DNA of 64,000 bases from Campylobacteraceae bacterium. GTDB taxonomy: Bacteria > Campylobacterota > Campylobacteria > Campylobacterales > Arcobacteraceae. The DNA lies in the NCBI GenBank assembly GCA_013215945.1, contig JABSOM010000014.1:1-64000 (forward strand). Direction: 5' to 3'. This document shows positions 1 to 64,000 of this stretch, piece by piece. The position numbers were made by a program, and so were the translations under genes. The notes below the pieces were generated by a model that saw only the letters and a program-made list of their open reading frames with translations, did no database searches and had not been told where the DNA came from. Each line of letters opens with the position of its first letter. Position 1 is the stretch's first letter.

Positions 1-2156
1 TCTTCAGAAGTTGTAACAGCAGTAATAGTATTTAATACAGGAGCATCGTTTGTTCCTGTTATTGTAATGGATAAATCTTGCGTATGAGTAGCGCCTTTAT
101 CATCTGTAACTGTAACTGGAATAGTAATAACTTGATTGACGCCTTCTTCTAAGTTTTGGTAACTGGCATTGCTTGGATCAAAGCTGTATGAACCATCCGC
201 ATTTAATGTAAAGCCTGCAACGGTGGATGTTGTAGTATAAGCGGCTGTTGAGTTATCATCAATATCACTAGAAGTAATATTTCCATTTACCATGGCAGCA
301 TCTTCATGATTTTTAAGCACTGAAATATTTGCGATACTTGTATTACCAGCAATATCCGTTGTTCTTACTTGAATATCATCATCTAAATAACTTGTATTTT
401 GATCAATATTAAAGGAAATTCCACTTCCACTTAACCATATATTACCACCATCTAAAGAATATTCCCATATACTTGTATTTTCAAGTCCGCTTACGGTTAT
501 TTGAGTATCATTGCTCAAAGACAGACTTACGGTATCACTCGTATCATCTGTAGTAATTGAAGCCATTTTTTCAATTGAAATATTTCCTGCAATATCAATA
601 CTCTTAATTTGAATCTCTTCATCATTGTAAACTTTATTTGAAGCTAAAAGAAAAGATGTTCCAACACCCTCAATCCAAGTGTTACCACTATCAAGAGAGT
701 ATTCCCATGTTGACGTAGATTCTAAGACTTGTACATTAATTTGATTATTTGACGTAATATTATCAAATCTATTTAATCCGGTGTCTGTATTAAGGACTAA
801 AATATCATCGGCTCTTGAATCAGTAATAATTTCAGCCATTTTACTTATATGAATGTTTCCTGCTACATCTGTTGTTTTTACCTGTACAGAATCTTCAGTA
901 TAGACAGTATTAGTCATTAAGTTAAAGCTTGTTCCACTTCCACTAATCCAAGTACTACCACCGTCCGTTGAGTATTCCCAAGTAGAACCTGTTTCTAGTC
1001 CTGTTACATTAATTTTGCTATCTGAAGTAATGAAATCATCATCTCTCCCCGTATCATTATTTAAAGTTAAACTCACATCATTTGCAAGATTATCAGTAGT
1101 AATAGCAGCCATTTTAGAAATACTAGTATTACCAGCTACATCTGTTGTTCTTACTTGTACATCATCTTGTAAGTAAGAAGTGTTTTGCGCTAAATTAAAG
1201 CTTGTTCCATTTCCATTAATCCATGTACTTCCACCATCCGTTGAGTATTCCCAAGTAGAATCACTTTCTAATCCTGTTACATTAATTAAAGTATCACTTG
1301 TAAGTAAATCACTGCTTGAACTTCCAGTATCTGTATTTAAAGAAAGAGAAATAATATCTTCTATTAAATCTTTTGAAAAACTTGCAGAAACTGAAGAAGA
1401 AATTGAGTTAGCACTAGAATTTGTAGATGAAACATCTACTTTAAAATCAAGCTCATTAATTAAATCACTTCCATTAACACTAACGTGCCAACTGCCATCT
1501 GCAAGAACATTCGTAGTATATGTAGTTCCATTAATTAATAAAAGAACTGTATCATTAACAGAAATATCTCCCCCAATAGCTGTTCCACTTATTGTGATTA
1601 AAGAAGAGGATTCAGTAATGTTAATAATATTATCATCGGTGATAGTATTTATGAAAACAGTTCCTGCTATAGCTTCTTTAGAAACAGGCTCACTTGAGTC
1701 TACTAAAGAAGAATTAGTACTGCTATTTACAATAGAGAGTGAAATATCTTCATCATTTTGAATCTTTTGACCTCTTGTGCTTAATTCATAAGAGGTAATA
1801 GAAGTGGTGATACTTTGAGTAGTTGAAGCAACATCACTTTCTAGTATTGCACTTGAAGCAGCTGTTTCAAGAAATTCTAATAATTGAGCGTAAGTATTTA
1901 ATTCACTATGATTGTTATCTGGATCCACAATGATTATAGTTGCATCACTTTCATTTAAAAATAAAATCAAATCAGTTAGTAATACATTTTCACCATTGTC
2001 AAAAGTAACAAAAAGACTGTCATCATTTGGAAGACTGTTCGAAACATGTAATAAATAAACAGTATCACCACTATTAATCTGAATATTTACAATATTTTTA
2101 GGGTCATAAAATCTTTCATTACCTTGTGTATCTACAATTTTGATAAAATCACTCAT
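1..2156 (-). CDS. Giant repeat-containing surface adhesin, N-terminal part (cut by window edge)
   Basis: The frame stays open from an ATG at 2156, preceded by AAAAAGGA, to the left edge: 718 codons with no stop. Residues 1-150 are non-repetitive, with no Sec signal peptide, as expected for a type I secreted protein. From about residue 250 come Ig-like modules carrying a WEYS-DGG-TWI core at about residues 300, 390, 480 and 560. The visible end contains the TITGTNDAP motif of VCBS/cadherin-like repeats. These features are typical of very large RTX-type adhesins used in biofilm attachment; the secretion signal would lie beyond the window. A di-alanine stretch (ETAASS, about residues 97-102) sits where LapA-type adhesins carry a LapG cleavage site. 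No secretion genes are visible here. Class is confident; exact function is inferred. Confidence 0.85.
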   Translation of the reverse strand, partial: MSDFIKIVDTQGNERFYDPKNIVNIQINSGDTVYLLHVSNSLPNDDSLFVTFDNGENVLLTDLILFLNESDATIIIVDPDNNHSELNTYAQLLEFLETAASSAILESDVASTTQSITTSITSYELSTRGQKIQNDEDISLSIVNSSTNSSLVDSSEPVSKEAIAGTVFINTITDDNIINITESSSLITISGTAIGGDISVNDTVLLLINGTTYTTNVLADGSWHVSVNGSDLINELDFKVDVSSTNSSANSISSSVSASFSKDLIEDIISLSLNTDTGSSSSDLLTSDTLINVTGLESDSTWEYSTDGGSTWINGNGTSFNLAQNTSYLQDDVQVRTTDVAGNTSISKMAAITTDNLANDVSLTLNNDTGRDDDFITSDSKINVTGLETGSTWEYSTDGGSTWISGSGTSFNLMTNTVYTEDSVQVKTTDVAGNIHISKMAEIITDSRADDILVLNTDTGLNRFDNITSNNQINVQVLESTSTWEYSLDSGNTWIEGVGTSFLLASNKVYNDEEIQIKSIDIAGNISIEKMASITTDDTSDTVSLSLSNDTQITVSGLENTSIWEYSLDGGNIWLSGSGISFNIDQNTSYLDDDIQVRTTDIAGNTSIANISVLKNHEDAAMVNGNITSSDIDDNSTAAYTTTSTVAGFTLNADGSYSFDPSNASYQNLEEGVNQVITIPVTVTDDKGATHTQDLSITITGTNDAPVLNTITAVTTSE
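420..1330 (-). repeat. Tandem Ig-like coding repeats in the adhesin
   Basis: Four copies of a module lie in the same frame. Their WEYS cores start near nt 1250, 980, 710 and 470, giving periods of about 270, 270 and 240 bp (90, 90 and 80 residues). The two right-hand copies are nearly identical at DNA level around the core, suggesting recent duplication or gene conversion. The left-hand copies have diverged more. Confidence 0.85.
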
Positions 2157-2257
2157 TAGCAGTCCTTTTTCATATACTATATAATATAATTTATTACTTA
2201 TTTAAATCTTAATATTAGTTTTAAACTCTCATTAAAGTTCATATTATTTTAGATTAT

Positions 2258-2300
2258 TATGTAATAAAACATATAAATAAATTTACTGTTTTATTACATA
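2258..2300. promoter_or_regulatory. 13-14 bp inverted repeat between the adhesin and the 124-aa gene
   Basis: TATGTAATAAAAC (2258-2270) is matched by its exact reverse complement at 2288-2300, with 17 nt between the arms. It sits 100-140 bp upstream of the adhesin start and just past the stop of the upstream minus-strand gene. It could be an operator or a weak terminator; there is no clean T-tract. Confidence 0.4.
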
Positions 2301-2361
2301 TTTTGGAGTAAGGGTTTAGGGAGTAATTTTATAGAATTATAAATTAAAGACGTATGAATAA

Positions 2362-2736
2362 TTAAACTAGTTTTTCTTGCATTTTTTGTAGATCCGCAAT
2401 TTTAATAGTATCTTCAACATATAAAGCAATATCTCTATTGGTATAAGTGTTAAAACTATTTGCATTTTGATCTTGATTTTTTGTACTCTGGGAATAAGTG
2501 ATTACAGTTTTTTCTAAAGAAAGATTCTTCAGTATTTTTAGATCAGGAGCTAAATCATTTTTCAATAAATCTTCAAAACTGAGGTGAGAAGATATTTCCA
2601 TTTTTGAAGTTTTTTTTATAATTTTCAACATATCAATTTTAGAGGAACAAGCTTCTTCTCTAATATTTAATTCCTTATTATTTGTAGTATGTTCATTATT
2701 TTGAAACATTAAATCTATGATTTTATCTTTTTTCAT
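2362..2736 (-). CDS. Hypothetical protein, 124 aa
   Basis: I do not recognise this protein. It is Lys/Glu/Asn-rich, with no signal peptide or membrane segment. The C-terminal 25 residues (from about RDIALYVED) look amphipathic and helical. The ATG at 2736 follows AGAAGGC. It lies upstream of the adhesin gene on the same strand, separated by 205 bp that contain an inverted repeat, so a role linked to the adhesin is possible but unsupported. Confidence 0.55.
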   Translation of the reverse strand: MKKDKIIDLMFQNNEHTTNNKELNIREEACSSKIDMLKIIKKTSKMEISSHLSFEDLLKNDLAPDLKILKNLSLEKTVITYSQSTKNQDQNANSFNTYTNRDIALYVEDTIKIADLQKMQEKLV

Positions 2737-2856
2737 TATATAGCCTTCTTATCATACTTTACACTTAGAGTGCTTATGTAAAACTTAAATATTCAACATT
2801 TGTGCTAAAATATTACACTTTAATTACATATTAATTAATATAGTTTTAATTGTTAT

Positions 2857-4140
2857 TTATTTTTTTGCAAAAATAATATAGTTTTTTGTTAAAGGACTTT
2901 CAAATAACTTAGATTTGGTTTTAAGCCTTGAATATGAGAGTTCCAAAGGTTCATTCTTTCGCCACTGACAATCAAGAAAAGTAATGTCTTTTTTATTATA
3001 AGCAATGATATCGATTTCACTTGTTTTATTATTCCACCAACTGGATATTTTAATTGCTTCATAACCTAGGAATTTAAAAGAATCTTTTTTAATAATAGAA
3101 ATAACATACTTTTTATAGGCTTTATGTACCAGTCTTTTAGAAAAATCATTTCGTATGTAGGCAGTAATTGGGTAAAAATTGTTTTGTTCAAGTAAAAAAC
3201 TATAAGGGAAAATATAACAAAACCAAAATTTTGTAAAATTATCTTTAATATCATAACGACCAAACTTACTTTTGATAGGATCATCGTTCAGAGGAATTTC
3301 TTTTTCAATAATCATTAACTCCACTAGTTTTTGTATATACCGCGTTAAGAATGAAGACTTAACTTCTATCAATGCAGCAATATCCCCTATTTTATTATTT
3401 CCCATAGAAATTGCATATAAAATAGAACTGTAGGTTGAAATATCACTTAATTCATATTTTAGCAGTGTTATTGCATCGGTATATAAATGTTTTTTATTCA
3501 AAAGTATAAGTTCTTTCACATTGAGTAAAAAATCTTTTTTTACATCGTATTGTTCTAATAAAGCAATATTACTTCCAAAACATGCGTATACATACATTAA
3601 GTCCTTTTTGGGCAAGTCTTTAATTACTTTTGTAATAACAGAATAATCAAGTTCATCTAATATAATTTTTACATTGCTTTTTTCATAAATACTTGTAAAT
3701 TCTTTTTTACTGCTTTGTACCGAACTTGAGAGGATGATTTGCAGGTTTTGTTTTTTTAAACTTTTTTTCCAGTATTCATAAAATAAGGCAAGTGCATTTT
3801 TATTTATTTTAAGCAAGATATTAAAATCATCCAAAATAATAATTGTTTTATATTTCACTTCAACGTCAGATAAAAAAACAAGAAAGTCAGTAAAACTACT
3901 TATTTTTTTACTGGAAGTAATTTCAAAAAAATTATAAACAAACTTTGTAAGATTATTGAAATAGAGCATTTCAGATATTTCAGTAAATGAAATGTAAAAT
4001 CTTTTTTTGTTTTTGCAGTATTCATTAAGAAGTATTGTTTTACCAATATTTTTCCTACCAAAAAGGCAGATATAACTAGAGCTGGCTTTTAGATAATCTT
4101 CTTCTAAAAGTGATATTTCTTTTTCCCTAGCTAAAAACAT
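2857..4140 (-). CDS. ATP-binding protein of the archaeal-type ATPase/DUF234 family
   Basis: The N-terminal half is a STAND/AAA-like ATPase. Walker A is GRKNIGKT at residues 28-35, and Walker B is the hydrophobic strand ending LDD near 105. A winged-helix segment follows around 240-280. The last 55 residues hold the DUF234 signature: EIDIIAY near 375, then FLDCQW near 388-393. In the family this resembles a PD-(D/E)xK nuclease strand, usually ECKW; here the Lys is Gln, so nuclease activity is doubtful. Family members are often called ATPases of unknown role and sometimes associate with mobile DNA. It stands alone on the minus strand. Confidence 0.8.
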   Translation of the reverse strand: MFLAREKEISLLEEDYLKASSSYICLFGRKNIGKTILLNEYCKNKKRFYISFTEISEMLYFNNLTKFVYNFFEITSSKKISSFTDFLVFLSDVEVKYKTIIILDDFNILLKINKNALALFYEYWKKSLKKQNLQIILSSSVQSSKKEFTSIYEKSNVKIILDELDYSVITKVIKDLPKKDLMYVYACFGSNIALLEQYDVKKDFLLNVKELILLNKKHLYTDAITLLKYELSDISTYSSILYAISMGNNKIGDIAALIEVKSSFLTRYIQKLVELMIIEKEIPLNDDPIKSKFGRYDIKDNFTKFWFCYIFPYSFLLEQNNFYPITAYIRNDFSKRLVHKAYKKYVISIIKKDSFKFLGYEAIKISSWWNNKTSEIDIIAYNKKDITFLDCQWRKNEPLELSYSRLKTKSKLFESPLTKNYIIFAKK

Positions 4141-4222
4141 TATGATTCCTTACCTAAAATCTATTATATTAAAACTATGTTACTAAATATAATATTAAAT
4201 TAATATTTATAATAAATAATAT

Positions 4223-4666
4223 TTATCGTAATTTCTTAATTCTTCGTGTATTTAGTCTGTATATTGAAGAAGATTTTAATTCACTAAAGCCATCTTTTTG
4301 CACTACAATTATATCTGCATTATCATAAGCAAATTTTTCATCGTACACTTCTTTACTAAGATTTGCAGAAGTTGAATAACTTTGGGAGAACTTTTTAATA
4401 AAAGAGTGGAAAGCATTGTTTTTTGCTACAACTCGATATGAATTTCCATTGGGATAAATAAAAGTAGAAAGTTTAGAGTTTCTTACCATTCTTTTAAATT
4501 TAGAAGGAATTCGTGTATTTTGTTTTAGGGTTTTAAAAGAATCAAGAGTTTGAAGTATTTTTTGAGTAGTGGCTCTTTGTTTTATAAAAGAGAGTTTTTC
4601 ATCATTTGAGGATGAAAAACCAACCGTTGTATCGGTTTGAACTAAATAAACTAAAGAGCTGTCCAT
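4223..4666 (-). CDS. Sua5/YciO/YrdC-family protein, short form
   Basis: QTDTTVGF at residues 10-17 corresponds to the family motif PTDTVYGL, and STSANLS near 96-102 corresponds to the conserved SAN motif. Full-length TsaC/Sua5 makes threonylcarbamoyl-AMP for the t6A37 tRNA modification and is 180-200 residues or more. At 147 aa this is a short version of the kind seen in Campylobacterota. It starts 1 nt after the carB stop, so it is translated from the same message. Since carB makes carbamoyl phosphate, the link may be positional only. It may be the sole t6A enzyme or a paralogue; the window cannot decide. Confidence 0.75.
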   Translation of the reverse strand: MDSSLVYLVQTDTTVGFSSSNDEKLSFIKQRATTQKILQTLDSFKTLKQNTRIPSKFKRMVRNSKLSTFIYPNGNSYRVVAKNNAFHSFIKKFSQSYSTSANLSKEVYDEKFAYDNADIIVVQKDGFSELKSSSIYRLNTRRIKKLR

Positions 4667-4667
4667 A

Positions 4668-7600
4668 TTATTTTAAAAAGTCCTGAAGGGCTTTAATTGT
4701 AATACCATCACTTTCTTTTGCATGTTTCATAGCTTCTACACAAGCAAGAGCAGCAGTAGCCGTAGTAACATAAGGCACATTCATTTTTAAAACAGATCGT
4801 CTGATATTTCTACCATCTTGTTTAACAGATTCTTTTCCATTTGAAGTATTAAATGCAAGTGCAATTTCCCCATTTGTCATTAAATCTGTGATATTAGGTC
4901 GTCCTTCAGATATTTTAAGAACTTTTTCACACTCTATTCCAGCGTTTATAATCTCTTTGTAAGTACCTTCTGTAGCAACCACAGTACAACCCATATCTAC
5001 TAAACCTTGAGCAATTTTAGGCGCAAATTCTTTATCTAAATCACATAAAGAAATAAATACCTTACCTTCACTTGGTAGGTCATTTTTAGCCGCACTTTGT
5101 GCTTTTCCATAGGACTGAGCAAAAGAATTTGAAATCCCCATAACTTCACCTGTAGATTTCATTTCAGGCGTTAAAATCATATCAGAACCAGACAGTTTAG
5201 CAAAAGGGAAAACCGCTTCTTTAACTGCAACATGGTCTCTTAAAATAGGTTTTAATACTCCATTGCCTTCCCATACTAAATCAAAGTTATAAGCAGCCAA
5301 GGCTTCTCTTAAAGTCTCACCCCACATAACACGAGTAGCAACTTTTGCTAAAGGCATTCCAGTAGCTTTTGATACAAAAGGTACTGTTCTTGATGCTCTT
5401 GGATTCACTTCAATTAAATAAATCTCACCTTTATGAATTGCATATTGCACATTCATTAAACCAACAACACCTAATTGCAGCGCCATATCTTTTGTTTTGC
5501 TTTCAAGCTCTTTAATTAACTCATCAGAAATAGAATGAGGAGGAAGAGTACAAGACGAATCTCCTGAGTGAACCCCAGCTTCTTCTGTATGTTGCATAAT
5601 TCCACCAATATATACTTCTTTACCATCACAAATACAATCAACATCAAGCTCAATTGCACGGTCTAAGAATCTGTCAATTAAAACAGGAGCATCATTTGAT
5701 ACTTCAACAGCCGCATCCATATACTTAGATAATTCTTCAGTAGAATAAACAATTCTCATTCCTCTTCCACCAAGTACAAAAGATGGTCTTACAAGAACAG
5801 GATATCCAATACGTTCTGCAATCTCAATAGCTCCCGTTATTTCAACTGCTGTACCATTTTCAGGTTGTAACAAACCTACTTTTTCTACAAAAGAAGAGAA
5901 TTTTTTTCGATCTTCTGCTAAATCAATTACAGCAGCAGTAGTTCCAATGATTTTAGCCCCAATTTCTGTTAATGCATTAGCAAGTTTTAAAGGAGTTTGT
6001 CCACCAAAATGCACAATAACACCATCTGGATTTTCCTCTTTAATTACAGCACGAACATGTTCAAAATCAATAGGTTCAAAATATAAAACATCAGAAGTAT
6101 CATAATCAGTAGATACAGTTTCAGGGTTACAGTTATACATTATAGTCTTAACACCCATTTCCTTTAACGCAAAAGAAGCATGTACACAACAATAATCAAA
6201 CTCAATACCTTGACCAATTCTATTTGGTCCGCCACCTATGATTAATACTTTTTTATCATCTGATTTTACTTTTTCAACTTTTGGAAGTTTTGTAATATTT
6301 GTAGTTGAATATAAATACGGAGTTAATGCTTCAAATTCAGCCGCACACGTATCTACTTCATTGTATTCAAATTCAATTCCTAAAGATATTCTTGCATCAT
6401 AAACGGTATCTTCTTTTTCATTTAATAATGAAGCAATCATTTTGTCAGAGAAACCGTTTGTTTTTGCTTCTCTCATTTTATTTTCATCACTTAAAATAGA
6501 AGAATCAATTGATTTTTCAATATTGAAAATTTCTCTAAATTTACTTAAGAACCAAGGATCAATAGCAGAAAGATCAAATAACTCTTCATTGCTTAATCCT
6601 TCTCTCATTCCTTGCATTAAATATAATAATCGTGATTCATTAGGACGTCTGATTTCTTTTTTAATAAAGTCAAAATCAGCTTCAATTTTATCAAAACCAC
6701 TAAGTCCTGTTTCCAAAGAAATTAAAGCTTTTTGTAAAGATTCATTAAATGTTCTTCCCATTGCCATAACTTCCCCAACAGATTTCATTGATGTTGTAAG
6801 AGTAGAGTCAGCTTTAGGGAATTTTTCAAAAGTAAACCGTGGTACTTTTGTAACAATATAATCAATAACGGGCTCAAAAGACGCAGTAGTTCCTGTAATA
6901 TCATTTTCAATTTCATCAAGCGTAAAACCAACAGCTAAAAGTGTAGCAATTTTTGCAATAGGATAACCCGTAGCTTTAGAAGCAAGTGCAGAAGATCTTG
7001 AAACTCTTGGATTCATTTCAATTACAATCATTCTTCCTGTTTTAGGACAAATTGAAAATTGTACATTTGAACCACCAGTATCAACACCTATTTCACGTAA
7101 AATCGCAAAAGAAGCATTTCTCATATCTTGGTACTCTTTATCAGTCAAGGTTAAAGCAGGTGCAACAGTAATAGAATCACCTGTATGAACACCCATAGGG
7201 TCAAGATTTTCAATAGAACATACAATAATACAGTTATCTTTATTATCTCTAATAACTTCCATCTCGTATTCTTTCCAACCAAGCATGGATTCCATAATTT
7301 CTATTTCATTGATAGGTGAAGCATCAAGTCCAGCTTCTGCTAAAAGTTTAAATTCATCCATATTATAAGCAACACCAGAACCACCACCTGCTAGTGTAAA
7401 TGAAGCTCTAGAAATTACAGGAAAACCAATTTCTTTAGCACGAATCATAGCTTCATCAACAGTATATGCATTCGCACTTCTAGGTAAATCCATACCTATT
7501 TTTTTCATAGCTTCATTAAAAAGATGTCTGTCTTCACCTTTTTTAATAGCATCAGGATGAGCACCTAAGAATTTAATACCATCAAGCATGCCTTTGTCGT

Positions 7601-7907
7601 ACATAGAAGTAGCAACATTAAGTGCAGTCTGACCTCCCATAGTAGGTAAAATAGCATCAATATTTTCTTTTTCGATAATTTTAGCAACAACTTCTTCAGT
7701 AATAGGTTCTATATAAGTTTTATCAGCAAACTCTGGGTCTGTCATAATAGTAGCGGGGTTAGAATTAACCAAAACAACTCTGTATCCTAACTCTTTAAGA
7801 GTTTTTGTAGCTTGTGTTCCTGAATAATCAAATTCGCAAGCTTGACCAATAATAATTGGACCAGAACCGATAAGTAAAATGTTTTTTATATCTTCTCTTT
7901 TTGGCAT
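4668..7907 (-). CDS. carB: Carbamoyl-phosphate synthase large subunit
   Basis: The 1079 residues match the usual CarB length of about 1070. Two homologous ATP-grasp halves are visible, starting [18 protein letters not shown] (about 13-30) and [17 protein letters not shown] (about 560-576). Each carries an ExNPR metal/ATP motif ([10 protein letters not shown] near 299, [10 protein letters not shown] near 830). The last 140 residues form the MGS-like allosteric domain. CarB makes carbamoyl phosphate from glutamine-derived ammonia, bicarbonate and two ATP, for arginine and pyrimidine synthesis. The small subunit gene carA is not in the window. The ATG at 7907 follows CAGGGAA. Confidence 0.98.
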
Positions 7908-7991
7908 AAATAATTCCCTGTGTATTTAGTTAAAATTTGGGAAGTATAGCTAAGAAGTGCTTAAAATATAGTTATAGGAGAAAGGGAAAGT

Positions 7992-8018
7992 AAAGATGTT
8001 TTTTTAAAAAACATCTTT
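7992..8018 (-). terminator. Hairpin after the metX-xseB-thiF unit
   Basis: AAAGATGTTTTTT (7992-8004) is matched by its exact complement at 8006-8018. The resulting 13-bp stem has a T-rich arm and lies 10 bp past the stop of the ThiF-like gene and upstream of carB. The stem is AT-rich, so efficiency is uncertain. Confidence 0.6.
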
Positions 8019-8027
8019 ATAATATTA

Positions 8028-8708
8028 CTAATTTACTGGTAAATTAAATCTTTTTGTATCAAGAATACCCTCTTCATTAAAAGACAAATAATAAAGAATA
8101 TCTTTTTTTACACTTAAACCAGCTAAATATCTAAGTGCAAGATTTGCTTGAAGAGATCCAATATGCATAACAATAGGACAAGCAATACCATTTGGTTTTC
8201 TATCATTGATTTGGAATACTGCTTCATACGATGCTTTTTCAAAGAAACATACTTGGCCATGGAATTCTTCAACAGAACCGTAAATCCATGCTTGTTCTTT
8301 CTTAATGCAGTACTCATTAATAGCAGCACGAACAGGTAAATTATCAGTAGCATCAATAATTAAATCAAATTCAAGACCTCTTTTAGCAAAGTCATCAAAA
8401 CTCTCCACATAAGATGTAGCTTTTGTATAAGGACATCGTGAATGTACTAAGTCTTTTAAAACTTCTGATTTAAACTTACCATCATCAGCAACGCTAAAAC
8501 CTATTTGTCTGTGAATATTATGAATTCCAACCGTATCAAAATCTACAAAAGCAAACTCGCCAATACCACTGGCTCCTAAAGCAATAGCTAACGTACATCC
8601 CAAACCACCAGAACCAATAATTGCAACTTTTTTGCCTTGTAAGGTGTTTTGAACATCATTTCCCCAAAGTTTAATTTGCCTGTTAAAAAATTCGTCATGT
8701 GCTTCCAT
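8028..8708 (-). CDS. ThiF/MoeB/HesA-type adenylyltransferase
   Basis: This is an E1-like fold with a nucleotide loop GSGGLG at residues 32-37, an acidic strand FVDFDTV near 52-58, and DATDN at 118-122. Family members adenylate the C-terminal Gly-Gly of a sulfur-carrier protein (MoaD, ThiS) for molybdopterin or thiamine synthesis. At 226 aa it is shorter than MoeB (about 250), and I find none of the two CxxC pairs that bind zinc in MoeB/ThiF. The C-terminal GSLQANLALRYL helix is typical. It is the last gene of a metX-xseB-thiF unit. The exact carrier partner cannot be told from the sequence. Confidence 0.85.
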   Translation of the reverse strand: MEAHDEFFNRQIKLWGNDVQNTLQGKKVAIIGSGGLGCTLAIALGASGIGEFAFVDFDTVGIHNIHRQIGFSVADDGKFKSEVLKDLVHSRCPYTKATSYVESFDDFAKRGLEFDLIIDATDNLPVRAAINEYCIKKEQAWIYGSVEEFHGQVCFFEKASYEAVFQINDRKPNGIACPIVMHIGSLQANLALRYLAGLSVKKDILYYLSFNEEGILDTKRFNLPVN

Positions 8709-8717
8709 AAAAATCCT

Positions 8718-8909
8718 TTATTTGTTTAGTTGTGTAAATACAAGCTTTGCTTCATCTAAGAGTTTTTGCGCGTCATCTAATTGTTTTAGTCCATCTTTAT
8801 ACAGTTTTACACTGTTTTCCAGTGTTATTTCTGGATTGCTTAATTTTTCTAATAACTCTTTTGCTTCTTTTATTTTGTCTTCAAAATGTATGTTTTCTTC
8901 TGTGCTCAT
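8718..8909 (-). CDS. xseB: Exodeoxyribonuclease VII small subunit
   Basis: At 63 aa this fits XseB (60-80 aa). It has the characteristic helical hairpin: IHFEDKIKEAKELLEKLSNP, then ITLENSVKLYKDGL with LD repeats. XseB binds XseA to form the single-strand-specific exonuclease. Its ATG overlaps the metX stop by 4 nt (ATGA type), implying translational coupling. xseA is not in the window. Confidence 0.93.
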   Translation of the reverse strand: MSTEENIHFEDKIKEAKELLEKLSNPEITLENSVKLYKDGLKQLDDAQKLLDEAKLVFTQLNK

Positions 8910-10015
8910 ATTCTATCCTCTAATATATCTTTTATATAATCTTTAAATTTATCAAGTTCTACCAAAAATGAATCATGCCCATGAGACGATTCAATCATTT
9001 TATAAGTAACAAGGTCTTCTTTACCAATCTTTTTCATAATATCGTATATTTCTTTCATTTCTTTAGGAAAAAACAATATATCATCAGAAAAAGATATCAA
9101 ATGAAGTTTAGCTTCAACCTTAGAGAAAGAATCCTCTAATTTATCACTTCCACGTGCTGCATTAAAAATATTCATTGTTTTACAAATATATAAATACGAC
9201 AAAGGATCAAATACTTTTGGAAAGTTATAAGCATTGTATTCTAAATATCTCTCTACTTCAAAACGTCCAAACAATTCATATAAACCATCGGTATCAGTAT
9301 ATTTACGACCAAATTTTTCATCAAGAGAATTAGGGCCTAAATATGAAATTAAACCAGCCATTCTTCCAATAGCTAATCCTGGAAGAGAGTTAGCTTTTAA
9401 ATCATCTTTGTCATAATTTCCATTTTTAAAACCAGGGTCATGTCGTATTGCTTCAAAAGCTATTTTATTAGAAGCAATAGCCCAAGGTCTTGTATAAGCA
9501 GTGGTTGCCAAAGGAATAACAATATCAGCAAAACTACTGTGATCAATAGAATAACAAATAGCTTGCATTCCACCCATAGAACCACCAATAACTGCTCGTA
9601 CGTGATAAATATTAAGAGCTTCAAATAAACGTATTTGTGCTTTTACAATATCTGAAATAGTTAATACAGGAAACTTCATTCTATAGGCTTTATTTGTAGC
9701 CGGATCAATACTCATAGGAGAAGTAGAACCAAAACAGGAACCAAGATTATTGGTACAGATCACATAGTATTTTAAGGTATCAATGGTTTTCCCATCCCCT
9801 ATAAAGTTATCCCACCACCCTGCTTTTGCTTCATTGTTATATCTTCCTGCTGCATGATGTGAACCTGAAAGTGCATGACAAATCACGATTACATTGGACT
9901 TGTCTTCGTTTAATTCGCCATAGGTTTCGTAAATTATTTCATAATGATCAAGAAGCCGTCCACTTTCTAGTTTTAAAGGTTCTTTAAATTGTGCTGTTTT
10001 TGTTTCGATTTTCAA
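8906..10015 (-). CDS. metX: Homoserine O-acyltransferase (MetX type)
   Basis: This alpha/beta-hydrolase-fold enzyme of methionine synthesis transfers an acetyl or succinyl group to homoserine. The nucleophile Ser146 is in GGSMGGMQA. The acid Asp is in SFSDDILFFP near 312-321, and the catalytic His is in ESSHGHDSFL near 343-352. The oxyanion-side motif CHALSGSHHAAGR (46-58) is typical. The 369 aa match the family. The likely start is TTG at 10015, with GGAT just upstream; the nearby ATG is out of frame. It heads the metX-xseB-thiF unit. Acetyl versus succinyl preference cannot be read reliably here. Confidence 0.95.
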   Translation of the reverse strand: MKIETKTAQFKEPLKLESGRLLDHYEIIYETYGELNEDKSNVIVICHALSGSHHAAGRYNNEAKAGWWDNFIGDGKTIDTLKYYVICTNNLGSCFGSTSPMSIDPATNKAYRMKFPVLTISDIVKAQIRLFEALNIYHVRAVIGGSMGGMQAICYSIDHSSFADIVIPLATTAYTRPWAIASNKIAFEAIRHDPGFKNGNYDKDDLKANSLPGLAIGRMAGLISYLGPNSLDEKFGRKYTDTDGLYELFGRFEVERYLEYNAYNFPKVFDPLSYLYICKTMNIFNAARGSDKLEDSFSKVEAKLHLISFSDDILFFPKEMKEIYDIMKKIGKEDLVTYKMIESSHGHDSFLVELDKFKDYIKDILEDRI

Positions 10016-10324
10016 TATACATCCAAATAATAAACTATTTAATTTTAAATTATTTTATCATAAAGTAGATAAGCTTTCCTACGGGCGTCATTCTTCAAAA
10101 AAAGCAGTAAATTACGTACTAAGATATTTTTATTTCATTTCAATAAAAGAGGTATTTATTCTTATAAGTTCAAGCAAATGTACAAAAACTTTAAAAGCTT
10201 CCTTCTCTAAATGTTAGTAAAACTCTAGAAAGGTAAAAAGGATAACTTCTTTTTATTAATTTCCTACAATTAAAAGCAGATAATGTGTTAAGATACGCCT
10301 TTCAACAAGAAACAAAGGACAATT
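10016..10324. other. Intergenic region between divergent metX and SDR genes
   Basis: These 309 bp must hold both promoters. A weak -10-like TAAGAT near 10289 could serve the right-hand gene. I find no long inverted repeat, small gene or recognisable riboswitch. Confidence 0.4.
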
Positions 10325-11041
10325 TTGATTTTAAAAAATAAAGTAGTATTAATTACAGGATCAAATGGCGGCTTAGGAAGCCAATTGGTTAAAATGTTCT
10401 TAGAACAAAATGTTAAAAAAATTTATTGCGCCATAAGAAGTAGTAAAGATGCCAGTTCTTTAAAAGCTTTATCTTCAAAAGTTGAAATTATAATACTTGA
10501 CATTTCTAAGCTAGAAAATATTAAAAAGATTGCTTGTGAAATAAAAAATATTGATGTACTTGTAAACAATGCAGGTGCAAATAGTAAAAACAGAGTTTTT
10601 GAAGACTCTTCTTTGGATTTTGATGTTAATGTACTAGGAACATTAAATCTTACTAGAATTTTATCAAACAAAATTAACAAAAATGGCCTCATCATAAATA
10701 TCACCTCCATTACAGCATTAATTAATAATCCACTTATTGCTTTATATTCTGCTTCAAAAAGTGCGTTACATTCGTTAACACAAGCAATAAGAGCAGAAAT
10801 GTCTTTGCAAGAAATCCATGTACTAGAAGTATTACCAGGACCTCTTGATACCAATATGACAAAAGGAAGAGAGATGGAAAAAGCCAATCCAAAAGATGTA
10901 GCAAATGAAATTTATCTTGCTATAAAAAATAATGAAGAAGAAGTATATCCTGATACTTTTTCTAAAATGATAAAAAATAACTTAGATAAAGATCCAAAAG
11001 CTCTTGAAAAACAATTCCAAGAAATCTTAAAAAACACATAA
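10325..11041 (+). CDS. Short-chain dehydrogenase/reductase
   Basis: This is a classical SDR. The cofactor motif is TGSNGGLG (11-18), followed by NNAG (81-84) and the catalytic Ser region NITSIT (125-130) with Tyr141 and Lys145 (YSASK). At 238 aa it is a single-domain enzyme. It starts at TTG 10325, 5-8 nt after AAAGGA. An Arg at the end of the second strand (AIRSS, about 36-40) would favour NADPH. The substrate is unknown; it is a lone gene convergent with the next one. Confidence 0.88.
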   Translation: MILKNKVVLITGSNGGLGSQLVKMFLEQNVKKIYCAIRSSKDASSLKALSSKVEIIILDISKLENIKKIACEIKNIDVLVNNAGANSKNRVFEDSSLDFDVNVLGTLNLTRILSNKINKNGLIINITSITALINNPLIALYSASKSALHSLTQAIRAEMSLQEIHVLEVLPGPLDTNMTKGREMEKANPKDVANEIYLAIKNNEEEVYPDTFSKMIKNNLDKDPKALEKQFQEILKNT

Positions 11042-11053
11042 AACTATAAAGTA

Positions 11054-12007
11054 TTACTTAAGCCCATGATTTAAATCATCTTTGTATTTTGCATGATGAA
11101 AATGCAAGCGTTGATCACAAGATTTTGAAACCACTGAAGCCTTAAAAGTAATATTCCCTATTTTCTTCCACTCTTTTTTATTTTCTGTCTTTTTATTAGC
11201 TACAAAAATATCAAATATAAGTATTTTGTCTTTTTGTATTTTTAACTCATTTCTAAAATCTTTTTCATTAAGTGTTTTTTTGTCAGCTATTTTTATTTTC
11301 ATCCATTTAGGAGTTACAATACTTTTACTCTCACCTAAAGAAGAAATCTCGTACAATTGTCTGATACCAGGATGTTTATCTGCATCAGAAAAAGAAGACG
11401 ATACCTTAAGTGCATAAAATATATTTTTAATTACCTCATAAGTGACACTAATACTTGGTTCATTAGTTAAAGAAACATCTCTATAATACTTAGCGTCTGT
11501 ACCTCCTAAATCATCTATCAAAAAGAAATTAGCAGAGTATTCTTTAATCTTTTCATCTTCTTTTATTGTAGGAAAAAGTTTACCAGCAAAACCAAAAGCA
11601 CGTGTTGAATCATTAGTAGTATTGCTCATAGCCGTCGAAGCTCTGGCAATAATAAGGGCTTGGCTATTATTTTTAAAATATCCGCTGTAAATATTAGCCT
11701 TGTTTATTTTCCATAATCCACTTAAACAAATACCATTGGGATGAGCCAGTTTTTCAAAAGGTTCTAATAAATCACTACGATCATGAAGTGTTCTTCTTGC
11801 ATTGCTTAAAATGATGTTTACTTTTGATGATGTTAATTTAGAATAAGCTATTTTGGTTTGGGGCAGTTTAGGATAAGGATAAGCCTTAACTTCTTTCCAA
11901 ATATCTTGAAAACTCACGCTTTTAAAAGGTTTATCTTCAAGTGCTATTGTTTTACTAATACATCCTGTAAAAGTAATAATCATAAAAATAGCCAATAATA
12001 ATTTCAT
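11054..12007 (-). CDS. Putative lipoprotein, conserved, function unknown
   Basis: A lipobox TFTGC ends the leader, with Cys at residue 16, so the protein is probably anchored in a membrane facing the periplasm. The middle holds HPNGICLSGLWKI (near 88) and ALIIARASTAMSN..AFGFAGKLFPT (near 116-147), then FFLIDDLGGTDAKYY. The layout recalls conserved proteins with a catalase-like barrel, but no heme ligand can be assigned with confidence. A gap of only 12 bp separates it from the convergent SDR. The AAAGGAC ribosome site precedes the ATG at 12007. Confidence 0.7.
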   Translation of the reverse strand: MKLLLAIFMIITFTGCISKTIALEDKPFKSVSFQDIWKEVKAYPYPKLPQTKIAYSKLTSSKVNIILSNARRTLHDRSDLLEPFEKLAHPNGICLSGLWKINKANIYSGYFKNNSQALIIARASTAMSNTTNDSTRAFGFAGKLFPTIKEDEKIKEYSANFFLIDDLGGTDAKYYRDVSLTNEPSISVTYEVIKNIFYALKVSSSFSDADKHPGIRQLYEISSLGESKSIVTPKWMKIKIADKKTLNEKDFRNELKIQKDKILIFDIFVANKKTENKKEWKKIGNITFKASVVSKSCDQRLHFHHAKYKDDLNHGLK

Positions 12008-12140
12008 ATTTAGTCCTTTCTAAATGATATCAAAATAAGCAAAAATTAGAACAGTGATAATTATCACACTTAAAAATATTTACTTTGAGAATTTCATACA
12101 TATGATTAAATAATAGTGTGTATTTTAGATAAAATCATTT

Positions 12141-13199
12141 ATGATTAAAACAAAAAATTTACTTTTAAAAAACATTCAAAATCCAAACATTTTTTTTGAT
12201 ATTTTACTTTCAATTCCAAAAGATATTTATTTAGAGAAAATATTACTTCTACTAAAAAAAGAAAAAGAACTCGATTTTTTTCTTTTAGCCACGCAAGCCA
12301 TTAAAAATGATTATGAAGTATTCAAACTACAGTTAATACTTGATAAACTTGTCTTTGTTTCTATCTTAAAGACAGAAACAATACTAGAATTATACAAAAC
12401 ACTTTCACATTTGCACTATGATTATATAAGTCTTAATATAACAGAAAAAATAGCTAAAGAATCACCAACATTTAGCTTAGAATTATATGTTTTAATGAAG
12501 AAAAATTGCGAAGAATTTATGATTTCACCTTTAAATATATTATTTATATCTCTTTATGAAAACAATAAAGCCTATGAAAGAATGCAAGAATTATTCCAAA
12601 ATAAGAATATTTTTATTCTTCAAAGTGCTATTGAAATAAGTGCTCTGATAAAATTGCTCCCAAGAGAAACAGAAGAAGTATATGAAATATTTTTAAAACT
12701 AATGGAAATAAAGAATATTAACGTTGACAAAACAATACTTTTTTCTTCTAATAAAATAAAAGAAAAAGACGGTAATTTTGAGAATATTCTTGAATTATAT
12801 GCCAAAGATGAACGCTTAGAAATCAAATATTCTCTTTCTAAAATTCTCTTATTAAATAAATGCAAAGATGTAGAAAAACTATGGTTTAGAACATGTTTAT
12901 TTTCATTAAGCAGTATAAACAAATACGATAAAGAGATTCTTAGAAATATATCTTTTATTCTAAACAATATCATCAATGAAAAACAAGACTATGAAATAAT
13001 TATTGAATTTTTAAAAGAAGGAATAAAAGCAGCGCAAATTCAAAATAATTTTCCAAAAAAAGACTTCACCTTGTTTATTAAAAACTTTAGTCAAAATCAT
13101 CCGACACTGTTCAATGAATTTAAAAAAGACATCAAAACAAACATGGATATAGATTTAATAAAAATTCTTTCTTATTTTCAAAATGATAAAAGAGAATAA
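12141..13199 (+). CDS. Hypothetical all-helical protein, 352 aa
   Basis: I do not recognise this protein. It is a run of amphipathic helices rich in Leu, Ile and Lys, without signal peptide or membrane segment, and looks like a HEAT/TPR-type solenoid. No Shine-Dalgarno sequence precedes the ATG at 12141; a -10-like TAAAAT ends 5 nt before it, so the message may be leaderless. It is divergent from the lipoprotein gene. Confidence 0.6.
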   Translation: MIKTKNLLLKNIQNPNIFFDILLSIPKDIYLEKILLLLKKEKELDFFLLATQAIKNDYEVFKLQLILDKLVFVSILKTETILELYKTLSHLHYDYISLNITEKIAKESPTFSLELYVLMKKNCEEFMISPLNILFISLYENNKAYERMQELFQNKNIFILQSAIEISALIKLLPRETEEVYEIFLKLMEIKNINVDKTILFSSNKIKEKDGNFENILELYAKDERLEIKYSLSKILLLNKCKDVEKLWFRTCLFSLSSINKYDKEILRNISFILNNIINEKQDYEIIIEFLKEGIKAAQIQNNFPKKDFTLFIKNFSQNHPTLFNEFKKDIKTNMDIDLIKILSYFQNDKRE

Positions 13200-13515
13200 T
13201 TACTGTTGAGCAGAGAATCGAAAAATTCAATCTTTGCACTTAACATTTTATTTTTTGATATAATACAAAAATATAATATAAAAAGGCTACAAAATCAAAA
13301 CAAGTGAAAATAAAACAGATGATACTGTTAAAGAAGAAAAAAAAGAATTAAAAAAACCTTCTGAGATTAAAAAAATCATAGAGAAGAACAGATTCGGTGG
13401 ATATTATAAAACAAAAAAACGTTTTATTAACTAAAAAGGAAGAAACTATTATTTGTAATTATTCATCTAATTAAAACTTCTAGTTTCACCTTGTCTTGCT
13501 GCATTTTTTCTTATT
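13200..13515. other. Intergenic region containing a start-less small reading frame
   Basis: Apart from the reading frame at 13294-13434, described separately, and a 19-codon minus-strand frame at 13467-13526, these 316 bp show no terminator hairpin or recognisable RNA gene. Confidence 0.4.
13294..13434 (+). other. Possible small gene with ATC in place of a start codon
   Basis: The frame runs from a stop at 13279-13281 to TAA at 13432-13434. It encodes about 46 residues of high charge, ending KKRFIN, with a NRFGGYYKTKK segment. No ATG, GTG or TTG occurs in frame. AAAAAGG at 13280-13286 lies at ideal distance before ATC at 13294, so one base change from ATG would give a normal small gene. It is either a dead gene, a rare ATC start, or chance. 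Confidence 0.35.
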
Positions 13516-14253
13516 TTAAGAGACATTAAATCTTATTGTTTCTTTATGAATATAAGAAGATGTTGCAATTGACAAATTTGGGTTATTCACTTTTTTACCA
13601 ATCTCACAATATGCAATCAAATCTTTAATTTCAATCTTTAATAAACTTTCCCAAATTTTTATTTGAAATGGAGAATTATTCAACTGAAATTTTACATAAT
13701 TTATATTTTTAACATTATTAAAAATACTAAAAACTTTTGCTTGGATATCATCTTCAATTTTTATAAAAGAAGCATTTTTAAAGCTCATTTGCAAAGAAGT
13801 TAAAGCTTCTTTTTCATTTTCATAAAAAGCAATAGAACAAATTCCTTTTTTCGTAGAAGCTACTAATAATTTACCCAAAGGTGTAGGCATTAAATTATAA
13901 TAAATACGCAAATTATCACCTTGTGTTTTAAAATTACCAGGAGTAATTCCATCTGTATTCATAAATAAATCATACAATCTACTAGAGCTGGATAAACCCA
14001 CTTCATAAGAAGTATCTAAGAGTGATATTTCATTATTACTTAAAATCTCTTTTGCACGTTCTAAAGTAATGTACTGTAAATATTTTTTAGGACTTATTCC
14101 TATCCATTGTTTAAAGAATTTTTGAAAATGATGTGCATTTAAATTTAAATTTTCTGCCATCTCATTTAGAGAGGGTTGATCTTTAAAATTATTTTTAATA
14201 AAATTAATTGTTTTTGATATTCTTTCATAATTAAATTTATAATCCTCATTCAT
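13516..14253 (-). CDS. Ada-like AraC/MGMT protein lacking the methyl-acceptor motif
   Basis: Residues 8-105 form an AraC-type double helix-turn-helix (LNLNAHHFQKFFKQW, then TSYEVGLSSSSRLYDLF), as in HTH-Ada proteins. From about 115 comes the start of an O6-methylguanine methyltransferase domain: LGKLLVASTKKGICSIAFYEN, then IWESLLKIEI..IAYCEIGKKVNNPN. The protein stops at 245 aa, before the PCHRV active-site motif; family members are about 280 aa. It therefore cannot transfer methyl groups by the known mechanism. It is either a 3'-truncated pseudogene or a regulator that keeps only DNA binding. Twelve bp separate it from the SDR gene upstream on the same strand. Confidence 0.75.
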   Translation of the reverse strand: MNEDYKFNYERISKTINFIKNNFKDQPSLNEMAENLNLNAHHFQKFFKQWIGISPKKYLQYITLERAKEILSNNEISLLDTSYEVGLSSSSRLYDLFMNTDGITPGNFKTQGDNLRIYYNLMPTPLGKLLVASTKKGICSIAFYENEKEALTSLQMSFKNASFIKIEDDIQAKVFSIFNNVKNINYVKFQLNNSPFQIKIWESLLKIEIKDLIAYCEIGKKVNNPNLSIATSSYIHKETIRFNVS

Positions 14254-14265
14254 TTTTAGCCTTTA

Positions 14266-15024
14266 TTAAACTTTTGAAATTGATAAACCACCATCAACCA
14301 ACATAGAAGTACCTGTTGAAAAACTCGAAGCATCAGAAGCTAAAAACAGTGCCGCTTGTGCAATCTCACTAGGACTTGAAAGTCTTTTTTGTGCATGTAA
14401 ACTTTTTAAAAATTCTATTTGCTCTTCTTCTGGTGCTGCTTTTTCTCTCATTGGAGTATCGACACCACCTGGTAAGATTGAATTCACTCTAATTTTCAAG
14501 GGAGCACATTCACTTGCAAGTGCTTTAGTAAGTCCTATTATACCAGCTTTACTAGCTGCATAAGCACTTAATTGTGGTAAGCCAACAGAATTTCCGACAA
14601 AAGAAGAAGTAAAAATAAGAGAAGCACCCTTACTCATAACAGGTACTTGATATTTAGCTGCTAAAAACCCGCTTGTTAAATTTGTAGCAAGAGTATCATT
14701 CCAATCTTTTAAAGAAATATTTTGAATATCATCAACGATTCCAATAGTTCCAGCATTATTAAAAGCAATATCTAAACGCTTATATTTATTTATTGCTAAA
14801 GCAACTAAATCTTTTGCATACGATTCATCTTGTACATTACCAGCTAAAGAAACAGCTTCTCCACCATTATTAATTATTTCAGAAACAAGAGCCTCTAATT
14901 TATCTCCTCTTCTAGCTCCCAAAACAAGTTTTGCTCCTTCTTTAGCAAAAAGTAGTGCAGTACTTCTACCTATTCCTGAACTCGCTCCCGTTATTATTGC
15001 TACTTTATTATTTAGTGTGTTCAT
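14266..15024 (-). CDS. SDR family oxidoreductase (classical type)
   Basis: The 252 aa carry TGASSGIG (12-19), NNAG (89-92), the catalytic Ser region (FTSSFVG, about 138-144), and Tyr155-x3-Lys159 (YAASK). The C-terminal DGGLSISKV with the FLASDASSFSTG motif is typical of the glucose-dehydrogenase/3-oxoacyl-ACP-reductase-like group. The substrate cannot be inferred. It is the first gene of a two-gene unit with the Ada-like regulator. Confidence 0.9.
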   Translation of the reverse strand: MNTLNNKVAIITGASSGIGRSTALLFAKEGAKLVLGARRGDKLEALVSEIINNGGEAVSLAGNVQDESYAKDLVALAINKYKRLDIAFNNAGTIGIVDDIQNISLKDWNDTLATNLTSGFLAAKYQVPVMSKGASLIFTSSFVGNSVGLPQLSAYAASKAGIIGLTKALASECAPLKIRVNSILPGGVDTPMREKAAPEEEQIEFLKSLHAQKRLSSPSEIAQAALFLASDASSFSTGTSMLVDGGLSISKV

Positions 15025-15253
15025 TATAATCCTTTAATTTTGTGAATTATAGTTTTTGCACTGTTTTAAAGCAAGCCGTTTCTTGTGATTGATAAAAATT
15101 TAAACTATTTTGACCTAATAATTTTGGACTAAAGAAGAAAAGAGGAGTATTAATTTCATTAAACTCAAAATATAATGAAGTTTCACCTCAAACTAATATT
15201 GAGCTTAGTCCTTCAAAATTTCTAGAGCTATATTCTACATATTTTTTACTGTG

Positions 15254-15574
15254 TTATTTAATTCTATCCCAAAATGTCATATCAACACTTTCTTCATCTA
15301 TAAGTTCGATATATTTTAAAGCAAACTCATTGTCCATCCACTTTCCGCAAATTTTTTGAGCTTTTTCTTGACTGCTTGCAAATACAACATCGGCATATAT
15401 TCCATCACTTCCTTTTAATGTTACGTGCCCTAAAAAACCTTCTTCTTTTTGCAAAAAATTTGCATCCACTTCTTTTATAATTTCTAACATTGTTTCTTCT
15501 GAAACACCTTCTTTTAACTTAAATCTTGCAAATTCCATTCCTGCAAAATTACCTATATTTGTTAAATTTGTCAT
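15254..15574 (-). CDS. Antibiotic-biosynthesis-monooxygenase-like (dimeric alpha/beta barrel) protein
   Basis: At 106 aa the pattern FARFKLKEGVSEETMLEIIKEV, then EEGFLGHVTLKG, then ADVVFASSQEKAQKICGKW fits a ferredoxin-like ABM fold. Such proteins act as small cofactor-free oxygenases, isomerases or sensors. It is the last gene of the six-gene cassette, 72 bp after the sigma factor gene. Enzymatic activity is not provable from sequence. Confidence 0.65.
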   Translation of the reverse strand: MTNLTNIGNFAGMEFARFKLKEGVSEETMLEIIKEVDANFLQKEEGFLGHVTLKGSDGIYADVVFASSQEKAQKICGKWMDNEFALKYIELIDEESVDMTFWDRIK

Positions 15575-15646
15575 CTTGAGCCTTAATATTAATTGAGATT
15601 TTTATATCTCTATCTACTTAGACACATCAAAAACTCATCTGTGACA

Positions 15647-16432
15647 CTAAAAAGAAAAAATTTCTTTAATTTCTTTATTTTTTAAGATACTTTCTCCAAA
15701 TTCTTTTTCATTTATATCGATAAAGGGATGATTTTGATACAAATTTTTATAGGAATTTTCTATTGTATTATCCAAGTTATCTGATAATATTTGCAATTTA
15801 TCTTTCATACTCTTTTGTATTTTTAAATCAAAGAGAATATTGTCTTTATTTACATAACCTTCTTTAATAAGTGCTTTCGTTTTTAATTCACATTTACAGG
15901 GATTCTTTTTGTTGATTAAACTGCATTGATTATTCATAAAATGGTACAAATCATTTCTTGCTCTTGATAATTTTTTTCTAAAGTTATCTTTTGTGATATC
16001 AAATATTTCAGAAGCTATATGGCTTTTGATTTCAAAAATATCTCCAAGTACAAAGATGGCTCGTTGTTCAGTATTTAAACATAAAAGCATACCCATCATG
16101 CAACCAACCTTTGCTTCATTGATTAATACTTTTTTAAAGCCTTCATCGTATTCTACTGATAAAAGTTCGTCACTCATATTATCCATAGTATTTTCAAAAT
16201 CATCAAACGTTAATTCAGAGTATTTTCTTTTTTGATTCAAAAAATGATTTATCATGATTCTATAAGACCAGGTTTTAAAATCAGATTTTTCTTCAAAACT
16301 ATCAATTGATTTAAGAATTTTAATCCACACGTCTTGACTTAAGTCTTGTGCATCTTGTGGATAATAAACCAATCGTAAAGCCAAGTTATACAAATAAGGT
16401 TGATATTTTTCTACTAAATCTTTTGTATTCAC
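15647..16432 (-). CDS. ECF-type RNA polymerase sigma factor with Cys-containing C-terminal extension
   Basis: Region 2 covers residues 5-75, with AQDLSQDVWIKILKSI (28-43) and FKTWSYRIMINHFLNQKRK (52-70). Region 4 covers about 115-165, with the helix-turn-helix SEIFDITKDNFRKKLSRARNDL. An extension of about 95 residues follows that ordinary ECF factors lack. It begins with Cys170, Cys179 and Cys181 in NNQCSLINKKNPCKC, suggesting metal or redox sensing. No anti-sigma gene is adjacent, so the extension may take that role. It lies between a P-loop kinase and an ABM-like gene on the minus strand. Confidence 0.85.
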   Translation of the reverse strand: MNTKDLVEKYQPYLYNLALRLVYYPQDAQDLSQDVWIKILKSIDSFEEKSDFKTWSYRIMINHFLNQKRKYSELTFDDFENTMDNMSDELLSVEYDEGFKKVLINEAKVGCMMGMLLCLNTEQRAIFVLGDIFEIKSHIASEIFDITKDNFRKKLSRARNDLYHFMNNQCSLINKKNPCKCELKTKALIKEGYVNKDNILFDLKIQKSMKDKLQILSDNLDNTIENSYKNLYQNHPFIDINEKEFGESILKNKEIKEIFSF

Positions 16433-16451
16433 CTTTGTTTATTCCTTATAC

Positions 16452-16940
16452 TTAATTAATTATTGTAAGTTCTAAGCCTTCTTTTTCTGTAGGAGTTTCA
16501 AAATACTTAGTGACATGATGAAACATTTCTTCTGTATCAAAAGTCGCACGTTTTGGCTGTTCTTTTCGTCTTTTAGATATTTGTTCTAAACATCTTTCAT
16601 TACTAATATCTAAAAAAATTAAACTATGATTAACTTTTATTTCTTCACTAAGTTTTTTAAACCATATTCTTTGTTTAACAGTATTACCAGGAAAATCCAA
16701 AACTACATTTGTTCCTGTTAAAAGAATTTTCTGTACATGAGTTTTTATTAAGGGTCTTAAAATAGCAGCGTATTTAATATAATCATCAAAAGATGAAATT
16801 TCACTAGGATAAAGAGTAGCTAACCATTCATCTTCTGATATTAATATTGTATTCTTCTCTTGTGCAAGTTCTTTTGCTTTAGTAGATTTTCCAGCACCCA
16901 TTTTTCCACAAAAAAATGTCAATGTTCCTACTTCATTCAT
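16452..16940 (-). CDS. P-loop kinase-like ATP-binding protein (AAA_33 type)
   Basis: Walker A is GKMGAGKST at residues 12-20. The rest follows predicted small-molecule kinases: DEWLATLY near 37, VVLDFPGN near 89-96 as the Walker B region, and the Arg-rich lid RRKEQPKRATFDTEEMF near 128-144. The 162 aa fit a single kinase domain related to gluconate kinase or polynucleotide kinase. The acceptor is unknown. It is 20 bp upstream of the sigma factor gene in the same unit. Confidence 0.8.
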   Translation of the reverse strand: MNEVGTLTFFCGKMGAGKSTKAKELAQEKNTILISEDEWLATLYPSEISSFDDYIKYAAILRPLIKTHVQKILLTGTNVVLDFPGNTVKQRIWFKKLSEEIKVNHSLIFLDISNERCLEQISKRRKEQPKRATFDTEEMFHHVTKYFETPTEKEGLELTIIN

Positions 16941-16963
16941 ATAATTCCTTTTATTTTATTAAG

Positions 16964-17962
16964 CTAATTTTTAGCAGGAGATAGATCTAAACCCTTAAGA
17001 TCATTTAACCAAGTTAAAATACTTGGCATAAATTCACTTACAAATGCATCTTCTTCTAACCACATAAGTTTTACCCATTCAAAGAATCCAAAATTTTGTT
17101 TAGAAAAAGAGTCTGCTTTAAGCATTCCATGAGTAGCATTAGCTATTAATTTTGTACTTATAAAAGCATTGTTTTTAACTTTCCATGAATCAAACTCTTC
17201 TTTTGCATTTACATTTAAATCTTTCTCTCCCCACAAAAATAAACTTGGAACACTTATGTTTAAATAATCCTCCTTTGCATCAGAGTTTAAATTATTTAAT
17301 ACAAATAAGTAACGTTCTTTTGTCATTGATTCTTCGTTTGAGAACGCTAAGTATTCTTTATAGGATAAAGCCTGCTTGAAAAATGAAATATCCTTAGTAT
17401 ATGAAACTAAAGCTTTGCTAATTTGACTTTTATTCTCACCTGCTAATTGGTGTTTGATTTTTGTATAGTAGCGTCCTTGCTCAATCCAATTACTTGCAAA
17501 GCCAATCCCAATAAGGAAAGCAATTTTTGAATTTTGTTTTGCAAGGGCTGGTACGACCCAACCTGCTTGACTAAAGCCAAGCAGACCTGTATTTGAGGAA
17601 TTAAAGTGATATTTATTTTGCACAAAATCAATGGCTGCAAGTACTTCACTTTGCCTATCAAGCATGCTTTGATTAAGCCAGTTACCTGTTGAGTCGCCTA
17701 CATTTGGTTTATCCCAAGAAAAAATAGCATAACCGTTTTTTCTTAATGCATTCCAGATAAAACGGTAATAACCTTCAGCATCATAGGATATAGCACCATC
17801 CCCATGAACAAAAAGCAAAACAGCTTTTGCTTTTTTACCATTCGTAGCTTTGAAATAATGTCCAGATAAATTACTTGAACCATGTTTAAAAATCATTTCT
17901 TCTGCCTGAGAATAAAAAAGAGTAAAGATGGTAAAAAATAAAAATACTAAGATTTTTTTCAT
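16964..17962 (-). CDS. Secreted alpha/beta hydrolase
   Basis: A signal peptide (residues 1-20, ending YSQA) exports it to the periplasm. The fold motifs are LFVHGDGAIS (50-59), nucleophile Ser131 in GFSQAG, Asp in WGEKDLNVNA near 254, and His in ATHGML near 288. This is the dienelactone-hydrolase/BAAT-like esterase layout. Substrate unknown. Its start overlaps the stop of the phytanoyl-CoA-dioxygenase-like gene by 4 nt, implying translational coupling. Confidence 0.88.
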   Translation of the reverse strand: MKKILVFLFFTIFTLFYSQAEEMIFKHGSSNLSGHYFKATNGKKAKAVLLFVHGDGAISYDAEGYYRFIWNALRKNGYAIFSWDKPNVGDSTGNWLNQSMLDRQSEVLAAIDFVQNKYHFNSSNTGLLGFSQAGWVVPALAKQNSKIAFLIGIGFASNWIEQGRYYTKIKHQLAGENKSQISKALVSYTKDISFFKQALSYKEYLAFSNEESMTKERYLFVLNNLNSDAKEDYLNISVPSLFLWGEKDLNVNAKEEFDSWKVKNNAFISTKLIANATHGMLKADSFSKQNFGFFEWVKLMWLEEDAFVSEFMPSILTWLNDLKGLDLSPAKN

Positions 17963-18750
17963 GCAATTCCTTTAATAAAATTCTCATTAGCACAAACAAA
18001 CCATTGTTTATTTTTAATTAATTTAATTTCTTCTTTGTTTGGCAATACTTTTTCATCAAAAAAATCAAAACTCAATTTATGATAGTTGCCAAGACAAAGA
18101 TCAAATGCTTTTCGTGAAGTATTAAGATTATAATTGCCACGATGAATCATTTGAGAAGAAAAGATTACCATATCTCCTGTATTTACTTCGATGAGTTTAG
18201 CATTTGGAAGTTCTTCATTATTATGATGCCCATTTAACTCTAATCTTACATTTTTTTCTAATTCGTTATCCCAACGTTTATGACTTCCAGGAATTAATTC
18301 TAAGCCTTTTTCTTTCTCTAAAGGAATTCGAATATGTAAACTTAGCATCTTATTTTGCTGTTCTTTTTGTATATCATCAGCTATGGAACTGTATTGCATA
18401 TCTCTATGCCAATAAGGAAGACGTTTCTCATTTAAGGGATTAAAAAACACTTGTGTATTATGAAAATAAATTTCGGAGCCAAACATACTTTCAAGTAAAT
18501 TAACTATTTTTTCTATAGAAATAGCGTTAAAAAAAGCCAGTCTATCTTGAGAGTTATTTTTAAAATATTCTTTTTTACTTAAAGAATGCATATTCACTAA
18601 TTGATTTTCAAAGATTTCTGCCCTATTTTTATTCATCCAAGACTCATAAATACGATTCACACATTTAGTAATAGATAATAGTTCATCAGCATTAAGGAAG
18701 TTACGTAAAATAACATATCCCTTGTCATCATATTCTTTTTTCGCAGACAT
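17959..18750 (-). CDS. Phytanoyl-CoA dioxygenase (PhyH) family protein
   Basis: This is an Fe(II)/2-oxoglutarate oxygenase fold. The metal triad is HRD in PYWHRDMQYSS (His115, Asp117) plus distal His203 in IHRGNYN, with Arg213 downstream for 2-oxoglutarate. ELIPGSHKRW is the usual family turn. I place the start at ATG 18750 (263 aa), because the GGAAGGAAA ribosome site falls inside the 7-residue longer reading that begins with TTG. Its end overlaps the hydrolase start by 4 nt. The hydroxylation substrate is unknown. Confidence 0.85.
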   Translation of the reverse strand: MSAKKEYDDKGYVILRNFLNADELLSITKCVNRIYESWMNKNRAEIFENQLVNMHSLSKKEYFKNNSQDRLAFFNAISIEKIVNLLESMFGSEIYFHNTQVFFNPLNEKRLPYWHRDMQYSSIADDIQKEQQNKMLSLHIRIPLEKEKGLELIPGSHKRWDNELEKNVRLELNGHHNNEELPNAKLIEVNTGDMVIFSSQMIHRGNYNLNTSRKAFDLCLGNYHKLSFDFFDEKVLPNKEEIKLIKNKQWFVCANENFIKGIA

Positions 18751-18817
18751 ATTTAGTATTTTCCTTCCCAAGCTTCGAGTTAAGAGCTATTTTCTTCTTA
18801 TTAGAACCTATTATGTT

Positions 18818-19420
18818 TTAAACTTCTTTTTTAAGAATTATTTCATCATTGGGTTCAATATCAGGCATGTTATCTATCATCTCTTTATATGTTGTATGTT
18901 TTTCTAATGCTTGAATAATTATATTTAGTGGCTCATCATATATTTTGGGTAAATCAAATTCATTTTCTTTTAATTCAAATGCTAGTTTCTCAAGGGGCGG
19001 ATTAAATTGTGCATCTATACCTTTTTTATTTCCTCTTGCATCTACTTTATACCAACCAAAATCTTTTAAATATATAGCATTGAGTCCATGAAGAAAATAA
19101 ATATCTTTTTTATCTTTTTTATAACTTAATCTTTGGTAACAAAAACCCGTAGGAATGTTGTTCGCTCGTAATAGTGAAGCTAATAAATGACTTTTAGAAT
19201 AACACCAACCCGTTTTATATTTTAATACATCACTTGCTTTACAAGTAGTGATATTGTCTTTATAATCCCCACTATGGTTTATATTATCTCTCACATATTC
19301 AAAACACTTTTTTGCTATTTCAACATCTGTTTTACAATCATGTGATAAATTTTTTGATATTTTTTGTATTTCTTTATTTGAATAATCAATAATACTTGTT
19401 TCTTCTAAGAATTGTGTCAT
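18818..19420 (-). CDS. Transglutaminase-like cysteine protease domain protein
   Basis: The catalytic triad is visible: Cys73 in GWCYSKSHLLASLLRANNIP, His111 in FLHGLNAIYL, and Asp127 in WYKVDARGNK. The domain fills the 200 aa with no signal peptide, so it should act in the cytoplasm. Bacterial members are proteases or amide-bond modifying enzymes. It is the first gene of the minus-strand cassette, 67 bp before the PhyH gene. Confidence 0.85.
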   Translation of the reverse strand: MTQFLEETSIIDYSNKEIQKISKNLSHDCKTDVEIAKKCFEYVRDNINHSGDYKDNITTCKASDVLKYKTGWCYSKSHLLASLLRANNIPTGFCYQRLSYKKDKKDIYFLHGLNAIYLKDFGWYKVDARGNKKGIDAQFNPPLEKLAFELKENEFDLPKIYDEPLNIIIQALEKHTTYKEMIDNMPDIEPNDEIILKKEV

Positions 19421-19813
19421 TTTATTTAGACCTTTTTTACTTAATATTTAACTTTTACTAGCTAGACTTTCTGTTCTAATATCATCATGTTTTTTTAGCT
19501 CTGAGTACACTTTAATAAATTATTATTAGTATACTAAAATAGTGATACGCTTTGAATTAGAAAATTAACAATTTTTATTATTATTATAAATTCTAAAATA
19601 AATCACATCTTTAATACCGTAAATACTATCATTTAAGCTAAAGTTTCTAAATATATCTTGGTTCTTATTTCTTTTAAAAGTAAAGAATAGAAAAGACTAA
19701 ATATTTATTATTTCTAAACTTTTGATCTTTTGAATTAAACTATATTTTCAATAATATGGATATACTTAAATCAAATTTCTAGTTTAAATATATTTTAAAT
19801 AAGGCCTAATATT
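19421..19813. other. AT-rich divergent intergenic region
   Basis: These 393 bp separate the transglutaminase-like gene (minus) from the NMT1-GGDEF gene (plus). They should contain both promoters. I see no coding frame, strong hairpin or RNA gene. Confidence 0.4.
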
Positions 19814-21445
19814 TTGCAATTTAAATGCTTGTTCTTTTCTTTTCTTTATTTATCCTCACAACTTATTGCAAACAATGATTCTCTTGAGAATGTAAGCCTT
19901 CAACTAAAATGGACCCACTCTTTTCAATTTGCCGGATATTATGCAGCAAAAGAAAAAGGTTATTATAAAGAAGCAGGTTTAAAAGTAGAATTTATAGAAG
20001 CAGATTCTTCTACAAATGTTGTTAAAAAAGTATTAGCGCAAAAAGTACAATATGGTGTAGGAACAAGCAGTTTACTACTTTCAAGAGCAAAAGGTTTACC
20101 TGTAGTAGCTTTGGCTGTTATTTTTCAACACTCACCCTACCAAATTTTTGCATCCTCAGAGATTCACTCACTTAAAGACTTAATTGGAAAAACAGTGATG
20201 ATTGAGTCTGATGCAGATGAATTATTTGCATATTTAAAAAAAGAAAATGTTCCCTTAGATAAAATCAATTTAATTCCTCATAGTTTTAATGGCAAAGATT
20301 TAATAGCAGGTAAAATAAAAGCCATGTCGGGTTATCTTACAAATGACCCTTATTTTTTAAATGCTGGAAATTTCACTTATCAACGTTTTAGCCCAAGAAG
20401 TGTGGGAATCGATTTTTATGGAGATAATCTTTTTACCTCAGAATTAGAAATCAAAAACCATCCAAAAAGAACGAGTGCTTTTCTTAAAGCAAGTATGCGT
20501 GGATGGGACTATGCGCTTACGCACCAAAGTGAAATTATAAATCTTATTATGAGAAAATATAGTCCAAGTTTTTCTAAAGAAAATATTGTCTTTCAAGCCA
20601 AACAAATGACAGCTTTAGTTAAACCTGATTTAGTAGAAATAGGTTATATGAATCCTGTTCGCTGGAAAAATATTGCCAATACCTATATTTCTTTGGACTT
20701 ACTAAAAAAAGACTATAAAATATCAAAGAATTTTTTGTATGAAAACAAACCAATTAATATCCCTACTTGGCTTCTTTATGCTTTTTTTTCTGGTCTTGTA
20801 ATGCTTATACTTATTACCGTATTTACAATTAAATTAATTGCATTTAACCGTAAACTTAAAAAAACTCAAGTACTTTTGAATAAGTCAAATTTTGAACTAA
20901 GTGAATTAGCAAAAGAGAAGAATCTTTTACTTGAAAAACTAAAAGAGCAAGCCAATCGTGACCCTCTAACAAATATGTATAATAAAAGACACTTTGCAAT
21001 TATTTCAGACTCAATTCTTGAATTAACGAATAGGTCAAAAGAGTCATTAAGTGTAATAATGATTGATATTGACAAATTTAAAAATATCAATGATACTCAC
21101 GGACATATTATAGGTGATAAAATACTAATTTTATTAGCAAATAAACTAATGAGTTTAGTAAGAAAAAGTGATACTATTGCAAGAGTTGAGGGAGAAGAAT
21201 TTGCGATTTTACTTCCAAATACAAGTGCTACTCAGGCTAATATTCTTGCTAGAAAAATCAGAGAAGAAGTTGAAAAAACAATTTTTGAAGAAAGTACTAC
21301 AAAGATTAATTTTACCATTAGCCTTGGGGTATATGAATTTAACAAAAAAGAAGACAAGAATATTAATAGTGTCTTACATAAAGCTGACAAAGCTTTATAT
21401 GCTGCTAAAAACAGTGGAAGAAATAGAGTTTCAATCTTTCAATAA
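19814..21445 (+). CDS. NMT1/THI5-like substrate-binding domain fused to a GGDEF diguanylate cyclase
   Basis: A signal peptide (1-19) is followed by a periplasmic NMT1/THI5-like binding domain (25-310; LQLKWTHSFQFAGYYAAKEKGYY). A transmembrane helix (about 316-342) and a coiled linker (345-380) lead to a GGDEF domain (380-543). The active-site motif is EGEEF (459-463) instead of GGEEF. The inhibitory site RxxD is intact (RKSD, 450-453) at the correct spacing. The protein probably senses a small pyrimidine-like or other ligand outside and makes c-di-GMP inside. It starts at TTG 19814 after ATAAGG. Activity with the altered first Gly is likely but unproven. Confidence 0.88.
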   Translation: MQFKCLFFSFLYLSSQLIANNDSLENVSLQLKWTHSFQFAGYYAAKEKGYYKEAGLKVEFIEADSSTNVVKKVLAQKVQYGVGTSSLLLSRAKGLPVVALAVIFQHSPYQIFASSEIHSLKDLIGKTVMIESDADELFAYLKKENVPLDKINLIPHSFNGKDLIAGKIKAMSGYLTNDPYFLNAGNFTYQRFSPRSVGIDFYGDNLFTSELEIKNHPKRTSAFLKASMRGWDYALTHQSEIINLIMRKYSPSFSKENIVFQAKQMTALVKPDLVEIGYMNPVRWKNIANTYISLDLLKKDYKISKNFLYENKPINIPTWLLYAFFSGLVMLILITVFTIKLIAFNRKLKKTQVLLNKSNFELSELAKEKNLLLEKLKEQANRDPLTNMYNKRHFAIISDSILELTNRSKESLSVIMIDIDKFKNINDTHGHIIGDKILILLANKLMSLVRKSDTIARVEGEEFAILLPNTSATQANILARKIREEVEKTIFEESTTKINFTISLGVYEFNKKEDKNINSVLHKADKALYAAKNSGRNRVSIFQ

Positions 21446-22166
21446 AATATTTTAAAGCTACCTTCGTTTATTGTTTTCTTCTTTCTGCTCTGTAAAACTC
21501 GTTCTTGTGCTTGCACTCTCTATGCAAATATACTAACATATTCACATAATCTCATTATATAAGTTTTTGAACCTAGCTAAGAAATGAAATATTTAGGTAC
21601 CCGAAGGGCTTTATCAATGTGTCAGTTACTTCTTTGTTTCTTTCTTACTATTAAGAAAGAAAAAAACGAATGCGTTAGCTTTCACGAGCTCTTAAACATA
21701 ATTATATTAAACCTTTTAAAGCTTTAATATATTTCAGTAGAAAACAACTTTACATTATCAATCACAAGCTAAGAAGCAAAACTTCTCAACTCAAAATTCA
21801 TCTTTTTTTGTTCTTTGTCATTCCAAAGAACGCCCTCTTCAATCCAGAAATTAAAAACACTAATCTAATTTCTTTCTCACTTTGAGTATTTACTTATTAA
21901 AAAACTACGACATTTATTGAATATTTAGCTTTTAACATAAGATTTGACTGCAGAGACACATTAAAAATAAAAATTATATGCTTGTTATTACAGTTAGTTT
22001 TTTAGCTAATTACAAAATTATATTTTAAGTTACTTACCTGAAACTATGTCATTATTTGATTATTAATATCTTAAATTACTTGATATTTAGCATATTATTA
22101 AATTTAAATTAAGAAAATTAATGTAATATACAATATTAATAATCGTTATCAAGATAAAGGAATAAA
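21446..22166. other. Long intergenic region with a YcaQ 3'-end relic
   Basis: Of these 721 bp, 21741-21890 is a decayed gene fragment (see separate entry). The rest, including 21446-21740, has no open frame or RNA gene that I recognise. The 22090-22160 stretch should carry the chemoreceptor promoter. Confidence 0.5.
21741..21890 (-). pseudogene. Decayed 3' fragment of a YcaQ-like gene
   Basis: Read on the minus strand, one frame gives ISVFNFWIEEGVLWNDKEQ, then KKMNFELRSFAS, a stop, then IDNVKL. This aligns with the C-terminus of the intact gene at 24870-26030 (MSVLNFWIEEGVLWNDKEKE, then KLDVELKSFAS, then IDNVRW). Two in-frame stops and loss of the rest of the gene show it is a relic. It lies upstream of the chemoreceptor gene while the intact copy lies just downstream, so the chemoreceptor is bracketed by the two copies. 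Confidence 0.8.
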
Positions 22167-24728
22167 GTGTTTAAAAATTTAAGAATTAGAAACAAACTAT
22201 TAATAATCGTTATATCAACTATTATTATAATTTCAAGTATTATTGCAGCTAAATCTGTTTATGCAATAAATGTATTAAGTCAGATGAATATCGAAAACTA
22301 CAAAAAATCTGCTTTTGAGGAAAAAGAAAAAGAATTAAAGAATTATATCTCTTTGGCTTATAAAATGATTGATTCTTCTTATTCAAAAAGTGAAAAAGAT
22401 GTACAAGAGCAACTAAGTTTACAATCAGATTTTTTATTCTCTATTATTACAAAACTTTATGAAGAAAATAAAGATAAAGAAAGTAAAGACGTATTACAAA
22501 AAAGAATTACAAAAATAGTTGAATCTTCTGTATATGGAAAAGCAGGTTATTTTTGGATTAATGATTTTGATCATACGATATTAATGCATCCCATTAAAAA
22601 AGAATTAAATAATAAAAATTTTAAAAACAATAAAAATTTTATTTTCTTGGATTTGGCTATTAATGCATTACATAAATCCTCTACAAAAAAAGAATTTATT
22701 CAATATTCTTTTTACAATCCTACAAGCCAAAAAGAGGCTTTAAAATCATCTTTGGTGAGGGTTTTTAAACCTTACAATTGGATTATAGGAACAGGTGCTT
22801 ATATTGATAATGTAAGTAACAAATTAAAAGAGGATGTACTGAAAAAAATATCCTTACTAAAATATGGGAAAGACGGTTATTTTTGGATTAATAACACAAG
22901 TGGAATAATGTTAATGCATCCTTACAAAACAGAGTTAATTGGTCAAAACCTACTTAATAAAAAAGACGCAAATTCAAAGTATTATTTCAAAGAAATGATT
23001 GAAAAAAGTCTAAAGCATGAAAAGGGAGCGATTGTTAAATATTCATGGCAAAATCAAGATAAAACGAAAAACAGAGAAAAGTTTTCTTATGTTAAAAACT
23101 TTAAAGCTTGGAACTGGGTTATTGGGACGGGTGCTTATGTTGATAATATAGAAAAAAGAGTTTCGCTTTTGAAAAAAAACACGGAAGTTGAAATTAATAA
23201 AATTATATGGCAAATATTAGTACTTACCATTCTAAGCAGTATAGTTATCTCTTTGCTAATTATTTATATTTCGAATATTACAATAATCAAACCTATTGAA
23301 GAGTTTCAAAAAGGTTTATTAAACTTTTTTTCTTATTTAAATAAAGAAACAAATGATATAAAAGTTATTAATATTGATTCAAAAGATGAAATAGGAGTTA
23401 TGGCAGAAAAAGTTAATTTCAATATAATCAAAAGTAAAAAATTAATTGATGAAGAGATTGAGTTAGTATCAAAAACAATACTATTACTTAAAGAATTAGA
23501 GCTTGGAAACTTATCTCAAAGAATTAATATAACAATATCAAATCCTGCATTAAATGAACTTACATTGTTATTGAATAAAATGGCAAATAATTTTGAAATC
23601 AATATCAACAATGTATTAGTGGTATTAAATGAATATACACATTACAATTATCTTAATAAAGTTGATACAAAAAACAGCAAAGATCATTTATTGAAACTGG
23701 GAGAAAATCTTAATTCTTTGGGAGATTCTATTACGCAAATGTTAGTTGATAATAAAAGAGTAGGAATAACACTGGAAACATCCTCAACAGATCTCTTAAA
23801 CAATGTTCATATCTTAAATCAACGTTCAAATGAAGCTGCTTGTTCACTAGAAGAAACGGCTGCTTCTTTAGAAGAAATTACAAGTACTATCGTAAATAAC
23901 AATAATTCAATTTCATTAATGTCAAGCTATGCTGGTTCTTTAACTAAAGCTACTAAAGAGGGTCAAGAATTAGCAAATAAAACCATGCTTTCAATGGATG
24001 AAATAAATGAAGAAGTAAGCTCTATTAGTGTAGCAATTACAGTTATAGATCAAATTGCATTTCAAACAAATATTTTATCTCTGAACGCGGCAGTAGAAGC
24101 AGCAACAGCGGGGGAAGCAGGAAAAGGTTTTGCAGTAGTAGCTCAAGAAGTAAGAAACTTAGCAAACAGATCAGCCCAAGCAGCAAAAGAAATAAAAGAC
24201 TTAGTTAATAATGCAAACATTAAAGCATCCAAAGGAAAAGAAATATCAAAAAGTATGATTATTGGATACAAAGAACTTAATGATACTATTAAAAAAACAC
24301 TAACACACATTGATGATATTGCAAACTCCTCTAAAGAACAACAACTGGGTATTGAACAAATTAACATAGCAGTAGCGCAACAAGAACAACAAACACAAGA
24401 TATTGCACATGCAGCAAATCAAACTTTTGATATAGCTACTAACACCTCAAATATTTCTAAAAAAATTGTTCAAATAACAAATGAAAAAGAATTTAGAGGA
24501 AAAAATGACATTGTAAATAGAAGAGAAAATAATCTCGATTTAGCATTTAAAGGCAATGAAAAACGAAAAACAGAAAAAGACCTAAATCTTGCAGAAAATA
24601 GAAACATACGTCAAAAAGACGTAGATCTAAGTTATACTAAAAAAGAAAAAAGAGCTCTCGAACAATCACTAAAAAATCCTTTATCAATAAACACAAGTCA
24701 AAATAACCAAGAATGGGAAAGTTTTTAA
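22167..24728 (+). CDS. Methyl-accepting chemotaxis protein with two Cache domains
   Basis: The N-terminal membrane helix is at 10-30. The periplasmic part holds two Cache_2-type units, marked by [11 protein letters not shown] (about 122) and [20 protein letters not shown] (about 233). A second membrane helix lies near 345-372, then HAMP-like sequence. The signalling tip is [20 protein letters not shown] at about 628-647, followed by [15 protein letters not shown]. The last five residues, EWESF (849-853), match the xWxxF pattern that docks CheR/CheB in enteric receptors. It starts at GTG 22167 after AAAGGA. The ligand is unknown; such Cache domains often bind organic acids. Confidence 0.95.
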
Positions 24729-24755
24729 TTCCATAATTTAAAAGAATTCATTGTT

Positions 24756-24788
24756 CAAAATCTGCGTAAATAAAAAATTCAGATTTTG
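24756..24788 (+). terminator. Possible hairpin after the chemoreceptor gene
   Basis: CAAAATCTG (24756-24764) and CAGATTTTG (24780-24788) are exact complements with a 15-nt loop, 28 bp after the stop codon. There is no good T-tract, so termination is only a suggestion. Confidence 0.35.
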
Positions 24789-24869
24789 GATAGTTCTCTT
24801 TTCATGCTAAAAAACTACTAAGTTATTTTAATATTCCCAGTCTTTTTTAATATACTACACTTCGTATAA

Positions 24870-26030
24870 CTAAGCAAGCCACCTTACATTATCAATACCA
24901 ACCAAAGAAGCGAAACTTTTTAGTTCTACATCTAACTTTTCTTTTTCTTTGTCATTCCAAAGAACACCCTCTTCTATCCAAAAATTCAATACACTCATCT
25001 CATTTATTTTTCGGTTCGCTTGTATTTCAATTCTAGCAACAAAAGAATCTCCTTGCAAAATAGGGTATACATAATATCCCCAAACTCTTTTTTCTTTGGG
25101 AACAAAAATCTCTATTTTATAATCAAAACCAAATATATTTTTAAGCCTTATTCTATCTCTAATTGAGGGATCAAAAGGATTGATTATTTGTACTCTGGTT
25201 TTAGTACTTTTTAAATTTTCCAGACGCTCTTTTATATCTAAAGATGCAAAACTTTTTATATATTTTCCTTCATGATTTTCCCATTCAATCTCAAGTAAAT
25301 TATCCATATTATTTTTAAGCCACTCATTCACTTCTTTTATACTTAATGATCCCCAAAAGTTCTTTATCTCTTTCGCACTTGCAATACTTAATCTCTGTAA
25401 AGCAGACGAACAAAGCCAAGAAATTTGTTCTTCCTCTTTTATTTTTTTATTTAAAATATGTGATGGAATTATATTATGAATGAGTTCATAATATTTTCTA
25501 AAACTTTTTCTATACGCTGTTGTAAGTTCTCCGCAATACCACATATAGTCAAGTGTTGTTTTATGTAGAGATCTTGACCACATTTTTTTCTCACCTATAA
25601 TTGTAGAATCAAAATCTTTTGAATGTAAAGCACCTTCATTATTAATCCTACTTATTATGTTATTTTTACCCTTTTCATCCAAAAGGTCTTTGTAATATTT
25701 AGATTTATCCAATCTTTCTTTGGTGCGTTTAAAATGGCCTTTCCACATAGGAAAATATTCTAGTGGAATTAATGAGGCATCATGGGTGAAGTGCTCAAAA
25801 ATACTTCCTTTTTTTTCTAATAAATCATCCAACATGTGTTCTTTGTAGTTATTGTTTCTTGACCATAAAACATGGTGTTGTGCTCTTGTTACGTTTTGAA
25901 TGCTATCAATTTGTACAAAACCTAAGTCTTTAATGATTTGAAGAAGATCTAATTTTTGTTTTTTTGTATTTAACAAAGCATTTGTATCTAACCATAAAAG
26001 TCTTAATTCTTTATTTGAAATTTGTATCAT
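24870..26030 (-). CDS. YcaQ/AlkX-type winged-helix DNA glycosylase-like protein
   Basis: The 386 aa match the HTH_42 (YcaQ/AlkZ) family, which unhooks DNA interstrand crosslinks or excises bulky alkyl lesions. The catalytic-type motif is QID at residues 40-42 in GFVQIDSIQ, followed by RAQHHVLWSR, placing it in the QxD (YcaQ) group rather than the QxQ (AlkZ) group. The conserved NPFDPSIRDR motif (near 281) and the C-terminal winged-helix region are complete. A decayed copy of its 3' end lies at 21741-21890. Confidence 0.9.
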   Translation of the reverse strand: MIQISNKELRLLWLDTNALLNTKKQKLDLLQIIKDLGFVQIDSIQNVTRAQHHVLWSRNNNYKEHMLDDLLEKKGSIFEHFTHDASLIPLEYFPMWKGHFKRTKERLDKSKYYKDLLDEKGKNNIISRINNEGALHSKDFDSTIIGEKKMWSRSLHKTTLDYMWYCGELTTAYRKSFRKYYELIHNIIPSHILNKKIKEEEQISWLCSSALQRLSIASAKEIKNFWGSLSIKEVNEWLKNNMDNLLEIEWENHEGKYIKSFASLDIKERLENLKSTKTRVQIINPFDPSIRDRIRLKNIFGFDYKIEIFVPKEKRVWGYYVYPILQGDSFVARIEIQANRKINEMSVLNFWIEEGVLWNDKEKEKLDVELKSFASLVGIDNVRWLA

Positions 26031-26127
26031 TCTTTTTCCTTTAATCTTTAGTGCTTATCAAATAAATAAAGCAAAATCAATTTATTTTTTTATTATAGTA
26101 GAAAATTAACTGGGCTTATGAAGTATG

Positions 26128-27444
26128 TCATATTGAAAGATTGTAATGTTTTTTAAAAAAATAAAAAGCAAGTACAAAAGTACATATTTCACTTAAAGGC
26201 AAAGCAATATACACCCCTTTTAATCCAAAATAATACGATAAAACACTTACAAATAAAATAGGAAAAATCAAAGATCTAAACAAAGAAATACAAGTAGATG
26301 CAAACGCTTGATGTATGGCTGTTAAATAAGAGGTAATAAGAATATTTAAACCAATAAAGATAAAAGCAAGCCATGTGTAATGTAAAAATTCAATAGTGAT
26401 TTTTGTTGTTTCTGCGCTGTTTTCATCTTTTAAAAATACATTGACTAACAATTCCGGATAACTTAGAACAAAAAGTACTAAAATAGAAGAAATTCCTAAA
26501 ACGCTCATAAATGCGAGTTTAAGAAATTTCTTAATTCTAAGAAACTCTTTGGCGCCAAAGTGTTTTGATATTATGGGTTGCAAACCATCACTTATTGCAA
26601 AACTAATCATAATATTTATCATTAAAAAATAGCCTACGATTGTGTAAGCAGCTACCCCATTACTCCCTAAATATTTTAACATCATAAAATTAAATATAAG
26701 AACAGTTATTCCGGCAGAAGATTCATTAATAAATTCAGAAAACCCATTTTTAAGAGCTTTAAAAGTATCCATAAAACTGCCTTCTGGTTTAATAAACCTT
26801 AACTTAGCTTTTTTAGAAAAAAAGTGGGGAAGAAGAATAATAATTATGAAAGCTTGCGATATACCAGTAGCATATGCAGCTCCCTCGATTGCATAATCAA
26901 GTTTTACAATAAAGATATAATCCAAAAGAATATTTATTACAGCACTTAATAAAAGTGCGATAAAAGATAAATTTGGATTTTCATCCACCCTTACAAAATA
27001 ATCCAAAACAATTCCACTCATTAAAAAAGGTAAGAATATAAGTATGACAGATAAATACGACTTGGAGGATAACCTTAATTCATTTTCAATTTGCAAAAAG
27101 TAAAAAATATTGTCAATATTTAAATACAGTAAAAAACAAAGAACTACAGAAGAAACTGAAACAGATATAATAGCTTTGCTAAATAAATTAGATGCATCTT
27201 GTGTCTTTTTTTCTCCTATTAATTTTGAAACAAGAACACTGTTCCCTACAGCAAACATAAGCCCAAAACCAAAAAGAATAGCAAAAATAGGATAAGAGAT
27301 ATTAATAGAAGCAAGTCCAATACTTCCTACATAATTTCCCACAAAATAACCATCAATGATACTTGCAGAAGATATTGCCAAAAGTCCAAATAAAGATGGA
27401 ATTACATATTTTAAGAATACTTTATATACTTTATCTTCTAACAT
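26128..27444 (-). CDS. MATE family multidrug/Na+ antiporter
   Basis: At 438 aa it has about 12 hydrophobic segments in two homologous halves, beginning LFGLLAISSASIIDGYFVG, a MATE-typical first helix. Its position in the family looks closer to the MepA-like/DinF side than to NorM. It should export cationic drugs or metabolites across the inner membrane. It is a single gene with ATG at 27444, divergent from the DUF1853 gene. Confidence 0.92.
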   Translation of the reverse strand: MLEDKVYKVFLKYVIPSLFGLLAISSASIIDGYFVGNYVGSIGLASINISYPIFAILFGFGLMFAVGNSVLVSKLIGEKKTQDASNLFSKAIISVSVSSVVLCFLLYLNIDNIFYFLQIENELRLSSKSYLSVILIFLPFLMSGIVLDYFVRVDENPNLSFIALLLSAVINILLDYIFIVKLDYAIEGAAYATGISQAFIIIILLPHFFSKKAKLRFIKPEGSFMDTFKALKNGFSEFINESSAGITVLIFNFMMLKYLGSNGVAAYTIVGYFLMINIMISFAISDGLQPIISKHFGAKEFLRIKKFLKLAFMSVLGISSILVLFVLSYPELLVNVFLKDENSAETTKITIEFLHYTWLAFIFIGLNILITSYLTAIHQAFASTCISLFRSLIFPILFVSVLSYYFGLKGVYIALPLSEICTFVLAFYFFKKHYNLSI

Positions 27445-27531
27445 TATTTTTAGCTCCCTAAGAAAATGAATACTTTTTATCTGGAATTTACAGTATTAAT
27501 TCTGGATTTCTTATTCTTGGCTAATTATAGC

Positions 27532-27537
27532 TATAAT
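27532..27537 (+). promoter_or_regulatory. -10 element TATAAT upstream of the DUF1853 gene
   Basis: A consensus TATAAT lies 19 bp before the ATG, with AAAAGGAG between them as ribosome site. There is no clear -35, as is common for Campylobacterota promoters. Confidence 0.5.
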
Positions 27538-27556
27538 TGCAAAAAAGGAGATATAA

Positions 27557-28393
27557 ATGTTATTGGATTTTGAAGATAAAAAAAGACTTTATTACCAATA
27601 TTGCGGTTTTGTAAATACTTTTTCTTTATTTACCAAAGATATCAATGACATGGAAATATTTCAAACAAAGAACTTAAATATTGTAGCTTATGAAGATTTT
27701 AATCTCATCATGCCCACAATGCATTTACCTCTTGGAAAACGAGTTGAGTATTTTTTTGAATATTTAATCAATACAAACGACAGATATACCATGATTAAAA
27801 AAAACATTCAAATTATACATAATAAAAATACCCTAGGTGAACTTGATTATATTCTTGAAGATAAAACAAACAAAGAGTATTTACATATTGAACTTATTTA
27901 TAAATATTATGTTTTTTTAGAAAAAGAAAAGAATGAAGTTTTAGCTTGTATGGGACCAAACTTCGATGATTCTTTGCAAAAGCGCTTAGTTAAACTAAAA
28001 AATAAACAACTTCCTCTTTTATATAAAAAAGAAAGTAAAGCCTATTTAGAAAACATAGATATAAAAAGAATCAAACAAAAACTTTGTTTTAAAGGCAATA
28101 TATTTTTAGAAAAAAATAAAGAAGAAAAAGACTTAGGTATATGTAATGCTCTTTGTATCAAAGGGTTTTATACCAATATTCATACATTTTTAAGTGAATC
28201 TTCCTATAAAGACAGTCTTTATTTTTTCCCTGAAAAACAAGATTGGTTAATCGATATAGAAAAGTGCAAACAATGGTATTCTTATGAAAGAATATTAGAA
28301 GAAACATCTGCTTATACACAAAAGAAACGTGCCTTTTTATTATGGGTACAAAAAGGCACGCTAAGGGAGTCTTTATTTGTCGTTTTTTCTTAG
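27557..28393 (+). CDS. DUF1853 family protein
   Basis: The 278 aa show the DUF1853 pattern: LGKRVEYFFEYLINTNDRY near 56-74, GELDYILED near 95, and a conserved HIELIYKYYVFL strand near 109-120. The spacing of acidic residues and the E..K motif resembles PD-(D/E)xK nuclease-like folds, but function is unknown. A strong ribosome site AAAGGAG precedes the ATG. Its stop overlaps the convergent helicase gene stop by 4 nt. Confidence 0.75.
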   Translation: MLLDFEDKKRLYYQYCGFVNTFSLFTKDINDMEIFQTKNLNIVAYEDFNLIMPTMHLPLGKRVEYFFEYLINTNDRYTMIKKNIQIIHNKNTLGELDYILEDKTNKEYLHIELIYKYYVFLEKEKNEVLACMGPNFDDSLQKRLVKLKNKQLPLLYKKESKAYLENIDIKRIKQKLCFKGNIFLEKNKEEKDLGICNALCIKGFYTNIHTFLSESSYKDSLYFFPEKQDWLIDIEKCKQWYSYERILEETSAYTQKKRAFLLWVQKGTLRESLFVVFS

Positions 28394-29631
28394 TCTTTTT
28401 TGGCTTTTAAAGCGGCTTCTCTTAGTTTGTCTTTTTTACTTTTTCTCTTGCCTTTTATTGCTTCTTGCCCTTTAACTTTTTCTTTAATCACCCCAGTTAA
28501 TTCAAAACCTTCAATACTTTCATGAGTAATTTCTAATTTGCAACGCTTTTTAATGAGTTCAAAATGTTCCATGCTTTCATAATCAATAAAAGAAATAGCT
28601 TCTCCTTTTTTTGAAGCCCTTGCCGTTCGTCCAACTCTGTGTATATAATCAGCACTAGCACGTGGTAAATCATAATTAACAATACATTCTATATCATCAA
28701 TATGAAGTCCTCTTGCTGCAATATCTGTTGCAAATAAGATACGTATTTTTTTTGCTTTAAATTCTTCTAGGGTAAAGATTCTCTCTTCTTGTTCTAAGTC
28801 TCCATGAAAACTCTCTGCTTCAAAACCAAGTTCTCTGAACTTAAAAGCTATATTATCAGCAGCTCTTCTGCTTTTAATAAATACAAGTACTAAGTCCCAT
28901 TTATTTGTTTTTAATAAGTGTTTTAATAAAGCTGAACGTTTGTTTTCATTTACTTCTATTACTCTTTGCGTGATTGAGGAAGGAATCAAAATTTCATCAG
29001 TAACATCAATAGAAATATATTCTTCAGTGATTTTTGGAATTAAAGCAAGCATTTTATTTGAATAACTGGCAGAGAACATTAGGTTTTGTCTCTCTTTTGG
29101 TAATTCATTTAAAATTAAATCCAGTTCTTTTTCAAAACCCATATCAAGCATTTTATCCGCTTCATCAAGCACAAAAAATTCTACAAAAGAAAGATTGATT
29201 TGTTTTTTAGAAAGTATGTCTAATAAACGACCCGCAGTTGAAACCAAGATTTCACAACCTTTTTGCACTTCATGCAATTGATCGCCTAAACTAAGGCCTC
29301 CAATAAACGTAACCAGTTCTGGTTTTTTGCTATAAAATTCACTAAAAGTTTTGAAACTTTGGCTTACTTGTAAAGCAAGCTCACGCGTAGGAACTAAAAC
29401 CAAAACTTTTATTTTTGGTTTTCCTTTTTGATAATCGTCACTTAAGGTTTTTAAAATAGGCAGTACAAAAGCAGCACTTTTACCTGAGCCTGTTTGAGCT
29501 TTGGCTTTTACGTCTTTTTTTTGTAAAATAAGAGGAATTACTTTTTCTTGAATTAATGTTGGTTTTAAATAGTTATTTTTTTCCAAAGCATCTAGGATGT
29601 TTTTATTAAAATTAAATTGCGTAAATGGCAA
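28390..29631 (-). CDS. DEAD-box RNA helicase (RhlE-like)
   Basis: Q motif FNFNKNILDAL..PTLIQEKVIP is followed by motif I AQTGSGKS (45-52), PTRELA, motif II DEAD, SAS as motif III, and HRVGRTAR as motif VI. The tail is short and Lys-rich, as in RhlE. It should unwind RNA in ribosome assembly or mRNA turnover, and such genes are often important in the cold. It is a single gene. Confidence 0.95.
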   Translation of the reverse strand: MPFTQFNFNKNILDALEKNNYLKPTLIQEKVIPLILQKKDVKAKAQTGSGKSAAFVLPILKTLSDDYQKGKPKIKVLVLVPTRELALQVSQSFKTFSEFYSKKPELVTFIGGLSLGDQLHEVQKGCEILVSTAGRLLDILSKKQINLSFVEFFVLDEADKMLDMGFEKELDLILNELPKERQNLMFSASYSNKMLALIPKITEEYISIDVTDEILIPSSITQRVIEVNENKRSALLKHLLKTNKWDLVLVFIKSRRAADNIAFKFRELGFEAESFHGDLEQEERIFTLEEFKAKKIRILFATDIAARGLHIDDIECIVNYDLPRASADYIHRVGRTARASKKGEAISFIDYESMEHFELIKKRCKLEITHESIEGFELTGVIKEKVKGQEAIKGKRKSKKDKLREAALKAKKD

Positions 29632-29764
29632 AGTTGGTCCTTGTTATAGTATCAGTATCACGTATTTTAGAGCAATTTGCCTTTAAGACAGATATTGTTT
29701 CTTTTAAATACATTTTATATTATTTAGGTTATGATGAAGTACAAAAAAATTTAAAGGTATTATT

Positions 29765-30208
29765 ATGTCAGGAAAAATCGTTGAAATTTTAATTGCAAAA
29801 GACAAAAAGTCTGTTATGCAGAACGTAAATGAAGCAGTTTTAGAAGCAGGAAAAGGTATCTTTGGAGACAGATATTATGACAAAGATGAAGAACCTCAAA
29901 ATGAAATCACTTTAATAGAAAAAGAAAAAGTTGATTCATTTAATAATGAATTTAATCTTACTTTACAGTACAGTGATTTTAGAAGAAATATTGTTATTTC
30001 AAATTGTGACCTAAATACTTTAGTAAACAAAGAATTTTATATTGGAAATGTATTATTAAAAGGTTTAGAGTTATGTGAACCTTGCGAAAGCCTAGCAGAT
30101 AAAACAAGTAAAGATATACTAACAGGATTAGAAAATAAAGCAGGATTAAGAGCTTGTATTTTAAAAGATGGAAATATTTCTTTATCTTCTCAATTAGAAG
30201 TTTCCTAA
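29765..30208 (+). CDS. MOSC domain protein
   Basis: At 147 aa this is a stand-alone MOSC (molybdenum cofactor sulfurase C-terminal) domain. GKGIFGDRYYD (29-39), EITLIEKE, DFRRNIVI (71-78) and the Cys pair in LCEPCESL (Cys104, Cys107) are family marks. MOSC proteins bind Moco or carry sulfur; some reduce N-hydroxylated compounds. A TATGAT -10-like element lies near 29729 and AAAGG precedes the ATG. No Moco genes are adjacent. Confidence 0.85.
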   Translation: MSGKIVEILIAKDKKSVMQNVNEAVLEAGKGIFGDRYYDKDEEPQNEITLIEKEKVDSFNNEFNLTLQYSDFRRNIVISNCDLNTLVNKEFYIGNVLLKGLELCEPCESLADKTSKDILTGLENKAGLRACILKDGNISLSSQLEVS

Positions 30209-30213
30209 AATTT

Positions 30214-30233
30214 TATAGGCGTCTTTGCCTATA
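30214..30233 (+). terminator. Short hairpin after the MOSC gene
   Basis: TATAGGC and GCCTATA form a 7-bp stem with a 6-nt loop, 6 bp after the stop. The T-rich stretch follows only after about 10 nt, so it is a weak terminator candidate. Confidence 0.4.
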
Positions 30234-30299
30234 TCATTGTACTTTTTGTAAAAATATACTAAAATAAAAAAGTAAAAAATTTAATACAAAAGGTACTTA

Positions 30300-31334
30300 A
30301 TGAGTATTCAACTATCTACTTCAAAAGAAGCGATCGATGCTTATACACTCGTAACTAATATTCAAAAACATTTTGTTTCAAAATTAAATGCACTGTCTTT
30401 AAAACACAGCAGCAATCTTGCTTTTGAAGAAAGCACATGGTTAAGAGACGAAGGAACCAAGGGTGGAGGAAACAGATTTCAAGCAAAAGACTTTGATTTG
30501 TTTAATACTGCTTCTGTTAATGTCTCACAAGTACATTACGATAAAGAAGACAATAAAAACCTTTTAAGTGCTACGGCTATTTCTACTATTATTCATCCAA
30601 AAAATCCTCTGCTTCCTTCCGTTCATATACATATTTCTTATACACAAATTAAGAATCAAAAATCGTATTGGAGAATAATGGCGGATTTAAATCCATCTCT
30701 TACTAATGAGAAAGATTATATGACGTTTAAATTATCTTTAAAAGATTTATCAAAAGATTTTTTTGATGAAGGGGTTAAACAAGGGGATAAATATTTTTAT
30801 ATTCCAAGCTTAAAAAAACACAGAGGCGTAAGTCATTTTTATTTAGAAAACCATTACAGCGATGATGAAGTAAAAGATTATGATTTTGCACAAACCTTTG
30901 GGCTTGGTATTATTGATACCTATATTGATATTCTTAATACTTCTTTAGAAAAAAAACTCTCACCTTCAAAAGAAGAAAAACAAAAACAGCTTAACTACCA
31001 TACTTTATACTTATTTCAAGTCTTAACGCTTGATCGTGGTACCACCTCAGGATTATTAATACATTCTCAAAACAATCTTGGGATAATGGCTTCTTTACCT
31101 ACTCATGTTAATAAAAAATTGTTAGCTTCATGGATTAAGATTCAAAGAAGTCCGCAAGATGAGTTATTAGAAAATATTATTGAGGTTATAAATGAGGAGG
31201 GTTTAATTGATAATAAAACAAAAGAAGCTTTGGCTTTTGTTGTAAGAGAACATTATATTAAATACCCACAAGCCTTAAGTTTGCAAGCAAGTGGTAATAC
31301 TATTCCAACAACAGTAGATAATCACAAGAAATAA
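30300..31334 (+). CDS. hemF: Coproporphyrinogen III oxidase, aerobic type
   Basis: The protein matches HemF in order of motifs. These include LRDEGTKGGGNRFQ near 49-62, VHIHISYTQI (near 103-112) with metal-type His residues, and the late RGTTSGLLIHSQNNLGIMASLP near 252-273. HemF decarboxylates coproporphyrinogen III to protoporphyrinogen IX using O2, in the cytoplasm. At 344 aa it is somewhat longer than the usual 300. Presence of the O2-dependent enzyme fits a microaerobic or aerobic lifestyle. A shared terminator separates it from the convergent ABC-F gene. Confidence 0.9.
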   Translation: MSIQLSTSKEAIDAYTLVTNIQKHFVSKLNALSLKHSSNLAFEESTWLRDEGTKGGGNRFQAKDFDLFNTASVNVSQVHYDKEDNKNLLSATAISTIIHPKNPLLPSVHIHISYTQIKNQKSYWRIMADLNPSLTNEKDYMTFKLSLKDLSKDFFDEGVKQGDKYFYIPSLKKHRGVSHFYLENHYSDDEVKDYDFAQTFGLGIIDTYIDILNTSLEKKLSPSKEEKQKQLNYHTLYLFQVLTLDRGTTSGLLIHSQNNLGIMASLPTHVNKKLLASWIKIQRSPQDELLENIIEVINEEGLIDNKTKEALAFVVREHYIKYPQALSLQASGNTIPTTVDNHKK

Positions 31335-31352
31335 AAAGCTAAAGCTTTTTAT
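31331..31352. terminator. Bidirectional terminator between hemF and the ABC-F gene
   Basis: ATAAAAAGCT and AGCTTTTTAT are exact complements around AA, giving a 10-bp stem. It overlaps the hemF stop and ends 5 bp before the ABC-F stop. Both strands give a T-rich 3' arm. Confidence 0.75.
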
Positions 31353-31356
31353 TTCT

Positions 31357-33186
31357 CTAAAGTTCTTCTAATTTTTTGTCATACTCTTCATTGATTTCAT
31401 CAAATGAATTTTGACTCTGCTCTAGAAGTTCAAACTTAGCTTCTACTTCTTTTTCATAATCACTTACTAATCTTGATATATCCATAATCTTAGCATTATC
31501 GCCAGCATTTGAAGCAAGTACCAAAGCATCATGTTCTAATTCAAGATTCTCTTCTATGCTCATTATTTCATTTTCAAGTTTCTCCACTTTCTTTTTTAAT
31601 GGAGAGGTGAGTTTATTTCTTTCATTAATCAATAACGTACGTTGTTTTTTATTCTCTTTTTTATTTATCTTTGGTGCAGTTTTTACTTTTTCTTCTACGA
31701 TATCGTCTTGCCAACCAATTTTTTCTAAAAATTCATCATAATTTCCATCAAAGAGTTCAGCTTCGCCATTAGAGAAAACAATCAATCTGTCACATACTTT
31801 TCGTAATAAATCTTCACTGTGAGTTACAATAATACAAGAACCATCAAAGTTTTTAATGGCTTTGCTTAAAGCATCAATACTTTGCATATCAAGATGATTC
31901 GTAGGCTCATCAAGAAATAAAACATTTACTTCTCTTGCAATAATTTGTCCTAACATTACTCTGGATTTCTCACCCCCAGATAAGAGTGAGACTTTTTTCT
32001 TAGCATTGTCATTTGAGAACATCATTGCCCCACAAATACTTCTTACACTTGATTCTGGAAGGCGTGGATTTCCTACATATATTTCATCCATTACTGTATT
32101 TTTTGGGTTTAGATGAGCTATATTGGTTTGTCCAAAGTGTGCAAAAGAAGAGCTAACATGGAAATCAACACTTCCTATTTGCTGTTGTAGTTCACCTGCA
32201 ATAGTATTTAATAAAGTAGATTTACCCTTACCATTTTTTCCAATGATTCCTAGTGTTTCACCTTTTTGTAAAGTAAATGAAATATTTTTAAACAATACTT
32301 CATTTTCTTTATAATAAAAACTCAAATCTTTTACATCTAATAAAACTTTTGCAGGAGTAGTTTTTAATTTAAATTCAAAACTCAAACTTGATTCTGAATT
32401 TAAATCATCCATTTTTTCCATTTTTTCTAAGATTTTAACCTTAGATTGAGCCAAAGCAGCAGTAGATGCTCTGGTTCTATTTTTCGCAATGAATTCTTCA
32501 AGTTCTTTTATCTTTTTATCTTGAGTAATTTTTTGTTTTTCATACAATTCATCATTCAAAGCCAATTGTTTGTAAAACTTATGTGTATCTCCTTTTGTAA
32601 GGGATAAAGTCTTCCTTACAATTCCCATGGTATGTGTGGTTATACTGTCCATAAAATTTCTATCATGGGTAATTAGTATTACTTCTCCATCAAAACTTCG
32701 TAAAAACATTTTTAACCATCTTAATGAAACAATATCAAGGTAATTCGTAGGCTCATCTAATAATAAAAGATTGGGTTCTGTTAATAAAAGTTTTGCCAAA
32801 TTAATTCTAATTTGAAATCCCCCTGAAAAAGACAAGGGGTCTTTTTGTAAATCTTCTTCTTCAAATCCCAAACCAAAGAGTATTTTTTCAACCTTATATA
32901 AAGAGAATTTATCATCTTCTGCTAAAGAAAGGGCTGTTTCATCTAAAAGTGTTTTCTCTGAAAAGGATAGATGCTGACGCAAGGTTCCTATTTTATAATT
33001 TCTAGGAATATGGACAGCTCCATCATCACTATGCTCTTCCCCTAAAATTAATTTAAATAAAGTAGATTTTCCACTTCCATTTCGTCCAACAAGTCCAATT
33101 CTATTACCTGCACTTAAACGAAAATTTAAAGAAGAGAACAGTTCTTGTTCCCCATAATTTTTTGATATATTTGTTAGTTCAATCAT
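31357..33186 (-). CDS. ABC-F family ATPase
   Basis: There are two ABC cassettes in one 609-aa chain without membrane segments. Walker A motifs are GRNGSGKST (34-42) and GKNGKGKST (near 313-321). Signatures are LSFSGGF and LLSGGEKSR, with Walker B LLLLDEPTN and VLFLDEPTN. The linker and the C-terminal coiled coil (about 510-609) are typical of Uup/EttA-like ribosome-associated factors. It probably acts on stalled ribosomes or as a translation factor. It is a single gene, divergent from sox. Confidence 0.94.
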   Translation of the reverse strand: MIELTNISKNYGEQELFSSLNFRLSAGNRIGLVGRNGSGKSTLFKLILGEEHSDDGAVHIPRNYKIGTLRQHLSFSEKTLLDETALSLAEDDKFSLYKVEKILFGLGFEEEDLQKDPLSFSGGFQIRINLAKLLLTEPNLLLLDEPTNYLDIVSLRWLKMFLRSFDGEVILITHDRNFMDSITTHTMGIVRKTLSLTKGDTHKFYKQLALNDELYEKQKITQDKKIKELEEFIAKNRTRASTAALAQSKVKILEKMEKMDDLNSESSLSFEFKLKTTPAKVLLDVKDLSFYYKENEVLFKNISFTLQKGETLGIIGKNGKGKSTLLNTIAGELQQQIGSVDFHVSSSFAHFGQTNIAHLNPKNTVMDEIYVGNPRLPESSVRSICGAMMFSNDNAKKKVSLLSGGEKSRVMLGQIIAREVNVLFLDEPTNHLDMQSIDALSKAIKNFDGSCIIVTHSEDLLRKVCDRLIVFSNGEAELFDGNYDEFLEKIGWQDDIVEEKVKTAPKINKKENKKQRTLLINERNKLTSPLKKKVEKLENEIMSIEENLELEHDALVLASNAGDNAKIMDISRLVSDYEKEVEAKFELLEQSQNSFDEINEEYDKKLEEL

Positions 33187-33300
33187 ATAACTCTTTTATG
33201 TAATAATATTTTATATCTAAATAAGTTTGGCATTATACGACATACATAGTTATATTATTATTAGAGCAAAACCCACTTTTATTTTCTTTTGCAATTTTTT

Positions 33301-33330
33301 AGCAAAAAAAAAGACTATTTTGCTTTTTTA
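33301..33330 (+). terminator. Terminator-like hairpin in the sox upstream region
   Basis: AGCAAAA (33301-33307) pairs with TTTTGCT (33318-33324) and is followed directly by a run of T. No known gene on the plus strand ends here. It may close a small RNA or act on the minus strand in the ABC-F leader. Confidence 0.4.
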
Positions 33331-33484
33331 AATTATTTTAATAAAAACCTTTCTCTTTACCAATGTAAGCCAATCTATTAAAAATCTTAAAAACAATTGA
33401 TATTTTCATACTAGTTTTGGTAAATAAGTTTTGACCTATCAAATCTTGACTATTTTGCTATATTATTAAAATAAAACAAATTAC

Positions 33485-33516
33485 TCAAGTAAGAAAATAA
33501 TCATTTTCTTACTTGA
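33485..33516. terminator. 14-bp perfect inverted repeat upstream of soxC
   Basis: TCAAGTAAGAAAAT (33485-33498) is followed after AATC by its exact complement (33503-33516). This is a strong 14-bp hairpin. It ends 85 bp before the predicted sox -35 element. It could terminate an upstream transcript or be an operator. Confidence 0.5.
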
Positions 33517-33600
33517 AGTCCCTTTTATAGGCTACTTTAAAAGAAATTTCTAGCCACAAGTTCCAGTTCTTAATGAAAAAATATTTTTTTATAAAATTAA

Positions 33601-33629
33601 TTGACATCTTAAAATAATAGTGACATACT
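33601..33629 (+). promoter_or_regulatory. Predicted sox promoter
   Basis: TTGACA (33601-33606) is followed after exactly 17 bp by CATACT (33624-33629). It lies about 95 bp upstream of soxC and is the best sigma-70-type promoter seen in the window. Confidence 0.6.
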
Positions 33630-33726
33630 TTAAGAGATATAAATAATCACCAATTTATTTAGGACAATTATTTTTTACAATATGATTTTATTCTGAATAT
33701 TTTATGTTCCATGAGAAGGAAAATAT

Positions 33727-35040
33727 ATGACAAAAAAACGCAAAGACCTCGAAATTAAACCAACAAACAGAAGAGATTTTTTTAAAAAAACTGCTTTTTT
33801 ATCCGCTTCATTAATAGCAAGTTCTAGCATTTTAGCTCCCATAAAAATTACTGCAAGTTCTTTGGACGATCCTGCAATCATAGATCAAGCCTCATGGGGA
33901 ACAAAACTCGGAGATTTAGTAGATAAAAACCATTATGGTTTGCCCTCCCCTTATGAACATAATAATGTAAGACGTGTACATGATTTATTAAGCTCAGGGG
34001 ACAGATACGCAACAGTTTCTATGAGCCCTTTGCACCAACAAGAAGGTATTATTACTCCTAATGGTTTATTTTTTAATAGAAGTCACAGTGGAACAACACA
34101 AGTAGATCCACATAAATTTAGACTCATGATTCATGGTTTATTGGATAAACCACTGGTACTTACTCTAGAAGAATTAAAACGTTATCCAAGTGAAAGCAGA
34201 ATTCATTTTATTGAATGTCCTGCTAATGGATCTACAGGCTGGAGAGGGCCACAATTTGATAATTTACAATTTGTTAAAGGAATGATGAGTTCAGCTGAAT
34301 GGACAGGCGTACCTTTAAAAGTAGTTTTAAAAGAACTAGGGCTTCACAAAAATGCCAAATGGATGTTAGCAGAAGGAAGCGATAATTCTGAAATGGCAAG
34401 AAGTATTCCTATTGAAAAAGTTTTAGATGATGCCATGCTTGTATGGGGCCAAAATGGTGAACCTTTAAGAGCTGAACAAGGTTATCCTGTACGCTTATTA
34501 CTTCCTGGTTGGGAAGGAAATTTAAATGTCAAATGGTTAAAACGTTTAGAGTTTTCTTCTAAACCTTGGCATTCAAAAGAAGAAACCTCAAAATATACCA
34601 TGCTTCAAAAAAATGGAAAAGCAATCAATTATTTTTGGCCCATGGAAGTAAATTCAATTATTACCTCCCCTTGTCCAGAAGTTCCTTGGAGCTCTTTAAA
34701 AAAAGGAGATATTATTGAAATAACTGGTCTTGCTTGGAGTGGAAGAGGTACAATTAAAACAGTTGATATTTCACTAGATGGGGGGAAAAATTGGATTGAG
34801 GCTTCTTTAAAAGGCCTCATTCTACCTAAGTCTTGGACACGATTTTCTTATATCATTAAATGGGATGCAAAAGAAAAAATGCTTTTAAGCAGAGCTATTG
34901 ATGACTCAGGTCATATACAACCAAGTATAAACAAACTTATAGAAAATGTAGGAGTAGAAGGTATTTATCACAGAAATCCAATTGTAGGTTGGTTTGTGTC
35001 GAATAAAGGAGAGGTTAAAAATGCACATGTTCGCTCTTAA
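33727..35040 (+). CDS. soxC: Sulfite dehydrogenase SoxC, molybdenum subunit
   Basis: A Tat-type leader carries NRRDFFKK (residues 14-21), so the folded Moco enzyme is exported to the periplasm. The sulfite-oxidase fold follows, with the Moco ligand Cys164 in HFIECPANGSTGWRG and the dimerisation domain from about 310. SoxC with SoxD oxidises the SoxY-bound sulfane sulfur; this gives full eight-electron thiosulfate oxidation without sulfur storage. The ATG follows AAGGAAA. It is first in the sox operon; its last 20 nt overlap the start of soxD. Confidence 0.95.
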   Translation: MTKKRKDLEIKPTNRRDFFKKTAFLSASLIASSSILAPIKITASSLDDPAIIDQASWGTKLGDLVDKNHYGLPSPYEHNNVRRVHDLLSSGDRYATVSMSPLHQQEGIITPNGLFFNRSHSGTTQVDPHKFRLMIHGLLDKPLVLTLEELKRYPSESRIHFIECPANGSTGWRGPQFDNLQFVKGMMSSAEWTGVPLKVVLKELGLHKNAKWMLAEGSDNSEMARSIPIEKVLDDAMLVWGQNGEPLRAEQGYPVRLLLPGWEGNLNVKWLKRLEFSSKPWHSKEETSKYTMLQKNGKAINYFWPMEVNSIITSPCPEVPWSSLKKGDIIEITGLAWSGRGTIKTVDISLDGGKNWIEASLKGLILPKSWTRFSYIIKWDAKEKMLLSRAIDDSGHIQPSINKLIENVGVEGIYHRNPIVGWFVSNKGEVKNAHVRS

Positions 35041-36100
35041 ACAAAAAAGTTTTGCTTTAATTCTTGGCTCCTGTATGTTGCTGGCTTCTTATACATCTGC
35101 CAGCACAAATGTTGTTCTTAAAAAAAACATAGATGGTTCAGTTATTTATCCACGAACAAATACGCATTATTCGCTTTATTTATTAAACAAACAAAATATA
35201 AGTGAATTTAATCATGGTAGAGCTCCCACCCCTAATGAAATTAAAGCATGGAATAAAGATGTTATGCCAGATGGTGAAGGATTGCCGCAAGGTCAAGGAA
35301 GTGTTGAACAAGGAGATGAATTATATTCTGCTCAGTGTTTATCTTGTCATGGTGATTTTGGTGCTGGAGGAAATGGTTATCCTACTTTAACAGGCGGACA
35401 AGGTACTTTAAAAAACCAACTCTTAGAAGCAGGTGATCAACCTCCTATGAGAACCATTGGTTCCTATTGGCCTTATGCGAGTACCTTATTTTGGTATATC
35501 CAATCTTCAATGCCTTTTAATAATCCAAAAAGTCTAAGCAATGATGAAACCTATGCACTCGTAGCATATTTATTATCGGTAAATGAAATAGAAATTGAGG
35601 GTATAGAATTAGAAGATGAATACGTACTTACAAAAGAAAAATTTCTTAAAATTAAAATGCCAAATGTGGATGGTTTTTATCCCGTATCACCAGAACGTTC
35701 TGATTTAAAAGAACAAAGACCACCATTAGCGCAAGGTATTAGGTGTATGACAAACTGTAAAACACAAAAAATTGTTTTTATTAAAAATGAAATTACTGGT
35801 TTTGACCCAAAAATTTCCACAAAAAAAGATTTACCAAAAATTAAAAATCAAGACAAAGATGAAGAAATAAAAGAAATATATTCACAAAGTTGTGCTGCTT
35901 GTCATTCAAATGATGCGCTGGGAGCACCTGTTGTAGGTAATATTACACAATGGAGTGAAGTAATTCAAAAAGGAGTAAAACAGGTATATCAAAATGCTAT
36001 TGATGGAATTAATGCCATGCCACCACGTGGCGGCAATATGGATTTAAGCGATAAAGATTTAGAAAATCTTATTGATTATATGATTAAAGTAAGTAAATAA
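35021..36100 (+). CDS. soxD: SoxD diheme cytochrome c subunit
   Basis: I choose ATG 35021, 8 nt after AAAGGAGA, over a longer TTG reading. The start lies inside soxC, giving a coupled overlap. The 359-aa product has a signal peptide (about 1-27), heme site CLSCH (106-110) and a second CAACH near 291-295. Between them lies a long Pro/Asp-rich stretch. It accepts electrons from the SoxC molybdenum centre in the periplasm and passes them to cytochromes. Domain order matches SoxD. Confidence 0.92.
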   Translation: MHMFALKQKSFALILGSCMLLASYTSASTNVVLKKNIDGSVIYPRTNTHYSLYLLNKQNISEFNHGRAPTPNEIKAWNKDVMPDGEGLPQGQGSVEQGDELYSAQCLSCHGDFGAGGNGYPTLTGGQGTLKNQLLEAGDQPPMRTIGSYWPYASTLFWYIQSSMPFNNPKSLSNDETYALVAYLLSVNEIEIEGIELEDEYVLTKEKFLKIKMPNVDGFYPVSPERSDLKEQRPPLAQGIRCMTNCKTQKIVFIKNEITGFDPKISTKKDLPKIKNQDKDEEIKEIYSQSCAACHSNDALGAPVVGNITQWSEVIQKGVKQVYQNAIDGINAMPPRGGNMDLSDKDLENLIDYMIKVSK

Positions 36101-36119
36101 AGCAATCAAAGGAGAAAAA

Positions 36120-36473
36120 ATGAAATTAACAAAAAGTATATTAATGATAAGTTCATTAATAGTTTTTAGTACATCTGGGCTACTTGCAAATGAAATGGAT
36201 ATGGTAAAACAAGGTGAAAAAATATTTATGACCAAAGGTTTAGGAAACTGTCTTGCCTGTCATGATATACAAGGCAAAGAAGTTAATGGACCTGGAAGTA
36301 TGGGACCTAAACTACAATATTTATCTTCTTGGCCAAAAGAAGAAATATTCAATAAAATTTATGATCCTTATACCACTAATCCTATTTCTGCCATGCCAGC
36401 ATTTGGGAAAAATGGTTGGTTAAGTGATAATGAGATCAATGCACTTGTAGCATATTTACAAACAATTAAATAA
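36120..36473 (+). CDS. soxX: SoxX monoheme cytochrome c
   Basis: A signal peptide (1-23, LLANE) is followed by a single heme site CLACH at 44-48. The GPGSMGPKL motif is typical of SoxX. At 117 aa it is a short SoxX. With SoxA it forms the SoxAX cytochrome that couples thiosulfate to the SoxY cysteine. It lies 19 bp after soxD with AAAGGAG as ribosome site. Confidence 0.92.
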   Translation: MKLTKSILMISSLIVFSTSGLLANEMDMVKQGEKIFMTKGLGNCLACHDIQGKEVNGPGSMGPKLQYLSSWPKEEIFNKIYDPYTTNPISAMPAFGKNGWLSDNEINALVAYLQTIK

Positions 36474-36483
36474 AGGATATACA

Positions 36484-36933
36484 ATGAACAGAAGAATTTT
36501 TTTAACACTTGGAATGAGTGCTTTTGCGGTTTCACTCATGCCTGTTAATTTAAAAGCAATGAATTTTAGAGAAAGTAAACCTAAAGTTTGGACTGCTACA
36601 AAAGTAGATCAAGCAATGATAGAACTCTTTGGAACTAGTACTGCTATTGAAAGTAATATGAAAATAAAAGCTCCTGATATTGCGGAAAATGGGGCAGTTA
36701 TTCCAGTAACTGTATCTACTAAATTAAATGCTACTAAAGTAGCTATTTTTCAAGATGCAAATCCAGAAAGTACGGTGGCTGTTTTTACCGTTCCTAAAGA
36801 TGGAATTATTGATTATTCAGTACGAATAAAATTAGGACAAACAGGTACGGTAACAGTAGTTGCATTAGCAGATGGAAAACTTTATAAAGCTTCAAAACTT
36901 GTAAAAGTAACTATTGGTGGTTGTGGTGGTTGA
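36484..36933 (+). CDS. soxY: SoxY sulfur-carrier protein
   Basis: The Tat-like leader MNRRIFLTLG is followed by an Ig-like fold ending in VKVTIGGCGG. The near-C-terminal Cys carries the thiosulfate and sulfane intermediates. The 149 aa match SoxY. It works as a heterodimer with SoxZ in the periplasm and sits 10 bp after soxX. Confidence 0.96.
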   Translation: MNRRIFLTLGMSAFAVSLMPVNLKAMNFRESKPKVWTATKVDQAMIELFGTSTAIESNMKIKAPDIAENGAVIPVTVSTKLNATKVAIFQDANPESTVAVFTVPKDGIIDYSVRIKLGQTGTVTVVALADGKLYKASKLVKVTIGGCGG

Positions 36934-36977
36934 TTCCTCCTTAAGAGAAAAAATGAATAATAAAAAAAGGAATTAAA

Positions 36978-37283
36978 ATGGCTAAAAAAACCAGAATAAA
37001 AGCAAAATTAAAAAAGGGAATCATCACAGTAAAAGCTATGGCAAAACATGAAATGTTAGGACATAGAGAGGCTAAAAAAGCCAAAAAAGAGCTCAATTTT
37101 ATTACATATATGACAGCTACTGTAAATGATAAATTGGTGTATGAAGTATCAACAAGTCAATTTTTATCTAAAAACCCTTATATTAAATTCAAATTTAAAG
37201 GGGCAAATAAAGGCGATAAAGTAATTATTTCCTGGGTTGATTTAAAAGGTACTACACAAGTAAGTACTGGAAAAATTAAATAA
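36978..37283 (+). CDS. soxZ: SoxZ, SoxY partner
   Basis: At 101 aa, RIKAKLKKGIITVKAMAKHEM (near 6-26) and the ISWVDLKG strand near the C-terminus (about 86-93) are characteristic of SoxZ. There is no signal peptide, as usual: it is exported piggyback with Tat-borne SoxY. AAAAGGAATTAAA precedes the ATG. Confidence 0.95.
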   Translation: MAKKTRIKAKLKKGIITVKAMAKHEMLGHREAKKAKKELNFITYMTATVNDKLVYEVSTSQFLSKNPYIKFKFKGANKGDKVIISWVDLKGTTQVSTGKIK

Positions 37284-37310
37284 TTAACATTAAAACTAGA
37301 AGGAGATTAT

Positions 37311-38225
37311 ATGTTATTAAACATTGTAAAAACAACAACTTTACTCATACTAACTACTTGTATTTTAAATGCGGAAAACTTTAATGCACAAGCAGAAAAA
37401 GACAGAATTGCACTGATTGATTATTTTGAAGCAAAATTTGACGATCCTTTAAAAAACAGAAATACTTTTTTCCCTTATTCTACGGATTATGAATTAAATA
37501 ATTCTTATGTTACTGGTTTAAAACATCAAGATTTTGCAAAAGGAAATTATGCTTTTAATAAAGATGGAAAAGCACAATACGAAGAAATTAAAGAAATGCC
37601 TCCTTATGAAGATGATATTGAAGCAGGAGAAGAACTTTACAATAAAAAATTCTCAAATGGAAAAACCTTTGCTTCTTGTTTTCCAAATACACAAATTGCA
37701 GGAGATTATCCTAAGTTTATAGAAGAAAAACAAGAAGTTCTTACTTTAGGTATTGACATTAATAATTGTTTAGTAAAAAACAATGAAAAAAAATGGAAAA
37801 TGTCTAAAGGAAACATGGCGAAACTACAAGCTTATTTTTCTTTTGAGTCTATGGAAGCAAATAAAGATGTAGCTATTCAAATTAACTCTAAAGAAGCAGC
37901 GTTGGCATATGAGCGAGGTAAAGAATATTATTATACACAAAGAGGTTATTTAAAACTTTCTTGTGCATCATGTCATATTCAAGGTGCAGGTCAAAGAGTA
38001 AGAAATGAAAAACTGTCTCAATTGTTAGGGCAGACTACACATTTTCCTGTTTACAGACTTAAATGGAGTGGTTTAGGTACGCTTGAGCGACGAATGGGTG
38101 GATGTATTAAAGATGAGGGGCAAGTGCCACCTAGTGCTGAGAGTAAATACATGAAAGAACTTCTGTATTTTATGTCTTACATGTCAAATGGCATGAAAAT
38201 TGACGGCCCAGATATTAGAAAATAA
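37311..38225 (+). CDS. soxA: SoxA cytochrome c subunit
   Basis: A signal peptide (1-21) is followed by one canonical heme site CASCH (218-222) and the active-site Cys265 in RRMGGC, which binds the thiosulfate-derived sulfur in SoxA. The first heme site seen in diheme SoxA is lost here (FASCFPN near 120-126 has no CxxCH), so this is the monoheme type. It pairs with SoxX to form the SoxY-thiosulfonate link. AAGGAGAT precedes the ATG. Confidence 0.95.
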   Translation: MLLNIVKTTTLLILTTCILNAENFNAQAEKDRIALIDYFEAKFDDPLKNRNTFFPYSTDYELNNSYVTGLKHQDFAKGNYAFNKDGKAQYEEIKEMPPYEDDIEAGEELYNKKFSNGKTFASCFPNTQIAGDYPKFIEEKQEVLTLGIDINNCLVKNNEKKWKMSKGNMAKLQAYFSFESMEANKDVAIQINSKEAALAYERGKEYYYTQRGYLKLSCASCHIQGAGQRVRNEKLSQLLGQTTHFPVYRLKWSGLGTLERRMGGCIKDEGQVPPSAESKYMKELLYFMSYMSNGMKIDGPDIRK

Positions 38226-38234
38226 GGAAAGATT

Positions 38235-38687
38235 ATGAAAAAACAATTAAAACAAAGTTTAATTCTTCTAAGTACTGTTTTCTTTTTTACTGCGTGTTCA
38301 AGTAATTATGGAAATATGGCAAGTTCACCTTCTTATGATGGAGTTGCTAATCTTAATACAAAAAATGTTTGTAGTGTAAAAAACAATGGTATACAAAATG
38401 TTCTTGATACTGCTGTGAAATATAATGCAGTAGCAATCAAAAATGATTTAGAATTTATGCGTTTAGGTATGCGAAATTCACAATATATAAGTGCCATTAA
38501 TATGGCTTTAAAAACAGGAAGTAAAAATATAGATATTCTAAACAAAAAGAAGAAAAAAACAGGAAGTGTAAGTGTTGAGTATGCAACATGGAGAGCTTGT
38601 TCTTTTTCAATAGCTGCTTTACAACAGGCACAAGATGCAAAAACAACATGGAGACTAGCAGTTCCAGGTGATGGTTTTACGTATTAG
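38235..38687 (+). CDS. Small lipoprotein of the sox cluster
   Basis: The lipobox FFTAC (Cys21) marks an outer- or inner-membrane lipoprotein of 150 aa. The rest is helical with two further Cys (NVCSV near 46 and WRACSFS near 118) and a Lys-rich loop. It starts 9 bp after soxA, so it belongs to the operon. The position matches that of SoxAX-associated small proteins (SoxK-like) in other bacteria, but I cannot establish homology. Confidence 0.6.
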   Translation: MKKQLKQSLILLSTVFFFTACSSNYGNMASSPSYDGVANLNTKNVCSVKNNGIQNVLDTAVKYNAVAIKNDLEFMRLGMRNSQYISAINMALKTGSKNIDILNKKKKKTGSVSVEYATWRACSFSIAALQQAQDAKTTWRLAVPGDGFTY

Positions 38688-38703
38688 ATTATTATAAAAA
38701 TTT

Positions 38704-38726
38704 ATGGGCATGATTTTCATGCCCAT
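38704..38726 (+). terminator. Perfect 10-bp hairpin between the sox lipoprotein and rhodanese genes
   Basis: ATGGGCATGA (38704-38713), loop TTT, and TCATGCCCAT (38717-38726) form a GC-rich stem unusual for this genome. There is no T-tract after it. It is likely an RNA-processing or mRNA-stability element, or a partial attenuator, inside the sox operon. Confidence 0.6.
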
Positions 38727-38745
38727 GGATAAGAAGGATACTTCA

Positions 38746-39384
38746 ATGAAAATATTAAACAAATTTTACCTGGTCTTTTTTGCAGTGTTTTTCCTATCAC
38801 TCAATCTTATGGCAGATTTTATAGCCATATCTAAGGGCGTAAAAGAAGTAGAAATAACGCTAAATGAAGAAACATTTATTATTACACGTAATCAAAATAC
38901 AAACAATATTATTACTAAACTTTACAATACTACGTACAGAGGAATTCCTCAAGCTATGATTATAGAAAAAGGTATTGAAACCATCGGGGAATTAGAGTTT
39001 ATACAATATATGAAAGAAGCACAAAACAATGAGAATATTTTAATTATTGATTCAAGAACCCCTGGTTGGTATGAGAGATTAAGGATTCCAGGATCACTTA
39101 ATATTCCTTTTGAAAACTTTTACAATAAAGAAGATGCTATTGAAGTATTAGAAGATGATTTTAATGTTCTTCTAAATGAAGACAAAAGTTTAGATTTTAA
39201 GAATGCAGCCACACTTATTATTTACTGCAACGGATACTGGTGTGGACAAACACCAGCAATGATCAAAAATGCAAAATATTCTTTATTAAATTTAAAGTAT
39301 CCAAAAGAAAAAATAAAATATTACAGAGGTGGAATGCAAGCATGGACATCAATGGGATTTACCGTACATGGAGATGAGAAATAA
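38746..39384 (+). CDS. Periplasmic rhodanese-like protein
   Basis: I choose ATG 38746, 7 nt after AAGGA; a longer reading would begin inside the hairpin. A signal peptide (to about residue 23, LMADF) precedes a single rhodanese domain. DSRTPGWYERLRIPGSLNIP is followed by the active-site loop YCNGYWCGQTP. This loop has two Cys (CNGxxCGQ), a variant seen in some secreted rhodaneses. It probably handles sulfane sulfur for the Sox cycle. It lies between the lipoprotein gene and soxB. Confidence 0.85.
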   Translation: MKILNKFYLVFFAVFFLSLNLMADFIAISKGVKEVEITLNEETFIITRNQNTNNIITKLYNTTYRGIPQAMIIEKGIETIGELEFIQYMKEAQNNENILIIDSRTPGWYERLRIPGSLNIPFENFYNKEDAIEVLEDDFNVLLNEDKSLDFKNAATLIIYCNGYWCGQTPAMIKNAKYSLLNLKYPKEKIKYYRGGMQAWTSMGFTVHGDEK

Positions 39385-39419
39385 TATATTTTAAATAAAC
39401 GAAAATAAAAAGGTTTGAC

Positions 39420-41186
39420 ATGAGTAAATTAAGCAGAAGAGAATTTATATATATGATGGCAATTTTAGGAGCAAGTCCTATTTTTGCAAATTCACATTCT
39501 AAAGTAATGAAGAATAATAAACTTGAAGATTATTACAAGTTGGAGAGTTTTGGAAATGCTCGAATATTACATATGACAGATTCTCATGCACAATTATTGC
39601 CTGTATTTTTTAGAGAACCCAGTGTTAATCTTGGTTTTTATGATAATTATGGAAAACCTCCTCATATTGTAGGAGAGGCTTTGCTTGATTATTATGGAAT
39701 AAACGGCAATAAACGTTTAGAATATGCCTATTCATGTGTTAATTTCGAAAAACATGCGGAAGTTATGGGAAGAGTGGGTGGTTTTGCACAAATTAAAACG
39801 GTTGTAGATTATTTACGCTCAAGTTTTGGAGAAGAAAAAACACTTTTATTAGATGGTGGAGATACATGGCAAGGTAGTGCTACTGCATTATACACAAGAG
39901 GAAAAGACATGGTAGGGGCTATGAATCTTTTAGGCGTGGATATTGCTGTTGGTCATTGGGAATTTACGTATAAAGCAGAAGAAATATTGTCCAATATAAA
40001 AGACTTAGATGCAGAGTTTTTAGCGCAAAATATTTTTGTAAAAGAAGATGCTTTAATGGATGGAGCTGCTGCTTATGATGAAGATTCTGGTTTAGCATTT
40101 AAACCTTATACTATAAAAATGATGGGAAAATCAAGAGTAGCTATTATAGGACAGGCTTTTCCTTATACCACCATAGCAAATCCTCAAAGAAATATTCCAG
40201 ATTGGAGCTTTGGAATTAAAACAGATGAAATGCAAGAATTAGTAAACCTTATAAAAGAAGAAGAAAAACCAGATGCTATCATTTGTTTATCTCACAATGG
40301 TTTTGATGTGGATCAAAAAATGGCTAAAGTTGTTTCTGGTATTGATTTTATTATGGGAGGACATACCCATGATGGTGTTCCCCAAGAAGTTGGTGTTAAA
40401 AATGACAGTGGCATTACCTATGTATGTAATGCAGGGTCAAATGGAAAATTCATAAATGTTCTTGATTTAGACATTCAAAATGGAAAAATAAAAGATTTCA
40501 AATTTACCCTACTTCCTATTTTCTCAAATATTATTGAAGAGAATAAAGAAATGAAAGAATACATTAAAAAAGTTCGAGCACCTTTTATTAAAGACTTAAC
40601 AAGAGTAATTGCAACAACAGATGAAACGCTGTACAGAAGAGGTAATTTTAATGGTTCTTGGGATCAAATCATTTGTGATGCACTTATTGATGTGAAAGGT
40701 GCAGATATATCTCTCTCTCCTGGTTTTAGATGGGGTACTACCATCATGAAAGGCCAAAGCATAAACTTTGATGATCTAATGACACAAACAGCAATAACTT
40801 ATCCAGAGACCTATTTAAGAGAAATGAGTGGGGAGAGAATAAAAGCCATCTTAGAAGATGTAGCTGATAATTTATTTAATGCCGATCCTTTTTATCAACA
40901 AGGGGGAGACATGGTAAGAACAGGTGGAATTTCTTATCGTTTTAATCCTACAGCACAAATGGGAAAAAGAGTTACTAATATTCATCTAACAAAAAACAAT
41001 AAACCCCTAGAAGCTAAGAAAATGTATAAAGTTGCTGGTTGGTCAACGGTAGGTTCAGTATCAGAAGGTGAGCCTATTTGGGAGACAGTAGAAGTATATT
41101 TAAAAAACATGAAACATATTAGTAATCTTAAAATTGACACTCCTGATTTAGTTGGAGTAAAAGGAAATCCTGGAATCAGATTATAA
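39420..41186 (+). CDS. soxB: SoxB thiol sulfate hydrolase
   Basis: The Tat leader LSRREFIYMM is followed by a 5'-nucleotidase-like dimetal hydrolase. Metal motifs are DSH (54-56), DGGDTWQGS (145-153), GHWEF (178-182) and GGHTHDG (near 312). At 588 aa it matches SoxB. It releases sulfate from SoxY-cysteine-S-thiosulfonate in the periplasm. Its stop overlaps the ATG of the next gene (TAATG), showing translational coupling. Confidence 0.97.
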   Translation: MSKLSRREFIYMMAILGASPIFANSHSKVMKNNKLEDYYKLESFGNARILHMTDSHAQLLPVFFREPSVNLGFYDNYGKPPHIVGEALLDYYGINGNKRLEYAYSCVNFEKHAEVMGRVGGFAQIKTVVDYLRSSFGEEKTLLLDGGDTWQGSATALYTRGKDMVGAMNLLGVDIAVGHWEFTYKAEEILSNIKDLDAEFLAQNIFVKEDALMDGAAAYDEDSGLAFKPYTIKMMGKSRVAIIGQAFPYTTIANPQRNIPDWSFGIKTDEMQELVNLIKEEEKPDAIICLSHNGFDVDQKMAKVVSGIDFIMGGHTHDGVPQEVGVKNDSGITYVCNAGSNGKFINVLDLDIQNGKIKDFKFTLLPIFSNIIEENKEMKEYIKKVRAPFIKDLTRVIATTDETLYRRGNFNGSWDQIICDALIDVKGADISLSPGFRWGTTIMKGQSINFDDLMTQTAITYPETYLREMSGERIKAILEDVADNLFNADPFYQQGGDMVRTGGISYRFNPTAQMGKRVTNIHLTKNNKPLEAKKMYKVAGWSTVGSVSEGEPIWETVEVYLKNMKHISNLKIDTPDLVGVKGNPGIRL

Positions 41187-41977
41187 TGTTTTTCAAAGTA
41201 CTTTTCTTTTTTAGTCTTTTTTGCATTTCTCTTTTTGCCTCTTATGAAGATGGCAAAAAGATTTTTAAGAAAAATTGTGCTTCTTGTCACTTAGAATATA
41301 TTCCGATGAAAACCTTAAAAATTAACTTCTATGAAAAAAACAATACCTTGTTAAATCTTAGAGCGCCTACTGTAAATATGTTAACGTATGCACTATTAAG
41401 AGGTCCTAAACACTTAGGTTCAACAGATGATAAAGAAATGCAACAGATAGAAATTGAAGAATTTTTATCAGATTATTTATCCAATCCCAGCCCTGAAAAT
41501 AGTATTTGTGACCCGTATATTTCTAAGCACTATGATAAAAAAATGAAAATCAAAAAAGCTTTAAAGGAAGAAGAATTAAGTGCATTGGCACTTTATTTTA
41601 TGAATTTTGATACGTTTTTCAAAGGAAAAATCAAAAAAGATAAAAAATCATTAGTTTCGTATACAAAAGAATTAAAATTAGCTAAAAAACACAATAAACA
41701 CCTTTTAGTTTATGCCCACAGCCCTACTTGTTATTTTTGTAAAAAAATGGAAAAGAATGTTTTTACGCTAAGTAGTATTAAGAATGCAATTAAAGACGAT
41801 TATGTTTTTATAAAAATCAATGTGGATAAAAATATTCTTCCTTTTTCTTTACAAGAAAAATACAAAGGAATTACTCCCACTTTTTTTATTCTAAATAATA
41901 AAAAAGAACTACTGCATAAATACCCAGGTTCATGGAGCAAAAAAGATTTTTTAGATATTTTGAAAGAGAGTTTATAA
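41186..41977 (+). CDS. Cytochrome c-thioredoxin fusion (SoxW-like)
   Basis: A signal peptide (1-18) is followed by a heme site CASCH at 31-35 in a monoheme cytochrome c domain (20-145). A thioredoxin-like domain (155-263) has CYFC at 182-185. This resembles SoxW/SoxV-type thiol proteins that keep SoxYZ reduced, with a built-in electron-carrying heme. The ATG overlaps the soxB stop. The fusion itself is the unusual point; the substrate is inferred from context. Confidence 0.8.
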   Translation: MFFKVLFFFSLFCISLFASYEDGKKIFKKNCASCHLEYIPMKTLKINFYEKNNTLLNLRAPTVNMLTYALLRGPKHLGSTDDKEMQQIEIEEFLSDYLSNPSPENSICDPYISKHYDKKMKIKKALKEEELSALALYFMNFDTFFKGKIKKDKKSLVSYTKELKLAKKHNKHLLVYAHSPTCYFCKKMEKNVFTLSSIKNAIKDDYVFIKINVDKNILPFSLQEKYKGITPTFFILNNKKELLHKYPGSWSKKDFLDILKESL

Positions 41978-41978
41978 A

Positions 41979-42431
41979 ATGAGAAAACTTGGAAAAATAG
42001 AAGAAATCTTCTCAAGTACTAAAGAAAATAATTCAAAAATACGTCCTATTGTCAAAAAACTGATTATGATCAAAAATCATGGAATTAAAAACGACAAATT
42101 CGCACAAAAAAATACCAATAAAGAAGTTATGTTAATCTCAAAAGAAGCTTATTCAATAGCTAAAAAACACAGTATTATTCTTAAAATGGGATCTTTAGGC
42201 GAAAATATTTTACTTGATTTTAACCCACAAGAGTTAAAAGTAGGAAGCATTTTAATCATAGATGAAGTACAATTGTTACTAACTCAAGCTTGCACAATAT
42301 GTAAACATTTAAGCGTATATAATGAAAACCTACCAAAATTATTAGCATATAATAGAGGCATCTATTGCAAGATTTTAAACAATGGTTTCATAGAAAAAAA
42401 TGCCAATGTTTTTATAAAGGATGAATCATGA
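41979..42431 (+). CDS. MOSC-like domain protein
   Basis: At 150 aa it follows the MOSC pattern: GIKNDKFAQKN (near 35-45), EVMLISKEAYS, a segment MGSLGENILLDF (near 70), GSILIIDEVQLLLTQ, and the Cys pair in ACTICKHL. MOSC domains bind or deliver Mo cofactor or sulfur. It starts 1 nt after the cytochrome-thioredoxin gene and overlaps the next gene by 4 nt, so it belongs to the sox operon. A role with SoxC maturation is a guess. Confidence 0.65.
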   Translation: MRKLGKIEEIFSSTKENNSKIRPIVKKLIMIKNHGIKNDKFAQKNTNKEVMLISKEAYSIAKKHSIILKMGSLGENILLDFNPQELKVGSILIIDEVQLLLTQACTICKHLSVYNENLPKLLAYNRGIYCKILNNGFIEKNANVFIKDES

Positions 42432-42865
42432 AAAAAATTTTATTACTTTTAGTATTTTCTTGTCTACTTTTTTCAAAATCAAATTTTGAACAGCCCTATC
42501 CTACTTTTGATCAGCCAAGAAAAGTAGTAATGCAGCTGTATAAATCAGATCTAAAAACAGTTAATCAAACATTAAATGTTATTTACAATATTCAAAAAGA
42601 GTACCCAAGTGAAAGTTTACAAATTACTGTTGTTGCTTATGGTGATGGAATGAGAGCTATTAAAAAAGATTATGATGAACAAACGCTTTTAAGAATCACT
42701 TCCCTCATGGAATATGAGGTTGAATTTATTGGGTGTAGAAATACTATGGAAACACTTCATTGGGTGGATAAAGATTTTATTGATGGTGTTTCTTTTGTAC
42801 AAGCTGGAATTGTTGAAGTCATTGAAAAAAAGGTGGCTGGATATATAGGCGTTGTACCTTTTTAA
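42428..42865 (+). CDS. Periplasmic DsrE-like protein
   Basis: A signal peptide (to about residue 16) precedes a DsrE/F-type domain: KVVMQLYKSD, LNVIYNIQKEYP, LQITVVAYGDGMRAI, and a Cys in EFIGCRNTM. DsrE-type proteins move persulfide sulfur; here export suggests a periplasmic role with Sox. It overlaps the MOSC gene by 4 nt (ATGA). Confidence 0.75.
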   Translation: MKKILLLLVFSCLLFSKSNFEQPYPTFDQPRKVVMQLYKSDLKTVNQTLNVIYNIQKEYPSESLQITVVAYGDGMRAIKKDYDEQTLLRITSLMEYEVEFIGCRNTMETLHWVDKDFIDGVSFVQAGIVEVIEKKVAGYIGVVPF

Positions 42866-42886
42866 TGCCTAAAAAAAGGAAAAAAG

Positions 42887-43654
42887 ATGTTAAAACAACT
42901 ATTTATACTGGTATTTTTAATTACGTGTTCTTATGCAAACAAAACTTATGAAAGTGCTTGTGATACAAATAATGATCAATTCATTTTTTCTAAATCAGAA
43001 TGCATTAATTATGTATATGAAGAAGCAGATGATGAAAACAACTTAATTATATTTCTACATGGTTCTTGGAATGAAGGTACAAATATTCTTAAAAAGTATA
43101 CTCCTTTGATGGAAGACCTTGTTTTAAATACAGATGTAAGTACTATAGTCATTGCTTTACCTGGTTATTCAAAATCCTCTACTAATGTTTTTCAAGCTAT
43201 TGGCAAAAAAGGTTTTTCTTCTTTAATTTATACAAAAGAATATTTGGACTTAATAAAAGATGTAATTTTACAATTAAAAGAGAAATACAAAAAGAAAACA
43301 CTAACTCTAGTAGCTCATTCAGCAGGAGCTTCTTTAGGCACTACTCTTTATGGTTATGACAATACACTTATTCAAAACATGATTTCAATTGCTGGTTCAT
43401 ATACTACAGACACAAAGAATTCAAATCTTTTATCTGCAAACAAAACCTATAAAAATATTAATAAAAAATCCAAACTTATATTAATTTATGGAGATAAAGA
43501 CAAAATATCACCTCCTAAAAAAAGCAAAGATTTTTATGCTTTAGTAAAAAAAGAACAAGTCAATGTAAAACTCATTGAAGTAAAAAATGCAGTACATTTA
43601 AATCTTGAATTACGAGAAGAAGTTATGGATGAAATTTTGGAATTATTAGAATAA
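42887..43654 (+). CDS. Secreted alpha/beta hydrolase at the end of the sox region
   Basis: A signal peptide (1-17) precedes the hydrolase fold: IIFLHGSWNEG (54-64), nucleophile Ser145 in VAHSAGAS, Asp in YGDKDKISPP (near 205), and His in AVHLNLEL (near 237). The 255 aa fit a lipase/esterase-like enzyme. It is 21 bp after the DsrE-like gene, so probably cotranscribed. Its link to sulfur metabolism is unclear. Confidence 0.8.
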   Translation: MLKQLFILVFLITCSYANKTYESACDTNNDQFIFSKSECINYVYEEADDENNLIIFLHGSWNEGTNILKKYTPLMEDLVLNTDVSTIVIALPGYSKSSTNVFQAIGKKGFSSLIYTKEYLDLIKDVILQLKEKYKKKTLTLVAHSAGASLGTTLYGYDNTLIQNMISIAGSYTTDTKNSNLLSANKTYKNINKKSKLILIYGDKDKISPPKKSKDFYALVKKEQVNVKLIEVKNAVHLNLELREEVMDEILELLE

Positions 43655-43734
43655 AAATAAAACGTACTATTGATAAGTCTTTCTAAATGATTTCAAAAAT
43701 AGCATTGTTTTTTTTCAACATAATTATTTGACTT

Positions 43735-44748
43735 TTATGACTGTTTATTTAGAAGTTTGTATTCATAAGCACAGCTAATAAAATGTTCAATTAAACAATG
43801 ACTTTTATCTTTTAATGCAGAGCGTTCAGGTTGAAAAGCTGTGGCAATAAAAAATCTGTTTTCTTTTATTTCTAAGGCTTTTACTTCTTTATTTTTATTC
43901 ATAGCTACAAGTGTCATTGCAGAATTATTAAATATGTGCGCATACTTAGAATTCAAAACATAATTTCCTTCAAATTCTTCTTTAATATGCTGCTTGTTGT
44001 ATATTTTTTTTAAAAAAGAATTATTAGATAAAAAAACATCAGCTTCTTTTTCTTCTGTAATAGAAGGAAGTATAGTAAACAGTGGCATACTTGCGTCTTT
44101 GTTCACTTCTTGATGTTCTGCATTTTCATAGTCCAATTCATTTCGTGCAAATTCAATAGCCGTATATTGGTATCCTGCACACGTACCTAAAAAAGGGACA
44201 TTATTTGTACGTGCAAAATTGATAGCGTTTAAAACACCTTGCATACTTTGATAAGGACTAGAAGGTGCACACCAAATAGCATCAAATTTTTTTAAATGTT
44301 TAATATTTACACGTCTGGTATCAATCCATGAAAAATCAACATCAATCTGTGTTTTACTGTAGGATAAAGAAAAAGCTTGTTCAATACTAATATGAGCCGT
44401 AACTTTTTCATTATAATCACCAATGATTGCTATTTTTACTGTTTTTGGATTGTTCTTTTGATTTTCAAATTCTTCTTGTTCTTCTTTTACAAAATGTGCA
44501 AGTATTATTTTGTACAAGTCATGGATTAAAGTACTTGCAACTCCATATTTTACTGCCAATTCGTTTTTTGATTCAAGTATTTCTTTTAATCGATTAGCAT
44601 CTTTTATTTCTTGCAAACTTTTTTTAAACTTTGCTGCTTCTTGTACATATAAAGAACGTTTTGCAAGAAGTTGAACGATTTTATCATCCAGTACGTCTAT
44701 ACTTTTTCTTATATCTTTCAGGTTCTTGCAATTTTTTACTTCAAACAT
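43735..44748 (-). CDS. Chorismate mutase domain fused to a CTP-synthase-C-terminal-like amidotransferase domain
   Basis: Residues 8-90 are an AroQ-type chorismate mutase: RKSIDVLDDKIVQLLAKRSLY, then VQEAAKFKK, then LIHDLYKIILAHFV. Residues 102-337 resemble the class I glutamine amidotransferase half of CTP synthase, with KIAIIGDYNEKVTAHISIEQA and the nucleophile-type Cys190 in LGTCAGYQY. The catalytic His-x-Glu motif (HPE) is replaced by Gln306-Pro-Glu in AFQPERSAL, so ordinary glutaminase activity is unlikely. It matches the family annotated as CTP-synthase C-terminal-region-related (seleno)proteins, with an added mutase domain. The first domain could convert chorismate to prephenate. It is separate from any aromatic operon here. 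Confidence 0.8.
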   Translation of the reverse strand: MFEVKNCKNLKDIRKSIDVLDDKIVQLLAKRSLYVQEAAKFKKSLQEIKDANRLKEILESKNELAVKYGVASTLIHDLYKIILAHFVKEEQEEFENQKNNPKTVKIAIIGDYNEKVTAHISIEQAFSLSYSKTQIDVDFSWIDTRRVNIKHLKKFDAIWCAPSSPYQSMQGVLNAINFARTNNVPFLGTCAGYQYTAIEFARNELDYENAEHQEVNKDASMPLFTILPSITEEKEADVFLSNNSFLKKIYNKQHIKEEFEGNYVLNSKYAHIFNNSAMTLVAMNKNKEVKALEIKENRFFIATAFQPERSALKDKSHCLIEHFISCAYEYKLLNKQS

Positions 44749-44802
44749 TAAGTTTCCTTAATAATAAAAAATTATCTTATAATGATTTTAGCACAGTAAT
44801 AC

Positions 44803-45537
44803 TTATGACAAAATAGAATATTTTTCAACAATTCCAATTATATTTTGCGCTGTTTCTTCAATATTTTGTTTTTTAATACGAACACTTGTGCCAGATATCC
44901 CAACAGCAGCTATTAAAATATTGTCTTTATTAAATAAAGGAACCCCAATACAACACATAGAATCTTGAAATTCACTGTTATCTATTGAATAACCTTTTTC
45001 TCTAATATTGTTTAAGTCCTTTTTTAAAGCTGCTAAATTGGTGATTGTATTATTTGTCCATTGTTTTAAACGCATCTTATTTAAATCATAATTTCCAAAA
45101 GCTAAAATAGATTTGCCAAGCGCACTTGAATGAACAGGAAAATATAAACCAATATTATTTCTTGTTTTTAAATCGCGATCTGAGCGATCAATTTGATTTA
45201 AATACAATACTTTATTATTGTGAATAATGCCTAAATAAGCACATTCATTGGTAAGAGAAAAAATATCTTCCAATAAATTTTGTGTATTTTTAACCAAGAG
45301 CTCAATTTTCGTATTTTTAATGGCATTGTTTTCCAAATCACAAGCAATAATTTCATTGCTGTTTTCTAAATACTCAATAAAATTCTCATTTTTAAGTGTC
45401 TGAAGTAGTCTAGACATAGTACTTTTGTCAATACTCAAACGTTCACATAAGGTTTTTGCAAGTATGGGTTTAGAATAAGAAAGAATCTCTTTATAAAGTA
45501 TTAATCCTTTACTTAAGGATTTAATTTCTTTTGGCAT
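44803..45537 (-). CDS. IclR family transcriptional regulator
   Basis: The N-terminal winged helix (LCERLSIDKSTMSRLLQTLKNENFIEYLE, about residues 33-61) and the C-terminal effector domain (LNQIDRSDRDLKTRNNIGLYFPVHSSALGKSILA) are complete at 244 aa. It may control the neighbouring pfpI-like and mutase-fusion genes on the same strand; the effector is unknown. Confidence 0.93.
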   Translation of the reverse strand: MPKEIKSLSKGLILYKEILSYSKPILAKTLCERLSIDKSTMSRLLQTLKNENFIEYLENSNEIIACDLENNAIKNTKIELLVKNTQNLLEDIFSLTNECAYLGIIHNNKVLYLNQIDRSDRDLKTRNNIGLYFPVHSSALGKSILAFGNYDLNKMRLKQWTNNTITNLAALKKDLNNIREKGYSIDNSEFQDSMCCIGVPLFNKDNILIAAVGISGTSVRIKKQNIEETAQNIIGIVEKYSILS

Positions 45538-45564
45538 GTATAGCCTTTTTGATTATTATAAGCA

Positions 45565-45584
45565 AAGTGTGATTAAACACACTT
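45565..45584 (-). terminator. Hairpin after the DJ-1/PfpI gene
   Basis: On the minus strand AAGTGTG and CACACTT form a 7-bp stem with a 6-nt loop, 10 bp after the stop of the PfpI-like gene and before the iclR start. The following sequence is only moderately T-rich. Confidence 0.5.
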
Positions 45585-45593
45585 AACTTAGGT

Positions 45594-46157
45594 CTATTTA
45601 AGAAGTTCGTGAAATTTAGCCAACCATTTAGGGTGTGCAGGCCAAGCAGCTGCTGTTACTAAATTACCATCAACATGTGCATCTTCGAAACCAATATCAA
45701 TCCACTCACCACCAGCTAAATTAAGATCAGGAGCACAAGCAGGATAAGCTGAACATTTTTTATCTTTTACAATTTGTGCTGCTACTAGAACTTGAATACC
45801 ATGGCAAACAGAAGCAATGGGTTTGTTTGCATCATTAAATTCATTGGTAATATCAAGTACTCTTTGCTCTAAACGAATATACTCAGGAGCACGACCACCA
45901 GGGATTAATAAAGCATCATAATTTTTTGTATTTACATCATCAAATGTAGCATTCAAAGCAAAGTTATGTCCAGGTTTTTCTGTATAGGTTTGATCCCCTT
46001 CAAAATCATGAATAGCTGTTTTTATAGTATCACCTGCAACTTTATTTGGACAAACAACATCTACTGTATGTCCCAACATTAATAAACATTGGTAAGGAAC
46101 CATAATTTCATAATCTTCAACAAAATCTCCTGCAATAATCAAAATCTTTTTACTCAT
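45594..46157 (-). CDS. DJ-1/PfpI family protein
   Basis: The 187 aa carry LIPGGRAPEYIR (84-95) and the nucleophile elbow SVCHGIQVL, with Cys118-His119. The acidic partner is Glu17 in EDYE. The family includes proteases, glyoxalases, deglycases and chaperones; the exact activity cannot be stated. The next gene upstream is NIPSNAP, 103 bp away. Confidence 0.9.
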   Translation of the reverse strand: MSKKILIIAGDFVEDYEIMVPYQCLLMLGHTVDVVCPNKVAGDTIKTAIHDFEGDQTYTEKPGHNFALNATFDDVNTKNYDALLIPGGRAPEYIRLEQRVLDITNEFNDANKPIASVCHGIQVLVAAQIVKDKKCSAYPACAPDLNLAGGEWIDIGFEDAHVDGNLVTAAAWPAHPKWLAKFHELLK

Positions 46158-46260
46158 ATTTTTTCCTTTAATTTTCGATATCCTAATAATAAAGTATCTC
46201 TAATTAAAAAAAAATTTATACAAAAAGTAGTTTTTACAGTTTCACATAGTGAAACTTCTT

Positions 46261-46566
46261 CTATTGAAAAATGGGCTTAAAAAAACTTCTCTCATAAGAA
46301 AGAATACACTTTGTTTTTTGGGCATAATCAAAGGCTTCAAGGCATTCTTTATGCTTGAAGGAAGCATTTCTATATGTTTCATACAAAGCAAAAGATTCAA
46401 AAGTAAATAAAGCCAAAGCCACATTATTTTTGCCTTCGCTGGGTAAAAAATAACCATGATGAACGCCTCCAAAACTATTGACAAGAGGAATCCATAGTTT
46501 TGCATAATGTTCAAATTCTTTCATTTTACTGGGATCTATAATATAATTTAAATAACATGTAATCAT
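46261..46566 (-). CDS. NIPSNAP family protein
   Basis: The 101 aa fit a single ferredoxin-like NIPSNAP barrel: MITCYLNYIIDPSKMKEFEHYAK, NSFGGVHHGYFLPSEG, FESFALYETYR. Function of bacterial members is unknown. AAAGGAAT precedes the ATG at 46566. It is followed by the PfpI-like gene on the same strand. Confidence 0.85.
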   Translation of the reverse strand: MITCYLNYIIDPSKMKEFEHYAKLWIPLVNSFGGVHHGYFLPSEGKNNVALALFTFESFALYETYRNASFKHKECLEAFDYAQKTKCILSYERSFFKPIFQ

Positions 46567-46618
46567 TTTTATTCCTTTAAACTTTTAAAAGAATAGCTAA
46601 TATTTTATATAAATAAAA

Positions 46619-47557
46619 TTAAAAACGGTAACCAATACTTACAAGAAATAGTTCTTGATTACTCTTAAAAAAATCAATATTAGTGTTTCTTGTATTTTTA
46701 ATCAATACAGTATTTAAAAATACATTTTTATAGTTTAAGAAGTTTGTTTTATTATATATAAGTTTAAAAGCGAATACTTTTTCATCTCGTTCTTTATTAA
46801 AATAAGAGTTTTTTTCATCAAAATTATATATTTCATAAGAGTTCTCAATCTTAACTTGATGTGTATTCAAAAAATTAACTTCCATTTCATATTTTAAGCC
46901 TATTTTATTATAATCATTACTTTCTCCATCATATACCCCATTACCTACAATAACACCAAGATGGGCATTCGAATTCTCACTAAAATCCATTACTTTTGCC
47001 ATAACATTAATTTCATTTTTATAATAACTTTGTTCTTCAGTTTTATTCACTTTATCATCAATATTAAGCTTCTCATGCATATATTCAATAGTTAAAAAAT
47101 CATAAAGTTCGTTAACACCAAGATTAAAATTTATAATTTTTGCGCTATCGGTTTTTCTATCAACATTTATAGCATAAGGATTAATATACATATCTTCAAC
47201 AGAATAATCTAAAGCATAAAAGATTTTATTATCAAATTCTTGTTCAATTCCTAATCCATTTAACTTTATATAAACAGCATTGTTTTTTTTCCAAGAATAG
47301 GACAAACGTTGCTTTTCTGCGCTAGCATATAAGGAAAAATTCCCATAATTAAGATTCAATAAGGGGGAAACAAAATTTTTATCAATACTATTACCTTCTG
47401 TATTGATAGAATTTATTTTATCATTATCATCATGTACGAAAAAATTATTTTCTATGTTAGAATTCCCTAGCCCTAATCCAATACTTCCCGTTAGCTCACT
47501 TTGAGCTATTAACAATGACGCACTTAAACTTATTGTTATCAATATTTTTTTTATCAT
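46619..47557 (-). CDS. Predicted outer-membrane beta-barrel protein
   Basis: A signal peptide (MIKKILITISLSASLLIAQS) is followed by alternating beta-strand-like segments with many aromatic residues. It ends in YRF, the terminal Phe typical of barrels. The 312 aa would form about 12-14 strands. I recognise no named family. It is a single minus-strand gene. Confidence 0.75.
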   Translation of the reverse strand: MIKKILITISLSASLLIAQSELTGSIGLGLGNSNIENNFFVHDDNDKINSINTEGNSIDKNFVSPLLNLNYGNFSLYASAEKQRLSYSWKKNNAVYIKLNGLGIEQEFDNKIFYALDYSVEDMYINPYAINVDRKTDSAKIINFNLGVNELYDFLTIEYMHEKLNIDDKVNKTEEQSYYKNEINVMAKVMDFSENSNAHLGVIVGNGVYDGESNDYNKIGLKYEMEVNFLNTHQVKIENSYEIYNFDEKNSYFNKERDEKVFAFKLIYNKTNFLNYKNVFLNTVLIKNTRNTNIDFFKSNQELFLVSIGYRF

Positions 47558-47662
47558 TAAAATTCCTTTTTGATTGCTATTTAAATAATTAGCAAGTTAT
47601 TAATTTATAAAAAGAGTATAAAGGAAAATTGTGTGGGAATAATGTGCTTTTACAAAATATTA

Positions 47663-48682
47663 TTAAAAAATTAATTTTTTAAATAGTGATTTAAAAAATA
47701 GCAAAGAAAAAAAGCTTATAGCTGAAAAAAGAAGAGAGATAAGTTCTAGTATAAAAATAGTCGTAATTTTTATTATGCTTTTTGTTGATTTAATTGCACC
47801 TTTCCCTAAAACTTTAAAAACAGCCTTTGTATTGTTTTTATACTTATTTGATACTTTAATAACACTGCTTAGGTCTTTTGTTTTGTTTACATATTTTAAT
47901 AAAAAAATACTATCCGCATAAGAGGTGTTTTTTTTAAGAGTAGTTAATTGATTAAGAAGTGCTTTACTGCTGTTAAGATTAATACTTTTTGAAAAACTCT
48001 TATAACTTGTTTTCATAGTAGTTAAAGAGGAAAAATCAGCTTTTTTCAGAAGTTTAATATTCATACTTTTTTTTAGTATTTTACTTATTTCTTTAGTAAA
48101 AGGTTTTGTTAAACTACCTGTTTTTTTTGCTATTTTTAATACTGAAGTGGAGACTTTAAGGGGAATACTAGCTCCTGCACTAAATATATCAGTAAACGAG
48201 AAAAACAAACCTAAAGCAGAAATACTTAAAATAAATTCATCATACTCTTCATCATTTTTATAGGCTTTTCCTTCTATATATAAATCTCTTATATCTCCTA
48301 CTAAAAGAAAATCAGAGCTTACACTTCCTGTAAAACTTACAAAAGATTCAACATCTCCTTTAATAAAACCTTTTGAAAACTCTTTCATATTTCTAATACT
48401 TGTATTTAAAAGAGAATTTTCTTCATTTATAGCTAAAAGCAAAGTATTATCAAAATCAATGTTGAGTTTTACTGCCAGTTCTTGATACATGTTTACATCA
48501 TCAATATTCTCTTCTTTTAAAGCCAAGATAATTTTATTTTCTAGATAAACTTTATTAGCTTTTTCTTTTAACAAAACATCTATATTCGGTTCTAATTGTA
48601 TACGTTCATGCTTAAATACTAAAACGTACAATAAATAAATAATGATGATAAATAAAAAACTCAAAGCATATTTTCTTTTCAT
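47663..48682 (-). CDS. Conserved membrane protein of unknown function
   Basis: There is one N-terminal membrane helix (6-23) and a hydrophobic C-terminal segment (about 300-335). Between them lies a SVSSDFLLVGDIRDLY segment (near 121) and a hydrophobic stretch ILSISALGLFFSFTDIFSAGAS (near 149-170), then a Lys/Ser-rich helical part. The DIRDLY plus hydrophobic arrangement recurs in unnamed proteins of other Proteobacteria. A 20-bp palindrome overlaps the stop codon and may terminate transcription. Confidence 0.6.
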   Translation of the reverse strand: MKRKYALSFLFIIIIYLLYVLVFKHERIQLEPNIDVLLKEKANKVYLENKIILALKEENIDDVNMYQELAVKLNIDFDNTLLLAINEENSLLNTSIRNMKEFSKGFIKGDVESFVSFTGSVSSDFLLVGDIRDLYIEGKAYKNDEEYDEFILSISALGLFFSFTDIFSAGASIPLKVSTSVLKIAKKTGSLTKPFTKEISKILKKSMNIKLLKKADFSSLTTMKTSYKSFSKSINLNSSKALLNQLTTLKKNTSYADSIFLLKYVNKTKDLSSVIKVSNKYKNNTKAVFKVLGKGAIKSTKSIIKITTIFILELISLLFSAISFFSLLFFKSLFKKLIF

Positions 48683-48755
48683 TTTATATTTTATTTAAAT
48701 ATTCATAAAAGATACAATTAATTTAGATAAGTCTAAAAAAACATCTGCTATTAAA

Positions 48756-48777
48756 GTGCTGTTTAATTAAACAGCAC
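48756..48777 (-). terminator. 22-bp perfect palindrome overlapping the lysE-like stop codon
   Basis: GTGCTGTTTAA is followed immediately by its complement. On the minus strand the hairpin covers the stop codon and is followed by TTTAATAG. It likely ends transcription of the LysE-family gene. Confidence 0.55.
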
Positions 48778-49380
48778 AGGTAAAATAGATAAAATCAATG
48801 TAAAAGCAAGTCCTCTGTTTAAATTTTTAACAAAACGAGCATTAGAAATAAAACGCTTAAGAAAAACGCCCCCTGCTACCCAAATATTCATTCCAATAAG
48901 AGTAGTAAAAAAATACATACAAGCAATTGTAAGAATTTGATAAAAACTATCTTCTTTGGTATTTACATAAATAGAAATTACAGTCATGCCCATAATCCAA
49001 GCTTTAGGATTCACCCACTGAAATAAAGCACTTTGAATAAAAGTAAAAGGTTTAGAACTTGTTTCTTCATTTATTTCATAATTATTTGTAGCACTTACAA
49101 TCTTATATGCCATCCAAAGTAAATAAAGTATACCTAAGTATTTAAGTATGTCCAGCACAAAGGGAAATTTCTCAAATACAATACCTGCCCCTAATCCAAT
49201 AAGTATTACCATTAAAGGAAAACCAATAATTACCCCTAACATATGTGGTAGCGTTTTTTTATATCCATAAGTCAAACCAGAAGACAATACTAAAATATTA
49301 TTAGGTCCAGGGGATAAGGTAGTTGTCATAGTAAAAGTAAACAATGATAGAATAATTGCTAGTGTAAAAAAATCGTCCAT
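48763..49380 (-). CDS. LysE family translocator
   Basis: At 205 aa it has six hydrophobic segments and the family start LSPGPNNILVLSSGLTYGYKK (about 23-43). WVNPKAWIMGM follows near 122. LysE/RhtB exporters expel amino acids or derivatives. It is divergent from an AraC-type regulator, which is the natural candidate for its control. Confidence 0.9.
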   Translation of the reverse strand: MDDFFTLAIILSLFTFTMTTTLSPGPNNILVLSSGLTYGYKKTLPHMLGVIIGFPLMVILIGLGAGIVFEKFPFVLDILKYLGILYLLWMAYKIVSATNNYEINEETSSKPFTFIQSALFQWVNPKAWIMGMTVISIYVNTKEDSFYQILTIACMYFFTTLIGMNIWVAGGVFLKRFISNARFVKNLNRGLAFTLILSILPVLFN

Positions 49381-49448
49381 TTCTTTCCTTTAGTTTTCTA
49401 ATTCTATCTATAAATATTTTTATTATCTACACTATAAGTGTTTATTAT

Positions 49449-49479
49449 ATTATCTATTATTGTTCATAATATAGATAAT
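49449..49479. promoter_or_regulatory. Inverted repeat in the lysE-araC intergenic region
   Basis: ATTATCTAT (49449-49457) and ATAGATAAT (49471-49479) are exact complements with 13 bp between, i.e. about two helical turns centre to centre. They sit just upstream of the AraC gene's -10 element and in front of lysE, so they are a plausible operator. Confidence 0.45.
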
Positions 49480-49482
49480 TTT

Positions 49483-49491
49483 TGTTATAAT
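49483..49491 (+). promoter_or_regulatory. Extended -10 promoter element of the AraC gene
   Basis: TGTTATAAT (extended -10, TGnTATAAT) lies 20 bp before the ATG, with AAGGAA as ribosome site between them. Confidence 0.6.
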
Positions 49492-49511
49492 AGTTCTCAA
49501 TAAGGAATAAT

Positions 49512-50396
49512 ATGCAAAAAACTCAAACCTTAAATATTCATTCAAAGATTGCTAACGATACGTTATATTACATTTATAAATATATTGATACTGATATTAA
49601 TATTAATGATTTAGCAAAAGAATTTAAAATAAGTAAGTTTCATTTACACAAAGTATTTAAAGAACAAATGCAAGCCAATATTTATGAAACTATTAAATCA
49701 ATAAGACTTCAAAAAGCTTCTTCTTTATTATTAAGCAATCAACATTCAACCATCACAAAAATCTCTTCAATGTGTGGATATAGCTCACAAACGTCTTTTA
49801 TTAGGGCTTTTAAAATGCGTTTTTCTCAAACACCCAATGAGTGGAGAAAAGGAGGATACAAAATATATGCAAATGAGATAATTAATAATTATGGAGTAAA
49901 TTTACTCAAAAAACCCGACTTTTCAAAATGTGAGGCCATAATAATAAAATCAAAAATAAAAAAGGTTTATTATTTAAAAAACAAGGGATATTCTATAAAA
50001 GAAGCTTCAAGAATTTGGCAACATATGCAAGCATGGATTTATACTAATGATATAAAAGAGTATGAAGAACTTGGAATCTTTCATGATAATCCCGTAATTA
50101 CCCCACATAAAGACTGTTTTTATATGGCGGGAGTAGTTCTTAAAAATAAGACAAAATTAAAACACAATAATATGCCATCTTTTGAGATGGAAGAAGCAAT
50201 GTATGCAAGTTTTGAAATACAAGGAGTACAAGGTGATGTTGTAAGATTTGTGCAATGGGCATATCAAGAATGGTTGCCTTCTTCTGGTTTTTCAACAACA
50301 ACCAATCCCTCTTTTGCAATTTTTAGAAAAAATCAGTTTTTACAAAAAGATGGTAAGTTTGAAGCAACTTTTTATCTTCCCATTCAATATATCTAA
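49512..50396 (+). CDS. AraC family regulator with GyrI-like effector domain
   Basis: The N-terminal double helix-turn-helix is at about 20-115 (DLAKEFKISKFHLHKVFKEQ, then ISSMCGYSSQTSFIRAFKMRF). From about 150 to 294 comes a GyrI/BmrR-like effector-binding domain (GIFHDNP..FYMAGVVL). The order is as in Rob/YqhC-type regulators. It probably governs the divergent lysE-like gene in response to a small hydrophobic ligand. Confidence 0.9.
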   Translation: MQKTQTLNIHSKIANDTLYYIYKYIDTDININDLAKEFKISKFHLHKVFKEQMQANIYETIKSIRLQKASSLLLSNQHSTITKISSMCGYSSQTSFIRAFKMRFSQTPNEWRKGGYKIYANEIINNYGVNLLKKPDFSKCEAIIIKSKIKKVYYLKNKGYSIKEASRIWQHMQAWIYTNDIKEYEELGIFHDNPVITPHKDCFYMAGVVLKNKTKLKHNNMPSFEMEEAMYASFEIQGVQGDVVRFVQWAYQEWLPSSGFSTTTNPSFAIFRKNQFLQKDGKFEATFYLPIQYI

Positions 50397-50443
50397 GAAT
50401 ATATCAAATAGAAGTTTGTAGTAAAAAGAGGACAAAGAGAGTT

Positions 50444-51301
50444 TTATTCTAAAAAGTCATTAAGTCTTACTCTGATTTCAAGAAATTCATCTACATGCTC
50501 AAAAAATATATCAATAAGTTTTGGATCAAACTGTTTTCCTCTTTCTTCTCTAAACAATTCAAATATTTTTTCATTAGGCCATGCTTTTTTATATACTCGC
50601 TCAGAACCCAAAGCATCAAATACATCTGCTAAAGCCGTAATTCTTCCATAAATATGTATTTCTTCACCTTTTAGACCTCTAGGATATCCTTTTCCATCCC
50701 AGTTCTCATGATGTTCATAAGCTACTGTAGCAGCCATTTTAAGAAGTTTCCTGCTTGAGTGTTTAAGCATTTCATAACCAATTTGAGCATGACTGTTCAT
50801 AATAAGTCTTTCATCAAAATTTAAACGCCCTGGTTTATTTAAAACAGAATCAGGAATAGCTACTTTTCCAATATCATGCATGGGTGAAACTTGTTTTAGA
50901 AGCTCAGCATCTTCTTCACTTAGACCATAATATACAGCAAATAATTTAGAGTATTCAGCTACTCGCTTAACATGATTTCCAGTTTCTCTTGAACGACTTT
51001 CACCAATTGCTCCCATGGTAAAAATAACTTCTTTTTGAGTATCTTCAATTTCTTTGCTTAACTCATTTACTTCTTTTAATTTTTTTTGCAATTCGTCGTA
51101 TTCTTTTTGCTGGCGTTTATCACTTCTTGCCATAATCTTATCTTGCCGTTTTACATCTTTTATAAGTTTCTCAGTTGTTTTTGCAAAAGCAATTTGTAAA
51201 CTTTCGATTTCTGCTATTAATTTATTATCGTAAATTACTGGTTCTTGGTTTCTTCTGTCATCGTTTTTTCTACGTTCATTATTGTTCATAATTTCAGTCA
51301 T
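50444..51301 (-). CDS. HD-GYP domain protein (predicted c-di-GMP phosphodiesterase)
   Basis: Residues 25-95 form a coiled coil; the HD-GYP domain follows. HD is at 142-143 in MHDIGKVAIPDSVLNKPGRL, His110 is in the first metal helix, HH is at 197-198, and GYP is at 205-207 in WDGKGYPRGLKGEEI. All metal and signature residues of active HD-GYP enzymes are visible. It would degrade c-di-GMP to GMP or pGpG. It follows siaB-siaC with a 41-bp gap and replaces the diguanylate cyclase siaD found in the Pseudomonas sia operon. Confidence 0.9.
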   Translation of the reverse strand: MTEIMNNNERRKNDDRRNQEPVIYDNKLIAEIESLQIAFAKTTEKLIKDVKRQDKIMARSDKRQQKEYDELQKKLKEVNELSKEIEDTQKEVIFTMGAIGESRSRETGNHVKRVAEYSKLFAVYYGLSEEDAELLKQVSPMHDIGKVAIPDSVLNKPGRLNFDERLIMNSHAQIGYEMLKHSSRKLLKMAATVAYEHHENWDGKGYPRGLKGEEIHIYGRITALADVFDALGSERVYKKAWPNEKIFELFREERGKQFDPKLIDIFFEHVDEFLEIRVRLNDFLE

Positions 51302-51342
51302 CCATCTTCCTTACAAAAAACAAAAGTACTTTTGTTTTTTCT

Positions 51343-51720
51343 TTATTTTTTCAGTAAATTAAAATTTAAATCGTTAAAATCTTCTATAAAATCTTCCCCT
51401 GCTTCTAAAGCAGAATCATTTTCTTCATCATAAATCCAATTAATAATAATATCATTGTTTTTGCTGGCTTCATCAATAATATCAAAAAAATCAAAAAATA
51501 ATTTTGAAGAACTTGAGTTAAAATAAATAATTTCCATATTAATCACTGTTTTATTCTGTACATCTTTTGTAAAATATTCTTCAATCCAAGTCAATATGGG
51601 TGTGTAAAACTCAAAAGTATTTTCTGGGTAAGATTTCCCTTTAAAATAAATTTCTCCTTTTTGCGCATCTAATCGTATTTCAGGAGTATATTTTGTTTCT
51701 TCTATGAAAATGTTTTCCAT
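51343..51720 (-). CDS. SiaC family regulatory phosphoprotein (DUF1987)
   Basis: The 125 aa match SiaC: IEETKYTPEIRLDAQKGEI, then FKGKSYPEN, then FYTPILTWIEEYF, then IIYFNSSSSKLFFDFFDIID. SiaC of Pseudomonas is phosphorylated by SiaB on a Thr in this NSS(T)SK motif; here that position is Ser71. In Pseudomonas unphosphorylated SiaC activates the diguanylate cyclase SiaD. It lies between siaB (10 bp) and the HD-GYP gene. Confidence 0.88.
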   Translation of the reverse strand: MENIFIEETKYTPEIRLDAQKGEIYFKGKSYPENTFEFYTPILTWIEEYFTKDVQNKTVINMEIIYFNSSSSKLFFDFFDIIDEASKNNDIIINWIYDEENDSALEAGEDFIEDFNDLNFNLLKK

Positions 51721-51730
51721 TATTTTATCC

Positions 51731-52276
51731 TTAATTGGTATTTATAAATGTCTTAAATGTAAAATAAAATCTTTTTTTATTAATAAGTTCAAACTCATAA
51801 TTGAATTTATCACAACGTTTAGCAATCTCATAAAAGCCTATACCTGCACCTAAAGAATGTTTTTCACGACCTTCTCTTCTTAGTTCTCTGTATTTTTTTT
51901 TAATTCCTTCTTTATCAAGCGTCATTATTGTTTCTAATTTTTTCTCTAATTTCACTTTATCTTCTAAAGAAATAATATTTTGACTGTGAATATAATAGTT
52001 ATTAAAGGCGTCCTTCCCCACAATAATCAAACCACTTTTAGCAGATGCTTTATTTTGAATATTCTTAGATTTGGAATAATTCATCATGTTTTGCGACAAT
52101 TCTATGAATATAGTGAAAATATTATTAGCAATACCCATTTTAAGATCATTATCTTCTGCTTCTTTTTCTAAAGCTTCTGTCATTCCTGAAATTAAGGTTT
52201 GAGATAAAAAACCCCCATAGGTTAAAAAAACGATATCATCATCTTCAACCATATCTCTGATTTTGCTAATATTCAT
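51731..52276 (-). CDS. SiaB family protein kinase (DUF6272)
   Basis: I choose ATG 52276 (181 aa), which has AAAAGGG just upstream; a longer reading would place this ribosome site inside the gene. It is a GHKL-type ATPase: N-box IELSQN (58-63, with Glu59) and G-box GAGIGFYEIA (143-152). SiaB phosphorylates SiaC. It heads the siaB-siaC-HD-GYP unit. No SiaA-type PP2C phosphatase is nearby. Confidence 0.85.
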   Translation of the reverse strand: MNISKIRDMVEDDDIVFLTYGGFLSQTLISGMTEALEKEAEDNDLKMGIANNIFTIFIELSQNMMNYSKSKNIQNKASAKSGLIIVGKDAFNNYYIHSQNIISLEDKVKLEKKLETIMTLDKEGIKKKYRELRREGREKHSLGAGIGFYEIAKRCDKFNYEFELINKKRFYFTFKTFINTN

Positions 52277-52657
52277 TATTTTCCCTTTTAATAAAAATCT
52301 ACACGTAAACAAGCCAACAATATAAGTAAAAATAACTTAATGAATTTTTATTTATATTAGTATATCATAGTTAATTTAAAAAATATTTATTATTATTTTA
52401 TAATAAATATGTTTTTAATAGCTTATTAATAGTATTTTAAATAATAATATAATTATTATTTAAATATGTTTATTCTTAAAAAAATGGTACTCATACAATA
52501 TTATCTTATTTAAATTAAAGAATATTTTATTAAATAATCTTATTCATTTTTATAAGTTATTATTTATTTAAAAAAAATGTATAAAAAAAGAAAAGTATTT
52601 GAAATGTTAAAATCTATAAAGAGAGAAAAAAAGTTTTATTTATTTTTCAATATTAAC
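52277..52657. other. Very AT-rich region upstream of the sia module
   Basis: These 381 bp have hardly any G or C and no credible coding frame. They hold a 29-bp palindrome (52436-52464: a 13-bp arm ending AATAAT, three central bases, then its complement) that might be an operator. Otherwise I see nothing. Confidence 0.4.
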
Positions 52658-53272
52658 TTAATCAATAATAAGTTTTAATCCCATAAGTCCCATCATACCC
52701 GCAAAAATCCTTGAAATAAGTTTCTTAAATTTAGAATAAGAGTTTTGGGCTTTTTTACTTGATAAAACAAGGGCTACAAATATATACCAAGCACTATCAA
52801 TAATCAATGCTAAAAAACATAAAATATATAAAGTATTTGAAGGTGGATTAAGTGGTAAAAAAGCAGCAAATGCGCTTGCAAAAACAATGGCAGTTTTTGG
52901 ATTAGAAAGCTGAGTGAATAAACCCAATAAAAACATTTTACGAAGCTGTTTTGAAACAATTTTTTCTTCTGTTATAAACAAAGAAGAAGAAGATATCCAC
53001 ATTTTATAAGCAATAAAACATAAATACAAACCGCCTAGTACTTTTAAAACAAAGTAAAGAACAGGAATTTTTTGCAAAACAACAAATAAGCCCAACCCGG
53101 CAATAAGAGCAAAGATACAAGCGCCTAGTCCCAACCCAAGGCTTACACTAATTGCTTCTTTTTTTGATGAAGAAAGTGCTGTTTTGGCTACTAAAACAAA
53201 ACTAGCGCCAGGACTCATAACACCCAAACCTAAAAAAAGTAGTATGGGCAATAAAAAAGCGTATTCGATCAT
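52658..53272 (-). CDS. LysE family translocator
   Basis: At 204 aa it has six hydrophobic segments, start motif SPGASFVLVAKTALSSSKKEA (21-41) and LSNPKTAIVFASAF near 117. It is a second amino-acid-type exporter in the window. It lies 45 bp after the ADP-ribosylglycohydrolase gene and may be cotranscribed with it. Confidence 0.88.
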   Translation of the reverse strand: MIEYAFLLPILLFLGLGVMSPGASFVLVAKTALSSSKKEAISVSLGLGLGACIFALIAGLGLFVVLQKIPVLYFVLKVLGGLYLCFIAYKMWISSSSLFITEEKIVSKQLRKMFLLGLFTQLSNPKTAIVFASAFAAFLPLNPPSNTLYILCFLALIIDSAWYIFVALVLSSKKAQNSYSKFKKLISRIFAGMMGLMGLKLIID

Positions 53273-53317
53273 AAAAAACCTTCTTCTTTATATTTTATTT
53301 AATAAAATCTGTTTTAC

Positions 53318-54382
53318 TTAAGCTTTTAATAAAGGCAAAGTATTTAATAAATCTTCACAATACTTCCACTGCTGTATTTTATTTTTCCATTCACTGGGAA
53401 TTGCATTGATTCCTTTAAAAGCTCCTAATACCATTCCAATTGCAATTGAACGAGAAGCATTATCCCCTCCAACCATAGCATTGGCAATTAAAGCATCTTT
53501 AAGACCTTCTTTTTCATCACAATATTTTAAAATAAAATAAATAGCCCCTGGTAAAGTACCTTCTGTTGGACTTGCTTTTCCTACTTTAATAGGTTCACTT
53601 CTTCCTACATCCCAAAGTTTTGCCATTGAAGTAAGCGCTAAATCATCACAATATTGTTCTTTAAACAAAGAAGAGGATGGATCGTTTGCTTCTTGATATT
53701 TATTATAGGCTTGATTCACTTTATCTTCAAAAAAACCACCCATTAAAGTAGCCACATCTAAAATTGCTTTTTTAGGATGAGCTCCATTAATGACGCGGTG
53801 TGTTACTCTTGCAAAAAATTCACCTCCGCCTAATGCATGTTCATCTCTATGTGTGAACATTGTTTTTCTGGCCACTTCTACTAAAGTCTCTTCTTCATCA
53901 AAATAGGCATGAGCAGCTACATGTCGTATAGCCATAGCATTAGAATGTCCACCTAAATATTGAACCTCTACCCCACGTTTTACTTGTGCATAGGTTTCTT
54001 TGGTCATAGTACATATCCATGAGCCCCAAGAATTTTCCAAACGATTCATCCAATGAGGTAATAAATCTTCTACCTTAAACATCTTTTTATCTTTTGCAGT
54101 ACTAGAAAGATGTTCCAAAATAAGAATATTATAATCTCCATAATCAGTTGTGCCACCAGCACTTTTACCTGGATGATAATTTTGAGCCCCCCAGCCAATA
54201 CCATGTGTTTGTCCACCAGTTAACTCACCAGGAGACATAAATTTTGTAATATTATCTTTTCCATATATTTCATATATTTTTGGGGCATCATACTCATAAT
54301 GAGTAGACAAACATAAAGCATCTCCTGCAATACTTGCAAAAAAACATCCCTTTATGGCTTCTTCTTTTGTGATATTATTCAT
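53318..54382 (-). CDS. ADP-ribosylglycohydrolase family protein
   Basis: The protein follows the ADPRH/DraG fold in order: FFASIAGDALCLSTHYEYD (12-30), GGTTDYGDYNILILEHL (about 76-92), and late VGGDNASRSIAIGMVLGAFKG (about 304-324). In the classical family the last metal motif reads GGDTDT; here it is GGDNAS, so one metal-binding Asp is missing. It would remove ADP-ribose from proteins or small molecules, or may have another substrate. It is the third gene of a GNAT-CHMI-ADPRH-LysE run. Confidence 0.8.
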   Translation of the reverse strand: MNNITKEEAIKGCFFASIAGDALCLSTHYEYDAPKIYEIYGKDNITKFMSPGELTGGQTHGIGWGAQNYHPGKSAGGTTDYGDYNILILEHLSSTAKDKKMFKVEDLLPHWMNRLENSWGSWICTMTKETYAQVKRGVEVQYLGGHSNAMAIRHVAAHAYFDEEETLVEVARKTMFTHRDEHALGGGEFFARVTHRVINGAHPKKAILDVATLMGGFFEDKVNQAYNKYQEANDPSSSLFKEQYCDDLALTSMAKLWDVGRSEPIKVGKASPTEGTLPGAIYFILKYCDEKEGLKDALIANAMVGGDNASRSIAIGMVLGAFKGINAIPSEWKNKIQQWKYCEDLLNTLPLLKA

Positions 54383-54444
54383 CTATTATCCTTGATATCT
54401 TATTCTTAATAAGTTTTTACTAGTCTAATAACTAGAATTTATTT

Positions 54445-54789
54445 TTAGCTTTTTACAATTTTTGAATAAATTTCTTTATTCATATCGTTTACTTCTACCG
54501 AAATTGAGATATCAGAAAAACTATCATTGTTTACTTCTTTTAAAACATTTTGTGCCAAAAGTTTTTTCTCATCAATACTACGTCCTGATAATATTTTAAT
54601 ATTAATATGAATAAAGTTTTTTTCTAAACCACCGCTTAAAAAATATTCATAACTTTTCATTCTTACTTTTATGTCTTTTTTATTAAATAAATTTATTTGC
54701 ATACAAGCATCAAAAACATTTTTCATTAATATTTTTTTATCTAAGTTTTGACTTAAGTCTTTTGAGTATTCAATAATACAGTGTGGCAT
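54445..54789 (-). CDS. 5-carboxymethyl-2-hydroxymuconate isomerase-like protein
   Basis: The 114 aa start MPHCIIEYSKDL, with the N-terminal Pro2 that serves as catalytic base in the tautomerase superfamily. The YFLSGG and FIHINIKILSGRS segments are typical of CHMI. In homoprotocatechuate degradation the enzyme moves a double bond; no other genes of that pathway are here, so the true substrate is uncertain. It is 9 bp downstream of the GNAT gene. Confidence 0.8.
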   Translation of the reverse strand: MPHCIIEYSKDLSQNLDKKILMKNVFDACMQINLFNKKDIKVRMKSYEYFLSGGLEKNFIHINIKILSGRSIDEKKLLAQNVLKEVNNDSFSDISISVEVNDMNKEIYSKIVKS

Positions 54790-54798
54790 AAGAATCCT

Positions 54799-55254
54799 TT
54801 AAAATAATGCTAATTGCATTTTAATTTCATTGTTTTTGTCTTTTTTATATTCTTCTTTAAATCCCACTTTTATATAAGAGTGATAGGCTTTTTTATTATT
54901 GAAATCAACATTCAGTTCTATTTCTATAAAAGTGGGAAAAAAATTATTAACATATGTTTTTAAATACTTAAGTGTTTCGCTGGCATAACCATTATTTTGA
55001 TATTTTCTATCAATAAAAAAACCTCTTAAAGAAAGTTTTTTTTCATCAAGATTAAAAAGATTAAAAAAGCCTATAATAGTAGTATTTAATACAATTACTT
55101 GATAGTTATTTGCAATGTTTTTATCGTTTATAATATAATGTATAAGAGAAATTTCGTCTTTTTTTAATATTTTTGGACTTAATTCTTTTAATATAGGAAT
55201 ATCTTTGTGCATTAAGCTTCTTAAAATGAGGTTGATAATATCTCCTTGTAACAT
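54799..55254 (-). CDS. GNAT family N-acetyltransferase
   Basis: At 151 aa it fits a single GNAT fold. The acetyl-CoA loop is FIDRKYQNNGYASETLKYL near 78-96 (Q/RxxGxA type), followed by IELNVDFNNKKAYHSYIKVGFK near 112-133. Substrate unknown. It heads the four-gene minus-strand run. Confidence 0.88.
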   Translation of the reverse strand: MLQGDIINLILRSLMHKDIPILKELSPKILKKDEISLIHYIINDKNIANNYQVIVLNTTIIGFFNLFNLDEKKLSLRGFFIDRKYQNNGYASETLKYLKTYVNNFFPTFIEIELNVDFNNKKAYHSYIKVGFKEEYKKDKNNEIKMQLALF

Positions 55255-55363
55255 ACCATATCTAGAAGAGTATAAAAGAGTCTTGAATTTATACTTAATA
55301 TTTAAATATATCTACAATGAACAGACATACGTATTAAAATACAGAGTGTTTGAGAAAAATCAC

Positions 55364-55801
55364 TTATTTATTCACTAAAATACCTTTTCCTACAAGAGTG
55401 TTTATTTCTTTAATTTTATTGTTTTTATCATAATTTATAATTAGAACTACTTTTTGTCCAAGACTTTGATTTTCATCTTGAGTAGCTAAAATTTCGTATA
55501 AACCAAAAGTAGCCAAATTCATAAAAGCATGCCCAAATATTCTGCTTGTTTTTATATTTGTACTGTAACTTTGAACAAAAGAATAGGTTTCACTTAAGCT
55601 ATTGTCTTTTTCAAACTTACTGCTAATTGCTTTTCCTATTTCTTTAATGACATCTGCTCTTTTAGACCCAAGTTCCAACACAGACAAATCCTTTTGTTTG
55701 GGCTGGTTCATTTCTTGTTTAATTGAACATGCACTCATTATTAATACTAATGCGGCGCTCATCAGTAGAAATAACACTTTTGAATATATTGTTTTTCTCA
55801 T
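55364..55801 (-). CDS. Putative lipoprotein, 145 aa
   Basis: The lipobox IMSAC (Cys25) predicts lipidation. The rest includes LSVLELGSKRADVIKEIGKAI, a layout like small SmpA/BamE-type lipoproteins in which a short helix follows a turn, but similarity is weak. It is a single gene, with AAAGGAAA before the ATG. Confidence 0.65.
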   Translation of the reverse strand: MRKTIYSKVLFLLMSAALVLIMSACSIKQEMNQPKQKDLSVLELGSKRADVIKEIGKAISSKFEKDNSLSETYSFVQSYSTNIKTSRIFGHAFMNLATFGLYEILATQDENQSLGQKVVLIINYDKNNKIKEINTLVGKGILVNK

Positions 55802-55984
55802 ATTTTTCCTTTTTTTACATTTCTTATTGTTTAGGATGCTTTAGTATAAAAGAATATTATGTGGATTTATGGGGGAATTAAAACAAAATTTAAAAAATAA
55901 AACAGCTCTATAATTTAATCTGTTTAAAATAAAATTTATTAATTTAAAATACATAGTATTTTATAAAAATAATATAGGATTATA

Positions 55985-55993
55985 TGTTATGAT
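55985..55993 (+). promoter_or_regulatory. Possible extended -10 element for kbl-tdh
   Basis: TGTTATGAT (TGnTATGAT) lies 84 bp before the chosen kbl start. There is no clear -35. Confidence 0.4.
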
Positions 55994-56076
55994 ATATTTT
56001 TTTCATGAACATTAAATAATATGTTTATGACTCAAGACTATCAATGCGCAAAATGCGTAAATTTAAGGATAAAAAT

Positions 56077-57267
56077 ATGAGTAAAATATTTTTAGATAGC
56101 TTGAAAACTAAACTTGACTCAATACATGAGCAAGGTTTATACAAAAAAGAGAGAATAATAAATTCTCCTCAAGCGTCGAATATTACGTTAAGTGACGGTT
56201 CAGAAGTAATCAACTTTTGTGCCAACAATTATTTAGGACTAGCAAGTAATGCAAAAATGAAAACAGCTGCAGCAAACGCGCTAGAAGAATTTGGATATGG
56301 AGTTGCATCGGTACGATTTATTTGTGGAACACAAAGCATTCATAAAAAATTAGAAAAAAATATTTCTTCTTTTTTACGTACAGAAGATACTATTTTATAT
56401 TCTTCTTGTTTTGATGCAAATACGGGTTTATTTGAAACACTTTTAGATGCAAACGATGCAATAATAAGCGATGAATTAAATCATGCAAGTATTATTGATG
56501 GTGTTCGTTTATGTAAAGCAAGCAGATACCGATATAAAAATTCCAATATGCAATCTTTGGAAGAACAATTGATTCTTGCAAAAGATTCAAAATTTAAACT
56601 CATTGTAACAGATGGTGTGTTTTCTATGGATGGTTCCTTGGCTAATTTACCAGAAATTTGCATTTTAGCAAAAAAATACGATGCTATTTTGATGGTAGAT
56701 GATTCTCATAGTATTGGAGTATTAGGAGAACAAGGCAGAGGAACACCTTCTCATTATGGTATTGAAGATCAAATTGATATTTATACAGGAACGCTTGGAA
56801 AAGCGCTGGGAGGTGCTAGTGGAGGTTATACTTCAGGACGTGCTAACATCATTGAATATTTAAGACAACGTTCACGTCCTTACTTATTTTCAAATTCTAT
56901 TGCACCTATGGTAGCAGCTGCTTCGATTGAAGCCCTTAGTATTTTGCAAGATTCAAAAGAATTATTGCTTACATTAAAAAATAACAGCAAATATTTCAGA
57001 GATGAAATGAGTAAAGCTGGTTTTATTTTAAAAGGTGCCGATCATGCTATTGTGCCTGTGTTATTAAAAGAAGCAAAACTAGCAAGTTTAATGGCTTCAA
57101 AACTTTTAGAAAAAGGCATTTATGTGATTGCATTTTCTTTTCCCGTTGTTGCAAAAGGACAAGCGCGTATAAGAATACAACTTAGTGCAACGCACACTAA
57201 GGATCAGTTGAATAAAGCTATTTCAGCTTTTACTAGCATTGGTAAAGAATTAGGAGTAATTTCATGA
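56077..57267 (+). CDS. kbl: Glycine C-acetyltransferase (2-amino-3-ketobutyrate CoA ligase)
   Basis: I choose ATG 56077, 7 nt after AAGGA (396 aa). This is a fold-type I PLP enzyme. The PLP-Lys242 is in [11 protein letters not shown]; His136 ([11 protein letters not shown]) and Asp209/His211 (VDDSHSIG) are at the cofactor site. It cleaves 2-amino-3-ketobutyrate with CoA into glycine and acetyl-CoA, the second step of threonine breakdown started by Tdh. Its stop overlaps the tdh start. Length and motifs match the enteric enzyme closely. Confidence 0.97.
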
Positions 57268-58295
57268 TGAAAGCATTATCAAAATTACACAATAAAAAAG
57301 GAATTTGGCAAGTTGAAGCGCCAATTCCTACACCTGGGCACAATGATTTATTAATTAAAATAAAAAAAACAGCCATTTGTGGTACAGATATGCATATTTA
57401 CAATTGGGATGAATGGGCACAAAGAACTATACCTACTCCTATGATTGTAGGTCATGAATTTGTAGGTGTCGTAGAAGCTATTGGAGAAGAAGTACGTGGT
57501 TTTAAAATTGGAGACAGAGTTTCTGGCGAAGGCCATTTAACCTGTGGACATTGTAGAAACTGTAGAGCCGGACGCTTGCATTTATGTAGAAATACAAAAG
57601 GTGTAGGGGTTAATATTCAAGGATGTTTTGCACAATATTTATGTTTACCTGCTTTTAATGCATTTAAACTACCCGCTTCAATTACTGACTCTCAAGCAGC
57701 AATCTTTGATCCTTTTGGTAATGCTGTACATACTGCTTTGTCTTTTGATTTAGTGGGAGAAGATGTTTTAATAACAGGAGCTGGTCCTATTGGGGCAATG
57801 GCTGCATCCGTAGCTTCTCATGTAGGAGCCAGACATATTGTAATTACAGATATAAATGATCATCGTTTAGAACTTGCTTCAAAAATGGGGGCTACTAGAA
57901 CGGTTAATGTAGCAGAAGAATCCCTAGAAGATGTTATGAAAAGTTTGAATATGTGTGAAGGTTTTGATGTAGGTTTAGAGATGTCAGGAGCTCCTTCTGC
58001 TTTTAAAGCTATGCTTAAAAACATGAACAATGGTGGAAAAATTGCCATGTTAGGAATTCCACCCAATGAAATGGCAATATCATGGGATGAAGTAATATTC
58101 AAAGGTTTGATTATAAAAGGAATTTATGGCAGAGAAATGTTTGAAACTTGGTATAAGATGGCAAACTTGATTCAATCAGGTTTGGATTTAAACCCTATAA
58201 TTACTCATGAATTTAAAATAGATGATTTTCAAAAAGGCTTTGATATTATGAATTCAGGTCTTTCTGGAAAAGTTATATTAGATTGGCAAGATTAA
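57264..58295 (+). CDS. tdh: L-threonine 3-dehydrogenase
   Basis: This is a zinc-dependent medium-chain dehydrogenase. The catalytic zinc site includes Cys39 and His64-Glu65 (GHEFVG), and the structural zinc Cys set is [15 protein letters not shown] (94-108). The NAD motif is GAGPIG, near 173. The second ATG (57267) gives MKALSKL, the start seen in E. coli Tdh, and may be the true one. It oxidises threonine to 2-amino-3-ketobutyrate. Close likeness to enteric Tdh along its length suggests possible transfer. It overlaps kbl by 4 nt. Confidence 0.97.
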
Positions 58296-58320
58296 AAACA
58301 AAGGAGAATCCTTTGTTTTT
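58294..58320 (+). terminator. Rho-independent terminator of kbl-tdh
   Basis: AAAAACAAAGGA, loop GAA, then the exact complement TCCTTTGTTTTT give a 12-bp stem whose descending arm ends in T. It begins at the tdh stop codon. This is among the clearest terminators in the window. Confidence 0.85.
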
Positions 58321-58446
58321 ATTTTTACAATATATTTTTTCTTCCACAACAACTCCCCTTATATTTTTCTAAGAAAATAAGATCGAATTAATAGTATCTA
58401 TTTTTCAAATAAAATTCTACTTTGTAATGAGATTGTAATTATATAG

Positions 58447-58455
58447 TGCTATACT
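58447..58455 (+). promoter_or_regulatory. Extended -10 element 6 nt before the phoH ATG
   Basis: TGCTATACT (TGnTATACT) ends 6 nt before the ATG at 58462, so transcription would begin at or next to the start codon. No Shine-Dalgarno sequence is present between them. Confidence 0.55.
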
Positions 58456-58461
58456 TTTTCT

Positions 58462-59838
58462 ATGAAAGAAAAAATATATGTCATCGATACAAACATCATT
58501 TTACAAAATATCCAAAACCTATACAGAATCTCTGATAATGGTACAAATATTTTAGTCGTACCAGAAACTGTTCTTTTTGAATTAGAAGACAAAAAAAAGT
58601 TATCAAGCGAGTTGGGTTATTATTCAAGAGCGTTTGCCAGACTACTGGCAAAAATGAAAACAAAAGAGATTGATCATAAAAAAGGCTTTAAGGTAGTTAA
58701 ATACTTTAATGATGAACTGGTACTTCATGTAATTGCAAAAGATACATATGAAGAGAACATAGAACAAGTGCATTTAAGTGAATGCAATGATAAACGTATC
58801 ATTGAAGTTGCTGTTATTGCACAAGAATATTATAAAGGTTCTCAAGTAATATTCTTATCTTTAGATGTATATGCAAGAACCTTTGCACAATTTAAAGCTA
58901 TAAAAACAGAAACACTTCATGATGATAAATCAACCGTTCCTCGTTTTGAATTTATCAAAAACTTTAATTTGGATTCATCTGTATTTAATACTTTAGATGG
59001 CAAAAGAATTAAAGATATAGATAAAGATTATAGTTTACAAAATTTTTCTTATTCTTTTAACAGTGAAGATGGAAACAAAACATATGCTTTAGTACATAAT
59101 GAAAAAATAGATCTTTTAAAAGAAAATGACTTTAAAGCTTTGAGTGTAAAACCGGTTAATTTAAAACAAAAACTTTTTACAAAAGCCATATTATCAAATG
59201 CTTTTGATTTATTAGTAATTGATGCAAAAGCAGGTTCGGGAAAAACATTAATGTCTGTAGTATCGGCAATCAGACTTATTGATTTAGGAATGTATGACAA
59301 AATAATCTATGTTAGAAATTCAATTGAATCTTTAGATAAAGGTGCTGATATTGGTTATTTATCTGGGAATGATGAAAAGTTTAGAATTTATAATATGGCA
59401 TTAAACGATACCCTAGAATTTATCTCAAAAAAACATCTTAAAAAAAGTGAAAACAGAGAAAATAAAGAATCTATTGAATCAAAAATAAATGAACTGACTT
59501 CTAAATACTGTATAGAAACCCTATGGCCTGGTGAAGCTAGAGGAAGAACCCTAGGAAATGCTATTGTAATTATGGATGAGTGGCAAAATTCAAGTGAAAA
59601 AACCACTCAACTTATTTTATCAAGACTGGATGAAACATGTATGGCAATCGTTATTGGTTCAAACAGACAAATTGATAATATGTATTTAAACAAATATAAT
59701 AATGGTTTAACATCTTTACTCAAACAAACCAACAATGCTCACGAAGAACTAAATATGTTTGCTATTGAACTGGAAAAAGCAGTGCGTGGAAAATTTGCAG
59801 AATTTACAGAACGTATTTTTGAAAAAGGAAATAAATAA
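58462..59838 (+). CDS. PhoH-like protein: PIN domain plus PhoH ATPase
   Basis: Residues 1-150 are a PIN-type ribonuclease domain: VIDTNIILQN (6-15) with acidic metal ligands and FLSLDVYARTFA (near 133). The PhoH ATPase domain follows, with Walker A AKAGSGKT near 255-262, Walker B AIVIMDEWQN near 370, and LSRLDETC. This PhoH2-type pairing is linked to RNA unwinding and cleavage. At 458 aa it is typical. It has no ribosome site, and its predicted promoter lies directly in front of the ATG. Confidence 0.9.
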   Translation: MKEKIYVIDTNIILQNIQNLYRISDNGTNILVVPETVLFELEDKKKLSSELGYYSRAFARLLAKMKTKEIDHKKGFKVVKYFNDELVLHVIAKDTYEENIEQVHLSECNDKRIIEVAVIAQEYYKGSQVIFLSLDVYARTFAQFKAIKTETLHDDKSTVPRFEFIKNFNLDSSVFNTLDGKRIKDIDKDYSLQNFSYSFNSEDGNKTYALVHNEKIDLLKENDFKALSVKPVNLKQKLFTKAILSNAFDLLVIDAKAGSGKTLMSVVSAIRLIDLGMYDKIIYVRNSIESLDKGADIGYLSGNDEKFRIYNMALNDTLEFISKKHLKKSENRENKESIESKINELTSKYCIETLWPGEARGRTLGNAIVIMDEWQNSSEKTTQLILSRLDETCMAIVIGSNRQIDNMYLNKYNNGLTSLLKQTNNAHEELNMFAIELEKAVRGKFAEFTERIFEKGNK

Positions 59839-59969
59839 ACGCTTAATTAATAGTTGGAATTTATTTTTCAAAAAGGATACACTTAACATTTGTAAAACAT
59901 AAGCATGAAACACCTATTGATATTCAAAAAAAAACTATTAAAAATATTCACTCTTATTAAATTTCAAAA

Positions 59970-60587
59970 CTAAATAGCTTTCCAATGAGAAAGATGTTTA
60001 GGGTCTAAATTCTTTTTTACATGCAAACACAAAAGTGGAAAAAACTTCAAAAAATCTTTTTCTAGAACATCAATATTACTGCAAACAGCAGGATAATATG
60101 AAGAAGCACTTTCTCTTTTTAATAAGCGTGGAGATAAACGTTTGTCCATACGTAAAAAAGATTTCTCCAGGTCTTCCATACTTTTATATTTACTTAAAAA
60201 ATCATAAACAATAAGATTAGAAACAAAATCCTTTGCTTTTATAGGAAAAGAACTTTTTCGTAAAGCGGCCTTTTTATAAAAGTCACTAAGATATTCTTCT
60301 AAAGAAATAGGTGAAAATACATGCCAGTTTTTTGTTAAAAAATAATCATAAGTCAAATCAATAACAACTGCTTTAAGAAGACCTTTTTCTCTTAGGCATT
60401 TTTTACTTTTAGATACTATATCATGTGAATCTGTAAAAGAATCGATTTTTTGATGGGTTTTCATACCCATAATAAGTTCATTACTAGCGCCTATCCAGTA
60501 TCTTCCTTTCATGGGATCATTTAAGATATTTCCCAATTGAAAGTCTGTTTTTTTTTCTGATAAAAATAAGTGTGCTAACCAATTCAT
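59970..60587 (-). CDS. Acyl carrier protein phosphodiesterase-like (AcpH)
   Basis: The 205 aa start MNWLAHLFLSEKKTDFQLGN, then DPMKGR and KTHQKIDSFTDSH, matching AcpH with its HD-type metal residues. AcpH removes 4'-phosphopantetheine from holo-ACP. The match is by whole-protein pattern. It is a single gene with its start at ATG 60587, divergent from the acidic protein gene. Confidence 0.85.
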   Translation of the reverse strand: MNWLAHLFLSEKKTDFQLGNILNDPMKGRYWIGASNELIMGMKTHQKIDSFTDSHDIVSKSKKCLREKGLLKAVVIDLTYDYFLTKNWHVFSPISLEEYLSDFYKKAALRKSSFPIKAKDFVSNLIVYDFLSKYKSMEDLEKSFLRMDKRLSPRLLKRESASSYYPAVCSNIDVLEKDFLKFFPLLCLHVKKNLDPKHLSHWKAI

Positions 60588-60668
60588 TTAATATCCAAAC
60601 AATTCTTTTGTATTAAAAGAAGTATACTCTAATCTGATAAACAAAGAATGAAAGCAGATTTTTTTGGT

Positions 60669-60674
60669 TATAAT
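60669..60674 (+). promoter_or_regulatory. -10 element of the acidic protein gene
   Basis: TATAAT lies 22 bp before the ATG at 60697; GAGAG lies between them as a weak ribosome site. Confidence 0.5.
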
Positions 60675-60696
60675 TAGAAAAAAATAAAGAGAGATT

Positions 60697-60957
60697 ATGA
60701 GTAAAGTTAAAGAACTTGAAATACTATTAAAAGAAGACGTTTTAGTAGAAGTAGAAGAAAATATTGAAGAAGCCCTTAATATACTTGATAAAAAAAAGAA
60801 CAATAAAGAAGCAAAAGAAGAATTAGAATATATGGAAGAAATTCAAGCCTATTTTAATGATGTGATTATAGATATTGACAACAATAAATTAAGCGAAAAA
60901 GATGCAGAAGATATTCTTGAAGTTTTAGAAGAAATGAGAATTGAAAATCAAGTTTAA
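60697..60957 (+). CDS. Small acidic helical protein, 86 aa
   Basis: I do not recognise it. It is rich in Glu and Lys and looks like two or three amphipathic helices (LEILLKEDVLVEVEENIEEA, then KEELEYMEEIQAYF), without membrane segment. It starts 22 bp after TATAAT and is followed 14 bp later by the YeeE/YedE gene, so the two are probably cotranscribed. A regulatory or chaperone-like role is possible but not shown. Confidence 0.6.
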   Translation: MSKVKELEILLKEDVLVEVEENIEEALNILDKKKNNKEAKEELEYMEEIQAYFNDVIIDIDNNKLSEKDAEDILEVLEEMRIENQV

Positions 60958-60971
60958 GAAGTAGGAGAAAC

Positions 60972-62048
60972 ATGTTAGATTTAGAAACATATCAAATAGT
61001 TAACGTTTTGGCTGTATGTATAGGCCTTATTTTTGGCATGATTGCTCAAAAAAAACAATTTTGTTTTTCTGGATCTATCAAAGACTATATTCTAACAAAA
61101 TCCACAAAACGCGCTTCATCAGTCATCATGGCTATGCTTGTAGCAATTATATCTTCACAAAGTTTGTTTTTTTACTATGATATTGATATTAGTCAAAGTA
61201 TTTATTACAAAGAAAATATCAATTATTTTGCCATAATTTTTGGCTCTTGTTTATTTGGAGCAGGAATGATGATAGCAGATGGATGTGGGAACAGATCTTT
61301 AGTAAAATTTGCCCAAGGTGATAGTAATGCTTTAGTAACCTTGCTGTTTATTGCTATTTTTGCTTATGGTACGAGTAAAGGTTTTTTAAGCGGTTTTTTA
61401 CGTCCTTTTACTCAAAATGATTATTTAATAGAACTTTCATCTTATATTACAAACATATCATTAAATATATATGCGCTTATATTTGTATTGTTTGTATTAC
61501 TGGCATTTTTTGTAAGAAAAATCAAACGTATTTTTTCTTTAGCAGATGGTTTTTTCATTGGTTTATTAATTGCTTGTGCTTGGGCTTTAACTGGAATTCT
61601 AGGCGAAGAAAGTATGGAAAGACTTATTGATTTACAAGCTATAAGTTTTATTTATCCAAGTGCTCAAAGTTTAGAGCTTTTTATGTTTTATCAAGTAAAT
61701 GAACTGCAGTTTTCAGTTGCTTTATTATTAGGTGTTGTTTTAGGTTCATTTTTAATGTCATCTGTAAATAAAAAATACAGTTTTGGCTGTACCTCCAATG
61801 TCAATATAAATAAAGTAAAATACAATATGATAGGTGGAGCACTTATGGGTACTGGTGGGATATTATCCATTGGATGTACAGTAGGTCAAGGATTAAGTGG
61901 TTTATCTACCCTTGCATTTTCATCTTTATTGGCCATTGTTTGTATTTTTATTTCAGGTTTTATAACAGCAAAAATTTTAAACAAGTATAATAAATTACCC
62001 ATGTGTTTCATATTTGAATGGAACGATACGTCCAATTATCAAATTTAA
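60972..62048 (+). CDS. YeeE/YedE family transporter (thiosulfate/sulfur type)
   Basis: About nine hydrophobic segments in 358 aa, in two repeats. The conserved Cys motifs for sulfur relay are present: QFCFSGSIKDY (about 29-39), DGCGNRSLVKFAQGD (about 103-117), FGCTSN (near 274) and GCTVGQGLSG (near 301). In TsuA such Cys take up thiosulfate. In a bacterium with sox genes this could import sulfur compounds or deliver sulfur to the cytoplasm. AGGAGAAAC precedes the ATG. Confidence 0.88.
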   Translation: MLDLETYQIVNVLAVCIGLIFGMIAQKKQFCFSGSIKDYILTKSTKRASSVIMAMLVAIISSQSLFFYYDIDISQSIYYKENINYFAIIFGSCLFGAGMMIADGCGNRSLVKFAQGDSNALVTLLFIAIFAYGTSKGFLSGFLRPFTQNDYLIELSSYITNISLNIYALIFVLFVLLAFFVRKIKRIFSLADGFFIGLLIACAWALTGILGEESMERLIDLQAISFIYPSAQSLELFMFYQVNELQFSVALLLGVVLGSFLMSSVNKKYSFGCTSNVNINKVKYNMIGGALMGTGGILSIGCTVGQGLSGLSTLAFSSLLAIVCIFISGFITAKILNKYNKLPMCFIFEWNDTSNYQI

Positions 62049-62069
62049 AAACACCTGCATATTTTTTTA

Positions 62070-62801
62070 TTATAGGGAAGATGTTTTATTATAAACAACT
62101 GGCATTTGACCTTGCCATTTGTCCCAAGTATCACTATTAATATGTAAAGTACTCATTAAATGTGCTACATTTATTCGTGAAGTACTTCCTGAATTAAAAA
62201 TAGCACTTCTAATGGGTGAAGCATATAATTCATACTCACTTTGTTTTATTTCATTAATTAATGCATCCGGCCTTATTATACACCATTGCAAATATTCATT
62301 ATTTTGTCCAATGATTTTTCTTAAATAATCACTTGCATTTTCATTGTCTTTATGAGGAGGAATTAAATTACGAAGTACAGACATAATGCATTTTTGTGCA
62401 AATGAAATTTTTTCATTTAAATCACGATTAGAATTACCAGCAGTATTCATTAAAATAAATTTTCTAATATTTTTTTCTTTTTGTTCCTGAATTACTTCAC
62501 AGAATCGTTTAGTAATCTCACAAACAAGATTTCTAGGATCAAAATACATTCCTTTTATACTTAAGGTATGGCCTAAACAAGAAAAGACACTTTTCACATC
62601 ACTAAGAAGTAAAGATATGTCCTCTTTGCTTAAGTCATAAACATTTGTCCTAATTATTTCTACATTTTCATGCTTAATAAAATCATCCTCTAAAAAAGCA
62701 CCTTTTCTTAATATGATTTTTACTTTAATATTTTGTAATACTAAGAAACTAAGTAATAGTTTTCCAGTAGCTCCACTTGCCCCTAAAATTAATACCGACA
62801 T
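62070..62801 (-). CDS. NAD(P)-binding protein (atypical SDR/NmrA-like)
   Basis: A Rossmann fold with GASGATGK at 7-14 and VFSCLGHTLS near 73. No classical YxxxK site is evident, which fits atypical SDRs that act as reductases or sensors. The 243 aa end in a short helical part. Substrate unknown. It is 20 bp downstream of the phosphoesterase gene and co-directional with it. Confidence 0.8.
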   Translation of the reverse strand: MSVLILGASGATGKLLLSFLVLQNIKVKIILRKGAFLEDDFIKHENVEIIRTNVYDLSKEDISLLLSDVKSVFSCLGHTLSIKGMYFDPRNLVCEITKRFCEVIQEQKEKNIRKFILMNTAGNSNRDLNEKISFAQKCIMSVLRNLIPPHKDNENASDYLRKIIGQNNEYLQWCIIRPDALINEIKQSEYELYASPIRSAIFNSGSTSRINVAHLMSTLHINSDTWDKWQGQMPVVYNKTSSL

Positions 62802-62821
62802 TATTTTCCTTTAAGATACGT

Positions 62822-63571
62822 TTAATCTTCTAAAACCTTAGCATATTCTAAAGCATAGGCCCATGCTTTTTCATCTCTTATATTGGCTTTATTTATAGCT
62901 TTTTTATAATCATAAGAAACGCTATGTAAAACAATATTATATTCATTTTTGTTAATGTCAAGAATGATATAAGAAGCTTTTGGACTCAAGTTCTCAATGT
63001 TATGTAAACAAGGATTAGAACTTTTAAAGGCTTGAAGACCTATAGAACCAGGATTAATTACAACTTGCCCATTGCTTAAATTAACACATCTGGCTTTGTG
63101 TGAATGCCCGCAAAGTACAAATTTAGATTCTACATCATCAATGAGTTTAATAATCTCTTTTTCATTTCTTAAAACTGCTTGCCCAGAACTCACATCTTCT
63201 AATAAATATTTAGAATCATCATGTTGTGTTCCATGAGTAAAATAAACATCCTCGTTCAAAAATTTTTCAAAAGGTAAATCTTGAATCCAATACAGCACTT
63301 CTTCTTTTAAATCCTCATAAACAAATTTAAGCAAAGAATCATTTTTTAGCTGATCTAACGATGCTTCTAGGATTTTTCTGTCTTCGTCTCCACACACTGT
63401 TATAAATTTATGTTTTTGCAATAAATCAAACGTTTCTCGTGGAGCGATTGGCCCATAAAATGAATCTCCAAGATTAATCATATGATCTACATTTTTATTT
63501 TCTATGTCTTTTATTATTTCTTCTAATGCATACACATTAGATTTAATATCTGATACAATAGCTATTCTCAT
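62822..63571 (-). CDS. Metallophosphoesterase family protein
   Basis: I choose ATG 63571 (249 aa), preceded by AGGGAAAG; a longer reading upstream has no ribosome site. The calcineurin-like motifs are IVSDIKSN (D-x-K variant of DxH, near 5-12), LGDSFYGP (GDxxxxG), GDEDR (GNHE-like), THGTQ and CGHSH. The DxH-to-DIK change in the first motif removes one usual metal His. It resembles YfcE/serine-phosphatase-like or bis(5'-nucleosyl) hydrolase groups. Activity is likely but the substrate is unknown. Confidence 0.85.
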   Translation of the reverse strand: MRIAIVSDIKSNVYALEEIIKDIENKNVDHMINLGDSFYGPIAPRETFDLLQKHKFITVCGDEDRKILEASLDQLKNDSLLKFVYEDLKEEVLYWIQDLPFEKFLNEDVYFTHGTQHDDSKYLLEDVSSGQAVLRNEKEIIKLIDDVESKFVLCGHSHKARCVNLSNGQVVINPGSIGLQAFKSSNPCLHNIENLSPKASYIILDINKNEYNIVLHSVSYDYKKAINKANIRDEKAWAYALEYAKVLED

Positions 63572-63720
63572 TCTTTCCCTTAATCCTAGAATAATAATTT
63601 TATGAAAGTATAACAAAAAAGCAGTTTTTCTTTGATTATCTTTTCTGAAATATTCCATAATAAGAATACTTTATTTTTTTAACTTAAAAAATTATTCAGC
63701 TCTTTACTTAAATATTCTTT

Positions 63721-63729
63721 TGTTATAAT
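63721..63729 (+). promoter_or_regulatory. Extended -10 element of the PAS-domain gene
   Basis: TGTTATAAT (TGnTATAAT) lies 27 bp before the ATG at 63757, with AAAGGAT as ribosome site. Confidence 0.6.
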
Positions 63730-63756
63730 TAAGTTATTTCTATTCAAAGGATAATT

Positions 63757-64000
63757 ATGAGTTCTTATTATTCTCATTCTTCGCTTAAAGAATCTGAAAA
63801 AACCCTTCATTATATTTTGGATACCATAAGTGATGGAGTATGGGATTGGAATGCTTGTACAGGAAGAGTAGAAAGAAGTCCAAGTTGGTATCGTATGCTA
63901 AACTATGACATTCATTCAATGAAAAAAGATATTTTCACCTGGGAGAATTTAATTCATCCAGATGATTACGAAAGAGTAATGAAACATTTTGAGTCCTATC
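63757..64000 (+). CDS. PAS-domain sensor protein, N-terminal part (cut by window edge)
   Basis: The 81 visible residues match the start of a PAS_3 fold: YILDTISDGVWDWNACTGRV (19-38), then SPSWYRMLNY, then WENLIHPDDYERV. In this group such PAS domains usually lead to GGDEF/EAL or histidine kinase domains. The output domain lies beyond the right edge. Confidence 0.8.
   Translation, partial: MSSYYSHSSLKESEKTLHYILDTISDGVWDWNACTGRVERSPSWYRMLNYDIHSMKKDIFTWENLIHPDDYERVMKHFESY

Follow-up and report, generated by a model that had tools for sequence, protein, structure and literature searches.

The gene at 43735-44748 on the minus strand of the window (the whole 64,000-nucleotide stretch of Arcobacteraceae DNA that was analysed) combines two known families in a new architecture. 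We read its product, with a probability of roughly 0.55, as a genus-specific fusion in which a PchB-like helical domain, serving mainly to dimerise the protein or to bind a ligand, is joined to a Cys-dependent enzyme of GATase fold that is not a glutaminase. The gene and the parts of it that are discussed are as follows.

43735-44748, minus strand: two-domain fusion gene, an open reading frame of 337 residues with an ATG start and a 91%-identical fused orthologue (L121)
44479-44712, minus strand: AroQ/PchB-like helical domain of chorismate mutase type, residues 13-90 (PF01817, NF005475, PchB in the PDB)
43768-44439, minus strand: CTP-synthase-glutaminase-like domain of NF004836 type, residues 104-327 (246.5 bits, position in the family clade, fold match 2vkt)
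44179-44181, minus strand: codon of the nucleophile Cys190, in LGTCAGYQ (this Cys is present in all 89 homologues aligned)
43831-43833, minus strand: codon of Gln306, where CTP synthase has its catalytic His (87 of 89 homologues have Gln)

Architecture of the fusion gene

The gene is confirmed as genuine and the observation of a fusion stands. A Shine-Dalgarno-like AAGGAAAC is located a few bases 5' of the ATG, and an assembly artefact is unlikely because a second species of the genus carries the 91%-identical fused orthologue, which has 339 residues. The initial annotation described an AroQ-type mutase domain joined to a CTP-synthase-like domain, and both were recovered by profile. CM_2 (PF01817) was matched at 55.3 bits against a Pfam cut-off of 27 and Pfam GATase, at residues 121-324, at 41 bits against a cut-off of 22.8. 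The NF004836 score falls just under the NCBIfam cut-off of 260 bits; for comparison, a standalone member of this family (L046) scored 291.8 bits. The best CM-type NCBIfam match of the mutase part was isochorismate lyase NF005475 with 77.9 bits, below its cut-off of 126, and PchB was found among the PDB sequence matches of the fusion protein.

The AlphaFold2 model places helices at residues 10-40, 46-68 and 71-96 of the N-terminal half with low confidence (pLDDT about 51-74) and gives the C-terminal half a GATase fold with pLDDT mostly above 90. In a fold search with this model, the glutaminase domains of CTP synthases were nearest (2vkt, E 1.2e-21). The modelled protein therefore resembles CTP synthase (PyrG) in its GATase-domain fold but is without the synthetase domain and the catalytic His, and the genome contains a separate full-length pyrG of 542 residues. 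No solved structure of the NF004836 family was found by sequence or fold, the strong scores being those of CTP synthases only among the matches listed. A comparable rare and lineage-specific fusion of an AroQ-type domain with another enzyme is the exported chorismate mutase-cyclohexadienyl dehydratase, in which the joined enzyme catalyses the following pathway step (PMC10520331), whereas the partner domain observed here has no known link to chorismate.

Occurrence and genomic setting

The family gene was observed in all four genomes of the window genus but not in any of the 100 other Arcobacteraceae genomes. Its frame is open in each of the four, two of which are cut at a contig end. In these two (G445 and G446) the gene start is missing, with the N-terminal domain mostly present in G446 and only its end left in G445. 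Outside the genus, no other NF004836 match above the level of CTP synthase was found when 397 genomes of the phylum were searched. When 84,980 species genomes were scanned, the best 80 relatives included a single fused one, L040, which is a named copy of the locus in G446. Apart from it, the relatives inspected over their full length are standalone proteins of about 230-265 residues, and those closest to the genus but outside it carry no fusion. Searching all the loci fetched, for the matches listed from the scan, for a mutase domain gave no other fused gene. Furthermore, no mutase gene was present within about 6 kb of the standalone members examined. Among the genomes and loci covered, the fusion was thus found in one genus only and is not the family trait for which the initial annotation had proposed to look. 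Some Pseudomonas proteins appeared to be fused, with matches starting from residue 26, but their genes encode 254 residues without a mutase domain and the extra match is a separate upstream piece. A search by DNA similarity gave no relatives in E. coli. A family member of 33% identity was also observed on a contig listed as viral (L167 3001-3732, IMGVR_UViG_2711768183_000004).

In the maximum-likelihood tree, the genus forms one clade (support 99/97) inside the NF004836 family, which is separated from CTP synthase with support of 100/100. Two other Arcobacteraceae genera were found to carry PchB-like domains as standalone proteins about 100 residues long, with 43% identity in one genome and 30-36% otherwise. 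From these distributions, the N-terminal domain probably comes from within the Arcobacteraceae. The C-terminal, NF004836-type domain probably originated outside this family and was acquired laterally, because it was not seen elsewhere in the sampled phylum. The fusion would then have arisen in one genus by the joining of a standalone PchB-like AroQ domain to this acquired protein.

As a separate observation, the standalone PchB-like gene of some Arcobacteraceae genomes lies directly before a gene that, by our own reading of its sequence, we take to be transglutaminase-like. In another genus of the family (L142-L145) the two genes overlap or abut, and in some of its genomes the transglutaminase-like gene carries an acetyltransferase-domain extension.

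The following neighbouring genes of the window were considered.

44803-45537, minus strand: IclR-type regulator (IclR_C, 124 bits), 54 bases upstream of the fusion gene
45594-46157, minus strand: DJ-1/PfpI-family protein (TIGR01382, 177.5 bits)
46261-46566, minus strand: NIPSNAP-domain small protein (PF07978, 54 bits)

The IclR and PfpI genes were rejected as functional partners. They form a conserved adjacent pair in 7 of the 7 other Arcobacteraceae genomes read at this place (L160-L166; window 44803-46157), where the fusion is not present, and the gene order of G397 and G337 matches that of the window with the fusion gene missing between the hydrolase and IclR genes. Since the pair occurs without the fusion, it provides no evidence on function. 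In G446 the fusion gene is located elsewhere in the genome, beside genes which we take to be pyrB and pabB; the PabB of the window genome is supported by a profile match. An attempt to read a pathway from the neighbours at 36 diverse family loci, where gene calls were simple ORF picks, was likewise unsuccessful, as only scattered GNAT, LysR, glyoxalase, AHSA1 and transporter genes were observed.

Two recurrences were noticed beside family genes. In 32 Pseudomonas loci (including L072 and L105), a small gene resembling antibiotic-biosynthesis monooxygenase (ABM) lies directly downstream of the family gene. NIPSNAP-like genes are located near two unrelated family members, so that besides Pseudomonas the NIPSNAP/ABM type recurs at L036 4710-4965 and L077 3059-3439 (a Methylobacter plasmid and a Rhodospirillaceae genome) and at 46261-46566 of the window. 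A small protein of this type is possibly a functional partner of the NF004836 family. The second recurrence was seen in Enterobacteriaceae (L034 4991-5843, L097, L114, L033, L089 and L118), where the family gene adjoins DUF523 and/or DUF488; DUF523 is itself reported as a new selenoprotein in PMC12013277.

The GATase-like half and its family

The initial annotation noted that the nucleophile Cys190 is kept and that Gln takes the place of the catalytic His. Both points were borne out, as Cys190 lies in its LGTCAGYQ motif and the F-His-P-E of CTP synthase corresponds to F305-Q306-P307-E308 of the fusion protein (AFQPE). The family-wide comparison that it proposed was made with an alignment of 91 sequences, including the window locus itself, of which 89 cover the site. 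While Cys190 is universal, the position of the catalytic His is occupied by Gln in 87 sequences, by Val in one and by Leu in one; homologues with an intact His and glutaminase activity had been named as evidence against that reading, and the His was seen in 0 of 89. Because Gln is the rule across the NF004836 family, Gln306 says nothing special about the fusion, of which it had been considered a peculiarity. On this alignment, it is a hallmark of the family.

In place of the Cys-His-Glu triad of class I glutamine amidotransferases, the fusion protein has C190, Q306 and E308. In addition, Arg470 of E. coli CTP synthase presumably corresponds to Asn262, by our own residue count back from His515. 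Since the His general base is Gln nearly family-wide and the equivalent of Arg470 is Asn, the C-terminal half is most likely not a glutaminase.

Other residues common to the family are His119, Trp159, an SPY motif, His195, Glu214, Cys229 and Cys261. Most of them differ from CTP synthase, Glu214 being common to both families. The window protein agrees with NF004836 proteins in its full-length domain match, in Cys190 and Gln306, and in His119, Trp159, SPY and Glu214, but it differs in its sub-threshold score, in the replacement of His195, Cys229 and Cys261 by Tyr195, Ser229 and Gly261, and in its N-terminal mutase-like domain. Cys229 and Cys261 are each Cys in 86 of the 89 homologues, and across the fused clade they have become Ser and Gly or Ser respectively. 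In the standalone members, the frequency of these two residues suggests a metal or disulfide site, which would have been lost in the fused clade.

A selenocysteine form of the NF004836-type family with the motif GxUxG is documented (PMC13188914) and is also present in the deep-Sep work (PMC12013277), in agreement with the initial annotation. The redox or thiol role that was derived from it for the Cys could be upheld only in part: the loss of both Cys229 and Cys261 means that a redox relay through those two is not available in the fusion, whereas a single-thiol role is possible. The literature searched assigned no reaction to the family, and no publication on the fusion or on PRK06186 was found. 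Most likely, the C-terminal half has remained an enzyme or a thiol-reactive binder, working through Cys190 on the GATase nucleophile elbow.

The mutase-like half and the proposed roles

For the N-terminal half, E. coli chorismate mutase and PchB served as the reference sequences of the alignment, and they agree in kind with the PDB matches. The AroQ residues R11', R28, K39, D48 and R51 (E. coli numbering) are kept in the window protein as R14, R31, K42, D50 and R53, while the positions of E52 and Q88 are occupied by Leu54 and Glu89. At the Glu52 position PchB carries Val, so that both proteins are aliphatic there, and lyase activity has been linked to an aliphatic residue at this position (PchB Val55; PMC12329711). 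The fusion protein thus shares with PchB and AroQ-alpha mutases the three-helix arrangement, R14, R31, K42, R53 and the aliphatic residue. It differs from them in having Glu at the Gln88 position, in Asp50, which is as in the E. coli enzyme where PchB has Ala, in its GATase-like partner domain and in a genome where isochorismate synthase was not found. In the sister protein L040, Arg14 is changed to Lys, Lys42 to Gln and Gln306 to Leu, and Arg53 is lost. Loss of mutase residues, which the initial annotation had named as a ground against its reading, was therefore seen for R14, K42 and R53 in the sister, while the window protein keeps the five residues but is changed at the E52 and Q88 positions.

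When the window species was compared with its 91% relative (G000 and G444), nonsynonymous changes were counted at 17 of 236 sites in the mutase half and at 17 of 579 in the GATase half (p = 0.011), which is a rate about 2.5 times higher in the mutase half. The corresponding dN/dS values are 0.98, based on 4 synonymous changes and with most replacements conservative, and 0.19; for the same pair, the neighbouring genes gave 0.13 (IclR), 0.09 (PfpI), 0.05 (NIPSNAP) and 0.05 (DUF2860). Because of the small number of synonymous changes and the mostly conservative replacements, we read the constraint on the mutase half as relaxed rather than absent. By these substitution counts, it is the least constrained part of the fusion gene.

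A second CM_2 domain is encoded in the genome by a 358-residue frame on contig C4, which is probably PheA. Two proteins carry PF00425 and their best matches are the anthranilate synthase TrpE and PabB, so that no recognisable isochorismate synthase was found in the genome. A lyase would therefore be without substrate unless this was supplied from outside. The reaction on an aromatic precursor that the initial annotation envisaged is disfavoured by this metabolic background together with the low constraint on the mutase half.

It is conceivable, though doubtful, that the protein is a true bifunctional enzyme with a working chorismate mutase or isochorismate lyase whose product, or a related aromatic, is acted on by the Cys half. 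The retention of R14, R31, K42, D50 and R53, the lyase as best CM-type match, the aliphatic residue at the PchB Val55 position and the conservation in the 91%-identical species would agree with such an enzyme, but the missing isochorismate synthase, the separate CM_2 gene, the residues lost in the sister species, the fast change of the mutase half and the absence of pathway genes nearby all argue against it. A more specific form, a two-step enzyme with a salicylate- or prephenate-like product of the PchB-like domain being modified at the Cys190/Gln306 site, is highly unlikely; if true, it would show what class of substrate all NF004836 (seleno)proteins act on.

AroQ domains tune some DAHP synthases, and the mutase-like domain might similarly regulate the Cys enzyme by binding chorismate, prephenate or an aromatic amino acid. 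The ligand-binding arginines are kept in two species while strict catalytic constraint looks relaxed, which would suit such a role, but the ligand-binding residues R14, K42 and R53 are lost in L040 and we consider this explanation improbable. Another possibility is that both halves of an acquired gene are losing function and that the gene is bound for loss. The absence of C229, C261 and H195 from the window protein, the Q306L change and mutase residue losses of the sister and the differing places of the gene within the genus point in this direction, whereas the dN/dS of 0.19 in the GATase half, the open frames in 4 of 4 genomes and the retention of Cys190 and His119 make such decay quite unlikely.

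In the fusion of a helical domain with a Cys-dependent enzyme that we prefer, the N-terminal half is most likely mainly a dimerisation module, a role that is proposed because AroQ-alpha domains are intertwined dimers (PMC12329711). In the window species, it perhaps also binds a chorismate-like dicarboxylate. As judged from sequence, mutase or lyase catalysis by the fusion would probably be weak and dispensable, although the window protein and that of the close relative retain R14, R31, K42 and R53, which makes catalysis possible and counts against the preferred explanation. The Cys domain would carry the chemistry of the NF004836 family and the helical domain would mainly assemble the protein.

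The fusion itself is a lineage-specific oddity and the wider point concerns NF004836. This is a widespread bacterial family where the nucleophile is kept, the catalytic His is lacking in nearly every member examined and a selenocysteine form exists. The list of family residues (C190, C229, C261, H119, H195 and Q306) provides a direct handle for testing its function.
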